This document shows positions 1-47,602 of a stretch of 47,602 bases of DNA, in pieces (position 1 is the stretch's first letter; every line of letters starts with the position of its first letter). A program made the translations under genes and the position numbers. The notes beneath the pieces are model-generated. The model had not been told where the DNA came from, made no database searches, and worked only from the letters and a program-made list of their open reading frames with translations. Source of the DNA: Phycisphaeraceae bacterium (GTDB lineage: Bacteria; Planctomycetota; Phycisphaerae; Phycisphaerales; UBA1924); NCBI GenBank assembly GCA_007693965.1, contig RECQ01000063.1:1-47602 (forward strand), given 5' to 3'.

Positions 1-120
1 GCAAGAAGGCGACCCGAAAGAAGGCCACTCGCAAGAAGGCCGGGCGCAAGAAGGCACGCCGCAAGAAGGCGACCCGAAAGAAGGCCACCCGCAAGAAGGC
101 CGGGCGCAAGAAGGCCCGCC
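1..120 (+). repeat. 60-bp tandem duplication within the H1-like gene
   Basis: Positions 1-60 and 61-120 differ at two bases. Each 60-bp copy is built from four 15-bp units coding for KKAxR pentapeptides. The length is a multiple of three, so copy-number change would keep the frame. Confidence 0.9.
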
Positions 121-182
121 GCAAGAAGTCCCGTCGTCGTGCAGCGGAGCCCGCTCCGTTCATGACCCCCATGGGCTTCTGA
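1..182 (+). CDS. Histone H1-like Lys/Arg-rich repeat protein (3' end only)
   Basis: The gene enters from the left edge; only the last 59 codons are seen, ending in TGA at 180-182. The protein is made of pentapeptides of the form KKA(T/G/R)R, followed by a short tail RRRAAEPAPF and MTPMGF. This composition matches the Lys/Ala-rich C-terminal tails of bacterial histone H1-like proteins (Hc1/Hc2 and AlgP-like), which bind DNA without sequence specificity and compact the nucleoid. That role is inferred from composition only. At DNA level 1-60 and 61-120 are a near-perfect 60-bp tandem duplication with two differences. A strong terminator follows at 237-272. The N-terminal part, which could carry a folded domain, is outside the window. 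Confidence 0.7.
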   Translation, partial: KKATRKKATRKKAGRKKARRKKATRKKATRKKAGRKKARRKKSRRRAAEPAPFMTPMGF

Positions 183-236
183 CACAGTCGCAGCTTTTCC
201 CTGGCGCCATCGCCGGGGTCTGGAGCGCCACGAAGT

Positions 237-272
237 GCGGGGTCGGCCTTGGCCGGCCCCGCGTCTTTTTTT
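237..272 (+). terminator. Rho-independent terminator after the H1-like gene
   Basis: A 12-bp GC-rich stem (GCGGGGTCGGCC pairing with GGCCGGCCCCGC through one G-T pair) with a TT loop is followed by GTCTTTTTTT. It lies 55 bp after the stop codon. Apart from this site and the promoter at 379-407, nothing else is evident in the gene-free stretch 183-484. Confidence 0.85.
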
Positions 273-378
273 GCGCCGATTCGCCGATCCGGGCCGACAA
301 TCGTCCTGGCGCCCGACGCGGGGCGCTGAACCCACCGGTCCTGCTCATGGCGGCCTGAGCCCTCATTCCGGGCGGGCG

Positions 379-407
379 CTGAACACGCCGCCCGCTGCGT
401 CTATAAT
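379..407 (+). promoter_or_regulatory. Sigma-70-like promoter for the ferredoxin gene
   Basis: A perfect TATAAT lies at 402-407, with CTGAAC at 379-384 and a 17-bp spacer. It is 78 bp ahead of the ferredoxin ATG. The -35 matches the consensus only in part, so the call rests mainly on the -10 box, which stands out in this GC-rich DNA. Confidence 0.55.
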
Positions 408-484
408 GGGCCGGAGAGGCGCCTCAGCGGCTGCCCGTCCTCCCGAAACGCCAACGCTTCACGAAGTACGAGGCCCACCGATTC

Positions 485-748
485 ATGACCCATGTCATCG
501 CCGAACCCTGCATCGCCACCAAGGACACGTCCTGCGTCGATGTCTGCCCCGTCGACTGCATCCATCCCACCAAGGATGAGGCCGAGTTCGAGACGGCCGA
601 CCAGCTCTACATCGACCCCGACACCTGCATCGACTGCGGCCTGTGCGTGGACGAATGCCCCGTCCGCGCCATCTATCCGGAAGAAGATCTCCCGGAAGAA
701 TGGAGCGGCTATATCCAGCTCAACCTGGACTACTACCAGTCGCAGTGA
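485..748 (+). CDS. fdxA: 7Fe ([3Fe-4S][4Fe-4S]) ferredoxin
   Basis: This 87-residue protein is a soluble low-potential electron carrier. Its cysteines follow the seven-iron ferredoxin plan. C9, C17 and C58 fit the [3Fe-4S] ligands; C21, C48, C51 and C54 fit the [4Fe-4S] ligands; C25 is the extra cysteine seen in Azotobacter FdI-type proteins. Key motifs are CVDVCPVDC and CIDCGLCVDECP. The ending with a PEEW segment also matches the Thermus/actinobacterial FdxA-type family. It is a single-gene unit with a TATAAT promoter upstream and no neighbour that names its redox partner. The start is the ATG giving the family-typical MTHVIAEPC opening. Confidence 0.93.
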   Translation: MTHVIAEPCIATKDTSCVDVCPVDCIHPTKDEAEFETADQLYIDPDTCIDCGLCVDECPVRAIYPEEDLPEEWSGYIQLNLDYYQSQ

Positions 749-817
749 GGCAGTCGCAGTGACAACCGGGCCCGGCGAAGGCGCCGGTGCGTGAACGCCG
801 ACGCGGTGGAAGCCGGA

Positions 818-1228
818 TCAGGCCGCCTTTTCGCTGCGGATCGTGCGAACGTTCGACTCGGCGTCGGGCGCCTCGGTCCAGTCCTCGGCGTTGGTGACGC
901 CCAGCTCGCTCGAGCACGTCTTGCGATACCCGAGCAGCCGGATCACCTCGAGAACCTCTGTCCACGTGGGGAAGGTCTTGTTGTTGGCTCGCTTAAACGC
1001 GTCGATGGCGGCGACGAAGAGAAACTGCTCCTGCGTCAGTTCGCCTTCCTCGGCCGCCTTGGCGAAGTCGGACAGGCGTCGTCCGACGCCGCGGCGCCGA
1101 TCGAATCCGCTGTGGGCGTCCTGGAAGTCGCGCCGGTCGATACCGGACCTGCGATCCACCACGCCTTCGCGGCGGGGCTCTTCCGTATTCTGCTGTGACG
1201 ATTCCTGACGCGGATCCGGACGGGCCAT
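818..1228 (-). CDS. Conserved hypothetical protein with DRR-type basic motifs
   Basis: The protein has 136 residues if it starts at the ATG at 1228, chosen because AAGGAG lies about 9 bp upstream; the frame stays open further but without such a site. The first half is hydrophilic with repeated basic motifs (VDRRSGIDRRDF, GFDRRRGVGRR). The second half is a compact helical region (FLFVAAIDAFKRANN, TWTEVLEVIRLLGYRK), perhaps a small winged-helix-like or helical domain. I recognise no enzyme family. No signal peptide or membrane segment is visible. It lies downstream of the Asp-rich protein gene on the same strand, 59 bp away, so the two may be co-transcribed. Confidence 0.6.
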   Translation of the reverse strand: MARPDPRQESSQQNTEEPRREGVVDRRSGIDRRDFQDAHSGFDRRRGVGRRLSDFAKAAEEGELTQEQFLFVAAIDAFKRANNKTFPTWTEVLEVIRLLGYRKTCSSELGVTNAEDWTEAPDAESNVRTIRSEKAA

Positions 1229-1287
1229 GACGAGCTCCTTGTGAGCCGGGTCCCGAACCGGACGATCACGCCCCTCGGAACACCGGA

Positions 1288-1536
1288 TCAAAGATCATCG
1301 TCATCGTCGTCGAATTCCTCGTCTTCATCGAGGAAATCGTCATCCTCGTCGTCGAGGAGATCCTCCTCATCGTCAAACTCGTCATCGTCGTCATCATCGT
1401 CATCGTCCAGGAAATCCTCGTCCAGCATGTCGTCCTCATCGTCGTCGAAGAGCACGGGACGCGCATCGGTTCCGAGGCCGTAGAAGCTCTCGGAAGGCAG
1501 TGCGATGCCTGGCAGTTCCTCACTCGCGAAGGTCAT
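1288..1536 (-). CDS. Small Asp/Glu-rich acidic protein
   Basis: This 82-residue protein starts at the ATG at 1536, preceded by a purine-rich AGAGAGAAG. The first 30 residues are ordinary (MTFASEELPGIALPSESFYG). The remaining 50 or so are almost wholly Asp and Glu with spaced Leu, Phe and Met, for example DDMLDEDFLDD and EDLLDDEDDDF. Such tails are seen in the delta subunit of RNA polymerase and in histone-chaperone-like acidic proteins, but no folded domain supports either here. The spaced hydrophobics suggest a short linear binding motif rather than a random tail. It lies about 1.1 kb from a strongly basic H1-like gene. Confidence 0.65.
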   Translation of the reverse strand: MTFASEELPGIALPSESFYGLGTDARPVLFDDDEDDMLDEDFLDDDDDDDDDEFDDEEDLLDDEDDDFLDEDEEFDDDDDDL

Positions 1537-1787
1537 TGGGCTTCTCTCTATATAGACGGGAGAGGGCGGCGGAACTGGAGTTCCGAACCGGGCCCTGTCC
1601 CGATCCGACTCCCCCGCCCGGGGTCTGAGCGGTACACTACTGCCAGCCGCCTCTCTGTCAATCAGTATTCCAAGAGGGGTCCCCATCTTTTTCCCGGCCC
1701 GCCGGCGCCCGCAGGGTCCGCCCGGCGATGGTCGGCGCCGGATCGGAACCGCCGCCGGCCCACGGGCATCGAACGCACAGGGAACGC

Positions 1788-2249
1788 ATGTCGAGTCGAT
1801 CCGCCAACGAAACTTTCCAGCCGGTGGCGGGCATTCTGGCCTTCCTGCTCCCCGGCGCCGGACACGCCTATCTCGGCGAGGTCCGCCGCGGCGTGCACAT
1901 CTGCATCGGCGTATTCTTCCTCTTCTTCGGCGGGATCTTCATCGCGGGGATCGACGCCATCGACCGGGAAGAGGATTTCTGGTGGTTCGTCGGGCAGGCG
2001 CCCGTCGGACCCGTCGCCTTCGGGATCGACCGCATCCACCAGAACATGAAGGCCCACGATCCACCCCCCGACGCCACCGCCGACTGGTTCGAGATGAACC
2101 GCCCGGCGCGCATGCGCTCCCTCGGACACGTCGGCGAGATCGGCGCCCTCTTCGCCACCATCGCGGGCATGCTCAACGCCATCTGCATCATCGACGCCAC
2201 ATGGCACGCCCCGCGGCGCCGCCGGGGCGAGCGGGGAGGCGACGCATGA
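1788..2249 (+). CDS. Small membrane protein, DUF6677-like
   Basis: This 153-residue protein begins at MSSRSANETF. An early hydrophobic segment (GILAFLLPGAGHAYLGEVRRG) resembles the 'PGAGHxYLGxxxxG' opening of the TM2/DUF6677 group. A second hydrophobic segment (CIGVFFLFFGGIFIAGI) follows, and a third lies near residues 120-135. The charged C-terminus ends in RRRRGERGGDA. The family is common in planctomycetes and has no known function. Its stop overlaps the start of the next gene (ATGA at 2246-2249), so the two are translationally coupled. An earlier in-frame ATG at 1728 is less likely because the added residues are low-complexity. Confidence 0.7.
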   Translation: MSSRSANETFQPVAGILAFLLPGAGHAYLGEVRRGVHICIGVFFLFFGGIFIAGIDAIDREEDFWWFVGQAPVGPVAFGIDRIHQNMKAHDPPPDATADWFEMNRPARMRSLGHVGEIGALFATIAGMLNAICIIDATWHAPRRRRGERGGDA

Positions 2250-2524
2250 TCGGCCTCGCCTCCATCCTCCAACTCGGCCTGCTCGCCCCCGCGTACCGGC
2301 CCTTCATCGACCCGCTGCCCCTCACCGGCTGGCTGTGGTGGCTCACGCTCATTCCCCTCGCCTTCGGCGTCTCCATGGTCTACAAGGCCATCCGAGTCAG
2401 CTCGAGCTTCAACACCTACTGGCGTGAAGTCCTGCTCATGACCCTCCAGATCCTCGGCGCCATGATCGGCCTGGCCATCGGCGTGCACATCCTGATCGAG
2501 TGGCTCGTGCCGGTGTTGGAGTAG
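2246..2524 (+). CDS. Small membrane protein coupled to the DUF6677-like gene
   Basis: This 92-residue protein has two to three hydrophobic stretches: an N-terminal one near residues 1-15, WLWWLTLIPLAFGVSMVY near 28-45, and ILGAMIGLAIGVHILIEWLV near 69-88. It starts on the ATGA that also ends the previous gene, so it probably works together with the DUF6677-like protein in the inner membrane. I do not recognise a named family. The gene ends directly in a heptamer repeat array, whose first unit begins on the last base of the stop codon. Confidence 0.72.
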   Translation: MIGLASILQLGLLAPAYRPFIDPLPLTGWLWWLTLIPLAFGVSMVYKAIRVSSSFNTYWREVLLMTLQILGAMIGLAIGVHILIEWLVPVLE

Positions 2525-2607
2525 TTCTGAGTGCCGAGTGCCGAGTGCCGAGTTCCGAGTTCCGAGTTCCGAGTTCCGAGTTCTGAGTTCTGAGTTCTGA
2601 GTGTTGG
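2524..2607. repeat. Heptamer tandem array, family GTNCYGA (12 units)
   Basis: There are twelve consecutive 7-bp units: GTTCTGA, three GTGCCGA, four GTTCCGA, three GTTCTGA and GTGTTGG. Variation is confined to positions 3-5. The array starts at the stop of a plus-strand gene and sits in the gap before the convergent terminase gene. The same family recurs at 20264-20333. Confidence 0.92.
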
Positions 2608-2738
2608 GTGGCGTGTTCGGGTTGGTGTGTGGGGGATCGTGTGTGCGGGTGCCGTGGTAGAGCCGTCCGCGGCTCTGCCACGCCGCATGGAACAAGCGAT
2701 TCCGTTCTCCTTCAGACGTCCGCAAGAGTGTGTTTGCA

Positions 2739-4337
2739 TCAGGCATAACGGCGGATGGTTCCGGAGCCGGCGCGGTCCAGGTTCAGGATCATGTAGCGGA
2801 GCGCGTCCACCGCGTGGTCGGCGCCGTCCTTGACGGGTTCGATCGAATCGGGACGGTTGCGCGGGTAGTGGTAGCGCTCGATTGACTCGATGAGCCCCGT
2901 GCAGCGCGCGTGGATGAAGAGCCTCGGCGAGCCCGATGCGGGGCCCAGCCTGGCCCGCACCAGCCGCAGACCCTCCTCCAGCGACGCCCGCCGATCCTTC
3001 ACGCGCAGCCCGGCCCTCTGCAGCATCTCCTTGGCGCTCGTCGCCGTCTGGACGCCGCGTTGTCTGCCCGCCGGATCGGCGCCGATCCATGTCGGCTTCG
3101 GCCACGGCGATTCGAGGATCGCGCGGATGTGCCGCTCCAGCGCCGCCCCGCGCTCGATGCGCTCGTCGACCACGCGCAGCACGCCCTCGGCGTCGACGTG
3201 GGCCCACAGCGCCACCGTCGGCGAGCGCACGCCGAAGTCCATCCCCATGATCCACATCCCCTCGTCCGGCGCCTCGAACGCGCCGATGTGAATCTCCCGC
3301 TCGAACTCCGGCAGCACCAGGTGCGACCGGCGCGGGCGCTCGCACAGCATCTCCGAACGCCACGCCTCCTCGCCGCTGCGGCCTTTGAGCGCGATCGCAT
3401 CGTCGATCCCGATGTGCCCGCTCGCGCCCTTCGCCCGCCCGGCGCACTCCGGCAGCAGCTCGCACGGCTCGCACGGGCGTTCGGGCGCGCACCGCTCCAG
3501 CACGTCCACCACGCCCCAGCGGAAGAGGCGCCGGGGGGCGTGGGCGCCCACGAGCCCGAAGCGCGAGCGAGGGCTTTCTTTGATCGTCGCGTGCGTTTCG
3601 GGGTGCGTCGCTTGCGCTCCGGGGTCCCTCGCTTGCGCTTCGGGCTCGTATTCGGGCTCGGATGCGCCGCCCGCGCACGACGACACGATCTCGGCCATCA
3701 ATCCATGGGGTTCGTGCATCGTGCTCAGGCACTCCACCGCTCCGCGCACAAAGATCCCGCCGCAGCGCTTCGAGCGCGGCGCGAGCTGTGCCGCGGCCCA
3801 GATGTCGGGATCGAAGAGCTCGACCTCGTCGCAGCGTAGCTTTTGAGGACGGGCGCCGCGGACCGATGTCGCTGACTGGGCCAGCACCTCCGCGACCGAC
3901 CCGTTCCGCAGCCGCACGCGCCGTTCGGTGATTCGCCCCTCGACCAGGCCCGCCATGTGCGCAGCGCTGAAGAGGGCGCGCAGGTGCGCGTGCATCCGGC
4001 CCGACTGCTCCAGCGAGCCGCCGAGGATCCGCACCTCGATTCCCGGCTTGAAGACCAGGTCGAGCATGGTGGCGACAGCGCCGAGAAACGTCTTCCCCCC
4101 GCCGCGGCAGGCCCAGACGACGCAGTCCGCCGTCCGCGAAGATCCGGGCGGCGCGAAACGGCCCTCGAAAAACGTGTGAACCAGGTAGTCGAAGGGCGCG
4201 GAGCTTCCCTCCGCCAGCGGCGAGCGCGGAACGTCGAGATCGTGCACCAGCCGCAGCCACGCGTGGAGCTGCTCGGGCGTGCGCGGGCGCACGCGCCCGA
4301 GCAGCTCGCGCCGGCGGCGCGTCAGCGCGACGATCAT
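2739..4337 (-). CDS. Phage-type terminase large subunit (TerL)
   Basis: This 532-residue protein has the TerL two-domain plan. The ATPase domain has the Walker A motif ACRGGGKT at 77-84, a Walker B-like LRCDEVE near 167-173 and a coupling-motif candidate LSTMHEP near 205. An RNase-H-like nuclease domain follows, with acidic residues in MGMDFGV, IGADPAG and the typical ending DHAVDALRY. The key residues are present, so it may be active. Between the domains is a four-Cys cluster (RCAPERPCEPCELLPEC), likely a zinc knuckle. Just before that, a REP-type inverted repeat is translated in frame (EPEAQARD). The ATG at 4337 overlaps the upstream gene's stop by four bases. In phages TerL pumps DNA into capsids, but no portal, capsid or tail gene is nearby. 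Confidence 0.85.
   Translation of the reverse strand: MIVALTRRRRELLGRVRPRTPEQLHAWLRLVHDLDVPRSPLAEGSSAPFDYLVHTFFEGRFAPPGSSRTADCVVWACRGGGKTFLGAVATMLDLVFKPGIEVRILGGSLEQSGRMHAHLRALFSAAHMAGLVEGRITERRVRLRNGSVAEVLAQSATSVRGARPQKLRCDEVELFDPDIWAAAQLAPRSKRCGGIFVRGAVECLSTMHEPHGLMAEIVSSCAGGASEPEYEPEAQARDPGAQATHPETHATIKESPRSRFGLVGAHAPRRLFRWGVVDVLERCAPERPCEPCELLPECAGRAKGASGHIGIDDAIALKGRSGEEAWRSEMLCERPRRSHLVLPEFEREIHIGAFEAPDEGMWIMGMDFGVRSPTVALWAHVDAEGVLRVVDERIERGAALERHIRAILESPWPKPTWIGADPAGRQRGVQTATSAKEMLQRAGLRVKDRRASLEEGLRLVRARLGPASGSPRLFIHARCTGLIESIERYHYPRNRPDSIEPVKDGADHAVDALRYMILNLDRAGSGTIRRYA
3550..3649. repeat. REPIN-like inverted pair of a 24-bp REP element, inside the terminase gene
   Basis: Arms at 3550-3573 and 3626-3649 are inverted copies of a 24-bp element with core GCCCGAAGCGC, differing at one base. 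A partial third copy lies near 3604-3624. The arrangement, two inverted REPs with a short spacer, is that of a REPIN. It is translated in frame within TerL between the ATPase and nuclease domains. Confidence 0.8.
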
Positions 4338-4897
4338 GAGTCTGCGCCGGTCGGCGCCTCCGGCGTGTCGCGCTGCCTGCGTCCCGCCGCCACCGCTTCG
4401 CCGAGCTGCTGGAGCAGGCCGCGGAGTGCGGCGTCGTCCGCTTCGCTCATGCCCGGCAGCCCGGCGTCGGGCGTCGCCATGGCGGGGAGGCCGTCGAGCT
4501 TGAGCAGATCGACGCACGCCTTGCGCGCTGTCTCCGGCGATTCGTGGTTCAGCGCCAGACGCCCCAGCGACTTCGCCGCGGCGGATCGGGCCCGGCCGAC
4601 GATCATCCCCGTCCGCGCCTCGGCCAGGCGCAGCAGGGCGCCCACGGAGGCGGCGCACTCGGGATCGTCCATCCACGAGGCGAGATCGTGCAGTGAGACG
4701 CCGTGGCGGGCGGCGATGGCGCGCAGGCCGGGGCGCCCGTCGAAAAGGTCGTCGATGAGGGAGGCGGCGCGTGTCGCGTGCGCTCCATCGTGGTCCCTCG
4801 CTTGCGCTTCGGGCTCGTAATCGGGCTCGTGTGCGGGCTCGTGTGCGGAAACTCGTTCCCGCTTGATCCGGGCGCGGCCGTTGTTTTTGACGCTCAT
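4334..4897 (-). CDS. HTH protein in the terminase cassette, possible terminase small subunit
   Basis: This 187-residue protein has a basic N-terminus (SVKNNGRARIKRER) and a helix-turn-helix near residues 57-82 (LRAIAARHGVSLHDLASWM). A helical region and a C-terminal segment follow (LLQQLGEAVAAGRRQRD). A DNA-binding protein encoded just ahead of TerL with a four-base overlap is the usual position of the small terminase subunit, which recognises packaging sites. That role is inferred from position and the HTH; the sequence does not prove it. Residues 20-40 contain EPDYEPEAQARD, the translation of another copy of the REP element found in TerL, so an insertion here too has kept the frame. Confidence 0.62.
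   Translation of the reverse strand: MSVKNNGRARIKRERVSAHEPAHEPDYEPEAQARDHDGAHATRAASLIDDLFDGRPGLRAIAARHGVSLHDLASWMDDPECAASVGALLRLAEARTGMIVGRARSAAAKSLGRLALNHESPETARKACVDLLKLDGLPAMATPDAGLPGMSEADDAALRGLLQQLGEAVAAGRRQRDTPEAPTGADS
4795..4818. repeat. 24-bp REP element within the HTH gene
   Basis: This copy is identical over 24 bases to the arm at 3626-3649 and in the same orientation. It encodes EPEAQARD within the HTH protein. Confidence 0.85.
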
Positions 4898-5088
4898 GAT
4901 GACGCCCCCTTCACGTTCAGGGCGAGGCGGAGGGCCGTGGCGCGGTCGCGGTGGCGCCGGCGCAGGGCCGCGAGGATGGCGCGGCGCTCGCCGGCGCTGA
5001 CGAAGATCGTCAGTGGGTGGGGGAGTGAATCGGTTTCAGGGGCGGCGGCGGGGGGCTCGGGTGCAGTGTTCCTTTGTTCGCTGATCAC
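4894..5088 (-). CDS. Small cassette protein of unknown function
   Basis: The protein has 64 residues and starts with GTG at 5088, preceded by AAAGGA. Its stop overlaps the start of the HTH gene by four bases (ATGA type), which supports it as a real member of the operon. The N-terminus is Pro/Ala-rich. The C-terminal half forms one basic helix (AGERRAILAALRRRHRDRATALRLAL), which could bind nucleic acid or a partner. No family is recognised. Confidence 0.55.
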   Translation of the reverse strand: MISEQRNTAPEPPAAAPETDSLPHPLTIFVSAGERRAILAALRRRHRDRATALRLALNVKGASS

Positions 5089-5139
5089 GGCGCAGCGTCC
5101 TTTCTCTTCTCCCGTGCCGGGTTTGTGTGGGAAAGACAG

Positions 5140-5174
5140 GCATCAGGCATCAGGCATCAGGCATCGGGCGTCAG
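5140..5174. repeat. Heptamer tandem array GCATCAG (5 units)
   Basis: Units are GCATCAG three times, GCATCGG and GCGTCAG. The array ends in the stop codon of the ABC-GNAT gene (5171-5173), so the last unit overlaps coding sequence. Its sequence differs from the GTNCYGA family, but the period is the same. Confidence 0.85.
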
Positions 5175-6535
5175 TGCGATGTGTGGGCGTAGCCGACGGG
5201 CGTGGCGCCTGCGTATGCGCAGGCGATGCGGAAAAGGTGTTGCGGGTCGTCTGCTTTGTGTTGTCTCGTCGAGCCGGCTGCGTTCGCCCAGCGATTGAGT
5301 TCGCGGTGGAGCAATGCGGCGGCGCCGGACTGCTCGATGCGCATCCACGCGGTTGTGGGCGAGGCGAGGCGCCACGGCTCGATTCCGATGTGTACGAGGG
5401 CGTCGAGCAGGCGGGCGTCGCGTTCGCTCGGCGGCGTGTGGTACGCGGTCATGCCGGCGCGTTCGAAGAAGGGATGCCACCGCCCCATCGCCGCCGCGGC
5501 TTCGGTGTGGGGCGTGAGCGGATCGTCGAGGTACGCGCGCACCAGCCGCGCCGCCAGCCCGACGCCGCGGCAGCGGGGGTCGACGATCACGCGCGCGATG
5601 CGCCGGATCTCGTCGTTCATGCGCCGGGCGTCGAGGCGCTTGTCGCCGGTGTCGTAGCGCCCGGGCCACGCCAGGCGTCGCCACGGCGCGTTGAGCGTGG
5701 GCATGGCGATCACGGCGGCGCCGGCGAGTTCGCCGCTCTGCGCCTCGCGGGCGATGAGCGTGCGCACAATGCGGGCCGGGCGGGCGGCGCGGTAGTGCAG
5801 GTGGGAGAGACGCTTCACATCGGCGCCTGAGCCGGGTTCGATGATGAAGCGATCGGTCGCACTTTCGCGGCGGCGATTCGTTCTCACGGCGCCGGTCATG
5901 TCGAGCTCGATCGTGCAATCGGGCCGCAGCGCAGGCGCCAGGTCGTCGCGCGTGGTGGCGACGATGGCGCCGGTGTTGCGGCTGTCGTCGATCGCCCGGC
6001 GCAGCGCCGCCGCCACGCCCCGGGCCGAGGCGCCGTCGAGGCCGGCGCCGAATTCGTCGATGACCAGCATGGTCGGGCAGGACGGGCGCCGGGCCGCGCT
6101 GTGCATCGCCAGCGCCAGCCGCAGCCGACGGCGCTGGCCGTCGGAGAGCTCGCCGGGTCGGCGCACGAAGCATCGCCCCTCCGCCAGGCCGGCGCGGGCG
6201 AGGAGGCGCAGCGATTCATCGAGGGGCGCGCGGAAGAGGTCGACGATGGGCGCTGCGCGCAGGCGGAGCGAATCCGGATCGATGATGCGCCGGCCGTCTT
6301 CGCGAGCCGCAACAGCCGCGGCCCGGAGCAGCGTCGATTTCCCGGCGCCGCTGGGGCCGGTGATCAGCGTGACCGCGCCCGAGCGCAGCGGCAGGCGGGC
6401 CTCGATGGGCGGCGCTGACCCGTGTTCGTCGAGGTTCATGCCCAGCATGCGGGCCGCCTCGCAGACGCGGCGCGTCGGCGCGGAGGGCGTGAGCGCGGGT
6501 GTGCGCACGGTTGTGGTCGGTTCGGTGCGTCGCAT
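5171..6535 (-). CDS. ABC-type ATPase fused to a GNAT-like acetyltransferase domain (COG2401-like)
   Basis: This 454-residue protein starts at the ATG at 6535, which overlaps the upstream stop by one base. The N-terminal half is an ABC ATPase without membrane segments: Walker A GPSGAGKS at 60-67, signature LSDGQ at 130-134 and Walker B MLVIDE at 156-161 followed by FGAGLD. The C-terminal half (about 225-430) looks like a GNAT fold, with an acetyl-CoA loop candidate CRGVGLAARLV and an FFERAGM segment. The domain order matches COG2401, ABC-type ATPases fused to a predicted acetyltransferase, whose function is unknown. Being soluble and next to a terminase, it more likely acts on nucleic acid or a macromolecule than in transport; that is inference. 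Confidence 0.78.
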   Translation of the reverse strand: MRRTEPTTTVRTPALTPSAPTRRVCEAARMLGMNLDEHGSAPPIEARLPLRSGAVTLITGPSGAGKSTLLRAAAVAAREDGRRIIDPDSLRLRAAPIVDLFRAPLDESLRLLARAGLAEGRCFVRRPGELSDGQRRRLRLALAMHSAARRPSCPTMLVIDEFGAGLDGASARGVAAALRRAIDDSRNTGAIVATTRDDLAPALRPDCTIELDMTGAVRTNRRRESATDRFIIEPGSGADVKRLSHLHYRAARPARIVRTLIAREAQSGELAGAAVIAMPTLNAPWRRLAWPGRYDTGDKRLDARRMNDEIRRIARVIVDPRCRGVGLAARLVRAYLDDPLTPHTEAAAAMGRWHPFFERAGMTAYHTPPSERDARLLDALVHIGIEPWRLASPTTAWMRIEQSGAAALLHRELNRWANAAGSTRQHKADDPQHLFRIACAYAGATPVGYAHTSH

Positions 6536-6972
6536 CACGCCGCTTGCGCCTCTTCGAGGGCTGCGACGGCCGCCATCTGTCCGCGAACGGTGTGCAGCGA
6601 CAGCCGCAGATGGCTGGCGGTCTCGCGCATGGTCCGCCCCTGGAGGACGCACACGGTCGCGACGCGTCGCCTCGTCGGGGGCCACTGCTCGCGCCGGCGC
6701 ATGACGAACTCGTAGCGCTTCGAGAGCACGCGCAGGACAAGGCGGCGGAGGCGGCGCCGCACGTGCCGGGCCGGCTCGCCCCGGAGCTTTGCGACCTCCG
6801 CCGCGGTCAGCCCGTCGCGGTAGACGGCGCAGACCAGGGCCCGGTCCTCGGGCATGAGCCAGGCCGAGCGGTCCACGATCAGCTCGGCCAGGTCGCTGCG
6901 CCGACGGCGCCGGAGGTCCGCGGCCTCGGCGGGGTCGATGCGCCTGAAATCAGATGTCTTCGTCGCCTGCAT
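6535..6972 (-). CDS. Double helix-turn-helix protein, sigma-factor region 4-like
   Basis: This 145-residue protein starts at the ATG at 6972, with AGGAAGGGGG a few bases upstream. It carries two HTH-like units: DRALVCAVYRDGLTAAEVAK near residues 45-65, resembling sigma-70 region 4, and GRTMRETASHLRLSLHTVRG near 112-132, resembling LuxR/sigma-4 repeats. No region 2 is present, so it is not a full sigma factor. It is the first gene of the leftward cassette and faces the LexA-like gene across a 154-bp divergent region, so it may be a late-gene activator under that repressor's control (inference). Translation is coupled to the ABC-GNAT gene. Confidence 0.68.
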   Translation of the reverse strand: MQATKTSDFRRIDPAEAADLRRRRRSDLAELIVDRSAWLMPEDRALVCAVYRDGLTAAEVAKLRGEPARHVRRRLRRLVLRVLSKRYEFVMRRREQWPPTRRRVATVCVLQGRTMRETASHLRLSLHTVRGQMAAVAALEEAQAA

Positions 6973-7022
6973 GGCGTCCCCCTTCCTGTCGTGGGCCCGC
7001 TCCGGGGCCGACCGGCTGAAAA

Positions 7023-7044
7023 AAGTTCGCGATACGGCGAACTT
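7023..7044. promoter_or_regulatory. Palindromic operator candidate in the divergent region
   Basis: AAGTTCGC and GCGAACTT form a perfect 8-bp inverted repeat around GATACG. It lies between the divergent LexA-like and double-HTH genes. A related imperfect site is at 7089-7106, sharing about 12 of 18 positions when reversed. Such a pair fits a self-regulated repressor acting on both promoters. Confidence 0.6.
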
Positions 7045-7088
7045 GTTTCCATTTTGTACGGGGTCACGGTATGCTTTGCAAGGTGTTT

Positions 7089-7106
7089 GTTTGGTATCTC
7101 GCCAAC
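7089..7106. promoter_or_regulatory. Second, weaker operator-like site
   Basis: GTTTGGTATCTCGCCAAC carries outer arms TTGG and CCAA. In reverse orientation it resembles the palindrome at 7023-7044. It lies just ahead of the start of the LexA-like gene, where binding would block its own transcription. Confidence 0.4.
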
Positions 7107-7126
7107 TCGGCGCACGGAGAATGGAC

Positions 7127-7942
7127 ATGCGGACGGTGGGACGTCTGATCGGGTCGCGTCGGGCGGCGCTGGGCATGACGCTGCAGCAGCTCGCCGACGC
7201 GTCGGGCTGCGGCAAGGGGTATCTCTCGGAGATCGAGAACGGGCGCCGGCCGGGGCCGCCGTCGGATCGGATTCTGCAGAATCTGGAGAGGGCGCTGCTG
7301 CTCGAGCCGGGGACGCTGGTGAAGGCGGCGCGCTGGCAGTCAACGCCGGCGCAGGTGCGGCGCGAGGTGCAGGGGATGCGCCGCGCCGGGCGCATCGCGC
7401 GCGAGCTGGTCGAGCTTGTGAAGGACGGCGGCCTGGACGAGGCGCACCGGAGCGGATCGCTGCAGCGGCTGGTGGAGCGTCTGGCGCCGACGGCGAACAT
7501 CGAGCGCACGCCGCTGCCGGTGCAGGTGCCGGTGATCAACAGCGTGGCGGCGGGATACCCGCGCGAGTTCACCGACCTCGGGTATCCGGCGCGGGTGGCG
7601 GATGACTATGTGGCGGCGCCGGACCTGATGGACCCGGAGGCGTTCGCGGCGAGGGTGGTGGGCGACTCGATGGCGCCGCTGTACGCGGAGGGGGACATCG
7701 TGGTCTTCAGCCCGGAGCGCGACACGGCGCCGGGCTCGGACTGCTTCGTGCGCCTGGAGCGCGACGGGGAGACGACGTTCAAGCGGGTGTATTTCGAGGT
7801 GGATGCCGAGACGGGCGCGGAGCTGATCCGGCTGCAGCCGCTGAACAGTGAATATCCGGCGCGGACCGTCGGGAGGGAGGAGGTGGCGGGGATGTATGCG
7901 GCGGTGTACGTGATTCGGGCGGTGGGTGCGGGGGGCAGATAG
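7127..7942 (+). CDS. LexA/CI-type repressor: XRE HTH plus S24 self-cleaving domain
   Basis: The 271-residue product starts at ATG 7127. An in-frame ATG at 7121 is possible, but the GGAG at 7116-7119 is spaced correctly only for 7127. Residues 1-60 form an XRE helix-turn-helix (MTLQQLADASGCGKGYLSEI). The C-terminal half is an S24 peptidase domain with Ser181 in VVGDSMAPL and Lys219 in TTFKRVY. Ala142-Gly143 in NSVAAGYP matches the LexA self-cleavage site. All parts needed for DNA-damage-induced self-cleavage are therefore visible. It diverges from the terminase cassette and is probably its SOS-responsive repressor. Its stop merges into an octamer repeat array. Confidence 0.85.
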   Translation: MRTVGRLIGSRRAALGMTLQQLADASGCGKGYLSEIENGRRPGPPSDRILQNLERALLLEPGTLVKAARWQSTPAQVRREVQGMRRAGRIARELVELVKDGGLDEAHRSGSLQRLVERLAPTANIERTPLPVQVPVINSVAAGYPREFTDLGYPARVADDYVAAPDLMDPEAFAARVVGDSMAPLYAEGDIVVFSPERDTAPGSDCFVRLERDGETTFKRVYFEVDAETGAELIRLQPLNSEYPARTVGREEVAGMYAAVYVIRAVGAGGR

Positions 7943-8019
7943 CCAAATGGCCAAATGGCCAAATTGCCAAATGGCCAAAGGGGGGAAAGCAGCAAAGCGG
8001 CAAAGCGGAAAGCAGCAAA
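7942..8019. repeat. Octamer tandem arrays GCCAAATG and GC(A/G)GCAAA
   Basis: Four 8-bp units GCCAAATG/T and a partial one run from 7942 to 7980, beginning on the last base of the stop codon. A second set, GCAGCAAA, GCGGCAAA, GCGGAAA and GCAGCAAA, covers 7989-8019. The arrays lie between the convergent LexA-like and methyltransferase genes. Confidence 0.85.
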
Positions 8020-8041
8020 GGGGGGAGGGGCTGCGCCTGGT

Positions 8042-8770
8042 TCAGTCGGTCCATGCGTCTGGTCGCTCGCCGGCGAGTGTGAAGCGGTAGCGGAGGGGCG
8101 AGCGGCGGTATTCGCACCAGGTGAGGTCGAGGCGGTTGCGGAGGTCGAGGACTTCGGCTTTGGTGAATCCGGCTTCCACGCTGACGACGGCGTCGTGCTT
8201 CACGATCTGCGGCGCACGAATGGTCGCGATGCGGGCGCCAAGCATCGACAGCCTTGATCGGACCAGGTCGCTCCACACCAGCCCCGCGCCGGCGAGGCGG
8301 TCCATGATGCGGAGGACCGTAAGAACCTCGATGTCAGGCAGGTGATGCAGGAAGAGCCCGGCGTGGACATAGTCGAACGAGTGCGGCTCGTGCTCATCCA
8401 TCAGGCGGCGCGCATCGGCCTGACGCAGCTCGATCGCATCGGCGGCGCCAGCGCGCTCGACCTGCTCGCGGGCGATCTCGAGCGTCTTCTCGTGCATGTC
8501 GACCGCGGTGATGCGCAGGTCGAACCCGGCCCGCTCGGCCCACGCGCGGGCGGCGATGGGGATGTCGGCGCTGCCGGTGGCGATGTCAAGGAGTGTGACG
8601 GGGCGGTCGCGGGGCCAGCGGGATGACCAGACTTGCAGATGGGAAAGGAGCGCGCTTACGCCGCCGAGACGGGCGTTGAGGGCGCGAAGAAACCGAAGCG
8701 ATCGCTCCAGTTCGTCACGCGGGACGTTCGGATCATCCATGAGCTCGGGTGTGAGTCGGCGATTGTTCAT
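8042..8770 (-). CDS. Class I SAM-dependent methyltransferase
   Basis: This 242-residue protein shows the class I methyltransferase core: motif I LLDIATGSADIP near residues 80-91, an acidic end of strand 2 (ITAVDMHEKTL), motif II-like ADARRLM and a YVHAGLFLHHL strand 4/post region as in UbiE-type enzymes. The N-terminus (DELERSLRFLRALNARLGG) resembles methyltransferases found beside type III polyketide synthases, which act on small hydrophobic molecules, but no such gene is in this window. Substrate unknown. It is a single-gene unit, convergent with the repressor gene and divergent from the yihY gene. Confidence 0.8.
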   Translation of the reverse strand: MNNRRLTPELMDDPNVPRDELERSLRFLRALNARLGGVSALLSHLQVWSSRWPRDRPVTLLDIATGSADIPIAARAWAERAGFDLRITAVDMHEKTLEIAREQVERAGAADAIELRQADARRLMDEHEPHSFDYVHAGLFLHHLPDIEVLTVLRIMDRLAGAGLVWSDLVRSRLSMLGARIATIRAPQIVKHDAVVSVEAGFTKAEVLDLRNRLDLTWCEYRRSPLRYRFTLAGERPDAWTD

Positions 8771-8780
8771 GGGGAATCAC

Positions 8781-8804
8781 CACAGGGTTACGGAGACGCA
8801 GAGA
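8781..8804. repeat. Octamer-type repeat, left copy of an inverted pair around yihY
   Basis: CACAGGGT, TACGGAGA and CGCAGAGA form a period-8 array. Read in reverse, the same family occurs at 9873-9904 beyond the yihY-like gene, so the two copies flank that gene in inverted orientation. Confidence 0.65.
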
Positions 8805-8913
8805 GGAGAAGAAGTGGGGATAATTTTGTGATCCATCTAAGGCGCCCACGACTGGCGCCCGAGCGCTCGCCTGCGGCGCCCGCACCTACGCTGCCTCATA
8901 GCGGGAGCCTGCA

Positions 8914-9810
8914 TTGTCACAATCCGCAGCCACACAGTCGCAGCCCCAATCCCAGCCGGGCCTCTGGGGCGCGTTCAAGCAGACCATCAGCGAGTTCATG
9001 AAGGATGGTGTCTTCACGCTGGCCGGCGCCCTGGCCTTCTTTGCCGCACTTTCCTTCGCCCCGCTGGTCATCCTCATCATGTGGGCGGCCAGCTTCTTCG
9101 GCGAGGAGAGGCAGGAGCAGATTATCACCGAAATGAGCGGGATCGTCGGCGAGGGCGGCGGCGACGCCATCGACATGGTCATGCAAAGCGGCGAAGCCAA
9201 CCCCACGGCGGGCACCGTGGCCGGGTTGATCTCGCTGGGGGTGCTGTTGTTCTCCGCAACCACCGTTTTCGCACATCTTCAAATGTCCCTCAACCGTATC
9301 TGGAGCGTCAAGGCCAACCCCGGCGCCGGCGTGTGGAACTGGCTGCGCAGACGCATCCTGTCCCTGGGCATGGTCATCGCCATCGCCTTTCTGCTCATCA
9401 TCTCACTGGTGGCGGACATGATCGTCAACATGCTCGTGGGCCCGATCATCGACCACGGCTGGGTGTGGCAGATCCTCAGCATCGCCGTTTCGCTGGGCAT
9501 TTTCATGCTGCTCTTCGCGGTGATGTTCAAATATGTTCCGGACGTCGAGATCGCCTGGCGCCCCGTCTGGGTGGGGGCGGCCCTCACCGCGGTGTTGTTC
9601 ACGATCGGGAAGTTCCTGTTCGGGCTGTACATGGGGCATTGGGGCATGGGCTCGGTCTACGGGGCGGCGGGGTCAATGATCGCGCTGATGGTCTGGGCGT
9701 ATTACACCTCGCTGATTGTTCTCTACGGGGCGGAGGTGACGCAGGTGTACGCCCGCCGCACCGGCAATCGGATCACCCCCAGCGATCGCGCCGTGCCGCT
9801 GACCGCGTGA
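8914..9810 (+). CDS. YihY/BrkB-family inner-membrane protein
   Basis: This 298-residue protein starts with TTG at 8914, with GGGAG about 7 bp upstream. After a Gln/Ser-rich leader it has the YihY features: FTLAGALAFFAALSFAPLV as first membrane segment, then segments near residues 95-115, 140-170, 180-205, 215-230 and 245-275 (SMIALMVWAYYTSLIVLYGAE). The GAEVT(Q/H)xYARR ending is typical. The family was once called ribonuclease BN in error and is now a poorly understood membrane protein group. It stands alone between inverted copies of an octamer repeat. Confidence 0.9.
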   Translation: MSQSAATQSQPQSQPGLWGAFKQTISEFMKDGVFTLAGALAFFAALSFAPLVILIMWAASFFGEERQEQIITEMSGIVGEGGGDAIDMVMQSGEANPTAGTVAGLISLGVLLFSATTVFAHLQMSLNRIWSVKANPGAGVWNWLRRRILSLGMVIAIAFLLIISLVADMIVNMLVGPIIDHGWVWQILSIAVSLGIFMLLFAVMFKYVPDVEIAWRPVWVGAALTAVLFTIGKFLFGLYMGHWGMGSVYGAAGSMIALMVWAYYTSLIVLYGAEVTQVYARRTGNRITPSDRAVPLTA

Positions 9811-9872
9811 GGGCCGCTTGAGGGAAAGAGGGGCCGCGGAATCAGCCGGCCACGAATTTTTGATCCTCCCCC

Positions 9873-9904
9873 TCTGTGTCTCTGTGTCTCTGTGCCCCTG
9901 TGGT
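9873..9904. repeat. Octamer tandem array TCTGTGTC (right copy of the inverted pair)
   Basis: Four 8-bp units (TCTGTGTC twice, TCTGTGCC, CCTGTGGT) lie between the yihY stop and the convergent ruvB stop. Reversed, this reads as the CACAGAGAC type of intergenic repeat. Confidence 0.85.
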
Positions 9905-9915
9905 CAAACCCCCTC

Positions 9916-10956
9916 TCAGTCCCCCGAATCAAACAACTCCGTCCGCCGCTCTTTTTCGATCTCGACGCCGATGTGCTTCGCGCCGTCGTGCGTGAGTTCG
10001 CGGCCGCGGCGGGTGCGGGCGAGGAAGCCGATCTGGAGCAGGTACGGCTCGACCACGTCTTCGAGCGTGCCCGCGTCTTCGCCCATGGTGGCGGCGACGG
10101 CTTCGAGGCCGACGGGGCCGCCCCGGTAGGTGGTCGCGATGGTGCGCAGGTAGGCGCGGTCGAGTTCGTCGAGGCCGAGGGCGTCGACGCCTTCGAGGGC
10201 GAGGGCCTGGTCCACCACGTCGGTGGCGATGCGTCCATCGGCGCGCACCTGGGCGTAGTCGCGGACGCGCCGGAGCAGGCGGTTGGCGATCCGCGGCGTG
10301 CCGCGGCTGCGCTGCGAGACGGACTCCAGGGCCGACGCATCCCGCATCGGGATCTCCAGCAGCCGGGCGCTGCGCTCCAGGATGAGCTGCAGATCCGACG
10401 CCGAGTAATACTTCAGATGGTGGCTCACGCCGAAGCGCGAGCGCAGCGGGGCGCTGAGCAGGCCCGAGCGCGTGGTGGCGCCGATGAGCGTGAAGGGTTT
10501 GAGCGTCAGCGAGATGGTGCGCGAGTGCATGCCCGAGTCGACGGCGACATCGATGCGGAAATCTTCCATCGCGGGGTAGATGAACTCTTCGACCGCCGCG
10601 GGCAGGCGGTGGATTTCGTCGATGAAGAGCACATCGTTGGCGCCGAGGCGGGTGAGGGCGCCGACGAGGTCGCTGGGGCGGGTGAGGGCGGGGCCGCTGG
10701 TGACGTGGGCTCGGGCGCCCATCTCTGCGGCGATGACGTGGGCCATCGTCGTCTTGCCCAGCCCCGGCGGGCCGTCGAGGAGGACATGCTCCATCGGCTC
10801 GCCGCGCTGGCGGACGGCTTCGATGGTGATGCGGATGCGTTCGATGAGGTCGGGCTGGCCGACGAACTCATCGAGCCGCTGAGGCCGCAGCGACCAGTTG
10901 GCCTGCTCGTCGGGCGCATCGGCGGCTTCGGGGGCGATGATTCGTTGGGTGGCCAT
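9916..10956 (-). CDS. ruvB: Holliday junction branch-migration helicase RuvB
   Basis: This 346-residue hexameric AAA+ motor drives branch migration with RuvA and RuvC during recombination repair. Walker A GPPGLGKT is at 62-69, Walker B is VLFIDEIHRL, sensor 1 is in GATTRSG, and the arginine-rich sensor region is RGTPRIANRLLRRVRDY. The C-terminal winged helix contains TYRGGPVGLEAVA and ends near EKERRTELF. Length is normal for the family. The start is the ATG at 10956, giving MATQRIIAPE; longer forms add out-of-family residues. ruvA and ruvC are not in the window. Confidence 0.97.
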   Translation of the reverse strand: MATQRIIAPEAADAPDEQANWSLRPQRLDEFVGQPDLIERIRITIEAVRQRGEPMEHVLLDGPPGLGKTTMAHVIAAEMGARAHVTSGPALTRPSDLVGALTRLGANDVLFIDEIHRLPAAVEEFIYPAMEDFRIDVAVDSGMHSRTISLTLKPFTLIGATTRSGLLSAPLRSRFGVSHHLKYYSASDLQLILERSARLLEIPMRDASALESVSQRSRGTPRIANRLLRRVRDYAQVRADGRIATDVVDQALALEGVDALGLDELDRAYLRTIATTYRGGPVGLEAVAATMGEDAGTLEDVVEPYLLQIGFLARTRRGRELTHDGAKHIGVEIEKERRTELFDSGD

Positions 10957-11048
10957 CACGAAGTCAGTGTAGCGGGCGGCGGCGGGGGGTCTTCCGGGTA
11001 CTCTGTGGCCTCCCGCGTGCGCGGGGTCAGAAGTGCGAACGCCGCCCC

Positions 11049-13709
11049 ATGGCCGACTACGACGCGACCAATCCTGATCCGATCGACCCCAGACGTACGC
11101 CCGATTCACGCCGATCGGGGTCGGCGCCCTCGAGCTTCTCGTCCGCGGCGTCCTCTGGCGCGGGGCGCTTCGGCCCCGGCGCGGTGCTGAACGATCGGTA
11201 TCGCATCGTCAGCTTCCTGGGCCGCGGCGGGATGGGCGAGGTGTACCGCGCCGACGATCTGAAGCTGGAGCAGCCGGTGGCGCTGAAGTTCCTGCCCCCG
11301 GACGCCGCGGTGGACGGCGCGTGGCTGGCGCGGTTTCACTCGGAGGTTCGTCTGGCGCGGCAGGTGTCGCACCGGCATGTGTGCCGCGTGTACGACGTGG
11401 GCGAGCTGGAGCGGGATGGCGCTCGGCATCCGTTCCTGAGCATGGAATATGTGGATGGCGAGGATCTGGCGTCGCTCTTGCGGCGCATCGGGCGCATGCC
11501 GCGGGACAAGGCGGTGCAGATCGCGCGGCAGCTCTGCGCCGGTCTGGCGGCGGCCCACGACTCGGGCGTGATCCACCGCGATCTGAAGCCGGCGAACATC
11601 ATGCTCGACGGGCGGGGCGATGTGCGCATCACCGATTTCGGCGTCGCGGCCCTGGCCGAGGAGCTGGAGGGCGCCGGCCTCGCGGGCACGCCCGCCTACA
11701 TGTCGCCGGAGCAGGTGCAGGGCGGAGCGGTGACGGTGCGCAGCGATGTGTACTCGCTCGGGCTGGTGCTGTACGAGCTGTTCACAGGCCGACGCGCGAT
11801 TCAGGGAAGCTCGCTGGCCGAGATCCGGCAGATTCACGAAACGGCCACGACGCCCGCCGGGCCCGGCACGGTCGTCGAGGACATGGATCCGGTGGTGGAG
11901 CGCGTCATCATGCGCTGCCTGTCGCCGGATCCGGCGGATCGGCCCGCATCGGCGCTGGCGGTGGCGGCGGCGCTGCCGGGCGGCGACCCGCTCGCTGCGG
12001 CGCTGGCGGCGGGAGAGACGCCTTCGCCTGAGATGGTGGCGGCGTCGGGTGGCGTGGGGGCGCTCTCGGCGCGTGCAGCGTGGGGTTGGATCGCAGCGGC
12101 GGCGGTGCTGGTCGGCGCGTTCGTGTTGAGCAATCCGCATCTCAAGCGCTGGGCGATGACGCCGATGGAGCGCGCCCCGGCGGTGCTTGAGGAGCGGGCG
12201 AACGAGATCCTCGATCGCACCGGACACGGCGAGCCGCGGCGGCACAGCGTCCGGGGAATCGAGAGCGACACCGCGATTCTCGGTCACATCGTCGGCCTGG
12301 AGGATCGTGACGAAAAGCACGACCGCCTCAGTCGTGTTCGTCCTGCGCACGTTTATTACTTCAAGCGCTGGTCGAACCAGCAGATCATCAATCCGAACGT
12401 GGACATCCCTCCGGTCAGGGCGACGCTGGGGAGTCCGCCGCTGGCGTCGCCGGGAGAGGCGGCGGTGTCGCTCGATATGTCGGGGCGGCTGCGCTCACTC
12501 CGCGTGATCGAGGGTTTCTTGCGCGATGAAACGGACGAAGTGGATGCGGAGGCGCCGGAGGTCGACTGGTCGTGGCTGTTCGAGGCGGCGGGGCTGACGT
12601 TCGACGAGTTCGAGCCCGCCGAGCCGAACTTCCGGCTGCCGGCGACGCTCGACGAACAGCGTGCGTGGCGGGGCGCCTTGCCTGAGGATCCTGAGATCGC
12701 CGTCTCGGTCGAGGCGGCGCAGCGTGCGGGCAGGATTGTCCACTTCCGCGTGCTCTATGAGTGGGAGACGCCGGAGTATCGACAGCAGGTCGACAGCGTC
12801 TGGAGTCTTGTGCAGCTGGCGCAGTCGGCGCAGTTTCTTTTTCTCATCGCACTGCTGGCGGTGGGCGTGTACATGGCGTTTCGGAACATCCGTCTGGGCC
12901 GCGGCGATCGGAGGGGCGCCATCCGACTTGGCATGGCCACGATGCTCCTCTTCGTGATCGCGACGATGCTGAGGTCCGACCTGTCGCCGCTGGATCAATT
13001 GTCGCGTGCGCCGACGCACTTCGGGCCGTCCTTCTTCGTCGCCGCGTTCGCATGGGGTGTGTATCTGGGCATCGAGCCGCTGCTGCGTCGCTTGTGGCCG
13101 CAGTCGCTCACGGCGTGGACGCGCCTGCTTTCGGGGCGATGGCGCGATCCCTACGTGGGGCGTTCGGTTCTGGTGGGTATCGCGGGCGGCGCGATGGGGG
13201 CGTGCATCTTCCAGGCGGTGAACGTGTACGCGGTGTGGCGCATCGGCGTCGCGCACGACGGCGGTATCTCGAATCTGAACGAGTGGCTCTGGGTGCGCGA
13301 GAGCGTGGCGATGCTGCTCTCGATTCCACTCAGCGTCGCGCTGAACATACTGGTTTTGTTGCTCGTGCTTGCGGTTCTGCGCACGTGGCTGCGATCGGCG
13401 TGGCTTTGGGCGCCGGCGTTCCTCGTCGTCGCCACGTTGATGAACATGAGCCCGCACGACCCTGTGCTCAGCGTTCCGGCGACGATCGCGACGCATGGTC
13501 TGCTGCTGGCGACATTCGTGCGGCACGGCGCGCTGGCGGCGATCGTGTTTGGCGCGACCATGTTCCTGCTCCGCCTCTCGCCGCTCGTCGCCGAACTGGA
13601 CGACTGGCGCGGCCAGACGACGATCTTCTGGATGCTGATTTTTCTGGTTGTGCTGGTGTACGGCTACACGACGGCCGTCGGGCGGACGCCGGCGCCGAAG
13701 GGGGCGTGA
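11049..13709 (+). CDS. Ser/Thr protein kinase (Hanks type) with a large multi-pass membrane C-terminus
   Basis: This 886-residue protein has a complete kinase domain at about 51-320: glycine loop LGRGGMGEVY, Lys80 in VALKFL, catalytic loop HRDLKPAN at 176-183, DFG at 196-198 and the SPEQ segment at 219-222. A membrane helix follows near 345-361 (WIAAAAVLVGAFVL), then about 230 soluble residues, then a set of at least six hydrophobic segments from about residue 600 to the end. The middle region is probably a sensor outside the membrane. Planctomycetes carry many such kinases, but the polytopic tail, with some resemblance to a CPBP-like layout, is less usual. It diverges from ruvB with a 92-bp gap. 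Confidence 0.9.
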   Translation: MADYDATNPDPIDPRRTPDSRRSGSAPSSFSSAASSGAGRFGPGAVLNDRYRIVSFLGRGGMGEVYRADDLKLEQPVALKFLPPDAAVDGAWLARFHSEVRLARQVSHRHVCRVYDVGELERDGARHPFLSMEYVDGEDLASLLRRIGRMPRDKAVQIARQLCAGLAAAHDSGVIHRDLKPANIMLDGRGDVRITDFGVAALAEELEGAGLAGTPAYMSPEQVQGGAVTVRSDVYSLGLVLYELFTGRRAIQGSSLAEIRQIHETATTPAGPGTVVEDMDPVVERVIMRCLSPDPADRPASALAVAAALPGGDPLAAALAAGETPSPEMVAASGGVGALSARAAWGWIAAAAVLVGAFVLSNPHLKRWAMTPMERAPAVLEERANEILDRTGHGEPRRHSVRGIESDTAILGHIVGLEDRDEKHDRLSRVRPAHVYYFKRWSNQQIINPNVDIPPVRATLGSPPLASPGEAAVSLDMSGRLRSLRVIEGFLRDETDEVDAEAPEVDWSWLFEAAGLTFDEFEPAEPNFRLPATLDEQRAWRGALPEDPEIAVSVEAAQRAGRIVHFRVLYEWETPEYRQQVDSVWSLVQLAQSAQFLFLIALLAVGVYMAFRNIRLGRGDRRGAIRLGMATMLLFVIATMLRSDLSPLDQLSRAPTHFGPSFFVAAFAWGVYLGIEPLLRRLWPQSLTAWTRLLSGRWRDPYVGRSVLVGIAGGAMGACIFQAVNVYAVWRIGVAHDGGISNLNEWLWVRESVAMLLSIPLSVALNILVLLLVLAVLRTWLRSAWLWAPAFLVVATLMNMSPHDPVLSVPATIATHGLLLATFVRHGALAAIVFGATMFLLRLSPLVAELDDWRGQTTIFWMLIFLVVLVYGYTTAVGRTPAPKGA

Positions 13710-13720
13710 GCGGGGGGATT

Positions 13721-13744
13721 CCCTCGCTGGCGCTTCGGGCTCGT
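13721..13744. repeat. 24-bp REP element (single copy)
   Basis: This differs at one base from the element at 4795-4818, in the same orientation. It lies 11 bp after the kinase stop codon. Confidence 0.8.
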
Positions 13745-13769
13745 CAATGCGCAAGGCTCACAAGCACAA

Positions 13770-13804
13770 CCCATTCCCCATTCCCCATTGCCCATTCCCC
13801 ATTG
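13770..13804. repeat. Heptamer tandem array CCCATTC/G (5 units)
   Basis: Units are CCCATTC, CCCATTC, CCCATTG, CCCATTC and CCCATTG. The array lies in the convergent gap between the kinase and BamE-like genes and ends 9 bp from the latter's stop. Confidence 0.88.
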
Positions 13805-13813
13805 CCCCTCTTC

Positions 13814-14185
13814 TCAATCTCTCCACACCTGCCGCACGATGTCGCCTTCGAACTCGACGTAGACGTTGCGGATGGTTTCGTCGCGGCCGCTGCCGGCGAC
13901 GAGGAAGAGCACCGAGCCCGATGAGGTCTTGACGCGCTGGTAGGACCACTTCCAGATCTCGACGCCGCTCTCCAGGCGCGACTTCGAGGTGGGCTCCTCC
14001 ATCACGGCCAGCACCCACTCGCGCGTCGTCTTGCCCGGCTCGATGCGGGCCACCGTCTGGTCGCCGATGTAGCGGCCCTGGGTCTGGACGTTGCTGCGGC
14101 TGCGGATGCAGCCTGAGGTCATCAACAGCATGGACGCGAGCAGTGCCGTGAGCAGCATCACGACGAACAGGCGGCGGTTGAACAT
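13814..14185 (-). CDS. BamE/SmpA-like outer-membrane lipoprotein
   Basis: This 123-residue protein has a signal peptide with a lipobox (LLMTSGC, Cys26) and so is a predicted lipoprotein. The mature part fits the SmpA/OmlA (BamE-like) fold: a helix with the pattern IEPGKTTREWVLAVMEEP followed by strands (EIWKWSYQR, RNVYVEFEGDIVRQVW). BamE supports outer-membrane protein assembly in Gram-negatives; other proteins share this fold, so the exact role is open. GGAGG lies about 9 bp ahead of the ATG. No other Bam gene is close by. Confidence 0.75.
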   Translation of the reverse strand: MFNRRLFVVMLLTALLASMLLMTSGCIRSRSNVQTQGRYIGDQTVARIEPGKTTREWVLAVMEEPTSKSRLESGVEIWKWSYQRVKTSSGSVLFLVAGSGRDETIRNVYVEFEGDIVRQVWRD

Positions 14186-14331
14186 GGCGAGCGTTCCTCC
14201 TCTGCGGATGGGGAGCGGCGATCGTCCCGGCGACGCCGAGTTCCACCATTGTTACACCGAGGGCGTGCGATGGAAGCGGCAATCCTGAAAATTCCCGGTC
14301 GGATGCGTGGGCCGGCGCGTGGCCGCGGCGT

Positions 14332-15054
14332 TCAGGGGCGATCGGCGCGGGCGGCGTTGCGCAGCAGCGATTGCAGCCGCATGCGCCGGTACACCTCGTT
14401 GTTCCAGATCGTCGGAGCCTCGATGTCCGCCTCAGGGTCGTCCTGCCCGGCGTTCGGGGCCGGCGCCGGTGGCGTGAGGAAGGTGGGGAAGACCACCGGG
14501 CCCTCATCCCGACCGGGTCTCTCCACCTTCATGGGGCTCACCATGCTGCTCACGCGGCCATCGGCCCTGGCGCCGGCGCTGTCCGGTGTGCGGCGACCGG
14601 CGGCCGAACCCACACCCGCCAGGCCGCGGCCTGTCATGGTGGCCAGCAGGTTGTCATCGAGCGGGCCGAGGTGGAAGATCGCGCCATCGGGGATGAGGGC
14701 CACCGTGCCGTCGCGCGTCTCTTCATAGAGGGAGCGGTGGAAGATGGCGGTCATGGCGCCGTCGCGGCGCATCAGCAGGTCGGGATGGCCGGGAACGGTG
14801 AAGAGCCGCTCGAACCCGAGATCCTCGCGCGATCCGAGCTGCAGATGCCGCAGACTGGTCGAGAGGAGATCGAGATCCGCAAAGCCCTGGTCGACGGGAA
14901 CGAGCCCGCCGGCTGTGGCGGCGTCGGGGGTTCCAGGGATTGTGGGGGCGCCGGGCTGAGCGGGCTGGGCGGGGGCCTGGGCGTGCGCGGCGGCGCCGAT
15001 TGCGGCGAAGGCCGCGAGGAGGGGGAAGCAGGGATGGAGGGGGCGTGGAATCAT
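14332..15054 (-). CDS. Secreted protein of unknown function
   Basis: The protein has 240 residues with a likely Sec signal peptide (FPLLAAFAAIGAAAHAQA) and a Pro/Ala-rich linker. The central region (residues 50-135) has strand-like segments (LFTVPGHPDLLMRRDGAM, TVALIPDGAIFHLG) that may form a small beta domain. The C-terminus is Pro-rich and ends with NEVYRRMRLQSLLRNAA. No known family is recognised. The ATG at 15054 has no clear ribosome site. Confidence 0.6.
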   Translation of the reverse strand: MIPRPLHPCFPLLAAFAAIGAAAHAQAPAQPAQPGAPTIPGTPDAATAGGLVPVDQGFADLDLLSTSLRHLQLGSREDLGFERLFTVPGHPDLLMRRDGAMTAIFHRSLYEETRDGTVALIPDGAIFHLGPLDDNLLATMTGRGLAGVGSAAGRRTPDSAGARADGRVSSMVSPMKVERPGRDEGPVVFPTFLTPPAPAPNAGQDDPEADIEAPTIWNNEVYRRMRLQSLLRNAARADRP

Positions 15055-15144
15055 TCGACTGAAATGCTATCGGCGATCCTGCCTTTGGGCTCCGGGATTC
15101 CGGGGTGAATTCCGATATCGCCGGAGCACGCCCGTGCGAGAGAC

Positions 15145-15480
15145 TCAGGCGGCGTCGGTAAGTCGCAGGTGGCGGTTGATGTAGCGGTTAAAGATGCGCA
15201 CGGCGTCCGGATCGCCGGCGTAGCAATCCTCGAAAAAGCCCGGCGCCGCCAGCTCCGGAGCGCTGGCGTATTCGACGCCATCGAGTGTTTCGCTGGCCCA
15301 ATGGGCCGGACGGGCGGGATCTATGACCTTGAACAGTGATGCGGGGAAGAGGTATGGCCTTCCCGCATCGTCAAGGATTCGATAGTCGCCGGCCTCGATG
15401 GCGATGACTTCATAGGACTCGCCCTGCGTCAGATCGTAGACCACATCATTCATTTTGGATTGAGCGCATTCAACTTTCAT
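15145..15480 (-). CDS. Small conserved hypothetical protein
   Basis: This 111-residue cytosolic-looking protein has a strand-rich first half. The pattern LTQGESYEVIAIEAGDYRIL followed by GRPYLFPASLFKVID reads like a small SH3-type barrel seen in short proteins of unknown role in many phyla. The second half is helical (FFEDCYAGDPDAVRIFNRY). An alternative start at residue 10 (MNDVVYD) would leave the same fold. No functional clue comes from the neighbours, aconitase upstream and an unknown secreted protein downstream. Confidence 0.6.
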   Translation of the reverse strand: MKVECAQSKMNDVVYDLTQGESYEVIAIEAGDYRILDDAGRPYLFPASLFKVIDPARPAHWASETLDGVEYASAPELAAPGFFEDCYAGDPDAVRIFNRYINRHLRLTDAA

Positions 15481-15537
15481 GACACATCGCGCCTCACGGC
15501 CACACGTTTGATCTCGAATCTTCCGAGGCAGCGAAGC

Positions 15538-18351
<2,814 letters not shown>

Positions 18352-18527
18352 GGCGGACCTCCGTGGGGCGTCAAGGGGCTGTGTCAGGGGGATGGAAGGG
18401 GCTCAGGACGCCTTCGTCCGAGCCTTTTTGTCACACGATACGAGGCTGGCATGGGCCAGCCAAGGGGAGGCGGAAGCGAAGAGATTCCACGCGTTGATCG
18501 GGGCGGCCGCGGGGTGACGGGGGTTGT

Positions 18528-18602
18528 TTGTGTCCGAGCGATGGAGAAGAGGGAAGGAGAAGGAGCCCTCTCCCTGCCCTCTCCCAGGGGGAGAGGATTG
18601 GG
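18528..18602. repeat. Dispersed repeat of about 75 bp, copy 1
   Basis: The segment contains GGAGAAGGAGCCCTC, CCCTGCCCTCTCCCAGG and GGGAGAGG. The last two arms form a hairpin. The same order of blocks occurs at about 33500-33572 with few differences. It lies between the aconitase start and the next gene and is followed at once by a REP element. Nothing else is evident in 18352-18633. Confidence 0.8.
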
Positions 18603-18604
18603 GA

Positions 18605-18628
18605 GCGAGCCCGTAGCGCGAGCGAGGG
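18605..18628. repeat. 24-bp REP element (single copy, reverse orientation)
   Basis: GAGCCCGTAGCGCGAGCGAGGG matches the arm at 3550-3573 apart from two positions over the full 24 bases. It ends 6 bp before the stop of the oxidoreductase-like gene. Confidence 0.75.
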
Positions 18629-18633
18629 TTGCT

Positions 18634-19767
18634 CTATGCCGCTCCTGTCATGCGGAGGAGTGTGGCCGGTGATTCGGGCTGGCCGGTGCGGGCGCTGAGG
18701 ACGGCGGCTTCGGCCATCGCCAGCACGGTGCGCACGTCCAGCGGCGCTTCCCTGGGGGCGCGGGGGTCGAGCATGTGGTTGATCTCGTCGCCGATGGCGG
18801 CGGCGGCGGCGAGGGCGCCGTCGGGCGTGGTCTTCTTCCTGCTTCCCCTCGCGGCGGGGGATTTCTCGATCACCTTGCCGGTGGCGTCGAGCCATTCGAA
18901 GCCGGCTTCGTCGATACGCAGACACCCGTTGGAGCCGAGCAGCGTCACGCCTCGGAACCAGCGCCCGCCGCGGTCGGTGAGCGTGACGGCGGCGGAGCGT
19001 CCATCGGCGTAGCGCATGTGGGCGGTCATGTCGCCGCGAAGGTCGCGCAGCGATTCACCCGCGGCGAGGCGCAGCCCTGAGATGGAGCGCGGGCCGCGGA
19101 CGGAGGCGTCGATCGTTTCGGGCTCGCCGAGGGCGGCCATGACGGCGTCCATGGCGTCGAAGACTCGGGCGGCGAGCGTGCCCTGCCCGACGCCGGAGCG
19201 GGCGGAGAGGTCCATCGTCTCGACCTGTCCGAACTGCTCGAAGAGATCGGCGGCGGCGCGGAAGCCGGGCGCGTGGCGCATGCGCGGCGCGAAGGAGGCG
19301 CCGGACTGGCGGGCGCTGTCCAGGCGGCGCAGGCGCGTGAGTTCGGTGAGCGAGCCCGGAGCCGGTTCGAGCGACACGACGCGCAGGCCACGGCTCTCGC
19401 AGCGGCGCATGAACTCGATGTCTTCGAGCAATTCCCACAGCCCGGCGCCGGAGAGCGATGCGAGCAGGGCTACCTCGGCGTCGGCGGCGCCGAGGGCATG
19501 GCGCAGGTCGTCGTGGGGCTCGCCACCAAGCGCCTCGGCCAGCTTGCGGGCCTCGGCGGGGGCGCTGCCGACGGCGGTGAACTCAAGATTCGCCAGGTCG
19601 GCCACCGCGCGCACCAGCTCGACTTGCTCCGGCGCCAGCCAGACGAGGGCGCGCCGCTTCGGGGCCGGTGGGGCCGCATCGGGGGCCTTTTTCGGCGCCG
19701 GGCTGGGGGCCGGGTGGTCCGGCGTCGTCGCGGACGCGGATCGGGTTGGTTTTTTGCGCGTGGCCAT
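18634..19767 (-). CDS. Gfo/Idh/MocA-like protein, probably degenerate
   Basis: The protein has 377 residues. After a Lys/Pro/Ala-rich N-terminus (about 35 residues, basic) comes a region with Rossmann-like rhythm (RRALVWLAPEQVELVRAVADL) but without the usual GxGxxG. The second half resembles the C-terminal alpha/beta domain of Gfo/Idh/MocA oxidoreductases, for example AHMRYADGRSAAVTLTDRGG, GSNGCLRIDEAGFEWLD and the final helix near TVLAMAEAAVLSARTG. Loss of the nucleotide loop suggests a non-catalytic or altered member. The ATG at 19767 faces rnpB, only 46 bp away. Confidence 0.6.
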   Translation of the reverse strand: MATRKKPTRSASATTPDHPAPSPAPKKAPDAAPPAPKRRALVWLAPEQVELVRAVADLANLEFTAVGSAPAEARKLAEALGGEPHDDLRHALGAADAEVALLASLSGAGLWELLEDIEFMRRCESRGLRVVSLEPAPGSLTELTRLRRLDSARQSGASFAPRMRHAPGFRAAADLFEQFGQVETMDLSARSGVGQGTLAARVFDAMDAVMAALGEPETIDASVRGPRSISGLRLAAGESLRDLRGDMTAHMRYADGRSAAVTLTDRGGRWFRGVTLLGSNGCLRIDEAGFEWLDATGKVIEKSPAARGSRKKTTPDGALAAAAAIGDEINHMLDPRAPREAPLDVRTVLAMAEAAVLSARTGQPESPATLLRMTGAA

Positions 19768-19813
19768 CGCCCCGATCCTATCGACGTCGGCGGGCGTAGC
19801 ATATGAATGAAGA

Positions 19814-20209
19814 AGCGTGAACAGGCGGCCGCCGGCGGGGCTTTCGGGCTCCGTCCGGAGGAAAGTCCGAACACGGCAGGACACGGTGGTGGATAACGTC
19901 CACCCGCCCGTCGGTCGCGGGTGAGGGACAGCGCCACAGAGAACAGACCGCCGATGGCCGCAGCGATGCGGCACAGGCAAGGGTGAAACGGTGCGGTAAG
20001 AGCGCACCGCCCGGCTGGCGACAGTCGGGGCAGGGCAAGCCCCACCGCGTGCAAGGTCATGCAGTCCTCGTCTCTTCTTCGGAAGAGAACGGCCGGTCCG
20101 GTCGGAAGGGGACGGGTGGACCGCTGATGACCGTGATGGCGACATCGCGGCAAGAGAAATGGTCGCCTCCCGGTTCGCCGGGAACAGAATTCGGCTTATC
20201 GTTCACGCT
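19814..20209 (+). ncRNA. rnpB: RNase P RNA, bacterial class A
   Basis: The catalytic RNA of RNase P trims tRNA 5' leaders. The ends AGCGTGAAC (19814-19822) and GTTCACGCT (20201-20209) pair as P1. The conserved 5' block GAGGAAAGTCCGAAC is at about 19858-19872, and the 3' conserved block GAACAGAATTCGGCTTAT is at 20182-20199, as in P4 and J-regions of class A RNAs. GGTGAAACGGTGCGGTAAGAGC near 19981 is the P11-P12 region. Length is about 396 nt. A perfect terminator follows at once. Confidence 0.96.
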
Positions 20210-20220
20210 CGACCGTGGTT

Positions 20221-20256
20221 GGGCTCCGGGGAAACCCGGAGCCCTCCTTTGTTTTC
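20221..20256 (+). terminator. Rho-independent terminator of rnpB
   Basis: GGGCTCCGGG and CCCGGAGCCC form a perfect 10-bp stem with a GAAA tetraloop, followed by TCCTTTGTTTT. Confidence 0.95.
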
Positions 20257-20263
20257 GTACGGA

Positions 20264-20333
20264 GTTCCGAGTTCTGAGTACCGAGTACTGAGTTCCGAGT
20301 ACCGAGTACCGAGTTCTGGGTGCTGAGTGCTGG
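20264..20333. repeat. Heptamer tandem array, family GTNCYGA (10 units)
   Basis: Ten 7-bp units: GTTCCGA, GTTCTGA, GTACCGA, GTACTGA, GTTCCGA, two GTACCGA, GTTCTGG, GTGCTGA and GTGCTGG. It shares the family consensus with the array at 2524-2607, about 18 kb away, and sits just behind the rnpB terminator. Confidence 0.92.
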
Positions 20334-20391
20334 TGGGTAGGTGTGTGTGGTTGGTGGAGCGCTTCCGTATCCTGTTTGTAGCGAGGGCCGC

Positions 20392-20862
20392 ATGATTGAT
20401 GAGAAAGACGACATCGCGGGCAAGCTGGTGCTGGGGAGGCGCGAGGTGGTGGCGATCCCTGAGTGGGGGATCCGCCGAGTGCGCGCCAAGGTGGACACGG
20501 GGGCGCGCACCAGTTCGATCCATGTCGGGCGCATCGAGGTCATCGACGATCGTGTGCATTTCGATGTGATGCTCTCGCGGAAGAACCCGACGAAGGCGGT
20601 GCCCGTCGAGGCGGCGCTGGCGCGGATGGCGAGCGTGCGGCCCAGCACGGGGGAGGCGCAGAGCCGGCCGGTGGTGGAGGTGGAGATTGTGATCGGAAGT
20701 GTTCGCCGCAGAATCGAGCTGACTCTGGTCTGCCGCCGGGGCATGCTGTGCCGCATGTTGCTGGGGCGCAGCGCCATCGAGGGCGATTTTCTGGTCGATC
20801 CGTCGCGGAAGTACATCCAGGGCAAGCCGGCGATCGATCGCCAGAGAAAGGACGCCTCATGA
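20392..20862 (+). CDS. Retropepsin-like aspartic protease of the RimK-associated (Zn_protease/RimB) family
   Basis: This 156-residue protein has the flap-type aspartic protease signature VDTGARTSSIH near residues 37-47 and the second hydrophobic-Gly element LLGRSAIEGDFLVD near 125-138. This is COG4067 (Pfam 'Zn_protease'), called ATP-dependent zinc protease in databases, though the DTGA motif points to a retropepsin fold. In pseudomonads the family member RimB works with RimK to trim poly-glutamate tails from ribosomal protein S6. Its stop overlaps the rimK start by four bases, supporting a shared role. GAGGG precedes the ATG. Confidence 0.85.
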   Translation: MIDEKDDIAGKLVLGRREVVAIPEWGIRRVRAKVDTGARTSSIHVGRIEVIDDRVHFDVMLSRKNPTKAVPVEAALARMASVRPSTGEAQSRPVVEVEIVIGSVRRRIELTLVCRRGMLCRMLLGRSAIEGDFLVDPSRKYIQGKPAIDRQRKDAS

Positions 20863-22055
20863 AGCTCGGGATCCTCTCGCGGAGTCCGCGTGCGTACAGC
20901 ACGAAGCGCCTTCGCGAAGCGGCGGCGGCGCGGGGCCACACGGTCAAGGTGCTGGACACGCTCAAGTTCGCCATCTCGCTGGAGAAGGAGCAGCCAGACC
21001 TGCTGTTCCGCGGCAAGCGGCTCTCGAACTACGACGCGGTGATCCCCAGGATCGGCGCCTCGATCACTTACTTCGGCGCCGCGGTGGTGCGGCAGTTCCA
21101 GGAGATGGATGTCTTCTGCGCCAACACCGCCACCGGCATCGCCAACAGCCGCGACAAGCTGCGCTCGCTGCAGATGCTCAGCCGCCACGACATCGGCATC
21201 CCGCCGACCACCTTCGTGCGCGACCGACGCGACATCCTGCCCGCGATCGATCGCGTCGGCGGCGCCCCGGTCATCATCAAGGTACTGGAGGGGACGCAGG
21301 GTGTGGGCGTCATCCTGGCCGAGTCGCGCAAGATCGCCGAGGCCATCATCGAGACGCTGCACGGCGCCAACCAGAACGTGCTGGTGCAGAAGTTTGTCGC
21401 GGAGAGCAAGGGCAAGGACATCCGCGCCTTCGTGGTGGGCGACCGCGTCGTCGCGGCGATGCGGCGCACGGCCCAGGGGCAGGAGTTCCGCAGCAACGTG
21501 CACCGCGGCGGCGTGGCGGAGGGCGTCGAGCTCGACCCCATGTTCGAGCGCACCGCCATCCGGGCGACGCAGATCATGGGCCTGCGCATCGGCGGCGTGG
21601 ACATGCTTGAGGGCCGCGAGGGGCCGCAGGTGCTGGAGGTGAACTCCTCGCCCGGGCTGGAAGGGATCGAGGGCGCCACCGGCGTGGATGTGGCCGGGGC
21701 CGTGATCGAATATGTCGCCGACCATGTGCAGTTTCCCGAGCTGGACATCCGCCAGCGGCTCACCGTCGCCCGGGGCTACGGCGTCAGCGAGATGTTCATC
21801 CCGAAGGATTCGACGCTGGTGGGGCAGTCGCTGGCCGAGAGCGAGCTGCGCGAGCGGGACATCGTCGTCCTGACCATCGAGCGCGATGAGGATGTGATCG
21901 CCAATCCCCGGGGAGATGATACGATTCTGGCCGAGGATCGCCTGCTGTGTTTCGGGAAGCTGCGGGCGATGAAGGCGCTCATCCCGACGCGGCGAAAGAA
22001 GCGCCGGCGGAAGAAGGTGCAGGCGGCGTCATCCGCGAGCGAGGACAATGCATGA
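20859..22055 (+). CDS. rimK: RimK-type glutamate ligase with C-terminal RCK_C (TrkA-C) domain
   Basis: The 398-residue product has a RimK N-terminal domain, then ATP-grasp (PPTTFVRDRRDI, VIIKVLEGTQGVGVILAE, GKDIRAFVVGDRVVAAM, GPQVLEVNSSPGLEGIE). RimK adds glutamates to the C-terminus of ribosomal protein S6 and makes poly-alpha-glutamate. E. coli RimK ends near residue 300. Here about 70 more residues resemble an RCK_C/TrkA-C ligand-binding domain (PKDSTLVGQSLAESELRERD, then LAEDRLLCFGK), followed by a very basic tail (RRKKRRRKK). RCK_C domains bind small ligands, including c-di-AMP in potassium channels, so the fusion may regulate the ligase. Coupled on both sides by ATGA overlaps. Confidence 0.93.
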   Translation: MKLGILSRSPRAYSTKRLREAAAARGHTVKVLDTLKFAISLEKEQPDLLFRGKRLSNYDAVIPRIGASITYFGAAVVRQFQEMDVFCANTATGIANSRDKLRSLQMLSRHDIGIPPTTFVRDRRDILPAIDRVGGAPVIIKVLEGTQGVGVILAESRKIAEAIIETLHGANQNVLVQKFVAESKGKDIRAFVVGDRVVAAMRRTAQGQEFRSNVHRGGVAEGVELDPMFERTAIRATQIMGLRIGGVDMLEGREGPQVLEVNSSPGLEGIEGATGVDVAGAVIEYVADHVQFPELDIRQRLTVARGYGVSEMFIPKDSTLVGQSLAESELRERDIVVLTIERDEDVIANPRGDDTILAEDRLLCFGKLRAMKALIPTRRKKRRRKKVQAASSASEDNA

Positions 22056-23137
22056 ACGACGGTGTGCTGGCGATCGGCGGCGAAGAGATCGGACTCGGGG
22101 AAACGCGTGATCTTGAGCTCGCAGTTGCAGAGAGCTTCACCGGCTCGCCCGTGAGCATCCCGCTTCGTGTCTGGCGGGCGGAGCAGCCGGGGCCGACCAT
22201 TTTCGTCACCGCCGCGGTGCATGGCGATGAACTCAATGGCGCCGGCGTGGTGCGCGAGATCATCCTGCGCAATCCCTTCGAGCTGAAGGCGGGCTCGCTG
22301 CTGCTGGCGCCGGTGGTGAACGTGCTGGGCTTCGAGCGCCACTCGCGCTACCTGCCCGACCGGCGCGATCTGAACCGCTGTTTCCCCGGCCGTGCCGAGG
22401 GCAGCCTCGCCTCGCGCCTCGCCTACACCGTCTACAACGAGATCATCATGAACTCGGACTACGGCATCGACCTGCACACCGCCGCGGTGCGCCGGACGAA
22501 CTTCCCCAACGTCCGTGGCGATCTGCGCTCCGACGACGTGCGCCGCCTGGCCGAGGCCTTCGGGTGCGAGGTCATCATCGACGGCGCCGGCCCGATGAAG
22601 ACGCTGCGCCGGGCCGCGTGCCGGGCCAAACGACCGACGATCGTGCTGGAGGCGGGCGAGGTGTGGAAGATGGAGCCGCACGTGATCGAGTGGGGGGTTC
22701 GCGGGATTCGCAACGCGCTGATCATGCTCGGCATGGTGGAGGGCGAGCGCAGCGCGCCGCCCTATCAGGCGATTGTCCGCAAGACCACCTGGCTGCGCGC
22801 CAAGGTGGGGGGTGTGCTGCAGTTCCACGTGGCGCCCGGCGACTTCGTGGACGAGGACCAGGCCATCGCCACCAATTCCAGCCTGCTGGGGCGCGAGCAG
22901 AACGTGATCCGCTCGACGAGCGAGGGCATCGTGCTGGGCATGACGACGCTGCCCGCCGTGGCGCCGGGCGATCCGGTGTGCCATGTGGCGATCCCGGAGG
23001 AGGGCGTGGCGAAGCTGCGGCGGAAGATCCGGGGCGAGTCGGATGAGAGCCTGCACGAGCGCACGCGTGAGACCCTCGCCGCGGGCATGCATGTGACGGA
23101 GTGGGAAGAGCAGGGCGAAGTCGAGTCGGAGACCTGA
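22052..23137 (+). CDS. AspA/AstE-type zinc deacylase (succinylglutamate desuccinylase family)
   Basis: This 361-residue protein carries the M14-like zinc site of the aspartoacylase/succinylglutamate desuccinylase family: H57 and E60 in AVHGDELNG, the DLNRCFPG motif at 106-113, H142 in DLHT and a catalytic Glu candidate in LEAGE near 200-203. The C-terminal beta part (VAPGDFVDEDQAIA, GIVLGMTTLP) resembles the lipoyl-like end of such enzymes. Its start overlaps the rimK stop. The order protease-RimK-deacylase recurs in marine and soil bacteria, which suggests that it removes or edits glutamyl or acyl groups in the same pathway. Substrate not established. Confidence 0.87.
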   Translation: MNDGVLAIGGEEIGLGETRDLELAVAESFTGSPVSIPLRVWRAEQPGPTIFVTAAVHGDELNGAGVVREIILRNPFELKAGSLLLAPVVNVLGFERHSRYLPDRRDLNRCFPGRAEGSLASRLAYTVYNEIIMNSDYGIDLHTAAVRRTNFPNVRGDLRSDDVRRLAEAFGCEVIIDGAGPMKTLRRAACRAKRPTIVLEAGEVWKMEPHVIEWGVRGIRNALIMLGMVEGERSAPPYQAIVRKTTWLRAKVGGVLQFHVAPGDFVDEDQAIATNSSLLGREQNVIRSTSEGIVLGMTTLPAVAPGDPVCHVAIPEEGVAKLRRKIRGESDESLHERTRETLAAGMHVTEWEEQGEVESET

Positions 23138-23173
23138 CCTCGCGTCCGTCCGGCCTGCTACGATCGTCCCGAC

Positions 23174-24682
23174 GTGTACCAGGCCCTTCTCACCCGCAGA
23201 TACCTGACGCAGAAGATCATGCCGCTGCTGGCGGTGGCGGCGGTGATGCTGTGCACGGCCATGGTGCTGATCGTCTGGTCGGTGATGGCCGGGTTCCTCA
23301 CCTCGCTTCTCGCCTCCGGGCGCACGCTGATGGGCGATGTGATCATCCAGTGGCCGGTGGCGGGGATCCCGTACTACGAGGAGCTGATCGAGAAGCTGGA
23401 GGACGACCCGATGGTCGCCGCCGGCGCCCCGACGCTGGAGACGCCCGGCCTGCTGGGCATGCCCGACGGCGCCACCAAGACGGTGCAGGTGGTGGGCGTC
23501 GAGGGGGAGAGCTACGACCGCGTCACCGGCTACGCCGACACGCTGTGGTGGCGTCCTCTCGCAGAGCCGCTGCCCCGGGACCGCGAGCGGCAGGATTTCC
23601 GCCTCGAACTGCCCGAGGATTACGAGCTGGCGGGTGAGATGCTCACGAAGATCGACCGCGAGACGGGGTCGCCCCGGGCCGCGGTGGTGCTGGGCATCGA
23701 GGCTTCGCGCGTGAATCGGCGAGCGGCGGGGGGGTGGTTCGAGTTCGGCTGGTACTTCATGCCCGAGCAGGAGATCACGCTGAGCGTGCTGCCGCTGAGC
23801 CAGCGCGGCGCCGCCATCACGGTGGAGGCGCGGCGCTTCCCCGTCGCCAACGAGATCCACACCGGCTTCTACGAGGTGGACGCCAACTACGCCTTGGTGC
23901 GCCTGGACGCCCTGCAGCGCATGCTGCGCATGCACGCGGCCCAGCGCTTCGAGGAGGGGTTCGAGTTCGGCGAGGTCATCGAGGATGAGGAGGGCGAAGA
24001 GGCCTTTGCCCAGCCGGTGATCGTGGGTGAATACCCGGCCCGGGTGACCAACATTCTGCTCCGGGGCGCCCCCGGCGTGTCGCCGGATGCGCTGCGCGAG
24101 CGGGTGCGCGAGATCTATCAGAGCTTCGCCGCGGGCCACAGCGAGTCCAGCCCTCCGGCTCCGCCCGCCGATCGTGTCTACATCCAGACCTGGGAAGAGC
24201 GTCCCGGCGTGCGCACGCTGGTGGCGGCGGTGAAGAAGGAGACGGCGCTGGTGCTCACGCTCTTCGGCTTCATCTCGATGACGGCGGCGTTCCTAGTGTG
24301 CGCGATTTTCTGGGCCATGGTGAGCGAGAAGACGCGCGACATCGGCGTGCTGCGGGCCCTCGGCGCCAGCCGCGGCGGGGTGGCGTGGCTCTTTATCCGC
24401 TACGGGCTGGCGATCGGGGTGATCGGCTCGATCCTGGGCGGGATCGTGGCCCACCTGATCGTGTGGAACATCAACCCGATTCATGAATGGATGGGTCGGG
24501 CGCTGGGCGTCTATGTGTGGGACCCGAGCATTTACTACTTCACGACGATCCCGAGCGAGGTGGAGCCCTCGAAGGCCGCCATTGTGCTTGCGGGCGGCGT
24601 GCTCTTCAGCGTGATGGGCGCCATCATCCCCGCGATGCGGGCGGCGAGGCTGGACCCGGTGCGGGCGCTGCGGTTTGAGTGA
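23174..24682 (+). CDS. ABC transporter permease, LolC/FtsX type
   Basis: This 502-residue protein begins with GTG at 23174 (MYQALLTRRYLTQK). One membrane helix lies near residues 15-42, then a large periplasmic domain of about 310 residues, then three membrane helices: near 360-385, 405-430, and at the end (AAIVLAGGVLFSVMGAIIPAMRAARLDPVRALRFE). This is the MacB/LolC layout with the FtsX domain (EKTRDIGVLRALGASRGGV). In Gram-negative bacteria such permeases pull lipoproteins from the inner membrane. The ATPase gene follows 164 bp later on the same strand. Confidence 0.9.
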   Translation: MYQALLTRRYLTQKIMPLLAVAAVMLCTAMVLIVWSVMAGFLTSLLASGRTLMGDVIIQWPVAGIPYYEELIEKLEDDPMVAAGAPTLETPGLLGMPDGATKTVQVVGVEGESYDRVTGYADTLWWRPLAEPLPRDRERQDFRLELPEDYELAGEMLTKIDRETGSPRAAVVLGIEASRVNRRAAGGWFEFGWYFMPEQEITLSVLPLSQRGAAITVEARRFPVANEIHTGFYEVDANYALVRLDALQRMLRMHAAQRFEEGFEFGEVIEDEEGEEAFAQPVIVGEYPARVTNILLRGAPGVSPDALRERVREIYQSFAAGHSESSPPAPPADRVYIQTWEERPGVRTLVAAVKKETALVLTLFGFISMTAAFLVCAIFWAMVSEKTRDIGVLRALGASRGGVAWLFIRYGLAIGVIGSILGGIVAHLIVWNINPIHEWMGRALGVYVWDPSIYYFTTIPSEVEPSKAAIVLAGGVLFSVMGAIIPAMRAARLDPVRALRFE

Positions 24683-24689
24683 GTGGATT

Positions 24690-24838
24690 GCTCACGCGGA
24701 GGCGCGGAGCGCGCAGAGAAGAGAGAAGAGTGACGAGTCAAAGTGACAGATCGAGAATTCACTGAAGCGATTGACAGACGAATCCGAACCCGAACCCCAT
24801 TTCCCTTGTCCTCTCCGCGTTCTCTGCGCCTCAGCGTG
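24690..24838. repeat. Inverted copies of an octamer-type repeat flanking the permease-ATPase gap
   Basis: A copy with GGAGGCGCGGAG begins near 24690. A reversed copy with CTCTCCGCG and CTCTGCGCCTCAGCGTGAG lies near 24811-24838. The two pair imperfectly over about 30 bp. Between them is about 90 bp with no recognised feature. Confidence 0.65.
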
Positions 24839-24846
24839 AGAAACTC

Positions 24847-25602
24847 ATGACCACACTCCTCGCCGCCAGATCGGTCTCGAAGACGTACCGCCTCGGGCGT
24901 GTGGACGTTCCCGTTCTGCGCGGCGTGAGCGTGACTGTGGCGCCGGGCGAGTGGGTCGCCATCCTCGGGGCCTCAGGCTCGGGCAAGTCGACTTTGCTGC
25001 ACCTGCTGGGCGGGCTCGACCGCCCCGACCGTCCGGAGCGGCCCGCGAAGGCGAACGGCCGGGGCGAACGCCACGAGGCGCTGGACGACGGGCAGATCCT
25101 GTTCGAGGGGCGCTCGCTGCAGCACATGTCCCAGGCGGAGCTCGATCGCTATCGCAACGTGTCGGTGGGCTTCGTCTTCCAGTTTTATCACCTGCTGCCG
25201 GAGTTGAACGTGGTGGAGAACGCGGCGCTCGGCGCCATGATTCGCCACGGGCGTCTCGGCTACATGCGCCGGGCCACCGAATGCCGCGACCGGGCCCGAT
25301 CGCTCCTCGAGCTGTTCGGTCTGGGTCAGCGGCTGAGGCATCGTCCGGCGGAGCTGTCCGGGGGCGAGCGGCAGCGGGTGGCGATCGCGCGGGCTCTGAT
25401 GAATGAGCCGGCGGTGCTGCTCGCCGATGAGCCCACCGGCAATCTTGACCGCGCCACGGGCGCGGCGATCATCGATGTCATCGCTTCATTCCGGGAGACT
25501 TCGAAGCAGACGATCGTGATGGTCACCCACGACATCGCGGTGGCTGAGCGGGCCGATCGCGTGCTGGAGCTGCGTGACGGCCGGGTGGTGGAGGCGAAGT
25601 GA
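24847..25602 (+). CDS. ABC transporter ATPase, LolD/MacB type
   Basis: This 251-residue ATPase has Walker A GASGSGKST at 41-49, Q-loop Gln112, signature LSGGE at 170-174, Walker B VLLADEP at 190-196 and a switch His in MVTHD. It would power the LolC-like permease encoded upstream. An insertion of about 25 charged residues (RPDRPERPAKANGRGERHEA) between Walker A and the Q-loop is unusual for LolD. The ATG follows directly on the octamer repeat, and no ribosome site is visible. Confidence 0.92.
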   Translation: MTTLLAARSVSKTYRLGRVDVPVLRGVSVTVAPGEWVAILGASGSGKSTLLHLLGGLDRPDRPERPAKANGRGERHEALDDGQILFEGRSLQHMSQAELDRYRNVSVGFVFQFYHLLPELNVVENAALGAMIRHGRLGYMRRATECRDRARSLLELFGLGQRLRHRPAELSGGERQRVAIARALMNEPAVLLADEPTGNLDRATGAAIIDVIASFRETSKQTIVMVTHDIAVAERADRVLELRDGRVVEAK

Positions 25603-25764
25603 GCGTCGCCGGGCGGGGCGTCGCCGGGGGCGCGGGGGGATGCGCCGGCGCATGACCCGGGCCGCGAAAGAGTGGAAATCGCCGAATATGGCGGTTTTGC
25701 ACGGGCTGGCCGATATACTCGATCATTCTCCTCCCGACCAACGCCCTTCCTGAAGGAAGTCCCG

Positions 25765-26640
25765 GTGTCCTTCTTCGAGCCGCTTCAACAGCTGGTCGTC
25801 AGGCTCAGCAACTATTCGATCTGGGAGTTTGCGGTCGAGTTCCTGGTGATCTGGGCGGTTGTGTACGTGGTGTGGCGTTTTGTCCACGGCACGCGGGCGG
25901 CGGGCGCGGTGAAGGGGATCCTGGTGCTGGTGCTGCTGACGCTGGCGTTGCGGGTCTTCATGCCGGGCGAGCATTTCCAGCGGCTCGCCTTTCTGTATGA
26001 CAATTTTCTGGGCTTCGCCGCCCTCGCCGCGGTCATCATCTTTCAGCCCGAGCTGCGCCGCGCCCTGATCCGTCTGGGCGAGGCGCCCTTCTTCCGTCCG
26101 ACGCCCTCCAACGTGCCGCAGATCGTGGATGCGATGGTGAGCGCCTGCACCTTCCTCAGCAAGAACAAGTTCGGCGCGATCATCGCGGTTGAGCGGCAGG
26201 TGGGTCTGCGCGAGACGATCGAGGGCGGGCGCGTGCTGAACGCCGATCTCTCGGCCGAGCTGCTGCAGTCCATCTTCTGGCCCAACAATCCGCTGCACGA
26301 CATGGCGGTGGTGATTCGCGGCGAGAAGATCATCGCCGCCGGCGTGCAGCTTCCCCTCGCCGACCCCGAGGACATGCGCGACCAGGCCGTGGGCACGCGC
26401 CACCGGGCTGCGGTGGGGCTCTCCCGCGTGGTGGACGCCATCGTCGTCGTGGTGAGCGAGGAGACGGGCGCCATCAGCATCGCCGAGCGCGGACGCCTTG
26501 ATCGCTGGCTGACGCCCGACATGCTGCGCTCCGAACTCACCCGCCTGCTCACGCCCGATGAGGCGCCGGGGCGTCCGGCGGGCGTGGTCGACGAAGATGA
26601 CGATCTTGCATCGCCCGACAGAGACGAGGCGCGATCATGA
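25765..26640 (+). CDS. cdaA: Diadenylate cyclase (CdaA type) making c-di-AMP
   Basis: The 291-residue enzyme starts with GTG at 25765, five bases after AAGGAAG; a longer ATG form from 25672 lacks this. Three N-terminal membrane helices are visible (residues 22-40, 50-66, 80-95), then the DisA_N cyclase domain. The RHR motif is intact (TRHRAAVG, 212-214). The 'DGA' motif reads D179-M-A (PLHDMAVVI), a Gly-to-Met change at a conserved place. The domain otherwise looks complete, including SEETGAISIAERG. c-di-AMP controls potassium and osmotic balance. It is coupled by ATGA overlap to a YbbR-domain gene, as in the cdaA-cdaR operon of Firmicutes. Confidence 0.92.
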   Translation: MSFFEPLQQLVVRLSNYSIWEFAVEFLVIWAVVYVVWRFVHGTRAAGAVKGILVLVLLTLALRVFMPGEHFQRLAFLYDNFLGFAALAAVIIFQPELRRALIRLGEAPFFRPTPSNVPQIVDAMVSACTFLSKNKFGAIIAVERQVGLRETIEGGRVLNADLSAELLQSIFWPNNPLHDMAVVIRGEKIIAAGVQLPLADPEDMRDQAVGTRHRAAVGLSRVVDAIVVVVSEETGAISIAERGRLDRWLTPDMLRSELTRLLTPDEAPGRPAGVVDEDDDLASPDRDEARS

Positions 26641-27764
26641 GCACGGAGAAGATCACGCCCAAGCCGCCCGCCAACGCGCCGACCCCCGGCCCGGCGCGTC
26701 GGCGCCCGTTCATCGAGTGGGGCACGATTGCGATCGTGACCGTCGTGGCGGTCCTGATCTGGCTCTTCGCCGAGGCGGCCAGCCTGGTGCGGGCCCAGCA
26801 GCAGGCCCGCATCGCCGTTGTCGATCCGCTCAACGAGAACGCGGTGCGCATCCTCAGCGAGAATTGGACCGGCGCCGTGCGCCTGACGGTTGAGGGCCCC
26901 GCCTCTGCGGTGCAGGATGCGCCGGCGATGCTCGCTGAAGCTGTGCGGCTGACAGTGGGTCAGCCGGGCGTATCGGATGCTGAAGGTGAACAGGTGATCG
27001 ATCTGCGGGCCGCCCTGCGCGCCACGCCCCTGATGCTGGAGTCGGGTCTGACGGTGCTGGATGTCGAGCCGTCCACGGTGCGCATCCACATCGAGGCGCT
27101 GGTGACGCTGGAGGATGTCGAAGTCACCCTGGCGCTCGATGGTCTCACGCTCGCGGAGCAGCCCACGCTGGAGCCATCTCGTGTGCAGGTGCGCGGGCCG
27201 CGCCGCCTGATGGAGGAGTTGCAAGCCCTGCCCGGCGGCGCCCGGGTGGTGGCCCGGCCCGGCGCCGCGACATTGGAGGGATTGCGTCCCGGTCAGGCGT
27301 CGCGCATCTCGGCGCGGGTGGGGCTGCCCGCGCCACTGACTGCGCCTCGGGATGCGGCGCTCGAGTTTACGCCCGCATCGATCAACGCCACGCTGACGCT
27401 TCGCAGCCGCGTGGAGAGCGTCGCCATCGCCGCCGCCCCGGTGCAGGTGATGCTGGTGCCGCTCGACGCCGACCGTTGGCGCGTCACACCTGTCGAGCCG
27501 TTCGTGCGCGACATCGCAATCACCGGCCCCGGCGACATCATCGAGCGATTCCGCAGCGGCGAGCTGAGCCTGGTCGCCATGGTGTCGTTGTCGTCGGACG
27601 ATCTTGAGCAGCAGATCGCCGCCAAGCCGGTGACCTCCTGGTTCATGTCGCAGCGCGAGACCGGCGAGCTGGCGCCGCTGCCGACAGGCGTGGGGATCGA
27701 GGCGAACATCGGGCCGGTGCGCTTCACGATCGAGCGGCGAGATGCGAACGACGCTGATTCGTGA
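26637..27764 (+). CDS. CdaR-like YbbR-domain membrane protein
   Basis: This 375-residue protein has a Pro-rich start, one membrane helix (WGTIAIVTVVAVLIWLFAEA, residues about 30-50) and a long extracytoplasmic part. That part consists of repeated beta-rich units of about 80-100 residues, such as LEPSRVQVRGPRRLMEEL near 180-195, typical of YbbR domains. In Firmicutes CdaR is encoded next to CdaA and controls it. The coupling to cdaA here supports the same role. The usual third gene, glmM, is absent. Its 3' end overlaps the convergent glycosyltransferase gene by 41 bp. Confidence 0.82.
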   Translation: MSTEKITPKPPANAPTPGPARRRPFIEWGTIAIVTVVAVLIWLFAEAASLVRAQQQARIAVVDPLNENAVRILSENWTGAVRLTVEGPASAVQDAPAMLAEAVRLTVGQPGVSDAEGEQVIDLRAALRATPLMLESGLTVLDVEPSTVRIHIEALVTLEDVEVTLALDGLTLAEQPTLEPSRVQVRGPRRLMEELQALPGGARVVARPGAATLEGLRPGQASRISARVGLPAPLTAPRDAALEFTPASINATLTLRSRVESVAIAAAPVQVMLVPLDADRWRVTPVEPFVRDIAITGPGDIIERFRSGELSLVAMVSLSSDDLEQQIAAKPVTSWFMSQRETGELAPLPTGVGIEANIGPVRFTIERRDANDADS

Positions 27765-28791
27765 TTGAAAGCAGGGCCCGGGCGATCTCCAGCGGGCGCC
27801 CGGCAGGGGTGAAGCGGACCGGGATGTCAACTGATTTCGCTGCGGACGCCGCGGCCTCACGCGAATCGGGGAAATCTTCCGCGACCACAGGCACGCCCAG
27901 TGCGCACGCCCATTCGATGGATCGGGCCCCGGGCGCCATCGTCGAGCCCGCGCCGGCCGGCGCATCGGCGCCGAGCCAGACCGCGGCGTCGACGCCCGGG
28001 AGCGTGCGCCACGGCAGGGGTGAGCAGGGCGCCAGGGGAAGATGATTGCCCAGTCGCTCGATGAAGCGGCGCGATCGCTCCATGCCCCGCGCTTCGATCG
28101 GGGCTGCGCACGCGACGCGCCGTCCGGAGACGGAGAGCGGTCCGATGCTCATGATCAGCCGGCGGACGTCCAGCGCCGACGCCGGCTCACCCAGCAGCGC
28201 GATGATGAAATCGGAGTCGGTCATTCCCCACGCCGCGCGGAGGGCTGTGCGGTCGGGCAACGGAGCGCCCGCAGCATACGGGGGTGTGGAAATGATTTCG
28301 CCGCGCTCCGCGGCGGCGCCGAGTCCGGCCTGGGCCCACTGCCGGCGCAGGTGTTCGCTGAGAAAGGCGATGTTGCTCGGGCGTCGTTCACCGCGCCGCC
28401 GCAGGAGCGCGGGGGCCATCGCGGCTTTGGCGAAGGACGGGCTGGCGCATTGCGGCGGGGCGCAGAGCGTGACGCGCCGCGGCGCTGTCGGCATTGCTGC
28501 TGCGGCCAGGGAGAGCGTCTCCATCGACCAGGCGTGAAGGGTGTCGGGCGCGGGGCGTCGCCGGAGCAGCCGCCGCAGCGCAGGGGCGGCGAAGCGGGCC
28601 GATCGCAGCGGCGGGTGAATTCGGTCGTGGGATGGGACGCCGAGTCGACGCGCCGCCCGGGCGTCATCCGCGGAGCCGATGAGGACGCACCGGTGGGCCG
28701 CGCCGGGATGTTCTTCGCGCAGCAGGGCGCCCAACGCCTCGAGCGCCATCCACCCCCCGGTGGCGGGATCGATCAGGTGCAGCACGCGCAT
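27724..28791 (-). CDS. GT-B-like glycosyltransferase, divergent
   Basis: This 355-residue protein opens with MRVLHLIDPATGGWMALEAL, the usual start of GT4-type glycosyltransferases with a Gly-rich loop. A second Rossmann-like half starts near residue 190 (DSDFIIALLGEPASALDVRRL), and the late segment SIEWACALGVPVVAEDFPDS resembles the 'E-x7-E' donor-site region. The sugar and acceptor are unknown. It follows the two lipoprotein genes with a 32-bp gap, so these may form one envelope-related operon. Confidence 0.65.
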   Translation of the reverse strand: MRVLHLIDPATGGWMALEALGALLREEHPGAAHRCVLIGSADDARAARRLGVPSHDRIHPPLRSARFAAPALRRLLRRRPAPDTLHAWSMETLSLAAAAMPTAPRRVTLCAPPQCASPSFAKAAMAPALLRRRGERRPSNIAFLSEHLRRQWAQAGLGAAAERGEIISTPPYAAGAPLPDRTALRAAWGMTDSDFIIALLGEPASALDVRRLIMSIGPLSVSGRRVACAAPIEARGMERSRRFIERLGNHLPLAPCSPLPWRTLPGVDAAVWLGADAPAGAGSTMAPGARSIEWACALGVPVVAEDFPDSREAAASAAKSVDIPVRFTPAGRPLEIARALLSITNQRRSHLAARS

Positions 28792-28823
28792 GCCGGGTCG
28801 GGTGGGCTCGGTGTTCGAGGTGG

Positions 28824-29510
28824 TCAGCGGATCTGGTCCGACAGCGCATCGCGCCCGTGCTTGAAGAAGAGGCGAGCGAGCTGTCTGCCCGTGGCGATGG
28901 CGAGGGCCTGGTGGGCGGCGTTGCGTTCTGCGGCGCCGCCGGGCATGTCCTCGGGCGTGCTGGGCATGCGCACGATCAGGGGGTGGCCTTCGTCGGCATC
29001 GGGCCAGATGCGCGTGTTGTTCACGACATCAAGGATCTTCACCCGCGAGGCGGAGGCGGGGCTGAGCGTGGCGCCATCCTGCGACAGCGTCCATGCGTCC
29101 ATGGTGACGTAGATGATCACCTCGGCGCCGACGGATCTGCCGATCTCGGCGATGCTCATGGTGGCGCCGTGGCGTTCTCCGGCTGCGGCGTGCATCGCGG
29201 CCTGGGAGGCGATCATGAGTTGCTGCGGCACGACCTTGTTGGCGATCAGTGTCTGCTCTGCCTCTGTGCCCACACCCACGCGCAGCGAACGCCGCGGCAT
29301 GGTGTTGGCGCGATCGTCAACGAAGATCACGGTGGGGCGAGAGCCGTCCAGCTTGTGAACGGCGTCCGTTTTGGGCGGGCCGGCGAGCACGAAGGCCACG
29401 GGCCCCGCGATGTTGCAGCCTGAAGCCGCCCCGGCCAGAACGGCTGCGACGAGCAGGGCGGCGACGCGGAAGAGTCCGGTCCGGATCGTGTGTGTTGCAG
29501 TTGGCGCCAT
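28824..29510 (-). CDS. Lipoprotein of unknown function (first of a pair)
   Basis: The protein has 228 residues with a lipobox LAGAASGC. The mature region has an alternating alpha/beta pattern (PTVIFVDDRANTMP, SIAEIGRSVGAEVIIYVTMD) that recalls CsgG/TolB-N-like proteins, in which a strand after 'lG(a)e' reports a pore-forming or secretin-associated fold. No firm family match. It lies 44 bp after the similar lipoprotein gene. Confidence 0.65.
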   Translation of the reverse strand: MAPTATHTIRTGLFRVAALLVAAVLAGAASGCNIAGPVAFVLAGPPKTDAVHKLDGSRPTVIFVDDRANTMPRRSLRVGVGTEAEQTLIANKVVPQQLMIASQAAMHAAAGERHGATMSIAEIGRSVGAEVIIYVTMDAWTLSQDGATLSPASASRVKILDVVNNTRIWPDADEGHPLIVRMPSTPEDMPGGAAERNAAHQALAIATGRQLARLFFKHGRDALSDQIR

Positions 29511-29554
29511 GAGTCAGGTTCACTCCATCATGCCGGCCGCGCTGTCAGGCGGAC

Positions 29555-30220
29555 TCAGTATTTCTTGTCGTTGGGCTCTTTGTGGTCGTAGAAGAGCCAT
29601 GACGCCCGATCGACCAACCGCGAGCGCAGCACGGCGCTGATCTGGGGCGCTGTGAATTCCTGCGGCCCGAACCCCTGGCCGTCGGGAAAGCCCACCGAGA
29701 TTTCCTTGGTGTATATGAACTCGTCCGCCATGAAGCCATCGGTCTCGACGACGCCCACCATCGCCGCGGCAAGGCCGTCCCACAGGTACATGTTCCCCGG
29801 CTCATTCAGCCGGAACTCGTACAGATCTACGAAGACGAGTCGTTCGACGCCCAGCTCCGCCGCAAGATCGCTGTAGCCCATCGCGGTCCAGCGCGGCCGG
29901 TCGTACTGGAACTGGAGTATGGCTTGCGGCGGGACGAAGCCGCCGTGTTCGATTTCGGTCACCAGTCGGGCGGTCACGGCGGTTGTCACCTGTGCCACGA
30001 GCTGGGGATGATTCGCCTGAATCATACGGTCCGCGGCGACGAGCACCGCAAAGCGTTTGCCCTCCAACCCGGTGTATTCGGCTTTCACCGAGTGCGAACC
30101 GGTGCGCTCGTACGACGCCAGCATGCCGCCGGCGAGCTGGCACCCCGGAGCCGCGAGCCCCAACGCCAGCGCCGCTGCGCCGATGAGACACCACCAGAGC
30201 CTGCCGGTTCGATCGCCCAT
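29555..30220 (-). CDS. Lipoprotein of unknown function (second of a pair)
   Basis: The protein has 221 residues with a lipobox LGLAAPGC. The mature part reads KRFAVLVAADRMIQANHP, then a helical stretch ending in LVTEIEHGG, and DLAAELGVERLVFVDLYEF, the same general layout as its neighbour. The two share order and probable fold (CsgG-like), though little direct identity is visible. The gene-poor 30221-30428 in front of it holds nothing I can name. Confidence 0.65.
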   Translation of the reverse strand: MGDRTGRLWWCLIGAAALALGLAAPGCQLAGGMLASYERTGSHSVKAEYTGLEGKRFAVLVAADRMIQANHPQLVAQVTTAVTARLVTEIEHGGFVPPQAILQFQYDRPRWTAMGYSDLAAELGVERLVFVDLYEFRLNEPGNMYLWDGLAAAMVGVVETDGFMADEFIYTKEISVGFPDGQGFGPQEFTAPQISAVLRSRLVDRASWLFYDHKEPNDKKY

Positions 30221-30428
30221 GTGAATCTGCTCCTTCGCGTGTGCATCGTGGCGCCGTTCTGCCCACCGGGCGCCCGTCTATTCGATGCGCGGCGGGCTCA
30301 TCGCTGGACCTTGGCCGCGGTCTTACAGGTTCGCAGGCGACGCCGGATGGTTCGCCCACTCGAGGCGAAAGCTTACAGCATCCGGCATTTCGGATCGAGG
30401 CGGCCCCGGCGCCGGCGAGCAGAGGCTG

Positions 30429-30890
30429 TCACCCGCCCCACGTCATGACCTTGTACCCCCACGCCGCCAGCAGGCCCAGGCCAGCCAATGTCAGGACTGC
30501 GGGGTGAATCAGCGCCCCCGCCAGACGCCCCAGGCGCGATCCGGTGGCGGCGACGTGCAGGGCGATCCAGAAGGCGCTGGCCGTCAGCAGCGCCAGCACA
30601 GCGCCCATCGGCTGTGTGAGGAAGGAGCCGGGCAGATCGCCGTCGGCGGCGTGGGCGAAGGAAGTCGTCATGCCGCAGGTGAAGCAGGGGAAGTCGAAGG
30701 CGGCGACCCAGTTGCAGGGTGGGAGGCCGAACTGGCGGTGGGTGCCGTGGCCGTCGGGTGACGGTTCGGCCCACGCCGCCGCCGTCAGGACGGCGAGGCA
30801 CCCGAGCGCCACAGCCGCGGCGATGGCGCGGTCGAGGGCACAAGCCCGCAACGGCGCAGGCGCAGACGCACTGTCAGGGGGCTGCTGCAT
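30429..30890 (-). CDS. DUF2752 membrane protein
   Basis: This 153-residue protein has a membrane segment near residues 24-42. The DUF2752 signature follows as PCFTCGMTTSFAH near 68-80, with the two cysteines and the TTSF run conserved. Two more hydrophobic segments lie near 95-112 and 128-146. The family is common in planctomycetes and Bacteroidetes and has no known function; the CxxC could be redox- or metal-active. It is transcribed alone. Confidence 0.85.
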   Translation of the reverse strand: MQQPPDSASAPAPLRACALDRAIAAAVALGCLAVLTAAAWAEPSPDGHGTHRQFGLPPCNWVAAFDFPCFTCGMTTSFAHAADGDLPGSFLTQPMGAVLALLTASAFWIALHVAATGSRLGRLAGALIHPAVLTLAGLGLLAAWGYKVMTWGG

Positions 30891-30960
30891 ACACCCGAGC
30901 GTAGGTCAGGGTGTTCGCCGGCTCAATCGGAGATGCAGGGGATGATGGGCGGCGATGCGC

Positions 30961-32784
30961 TTACGCGGCTTCGCGGGACTCATCGCCGGCACGGCTCTGC
31001 ATGATGATCATCGAGCCGCCGGCGGTGATGTCGGGCCGCTTGCGATGGAGCTGGGCCGCGAGGGCGTAGAGATCGCGCGGATGGCGCGCGTGCGAGGCGA
31101 TGTCGGGGATGAGCACGGCGCGCAGTCCCCATCGATCGTCCTCGGAGTTCGGCTCCACCCCGGCGCCGACTTCGTTCTGGTCGCCGTCAGGGTGCGTCGC
31201 GATATCGAGGAACTGGCGCACCGCCATTTCGAACTCGGTCAGGAGCAACTGGATATCGCGATCCACCGAGCCCTCCAGCCGCACGACCAGGAAGCGATCA
31301 TCGCCGAGGTGCGCGAGCAACGTCTGGTCGGAAGTTGCGCTGCCCATGATCGTGGTGGTGATCAGTCCGGAGACGATGCGCAGGAGCAGGTCGCCCATTT
31401 CGTGGCCGAAGCGCTTGTTGAATCGGTAAAAGCCGATGATGTCGATGAAGACGGCGTCGGCGTAGATTTCCTGCGCGAGGATGTTCGCCAGTCGCTGATC
31501 GCACTCGACGCGTCCGGGCAGGCCGGTCATGGGGGCCGAGCCTGCACGCCAGCCGCCGGCGAGTCGGACCGCGGCTTTGAGCAGATCCTGGATGGTGAGG
31601 ATGCCCTGCACTCGCTCCCGATCCGCGATGATCAGCGGCTCGACAATGTCAGAACCGGCTCGCGAGGAGACCAGACGAAGCGCCTCGACGAGGGGTGTGC
31701 CCGGATCGACCGAGACGCCCGGCGAGCGGACGCAGTGTCCGACATGCGTGTGCGGCGACGCGCCGGCGGCGGCGCTCAGCAGCGCTTCGCGCGTGCACCA
31801 GCCCACGTAGCGCCGACCGTCGACGACAACCAGCCCCGCCGAGAGGGGATCGGCCAGCAGCATCGGCATCGCCTGCACCACGGGGGTGCGGGCATCGCAG
31901 ATCAGCGGCCTGCGCATCAGTTCGTCGACACAGGACACGCTCGGATCGCGCCGGCGCGAGCGATCCGCCAGCGCCGAATGCTCCCGGATGCGGCGCAGGA
32001 GGGGCCCATCGAGCGTCTGGTCGCGCCGGCCCGGGCGTCCCAGCAGGTAGCCCTGTCCGTAGTGAATGCCGAGCTCGATCAGGGTCATCAGCTCTTCCTC
32101 GCGCTCGATGCCCTCGGCGACGAGCTGCACGCCGCTGGACTTGGCGAAATGCACGAAGAGGGAGAGGAGATTCTGCCGGTATGGGTCAGAGTCGATGTGG
32201 TCGACCAGCTCGCGGTCGAGCTTCAGCCAGTGAGGCCGCAACGACATGATGCGGTTGAGGCCGCTGGTGCCGGCGCCAACATCGTCGATGGCGATCTGGA
32301 ACCCCGCGTCCTTCAGGGCTCGCACCTGGCGTTCAAGGCCGTCATCCTGCGGCGCCTCGGCCCGTTCGGTGATTTCGAGGACGACTTTCGAAGGCGAGAG
32401 GCCGGGTCTTGCCTCGATGAGGGTACGGATCGAATCTGTGTAGCGGGGGTCGGCGAAGATGCGCGGGCTGGTGTTGAAGAAAATCAGGGAAGGGTCTTCC
32501 GGCGACACGGATTCGACGCACCGCTTCCGGGCCAGATCTTCGAGCGGCCAGAGCATGTCATGCCTGGCGGCGGCGTCGAAGACCTCTCCGATGTGGGCGA
32601 ACCCGGTGTCCGGCTCCGGGCGGGTCAGGCTTTCGTACCCCGTGATGACGCCCTGACTCAGATTCACGATGGGCTGGTGGACCGCGCGCAGCGCGCTGCG
32701 CTCGATGAGGGAGCAGAGCTGCGAGCGCTCATCGCCAGCGGCTTCGCTTTGCCCGGTCGTGGATCGTTCGTTTTTCGCGCTCAT
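30961..32784 (-). CDS. EAL-CBS-CBS-GGDEF signalling protein
   Basis: This 607-residue cytosolic protein begins with an EAL domain (about 30-270). The catalytic residues look intact: E51 in YESL, Asn in FFNTS, Glu in LEITER, the DD pair in AIDDVGAG, Lys in LKLDREL, Glu in AEGIERE and Gln in YGQGYL. Two CBS motifs follow (about 300-420), a ligand-binding pair. The C-terminal GGDEF domain (about 435-560) has HLGDDRF at the signature, so the key Glu is replaced by Arg and it is probably inactive. The layout points to a c-di-GMP phosphodiesterase tuned by a CBS ligand and a degenerate GGDEF domain. Confidence 0.88.
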   Translation of the reverse strand: MSAKNERSTTGQSEAAGDERSQLCSLIERSALRAVHQPIVNLSQGVITGYESLTRPEPDTGFAHIGEVFDAAARHDMLWPLEDLARKRCVESVSPEDPSLIFFNTSPRIFADPRYTDSIRTLIEARPGLSPSKVVLEITERAEAPQDDGLERQVRALKDAGFQIAIDDVGAGTSGLNRIMSLRPHWLKLDRELVDHIDSDPYRQNLLSLFVHFAKSSGVQLVAEGIEREEELMTLIELGIHYGQGYLLGRPGRRDQTLDGPLLRRIREHSALADRSRRRDPSVSCVDELMRRPLICDARTPVVQAMPMLLADPLSAGLVVVDGRRYVGWCTREALLSAAAGASPHTHVGHCVRSPGVSVDPGTPLVEALRLVSSRAGSDIVEPLIIADRERVQGILTIQDLLKAAVRLAGGWRAGSAPMTGLPGRVECDQRLANILAQEIYADAVFIDIIGFYRFNKRFGHEMGDLLLRIVSGLITTTIMGSATSDQTLLAHLGDDRFLVVRLEGSVDRDIQLLLTEFEMAVRQFLDIATHPDGDQNEVGAGVEPNSEDDRWGLRAVLIPDIASHARHPRDLYALAAQLHRKRPDITAGGSMIIMQSRAGDESREAA

Positions 32785-32911
32785 TCACAGGTCCGATGGA
32801 TCAGGACGCGACGCCCTTGGCGACTCTGAATCGACCGGATCTGCATCATTCTTGCGTGGAATACAGGGTTTCGGACGTGAAGCGGCCGGCTGGAGATCGC
32901 ACGGCGAACAG

Positions 32912-32930
32912 GCCCCCGCGCATCGGGGGC
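32912..32930 (-). terminator. Hairpin after nuoA, possible terminator
   Basis: GCCCCCG and CGGGGGC form a 7-bp stem with a 5-base loop just behind the nuoA stop. No proper T-run follows on the minus strand, so its strength is doubtful. Nothing else stands out in 32785-32934. Confidence 0.4.
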
Positions 32931-32934
32931 GGCC

Positions 32935-33327
32935 TCAGTCGAAACGGAAAACGCCCTTGCGGAAGGCGTAGATGAAGGCGATCACCGTGGTGAAGAGGAA
33001 GAAGAGAATGCGTCCGAGAAACTCGGCGCCCATCGCCGACATCGGCTCCATCTGGGCGAACATCGCGGCCCAGGGGTAGAGGAAAATGATCTCGACATCG
33101 AAGACCAGGAAGATCATCGCCAAGACATAAAAGCGGACGTTGAACCGCTTCCGCGCCGGCGTGATCGGGTCCATGCCCGACTCGTAGCTGATCCCCTTGA
33201 CCGCCCCCTGCCGGGAGGGTCCGATGATCGATGTCAGCACCACGTTGGCCACCGCGAAGGTGATCGCCATCATCAGCAGGATGGCGACGGGCAGGTAGGC
33301 GTTGAGTTCGATGCTGGCGAGCGTCAT
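32935..33327 (-). CDS. nuoA: NADH-quinone oxidoreductase subunit A (lone copy)
   Basis: This 130-residue membrane subunit of respiratory complex I has three helices. The family signature is visible: ISYESGMDPITPARKRFNVR, then FYVLAMIFLVFDVEIIFLYPWA, and a C-terminal helix (FLFTTVIAFIYAFRKG). Length is normal. The usual partners nuoB-N do not follow; the next gene on the strand is the EAL protein. Upstream of the ATG the expected ribosome site is replaced by a heptamer repeat array (33334-33368). Confidence 0.95.
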   Translation of the reverse strand: MTLASIELNAYLPVAILLMMAITFAVANVVLTSIIGPSRQGAVKGISYESGMDPITPARKRFNVRFYVLAMIFLVFDVEIIFLYPWAAMFAQMEPMSAMGAEFLGRILFFLFTTVIAFIYAFRKGVFRFD

Positions 33328-33333
33328 GGGGGA

Positions 33334-33368
33334 TGTGGAGTATGGAATGTGGGCTGTGGACTGGGGGC
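33334..33368. repeat. Heptamer tandem array TGTGGAN (5 units) directly ahead of nuoA
   Basis: Units are TGTGGAG, TATGGAA, TGTGGGC, TGTGGAC and TGGGGGC. The array begins 6 bp from the nuoA start codon and fills its leader. The rest of the gene-free stretch 33369-33644 holds the dispersed repeat at 33500-33572 and nothing else I can name. Confidence 0.7.
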
Positions 33369-33499
33369 GCCAGTGTAGCGGCGGGGGCGGGAGAGGTGAA
33401 AGGCGGGATCCGGCCGCGGCGGGCTCGGGCGTGGCGGGCCGAGATGAGCCAGGTGCGCGGGCGTGGTGGGCCGGGATCGCCGTGTCGAATGAGGTGGGC

Positions 33500-33572
33500 G
33501 TGTGTTCGAGCGTTGGAGATGGGGGAGGAGAAGGAGCCCTCACCCTGCCCTCTCCCAGGGGGAGAGGGTTGG
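33500..33572. repeat. Dispersed repeat of about 75 bp, copy 2
   Basis: Same block order as at 18528-18602: GTTCGAGCGTTGGAGA, GGAGAAGGAGCCCTCA, CCCTGCCCTCTCCCAGG and GGGAGAGGGTTGG. The two copies are about 15 kb apart and in the same orientation. Confidence 0.8.
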
Positions 33573-33644
33573 CGTGCGTGCGGGATGGGTGAATTGGGTG
33601 GCGAATCTTCGGTCTGCAGGGCCGGTCGGCTACACTGAAGGCCG

Positions 33645-33718
33645 CAGGGCGTAGCTCAGCTTGGTAGAGCGCCGCGTTTGGGTCGCGGAGGCCGCTGGTT
33701 CGAATCCAGTCGCCCTGA
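33645..33718 (+). tRNA. tRNA-Pro, anticodon TGG
   Basis: Acceptor arms CAGGGCG (33645-33651) and CGCCCTG (33711-33717) pair, with A33718 as discriminator; no CCA is encoded. The anticodon stem CCGCG/CGCGG closes the loop TTTGGGT, giving UGG for proline. The T loop is GGTTCGAATCC. A perfect 8-bp hairpin ATTGCCGC-TTC-GCGGCAAT (33718-33736) follows without a T-run. Confidence 0.96.
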
Positions 33719-33765
33719 TTGCCGCTTCGCGGCAATAGAGAGGAGAGAGCGGATCGCACTGACGT

Positions 33766-33857
33766 GGGACGGATGGGACCTATGAGACTCATGGGAACGA
33801 TGGGGCGATCCCCAGCATGCGTCCCATGCGTCCTATCGGTCGCAAGAAGTCCCATGG
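33766..33857. repeat. Nonamer tandem array GGGACNNAT and its inverted copy
   Basis: Five 9-bp units (GGGACGGAT, GGGACCTAT, GAGACTCAT, GGGAACGAT, GGGGCGAT) run from 33766 to 33809. Reversed units (CCCATGCGTCC, CCTATCGGTCG, TCCCATGG) follow to about 33857, so the whole can fold as one long hairpin. It lies between tRNA-Pro and purD. Confidence 0.75.
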
Positions 33858-33912
33858 TTCCTGTTCGCAGTCACGCCGCTCGCCACGCGGTCATTTCCGT
33901 ATCATCCCCCCG

Positions 33913-35223
33913 ATGCCCCGAATTCCAGACACCTTCAGAATCCTCCTCATCGGGGGCGGCGGGCGTGAGCACGCCCTGGCGTGGAAGCTGCGCCAGTCCC
34001 CCCGCGTTGAGCGGCTGTGGGTGACCCACCCGGAGAATCCCGGCCTCGGCGCCCTCGGCGATCCCTGCGAGGCGCCGCTGGATCTGAAGCACTCCTTCCG
34101 CCTCGAACGCTTCTGCGAGAAGGAGCGCGTGAACCTGGTGGTGATCGGTCCCGAGGATCCGCTGGCCGCGGGGCTGGCTGACAAGCTGGCGGCGCCCGGA
34201 CGGGCCATCTTCGGCCCCGGCGCCGAGGGCGCGAAGCTCGAGGCCGACAAATCGTGGGCCAAGCAGCTCATGCGCAGCGCATCAATCCCCACCGCCGAGT
34301 CGCGCACCTTCACCGACCCGCGCAAGGCGAAGAGCTACCTGGAGACGCGCGAGACATCGCAGGTGGTGAAGGCGTCGGGGCTGGCCAGGGGCAAGGGCGT
34401 GGTGGTGGCCGACTCGCTCGATGAGGCGCTGGAAGCCATCGACCGCATCATGGTGCAGCGCGCCTTCGGCGACGCCGGCGCGGCCGTCGTGATCGAAGAA
34501 CGCCTGCAGGGGCCCGAGGTTTCTGTGCTGGCGCTCACCGACGGGCGCGCGATCTACACGCTCGAGCCCTGCCAGGACCACAAGCGCCTGCTCGAGGGCG
34601 ACCGCGGCCCCAACACCGGCGGCATGGGCGCCTACTGCCCCTCCGGCGCCGTCGACGACGCCATGATGTCGCGCATCGAGCAGGGCGTCATCGTGCCCGC
34701 GATCGATGCGCTGCGGCGAGAGGGCGTCGAATACCGCGGCGTGCTCTACGCCGGGCTCATGCTCACCCCAGCCGGGCCCAAGGTGCTCGAGTTCAACGTG
34801 CGCTTCGGCGACCCCGAGTGCCAGCCGCTGATGATGCGCCTGCGCGGCGACCTTGCCGAGATTCTGTATCGCGCCGGCGCCGGCGGTTTGGCCGACGCCG
34901 ACATCGACTGGGATCCGCGCACCGCCTGCTGCATCGTCCTCGCCAGCCGCGGCTATCCGGACAAGCCCGAGACGGGCGAGACAATCGTCGGCGTCGAGAA
35001 CGCCGAGGCGATGGAGGACGTGCAGATCTTCCACGCGGGCACGAAGCGCGACGGCGAGGGACGGCTGGTGACGGCGGGCGGGCGCGTGCTGAACGTGGTG
35101 GCGCTGGGCGACACGCTGGCCGAGGCGCGCGAGAAGGCGCTGCAGGCGTGCGATGTGATTCACTTCCCGGGGATGCAGCTGCGGCGGGACATCGGCGCCG
35201 CGGCGCCCGCGATCCGCGCCTGA
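33913..35223 (+). CDS. purD: Phosphoribosylamine-glycine ligase
   Basis: This 436-residue ATP-grasp enzyme makes glycinamide ribonucleotide in purine synthesis. The N-terminal motif [16 protein letters not shown] is at 10-25, then [50 protein letters not shown] and [16 protein letters not shown]. Length and order are normal. The start ATG at 33913 gives [11 protein letters not shown]; longer in-frame forms run into the repeat region. Its stop is 33 bp from the convergent beta-helix gene. Confidence 0.97.
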
Positions 35224-35256
35224 TCCTTCAACAACTGATGCCCGATGCCTCTTCTT

Positions 35257-36691
35257 CTATGGACACGGCCCCCAGGCGCCGAGCAGCTCCGCGAGATCGG
35301 CAGAGCCCACGTTCCCGCTGCCCGACAGATCGGCGGGGCATCCGGCGGGCTGGAACTCGTATGCGCCCATGTCCGACGCCGCGAGGCCGAGGAGCGTGTT
35401 GATGGCGACCCCGGTGTTGGTGGTGGCGGGATCGACGACGGCGCGCAGCTCGCCGCTGACATCGAACGCGAGTTCGGCGAGGTAGGTGGCGTGTGTGTCC
35501 GCGGCGTCGATGCAGGGCGAGCCGGGCGCTGAGGCGGAAGTCGCCACCGGACGCGTCGACGAACATCGGGCTCACGCCGATCAGGTTGCCTTCCTGCTCG
35601 CCCGTGAACGTCGAGCCGGAGAGATCGCCGACGAGCGAGTGGCGGAGGTCGACATAGTTTCCAGAGAGGTCGTCGCCGGCGGGCGCTGTGTTGTCGGTGA
35701 TGATCGAGTTGACGATCGAGATTTCGATGCTGGAGATTTGGAAGACGCCCCCGCCGCCGGGCGACACGCTCACGGTGTTGTTCACAATGGTGCAGTGGAG
35801 CAGCTCGACGGGGATGTCGAATGGCGAGGCGATGTAGGCGCCCCCGCCGCCGGCCTGGCCGCCCCCGGCCTCATTGCCTTCCAGCAGACAGCTCGAGAGC
35901 GTTGCGCTGTTGCGGATCGCGACGCCGCCGCCGACCGCCGTGTCTCCGGTCACGGTGTTGTTTCTGAATACGCACCGTTCAAGGACAATCAGATCGCCCT
36001 GCGTTTCGAGCGCGCCTCCTAATACCTCGCCGTCGGGGTTCATGGCGTGGTTGTTCTCGAAACGGCAGTTCTCGAAGCGCGCTGCGCCGAGCCAGGCGAC
36101 GCGAACGGCGCCGCCGGCCACCATGTTGGGTTCGAATTCATCCTGGGGCGTCGCCCCGGCGGAATTGTTCTCGAAGATGCAGTCGATGACGAGCAGCGCA
36201 AGATCCGAATCGTTGAAATTCTCGAAGAGCGCCGCGCCGCCGAAGGTCTGGCCGAAGTCCGATGTTCTGAAGATCGCGTTGTCGCTGAAGACGCAGTTGT
36301 CGACGGTGAGGGCGGTGTGGCGAGAGAGCAGGGCGGCGCCGTTCTGGTCGCCGGGGCCCTCCCGGCGCCCGTTGCGGAGCGTCATGCCGCGGAGCGTGAT
36401 TGGCGCGCCGTTTTCGTTGATCTCGGCGATGCGGCGCATGTTCTCGCCGTCGAGGATGGTCTGGCCGGGGCCGGCGCCTTCGATGGTCAGTTCCCTGCCC
36501 GTCTGGATGATCTCGAAGCTCTGCGTGTAGACGCCTGGATCGAGAAGAATGCGCGCGCCGTCCGGCGCTGCGTCGATGGTGTCCTGGATCGAATCGCTCG
36601 GGCCGATGGGGATATCGGGTCCGGCGTGGGCGCTCATGCCGATGAGCAGGGCGCTGAGTGCGCCGAACGCAGTACGCGCGAAGCTTCGCAT
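35257..36691 (-). pseudogene. Secreted right-handed beta-helix protein with dockerin-like tail, frameshifted
   Basis: The 5' part encodes a signal peptide (ALSALLIGMSAHAG) and a beta-helix of about 360 residues. Its repeats look like FENCRFENNHA and LERCVFRNNTVTG, with the helix-starting DSIQDTIDAAPDG and GVYTQSFEI. Near 35527 the frame breaks: after DFRLS one extra base turns the expected PGSPCIDAA into nonsense. The other frame carries on exactly with PGSPCIDAADT to the tail CPADLSGSGNVGSADLAELLGAWGPCP, stop at 35257. Removing one base near 35527 restores a full protein like its neighbour. It is either a recent mutation or a sequencing or assembly error. Confidence 0.85.
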
Positions 36692-36860
36692 GATGGCTCT
36701 CCTTTTCCCCGCGGGCGCATCGCCCGAGCGGCGGCGTCCGCGCCTCTGATCCTTGTGTCCGGGGCGACCCTCAACTCACCCGGCCCCCGGTGACCCAAAA
36801 TTACACCATGCCAATGTGAAGAAGAAGGAAAAGACCATGATTTTTCGCAGATCGGCGCAG

Positions 36861-36892
36861 AAGAAAAGCCCCGCGGATCACGCCGCGGGGCC
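36861..36892 (-). terminator. Rho-independent terminator after the second beta-helix gene
   Basis: GCCCCGCGG and CCGCGGGGC form a perfect 9-bp stem with loop ATCACG, followed on the minus strand by TTTTCTT. It lies about 47 bp after the stop at 36939 and separates the two beta-helix genes. Confidence 0.9.
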
Positions 36893-36938
36893 GGAAGAGG
36901 AGAGGCTTGACTCGCACAATCCGAACAGTTCGCCCTGC

Positions 36939-38450
36939 TTACGGGCAGACTCCCCAGCTTGACAGGACCTGGGCCAGGTCTGCCGAGCCGACCTGCCCAT
37001 CGCCGGTGAGGTCGGCGGGGCAGGAGGACGTCGGGGCGGCGGGAGGCTGGAACTCGAAGGCGCCGATGTCCACCGCCGCGGGGCCGGCGAGCGTTGTGGC
37101 GGTGAGGCCGCCGCCGGCCGAGCCGGGCGCGACCACGGCGCGATACTCGCCGTCGAGGTCGAAGAGCATGTTCATGCCCAGAATCGTGAACGTGTTGCCG
37201 CGGTCGATGGCGGGCGAGTCGGGGCTGAGGCGGTAGTCGCCGCCGGCGGCGTCGACGAAGAGCGGATCGACGGCTTTGAGATCCGTGTGGGGCAGGTTGG
37301 GCGTATTCACTTCCTGGAAGAGGTTGTAGCCGAGCGAGGTGTAGTGCCCGCCGATGTCGGACCAGGGGGATTGCGAGGTGTTGCCCGCCGTGATGGTGTT
37401 GCCGACCGTGACGGAGCTGGTGCTGTCCGCGAAGAGGCCTCCGAAGCTGTGTGTGCTCCAGTTGTCCGCGATGGTGCACTGGATCACGGAGCCCGCGGCT
37501 TTCTCGAAGAAGATCCCGCCGGCGGTCGAGTAATCGGCGCTGTCGGCCCGGTTTCCCGCCACCAGAGAGTTGGTCATATTCATGGGCGCGTTGGTCGCAG
37601 GGCTGTACACGAAGATGGCGCCGCCGTAGGCATAGATCAGGGAGTAGGGCGCGTTCGTGGCGTCTCGCAGGGCGTCATTGTCGAGGAACTTGCAGCGTTC
37701 GATGGTCGCTGTGCTCTCGGTGAGGCGAAGGGCGCCGCCCATTGCGTACCCGATGACCGTGTTGTCGTTCACTCGCACTTTCGCCGTGTTGGACTCGAAG
37801 ATGCAGTCGCGCAGCGTGACGGTCGAGTTCTCCGCGGCGAGGGCGCCGCCTGTGGCCGTGCGGGTTCCCCCGTCAAATCGCTTGGTTCTCGCCTCGACCG
37901 TGTTGCCGATGAATGTGCAGTTGTCGAGGAGCAGCGTGGCGCCGGAGGCATACAGAGCGCCGCCCTGCGCCAGCCCCGTGGTTTGAGAGCGCCCCACCAT
38001 GCACAGGTTGTTCTCGAACACGCAGTTGAAGAACGAGACGTTGGTGTTGATGACCCGGCCGGCGCCTCCGGAATTGGTGTTGTTGGGCAAGTCCTTCGGA
38101 GAACCGCCGCGGAACGTGATGTCTTGGAACTTCACGGATGTCCCGTTGTTCTCGACGTTGAAGATGCGCGAGAGCAGCGGCGCCTCGATCACCACGTTCG
38201 CGCCGGGCACGGGGCGGATGGTGAACTTCTTCCCCGTCGCGTCGATGTTGAAGCTCTGCTGGTACACGCCCTCCTCCAGGAAGATCCTGTGCGGCGGCGT
38301 CGAGGCGTTGATCGCGTCCTGGATCGAGTCGGCGGGGGAGATGATGATGTCCGCTCGCGCCCCGGGCGCCGCTGCGAAGCAGGCGAGGAACGCGAGTGAC
38401 AGGGCGGCGAGGATGGTTGCGGGGTTGCGTCGAGTCTGGTGGGTGAACAT
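36939..38450 (-). CDS. Secreted right-handed beta-helix protein with dockerin-like C-terminal tail
   Basis: This 503-residue exoprotein starts at ATG 38450, 8 bp after AAGGAGA. It has a signal peptide (ALSLAFLACFAAAPGARA), then a beta-helix of about 340 residues with rungs like FFNCVFENNLC, LDNCTFIGNTVEA and LRDCIFESNTAK. An LSPDSPAIDRGNTF segment follows, as in choice-of-anchor proteins, and the C-terminal CPADLTGDGQVGSADLAQVLSSWGVCP. The tail resembles a single dockerin-type calcium loop and is common at the ends of Phycisphaerae exoproteins, probably as a sorting or anchoring signal (inference). It is a tandem paralogue of the gene at 35257-36691. Confidence 0.88.
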   Translation of the reverse strand: MFTHQTRRNPATILAALSLAFLACFAAAPGARADIIISPADSIQDAINASTPPHRIFLEEGVYQQSFNIDATGKKFTIRPVPGANVVIEAPLLSRIFNVENNGTSVKFQDITFRGGSPKDLPNNTNSGGAGRVINTNVSFFNCVFENNLCMVGRSQTTGLAQGGALYASGATLLLDNCTFIGNTVEARTKRFDGGTRTATGGALAAENSTVTLRDCIFESNTAKVRVNDNTVIGYAMGGALRLTESTATIERCKFLDNDALRDATNAPYSLIYAYGGAIFVYSPATNAPMNMTNSLVAGNRADSADYSTAGGIFFEKAAGSVIQCTIADNWSTHSFGGLFADSTSSVTVGNTITAGNTSQSPWSDIGGHYTSLGYNLFQEVNTPNLPHTDLKAVDPLFVDAAGGDYRLSPDSPAIDRGNTFTILGMNMLFDLDGEYRAVVAPGSAGGGLTATTLAGPAAVDIGAFEFQPPAAPTSSCPADLTGDGQVGSADLAQVLSSWGVCP

Positions 38451-38571
38451 GGCCGTCTCCTTCAGGGGTGCGTGACGCCGCAACGGCGCCTTCACAGACC
38501 CATCCGAGAACCGGCCTCAGAGGCGGACACGGTTTTTGAAAGAATTTCCACCCACCCCCGACGTCCTCCCC

Positions 38572-38595
38572 AAAAACCCCGCCCACGGGCGCGGG
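38572..38595 (-). terminator. Rho-independent terminator after uvrD
   Basis: On the minus strand CCCGCGCCC and GGGCGGGG pair around a short loop and are followed by TTTTTGG, about 18 bp after the helicase stop codon. One base is unpaired in the stem. Confidence 0.7.
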
Positions 38596-38612
38596 AAGGC
38601 CGTTTTCGCCCC

Positions 38613-41096
38613 TCAGCCGATCCGTTCCAGCCGGGCGTATTCCAGCACCAGCGTCTTCACCCCCACATGCCGGAAGCGGATCTGGGCCCGGGCGTTGGCG
38701 CCGGCGCTCATCACCGAGAGCACCGTCCCCTCGCCGAACTGCGGATGCCGCACCGCGGCGCCGGGTGGGTAGGGCATCTCGGCCCGCTGCAACGCCGGCG
38801 CGCGGTGGACGGGCGCGCCAGATCTTCCCGGCTCGGAGAGCCGGGCCACCGGGTCGTGCGGATCGTCCCAGCCGTCCTCGTGCTCCGGCGCCGACTGGTC
38901 GCTGAAGACCACGCCGTCCTGCGGCAGCTCGCTGAGGAACTGGCTGGGAATCGCCCGCTCGCGCATGCCGCGGTGGGTGCGCATGGCGGCGCACGTCATC
39001 AGCAGGCGGCGCATGGCCCGCGTGACGCCGACGAAGCACAGCCGGCGCTCTTCCTCGAGCTCCGCCTCGGACTCGCGGGCCCGCGAGTGGGGGAGCAGGC
39101 CGTCTTCGAGGCCGATCATCGCCACCGCGCCGAACTCGAGGCCCTTGGCCGCGTGCAGCGTCATGAGTGTGACGGCGCCCTGCTCGGGGTCGACCTTGTC
39201 GGCGTCGCTCACCAGCGCGACGGATTCGAGATACGCGCGCAGCATCGCCAGCAGCGGCGGCGTGTCGTCGCTCTCGGGCGCTTCATCGTCGGGGATGTCG
39301 TTGGCGGGGTCGGCGTCGGCCTGGTAGCGCTGCTCGAACTCGGCGGCGGAGCTGATCAATTCTTCGAGGTTGGCGACGCGGTCCTCGTCCGCCGCCTCGT
39401 CGCCGGCGCCCTTCTTCGAGCGGGCGCTGTAGTGCTTTTCCAGGCCCGATTCGCGCACCACGCGCTCGACCAGGTCGCGGAGCGAGCCGCTCAGCTCGGC
39501 GCCCATGAAGGCGCCGTCGCCAGTCCAGCCGTTGAGGGTTTCGATGAACTTCGCCGCGGCGGAGCGGGCCCGGGCGGTGAGATCGTGCATGGATGCGGCG
39601 CTGCGCAGGGCGTCGAGCATGGCGACGCCGTCGCGCTGGGCCGCCATCTCGATCTTCGCGAGCGTGGTGGCGCCGAGGCCGCGGGCGGGCTTGTTGACGA
39701 TGCGTGAGAGCGAGACATCATCGGCGGGGTTGGCGACGATGCGCAGATAGGCGAGTGCGTCGCGCACTTCTTCGCGGTCGTAGAAGGCCGTGCCGCGGGC
39801 GATGACGTAGGGGATGCCCGCATCGCGCATCGCGTCCTCCATCACGCGGCTGAGGGCGTTGGTGCGGTAGAAGACGGCCATGTCCTTCCACTGGAGGGCG
39901 CCGTCCGACTCCTCGCGCCGGGCCCGCAGCCAGTCGATGACGACATCGGCCTCGTGGTGCTCGTTGCGGCACAGGATCGCCTCAGGGTTCTCGCCGCCCT
40001 CGCTGGTGGTGAAGAGGTCCTTGTGCTTGCGCATCTTGTTGTTGCGGATCAGGTGATCCGCCGCGGCGAGGATGGGGGCGGTGGAGCGGAAGTTCTGCCC
40101 CAGCGAGATGACGGCGGCGCCGGGGTACTGCTCCTCGAACTCCATGATGTTGCGGATGTCGGCGCCGCGCCAGCCGTAGATGGCCTGGTCGGGATCGCCG
40201 ACGACGCATACGTTCGGCCCGGTGGAACGGATCTCCGAGCCGTTTTCCCCTGATTCTTCAGAAGAATCAGCTCGGAGAGCTGATTCACCATCACCCACCA
40301 GCAGCGACGCCAGCACGAACTGCGCATGGTTCGTGTCCTGGTATTCGTCGATCATCAGGTAGCGCCAGCGATGCTGTATTTCCTGTCGCGCCTCATCGCA
40401 GGTCTGGAGCATGCGCACGGTGAGCATGAGCAGGTCGTCGAAGTCGACGGCGCCGGCGCGGCGGAGGGCCTTCTCGTATCCCTCGTACAGCTTGGCGATG
40501 TTGCGCGCGTAGAAGTCGCCCGCCTCGGCCTGGAAGCGGGCCGCGTCTTTCAATTCGTTCTTGGCGTTGCTGATGGCGCTGAGCGCCGACCGCGGCGGCC
40601 AGTTGGATGTGTTCAAACCCGCTTCGACGATGACGCGCTTCATCAGCGATCGCTGGTCGGCGCTGTCGTAGATGGTGAAGTCGTGCTTGAGGCCGGGCAG
40701 CTTCGCCATCTCTGCGTAACGGCGCAGCAGGCGCGCGCAGAGCGAGTGGAACGTCGTCACCGTCAGGCCGCGGGGCGGACGGTCTTCTTCGCCTGCGCCC
40801 AGCAGCTCCATCACGCGCGCCCGCATCTCGCCCGCGGCTTTGTTGGTGAAGGTCAGCGCCAATATTTGCCACGGCGGCACGCCGATGCGCACAAGATGCG
40901 CGATGCGGCGCGTGATGACGCGCGTCTTGCCCGACCCCGCCGCGGCGAGAATGAGCAGCGGCCCCTCGGTGTGCAAAACCGCCTCGCGCTGCGGCTCGGT
41001 GAGGTCGGCCAGCAGGGGATCGCGATCGGCATTCGGGGGCGGGCCGAAGGGCGATTGGGGGCGCGAAGCGGGGTGTGGGAATGGGGCGTCCGACAT
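38613..41096 (-). CDS. uvrD: UvrD/PcrA-type superfamily 1 DNA helicase
   Basis: This 827-residue helicase unwinds DNA 3'-5' in repair and replication restart. All SF1 motifs are visible: LTEPQREAV, Walker A AAGSGKT at 52-58, TFTNKAAGEM, DEYQDTN, VVGDPDQAIYGWRGAD, LGQNFRST, LMTLHAAKGLEF and FVGVTRAM. The C-terminus (FGEGTVLSVMSAG) is the Tudor-like domain that binds RNA polymerase in PcrA. A Ser/Glu-rich insert (ADSSEESGENGSEIRST) ahead of motif III is not typical. Confidence 0.97.
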   Translation of the reverse strand: MSDAPFPHPASRPQSPFGPPPNADRDPLLADLTEPQREAVLHTEGPLLILAAAGSGKTRVITRRIAHLVRIGVPPWQILALTFTNKAAGEMRARVMELLGAGEEDRPPRGLTVTTFHSLCARLLRRYAEMAKLPGLKHDFTIYDSADQRSLMKRVIVEAGLNTSNWPPRSALSAISNAKNELKDAARFQAEAGDFYARNIAKLYEGYEKALRRAGAVDFDDLLMLTVRMLQTCDEARQEIQHRWRYLMIDEYQDTNHAQFVLASLLVGDGESALRADSSEESGENGSEIRSTGPNVCVVGDPDQAIYGWRGADIRNIMEFEEQYPGAAVISLGQNFRSTAPILAAADHLIRNNKMRKHKDLFTTSEGGENPEAILCRNEHHEADVVIDWLRARREESDGALQWKDMAVFYRTNALSRVMEDAMRDAGIPYVIARGTAFYDREEVRDALAYLRIVANPADDVSLSRIVNKPARGLGATTLAKIEMAAQRDGVAMLDALRSAASMHDLTARARSAAAKFIETLNGWTGDGAFMGAELSGSLRDLVERVVRESGLEKHYSARSKKGAGDEAADEDRVANLEELISSAAEFEQRYQADADPANDIPDDEAPESDDTPPLLAMLRAYLESVALVSDADKVDPEQGAVTLMTLHAAKGLEFGAVAMIGLEDGLLPHSRARESEAELEEERRLCFVGVTRAMRRLLMTCAAMRTHRGMRERAIPSQFLSELPQDGVVFSDQSAPEHEDGWDDPHDPVARLSEPGRSGAPVHRAPALQRAEMPYPPGAAVRHPQFGEGTVLSVMSAGANARAQIRFRHVGVKTLVLEYARLERIG

Positions 41097-41129
41097 GCGC
41101 GTCAGCGTAGGCGATCGGGGCGCTCAGGC

Positions 41130-41244
41130 GCTGCCGACAGCCTCTCCACAGCCTCTGAAGGTCCAATAATGCGACCCTTGGATTACAAGTGATTGCGCCG
41201 CCGAAACTTGCGGCTGTTGACAGGCTACCGACAGCCTATCCACA
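41130..41244. repeat. Two 21-bp direct repeats with DnaA-box-like ends
   Basis: Copies at 41130-41150 and 41224-41244 share GCT-CCGACAGCCT-TCCACA with two differences. The end CTATCCACA differs from the DnaA box TTATCCACA at one base. They lie 94 bp apart in the long gap between uvrD and dcd. They could be binding sites for DnaA or another regulator. Confidence 0.5.
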
Positions 41245-41264
41245 TCATTTTGCGTAGTGGGGGG

Positions 41265-41292
41265 TTGTAGCCACGAGATATAGTTGTATGCT
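41265..41292 (+). promoter_or_regulatory. Promoter candidate ahead of dcd
   Basis: TTGTAG at 41265-41270 and TATGCT at 41287-41292 are spaced by 16 bp. GAAC repeats (TCGAACTTGGTCGAAC, about 41294-41309) overlap the probable start point and could be a regulator site. The dcd ATG is about 200 bp downstream. Confidence 0.45.
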
Positions 41293-41396
41293 TCGAACTT
41301 GGTCGAACAGCCATGACCGAAGGACAACGATCGATCGTGGCCTTTGTGCGACCTTTCGAGGGTGTGTCCCGGACCGAATCACTCTCTCTCTCCTCC

Positions 41397-41472
41397 ACGG
41401 GCCGGCCCACGTCCGACCGGCCCGTTTCGGAAGGCCGAATGGTCCAAAACGCCGCCGGTGGGGCGGCGGAGA
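41397..41472 (+). promoter_or_regulatory. Two hairpins in the dcd leader
   Basis: ACGGGCCGG (41397-41405) pairs perfectly with CCGGCCCGT (41417-41425) and is followed by TT. A second stem, CGCCGCC with GGCGGCG, lies at about 41450-41472. Together they make a structured leader of the kind that can control expression. The remaining parts of 41097-41505 show nothing I can name. Confidence 0.4.
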
Positions 41473-41505
41473 CGTTTTCTCGACTCAGAAAGGGAGGCCC
41501 GACAG

Positions 41506-42078
41506 ATGGCCGTCCTCTGCGACACGCAGATCCGCGAACTGGTGGGGATCGAGCCCTTCGCCGACGGTGAGAAGCGCCCTGGCGCCGTCTCCTTCGGCCT
41601 CTCGAGCTACGGCTACGACGTCCGCGTCGGCTCGCGCTTCAAGATCTTCACGCCCACGCCCCTCACCGGGCAGGTCGCCATCGTCGATCCCAAGCGCTTC
41701 ACGAACGATCTGTTCGTCGAGGTCGACTGCGACACCCGCGGCCTCGACCACGTCGTCATCCCGCCCAACTCCTTCGCCCTGTGCGAAACCGTCGAGACGT
41801 TCACCATCCCGCGCGATGTGCTGGTCCTCTGCGTCGGCAAGAGCACCTACGCCCGCTGCGGCCTGATCGTGAACGTCACGCCCCTGGAGCCGGAGTGGCG
41901 CGGCAAGATCACCATCGAAATCAGCAACACCACGCCCCTGCCCGCCAAGGTGTACGCCAACGAGGGCATCGCCCAGCTCGTGTTCCTGCGCGGCGAGCGG
42001 ACGTGCGCGGTGAGCTACGCGGACAAGAACGGGAAGTATCAGGATCAGCCGGGGTTGACGCTGCCGAAGGTGGATTGA
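41506..42078 (+). CDS. dcd: dCTP deaminase
   Basis: This 190-residue homotrimeric enzyme converts dCTP to dUTP, a step to dTTP. Family marks: [62 protein letters not shown] and [17 protein letters not shown] lies 8 bp ahead of the ATG at 41506. Length is typical. It stands upstream of the ribonucleotide reductase, so both serve deoxynucleotide supply; an AT-rich gene now sits between them. Confidence 0.96.
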
Positions 42079-42100
42079 AACAGAGTTTGGATGGACTTCA

Positions 42101-43360
42101 ATGTTGCGAGAGTCTCAGCTCCAATATTTCGATAAGCTGGTTGATGCATATGCTGCGGTATGTGCGTTTATAGAGCGAGTAGAAGAATTGGAAACGCGTA
42201 TATCGCAAGCATACATTGAAGTATCTCATACTCAGCCCGACTTTGATGATCTCTCGGCAATTTTGGGCCACGCCGTTCCAGCGCGTGAGCAAGTAATTCG
42301 CAAGGTGGCGTGGACCGCGCAGCATGCACTCTCTGGCCGCGCCAAATGCGTTGGATACAAGGTGGTGCAGCAGGCGGGCTCGAAATACATGAGCCCTCTA
42401 ATAAGACAGCTTGAAGTTGAAGGCCTCAAGTCCCGCTTGGCTCCGCTCGAAAATTTCTCCCGGGCGGCCAACAAGCGGGCTCCCAACAAGCGACTTGATG
42501 CGCTGGTGTTCGACCCAAAGTCTAATGCAGTTTATCCGATTAAGGGTTGTTCTTTATCACAGGTGCGTCAGAAGTCACTCGTTGTCCATCGAAAAAGCCC
42601 GCATGTCAGTCTGTTCGATCCGAAGCCTAGGATTGTCACCGGTGTAGAAGTTTCCACTGCCTCGGCGGCAACACTGGTCTACGCCACAATGGTGCTGAAA
42701 TCGGCCTTCCCTGCAATAGAAGTCAAGCCAATCTACTTTGTGGTGGATGATCCAGGGGCGGGATGGCACTATCAGGCGTATTCGCTTGATGGGCTAGTTT
42801 TGCAGCGACTCCCAGAAAAATTTGATCCTCTGAACAAGCTCGGAGAAGATTTCCTCTCTCTTGACACCTTTCCAGTCGTTGCAAACAGTCTTGACTGTGT
42901 GCGTGAGTTTGGCGATATCGATAGCTTGTCACGACTGCCGCAATTTCCAATGTCGGACGCGCTATTCCGCTTGCCGGTGGACCGTGCGGCTAGATGCTAC
43001 ATGCTCTTGAATGAACTCTGGAAGAATCAGCGCAAGGCCCCGAATCGCATTAGGCCTATGAGTGCCTCGGCCCTCGCAAAGCAGGTCACTCGTGGATATG
43101 GGATCTATTACCCCAATGATCTCCGTAGACATGACCTGGAGGATTGCCTTTTAAGGGGCGGACTAATCGATCGCCCGGCATTTGAGGGAAATAGCTTTGC
43201 GCTTACGCCGCGAGGTATCGCGCGGTTGCTGCTGATGAAGCGGTGGTTGGCCGCTCCGTCGGATCTGGAAGACGACGAGGACCTACGAGCACACATTCTC
43301 TCACATGTTCAACGCCAAGCTGAAAATTGGGCAGCCTATTGGTCTGGTGTTAAAGTGTAG
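42101..43360 (+). CDS. Unknown protein, AT-rich gene of foreign look
   Basis: This 419-residue protein is encoded in clearly lower-GC DNA (roughly half GC by eye against about two thirds around it) with different codon use. The N-terminal 60 residues are helical, perhaps a coiled coil (CAFIERVEELETRIS). A central region has alternating strands and helices (KRLDALVFDPKSNAVYPIKG, PKPRIVTGVEVSTASAATL, VKPIYFVVDDPG). The first of these faintly recalls the hairpin of PD-(D/E)xK nucleases, but the acidic residue before the Lys is missing. The C-terminus looks like a winged helix (SASALAKQVTRGYGIYYPNDLRR, FALTPRGIARLLLMKRWL). A defence or mobile-element role is possible but not shown. Confidence 0.7.
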   Translation: MLRESQLQYFDKLVDAYAAVCAFIERVEELETRISQAYIEVSHTQPDFDDLSAILGHAVPAREQVIRKVAWTAQHALSGRAKCVGYKVVQQAGSKYMSPLIRQLEVEGLKSRLAPLENFSRAANKRAPNKRLDALVFDPKSNAVYPIKGCSLSQVRQKSLVVHRKSPHVSLFDPKPRIVTGVEVSTASAATLVYATMVLKSAFPAIEVKPIYFVVDDPGAGWHYQAYSLDGLVLQRLPEKFDPLNKLGEDFLSLDTFPVVANSLDCVREFGDIDSLSRLPQFPMSDALFRLPVDRAARCYMLLNELWKNQRKAPNRIRPMSASALAKQVTRGYGIYYPNDLRRHDLEDCLLRGGLIDRPAFEGNSFALTPRGIARLLLMKRWLAAPSDLEDDEDLRAHILSHVQRQAENWAAYWSGVKV

Positions 43361-43485
43361 GTGCCCGATGTTGTAGTGTGTAGCGTTTGACCCGTCAGTC
43401 GGGGCTGGCGCTTGAGTTCGCTGGTTATGCAAGCGTCGTAGATGGCGTAATAAATCTATCGACTTATCGAGACAGGCGCTTACGA

Positions 43486-47602
<4,117 letters not shown>

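Follow-up and report, generated by a model that had tools for sequence, protein, structure and literature searches.

The window, a stretch of 47,602 nucleotides, is the whole of contig C60, one of the 74 contigs in the assembly of this Phycisphaeraceae bacterium. It carries five genes on the reverse strand: a large terminase (TerL; 2739..4337), with a packaging ATPase, an RNase H-like nuclease and a four-cysteine insert; a TerS-like small terminase (4334..4897), with N-terminal HTH-like helices and a helical core; a 64-residue protein (4894..5088); an ABC-type ATPase fused to a GNAT acyltransferase domain (5171..6535), for which ABC_tran scores over its cut-off and GNAT below it; and HTH2 (6535..6972), a proposed activator with two helix-turn-helix units resembling sigma-70 region 4. 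Facing them on the forward strand is S24 (7121..7942), a predicted self-cleaving repressor of the LexA/CI type that matches Peptidase_S24 (E 1.6e-16) and HTH_3, and between S24 and HTH2 lies a candidate repressor operator, GTTCG-N8-CGAAC (7025..7042). The earlier note had described these leftward genes, facing an S24 repressor, as linked by short overlaps. All of the genes are present, and three of the joins are indeed overlaps of 1–4 nt, but the 64-residue protein and ABC-GNAT are separated by about 82 nt. It had also reported no portal or capsid gene, in agreement with our own search of the window, in which none of the profiles for the portal, scaffold, capsid, connector or small head genes gave a match. 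In the region 2400–8100, no Rfam family reached its gathering score.

The nuclease half of TerL matches Pfam Terminase_6C over the cut-off (E 3e-8), and the protein matches the phrog_2 TerL profile with E 4e-14. The four cysteines, together with what we take to be the Walker A and B motifs and the nuclease aspartate, are invariant in 41/41 aligned sequences. The TerS-like protein has no Pfam match, matches phrog_2538 at just E 0.07, and found nothing in the PDB at E 0.001; its AlphaFold2 model contains an HTH-like helix pair (58–64/69–75) and fits the PaP3 TerS (6w7t) weakly (Z 4.8). Homologues of it lie directly before TerL in 16 of 40 loci from the order and in 13 of 32 further loci. The 64-residue protein sits where other families carry a ParB-like protein, and a ParB profile matches a short homologue in genome G147 (E 4e-7) but not the copy in the window. 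Probably it is the surviving C-terminal part of a ParB-like protein, the whole of which is present in relatives. AlphaFold2 predicts a GNAT fold in the ABC-GNAT protein, and Mom shares the top rank among structural matches (Z 12.8 over 141 aligned residues, 2.9 Å) with many other GNATs. Several relatives, and also phages, encode ABC and GNAT as separate genes.

The order S24 | HTH2-ABC-GNAT-(ParB)-TerS-TerL recurs throughout the class. HTH2 is found in 36 of the 40 order loci, and both ABC and GNAT precede TerL in 23/32 further loci; the arrangement recurs in both groups of loci and is far beyond chance. TerL itself is present in 50/61 genomes of the order and 105/198 of the class, with a single match in 99 of these 105. 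On plasmids there were 155 distant TerL matches, none covering more than 80% of the query (40% coverage among the matches listed).

ABC-GNAT and TerL occur together in 93 genomes, TerL without ABC-GNAT in 12, and ABC-GNAT without TerL in 31, 23 of which belong to families f8 and f19. ABC-GNAT is thus ruled out as a strict partner of TerL, given 31/124 GNAT genomes without TerL and 12 TerL genomes without GNAT. Five TerL-less ABC-GNAT loci were examined, and an S24 repressor adjoins in two of them (L367 and L369). Such loci, like the LexA/CI-type control, would suit a domesticated element whose particles or DNA cutting serve defence or DNA repair rather than gene transfer. We regard this as quite unlikely: these genes are not a patchy set that turns over fast but a conserved near single-copy core, and the portal–scaffold–capsid set described below has been retained.

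The head genes are found elsewhere in the same genome, where the earlier note had suggested looking for them. The portal is on contig C61 (44–1585), and the scaffold, capsid and connector are on a separate contig, C7. The head set as a whole comprises a portal, a scaffold-like protein, an SU10-type capsid (phrog_1328 in the genome studied), a connector-like protein and other small ones, together with a short membrane protein and a lipoprotein; profiles of the connector and of H9 gave no solved-structure match of note, and no tail genes were identified in the family. Further head genes occur at 18 of the 19 portal loci examined, the genome's own locus being cut by the contig end. The SPP1-type portal (PF05133) is present in 48/61 genomes of the order (45 over the cut-off; a single match in 47/48), and the SU10-type capsid (PF17236; E 2.5e-88 in G044) in 90/198 genomes of the class. 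PF17236 is also a phage family, and it matches more than once in 9/90 genomes (five times in G039, with a diverged second copy in G147), so a few of the capsids counted may be prophage ones. The same capsid is carried by the IMG/VR viral contigs L285–L287. In a sample of the phylum, the capsid profile matches 42/294 genomes, 22 of them outside the class; in 18 of these 22 the TerL nuclease half gives only a diverged match, and we therefore do not extend our claim beyond the class.

The profiles TerL_ATPase PF03354, portal PF04860 and capsid PF05065 have no match in the genome, although PF04860 and PF05065 were both positive in a Caulobacter control. These blanks had first suggested a capsid-less unit, a reading that PF05133 and PF17236 overturned. 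The earlier note had offered both a capsid-less DNA-processing unit and a satellite that borrows capsids, and both are consistent with the flanks examined at 80 named TerL loci, which extend to 10 kb at most and often less, and which give no capsid or portal match. We disfavour both, since a capsid and a portal, which co-evolve, are encoded in the genome itself, and a satellite would have no capsid genes of its own; the joined cluster in the relative L213, which holds cassette, portal, scaffold, capsid and connector, already refutes them for the most part. We consider a satellite or lone packaging unit very improbable.

The two sets of genes have a strong tendency to occur together. Of the 198 class genomes, 85 contain both TerL and capsid, 20 TerL only, 5 capsid only and 88 neither (p 1.6e-29); for TerL and portal in the order sample the corresponding numbers are 44, 6, 4 and 7 (p 8.5e-4). 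Their positions are more variable. The parts form one cluster in L213 and lie within about 11 kb in L266, L267, L268, L269, L271 and L278, but TerL and capsid are 11 to 981 kb apart in the single-contig genomes examined, so that they form no single excisable element there, and a contiguous cluster is absent from most genomes examined.

This bears on the possibility that the genes belong to an ordinary or decaying prophage family that is by chance common in these bacteria. Every part is phage-derived, and the packaging genes have the same order in phages; L213 is a single cluster; some copies are decaying, such as G045, where TerL has an internal TAA and the capsid is only a fragment; and true prophage-type HK97 capsids and portals do occur, each in 6/61 genomes. 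A prophage family would not be expected to show the dispersal described above, a single TerL match in nearly all carriers, or a host gene (1728–2249 in the window) that recurs near TerL in 19/40 loci. The earlier note had held that capsid, portal and integrase genes joined to the cassette in relatives would indicate a plain prophage remnant: capsid and portal are so joined in some relatives within the class, but no integrase is in view, and integrase families were absent among the cassette and own head proteins scanned. A separate element with an integrase interrupts the capsid gene of three relatives (G211, G035 and G002).

The inheritance of the genes also argues against a prophage family. 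In trees of 24 genomes, six of six multi-member families are monophyletic for TerL, capsid and RpoB alike, and Mantel correlations are 0.847 for TerL–RpoB, 0.831 for capsid–RpoB and 0.763 for TerL–capsid (each 0 of 9999), though TerL and RpoB correlate weakly within the family studied (r 0.275; 421 of 9999). Values of dN/dS are mostly 0.1–0.35 (TerL 0.10–0.24; capsid 0.11–0.16). The genes are under purifying selection and co-diversify with their hosts, and we find a prophage family unlikely.

The control region was then compared across loci. The self-cleavage residues (Ser183, Lys221 and the glycine at the Ala-Gly site) are each retained in 33/36 repressors, and induction by DNA damage is therefore plausible. 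HTH2 matches Sigma70_r4 in two stretches (E 2.7e-7). An exact copy of the dyad GTTCA-N8-TGAAC is present in 11 of the 34 intergenic regions, against a top dyad count of 1–2 in ten shuffles, and with up to two mismatches it occurs in 26/33 other loci, the shuffle control applying to the exact count only. At the portal loci the exact dyad is absent (0/19); there are several with one mismatch, and just one of these, at locus L260 of genome G045, precedes the portal match by no more than 300 bases. The best 18-mers shared by cassette and head loci in 15 genomes were mostly no better than those from four shuffles or from other genomes, except that a one-mismatch word in G010 and a two-mismatch word in G002 beat their own shuffles. 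A common operator is thus not supported, and since the dyad was not found before the head genes, the link between the cassette and the head loci is statistical and positional.

We conclude that the window probably holds the half of a GTA (gene-transfer agent)-like element that serves regulation and DNA packaging, the element being dispersed over the chromosome and inherited vertically. Of the options in the earlier note, there is strong support for the control and packaging part of a gene-transfer agent with its remaining parts elsewhere, from the portal, scaffold and capsid in the genome and their co-occurrence with TerL across the class; near-single copy number, co-diversification with hosts and dispersal make it likelier than a prophage remnant. 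Judged from its genes only, the element resembles GTAs as defined in PMC9662315: it has proteins of caudoviricete origin (homologues of TerL, portal, scaffold and SU10-type capsid), its genome is endogenized over several loci (C60, C61 and C7 here), and its inheritance is mostly vertical, if weakly so for TerL inside the family. A GTA genome, by the same definition, cannot be packaged in full, which is likely here because the genes are dispersed; the definition further includes particles that hold mostly random host DNA and deliver it to other cells.

In the mechanism that we propose, S24 would bind the dyad between S24 and HTH2 until DNA damage or a similar signal caused it to cut itself; HTH2 would then switch on the head genes, and TerS and TerL would load the capsid with host DNA by way of the portal. 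ABC-GNAT, in relatives with ParB, may handle or modify the DNA, and lysis would free the particles, which could hand it to kin. A more speculative version, which we hold to be doubtful, is of an independent Planctomycetota GTA dating from about the class ancestor, with a LexA/CI-type switch. In this version ABC-GNAT (and ParB) would add a chemical mark to DNA ahead of packaging or in the course of it, by which kin could recognise or protect the DNA they receive, and the GTA would have gained a parasite in turn, an integrase element of 11 kb that goes into the capsid gene and carries another capsid.

Few GTAs are known, and the majority are alphaproteobacterial. We found no description of such an element in Planctomycetota in the literature searched; the only planctomycete TerL lead met there was a Zavarzinella prophage with an RcGTA-related TerL (PMC7947584), and PMC12946183 describes very few GTAs outside alphaproteobacteria. 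If our reading is true, Planctomycetota would have domesticated a GTA independently and kept it across a whole class, and bacteria that are largely uncultured would have a route of gene exchange open to test; the element may also explain some IMG/VR viral contigs with its capsid. It suggests, too, an approach to finding GTAs, which is to look for TerL, portal and capsid genes that are nearly single-copy and unlinked, yet co-vary and follow host trees.

We take an RcGTA-type element to be one with an HK97-type capsid (PF05065) and portal (PF04860); the genome has neither, and has instead the SU10-type PF17236 and SPP1-type PF05133. The element nevertheless resembles known GTAs (RcGTA, CcGTA, BaGTA, BhGTA/VSH-1), as described in PMC9662315 and PMC11841831, in its phage-derived capsid, portal and TerL, in endogenization over several loci and in co-diversification with hosts. 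It differs in its phylum, in its S24 repressor, in a packaging operon that includes ABC-GNAT and ParB, and in the predicted HTH-like helices of TerS, which in known GTAs has no detectable DNA-binding domain according to PMC11841831. Its control is probably analogous to that in Caulobacter, where, according to PMC11150451, the repressor RogA acts over the activator GafYZ and this over the structural cluster. Among known systems, the ABC-GNAT protein comes closest to phage Mu Mom and to ABC-coupled GNAT proteins, for which acylation of DNA bases is predicted (PMC7824862); the likeness lies in the GNAT fold and, for the predicted system, in the pairing of ABC with GNAT.

The earlier note saw the tight linkage of ABC-GNAT to TerL as unusual. 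It is not, because phages nickie, RHEph10 and PhiR41_1 have ParB, ABC, GNAT and TerL one after another in this order, and SSU5 follows it as far as the end of its record, a stretch without TerL. An ABC-GNAT match was present in 30 phage records, of which these four were examined, with profile matches as follows (ParB 3e-7 to 2e-12, ABC 1e-56 to 6e-59, GNAT 1e-12 to 4e-20, TerL, outside SSU5, 1e-24 to 9e-28). In nickie and RHEph10 an annotated portal comes after TerL. The phages differ from the planctomycete element in having genomes of 103–115 kb, and the capsid of nickie is phrog_212 rather than phrog_1328.

The cassette at 2739-7942 represents one half, control and packaging, of a class-wide element resembling a gene transfer agent (GTA). 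The window makes up the entire contig C60 (47,602 bases) of a genome assembled as 3.48 Mb in 74 contigs. The S24 repressor (7121-7942, forward strand), identified by a Peptidase_S24 match, faces HTH2, ABC-GNAT, a 64-aa protein, a TerS-like protein and TerL, which run from 6972 down to 2739 on the reverse strand. TerL matches Terminase_6C over the cut-off and also phrog_2, while HTH2 contains two sigma-70 region 4-like units. In the TerS model (pLDDT 78, pTM 0.44) an HTH-like pair accompanies a helical core; its resemblance to the small terminases of PaP3 (Z 4.8) and NV1 (Z 4.1) is weak, below the level that would prove kinship by itself. The GNAT model (pLDDT 88.6) has the GNAT fold, with Mu Mom tied with many other acetyltransferases; ABC-coupled GNATs are described as predicted acylators of DNA bases (PMC7824862).

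Two further features of these genes were seen. Allowing up to 2 mismatches, a 23-base repeat occurs in 63 copies in the genome (28 + 35), against 0 for the reversed control; three copies, at 3552-3574, 3625-3647 and 4794-4816, are read in frame within TerL and TerS. Positions 181-268 of the TerL profile, around a four-Cys insert, match cyanovirin-N (E 0.004 single, 4e-7 tandem), perhaps by chance.

TerL is present in 50 of 61 genomes sampled from the order and 105 of 198 from the class. Ninety-nine of the 105 carriers have a single match and six have two: two full copies in G124, two overlapping partial copies in G144, and split matches in the other four. The 40 TerL loci fetched from the order have identical gene order, with HTH2 in 36, S24 in 35 and TerS in 16. 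ABC-GNAT accompanies TerL in 38 of the 40. The earlier note singled out this linkage as unusual, which is not supported: phages nickie, RHEph10 and PhiR41_1 share it. Another 32 loci, taken from the class sample (L209-L240) and including four of the same order, have ABC and GNAT both ahead of TerL in 23 cases, HTH2 in 21 and S24 in 12. The cassette is partly kept in L210, L229 and L238, a distant TerS-like match is the sole partner seen in L223, and for L217, L224, L226, L227 and L230 the search around TerL gave no further cassette gene. Titled genome contigs gave 264 relatives, of which the best 80 were retained; almost all the titles name Phycisphaer* or Planctomycetota, and the rest Tepidisphaera, 'bacterium' or Cyanobacteria. 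These 80, searched in flanks reaching at most 10 kb and frequently less, contain TerL (80), GNAT (71), ABC (66), HTH2 (64), S24 (56), ParB (33) and TerS (19); no portal or capsid was found in these flanks.

Walker A, the Walker B Asp-Glu, four Cys and the nuclease Asp are invariant in 41 aligned TerL sequences, including L063 from G045, which has an internal stop. In S24, the site Gly, Ser and Lys are each kept in 33 of 36. ABC and GNAT are separate genes in several families, and several have a ParB-like gene between GNAT and TerS; the 64-aa protein looks like the C-terminal rest of such a protein. Families f8 and f19, which lack TerL and capsid matches, retain a fused ABC-GNAT of about 500 aa (L365-L369), with an S24 repressor beside it in L367 and L369.

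The HK97 portal PF04860 and capsid PF05065 each exceed the cut-off in 6 of 61 order genomes, and neither was found in the source genome. PF05133, the portal family of phage nickie, occurs in 48 of the 61 (45 over the cut-off), once per genome except in G048. Eighteen of 19 portal loci contain further head genes, the source genome's own locus being cut by a contig end; a capsid component was found in 17 (a short fragment in L256 and L261) and none in L260. The order is portal, scaffold-like, capsid PF17236, connector-like and small proteins. The suggestion that missing GTA parts lie elsewhere in the genome is strongly supported, with the portal on C61 and the capsid on C7. The portal ends at base 44 of C61, and the start of C7 is filled by scaffold, capsid, connector, the small proteins H9 and H8, a membrane protein and a lipoprotein. 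Comparison of the contig ends found no overlap; the break may arise because C7 begins in a tandem repeat. A single cluster in L213 holds S24, HTH2, ABC, GNAT, TerL, portal, scaffold, capsid, connector, H8 and T16, and parts of such a cluster occur in L266, L267, L268, L269, L271 and L278.

PF17236 was found in 90 of 198 class genomes, with one match in 81. TerL and capsid occur together in 85, TerL alone in 20, capsid alone in 5 and neither in 88 (Fisher 1.6e-29); the corresponding counts for TerL and portal in the order sample are 44, 6, 4 and 7 (p 8.5e-4). For 24 genomes having both TerL and capsid, the phylogenies of these two and of host RpoB were compared. All six multi-member families are monophyletic in each tree, and Mantel r is 0.847 for TerL-RpoB, 0.831 for capsid-RpoB and 0.763 for TerL-capsid (0 of 9999 permutations for all three). 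The source genome's family taken by itself (12 genomes) gives 0.275 (421 of 9999), 0.629 (1 of 9999) and 0.394 (116 of 9999), respectively. Mean tree distances are 2.27 for TerL, 0.92 for capsid and 0.69 for RpoB. Pairwise dN/dS within two genera ranges from 0.10 to 0.24 for TerL, from 0.11 to 0.16 for capsid and from 0.09 to 0.46 across all tested genes. Decay and loss also occur: the G045 copy is decayed, and in family f2 TerL is absent from 6/6 genomes of the order sample and present in 1/10 of the class sample.

The capsid genes of G211 (L273, 5258-16820) and G035 (L261 and L280) are broken by insertions of 11.6 and 11.1 kb, respectively, at one shared codon, which follows residue 62 or thereabouts; G002 (L256) has the same left junction, and capsid matches are split at that place in G128, G061, G048 and G209. 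The insert in G211 codes for a large serine integrase (phrog_95, E 2e-82) and its own capsid-protease fusion (PF25209, E 3e-40), together with a DNA methylase, a sigma-like factor, a primase-like ATPase and an endonuclease VII-like protein. It is perhaps a satellite of the GTA; we can only guess at a parasite that replaces the GTA's capsid with one of its own, or at a switch requiring excision.

The S24-HTH2 gap contains a dyad, GTTCA-N8-TGAAC, exact in 11 of 34 regions (top count for any dyad 1-2 in ten shuffles) and, with up to two mismatches allowed, present at 26 of 33 other loci; the window has GTTCG-N8-CGAAC at 7025-7042. Upstream of the head genes the dyad did not turn up, G045 giving the single near-match, and for this reason we propose a cascade in which S24 would repress HTH2, which would activate the head genes. 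This putative arrangement resembles the repressor-over-activator control described for the Caulobacter GTA, RogA over GafYZ (PMC11150451).

Gene order in phages nickie, RHEph10, SSU5 and PhiR41_1, backed by profiles for ParB, ABC, GNAT and TerL, is close to that of the cassette relatives, except that ParB comes first in the phages and after GNAT in those relatives. An annotated portal follows TerL in nickie and RHEph10, with the capsid soon after in nickie. The 46 viral contigs matching TerL show 20-39% identity, and L163 has an SPP1-type portal after TerL. In viral contigs L166 and L205 the TerL ATPase (about 300 aa) and RNase H-like nuclease are in separate ORFs. IMG/VR 'viral' contigs L285-L287 have capsids 58-62% identical to the element's; since L287 has the head cluster, these may be chromosomal GTA loci called viral.

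The element likely makes particles, and on balance its kind and anatomy suggest delivery of random host DNA to kin by such particles. It shows all three defining GTA features assessable from sequence, and its predicted mode of action is that of a GTA. It differs from RcGTA-type elements in its capsid family, portal family and accessory genes.
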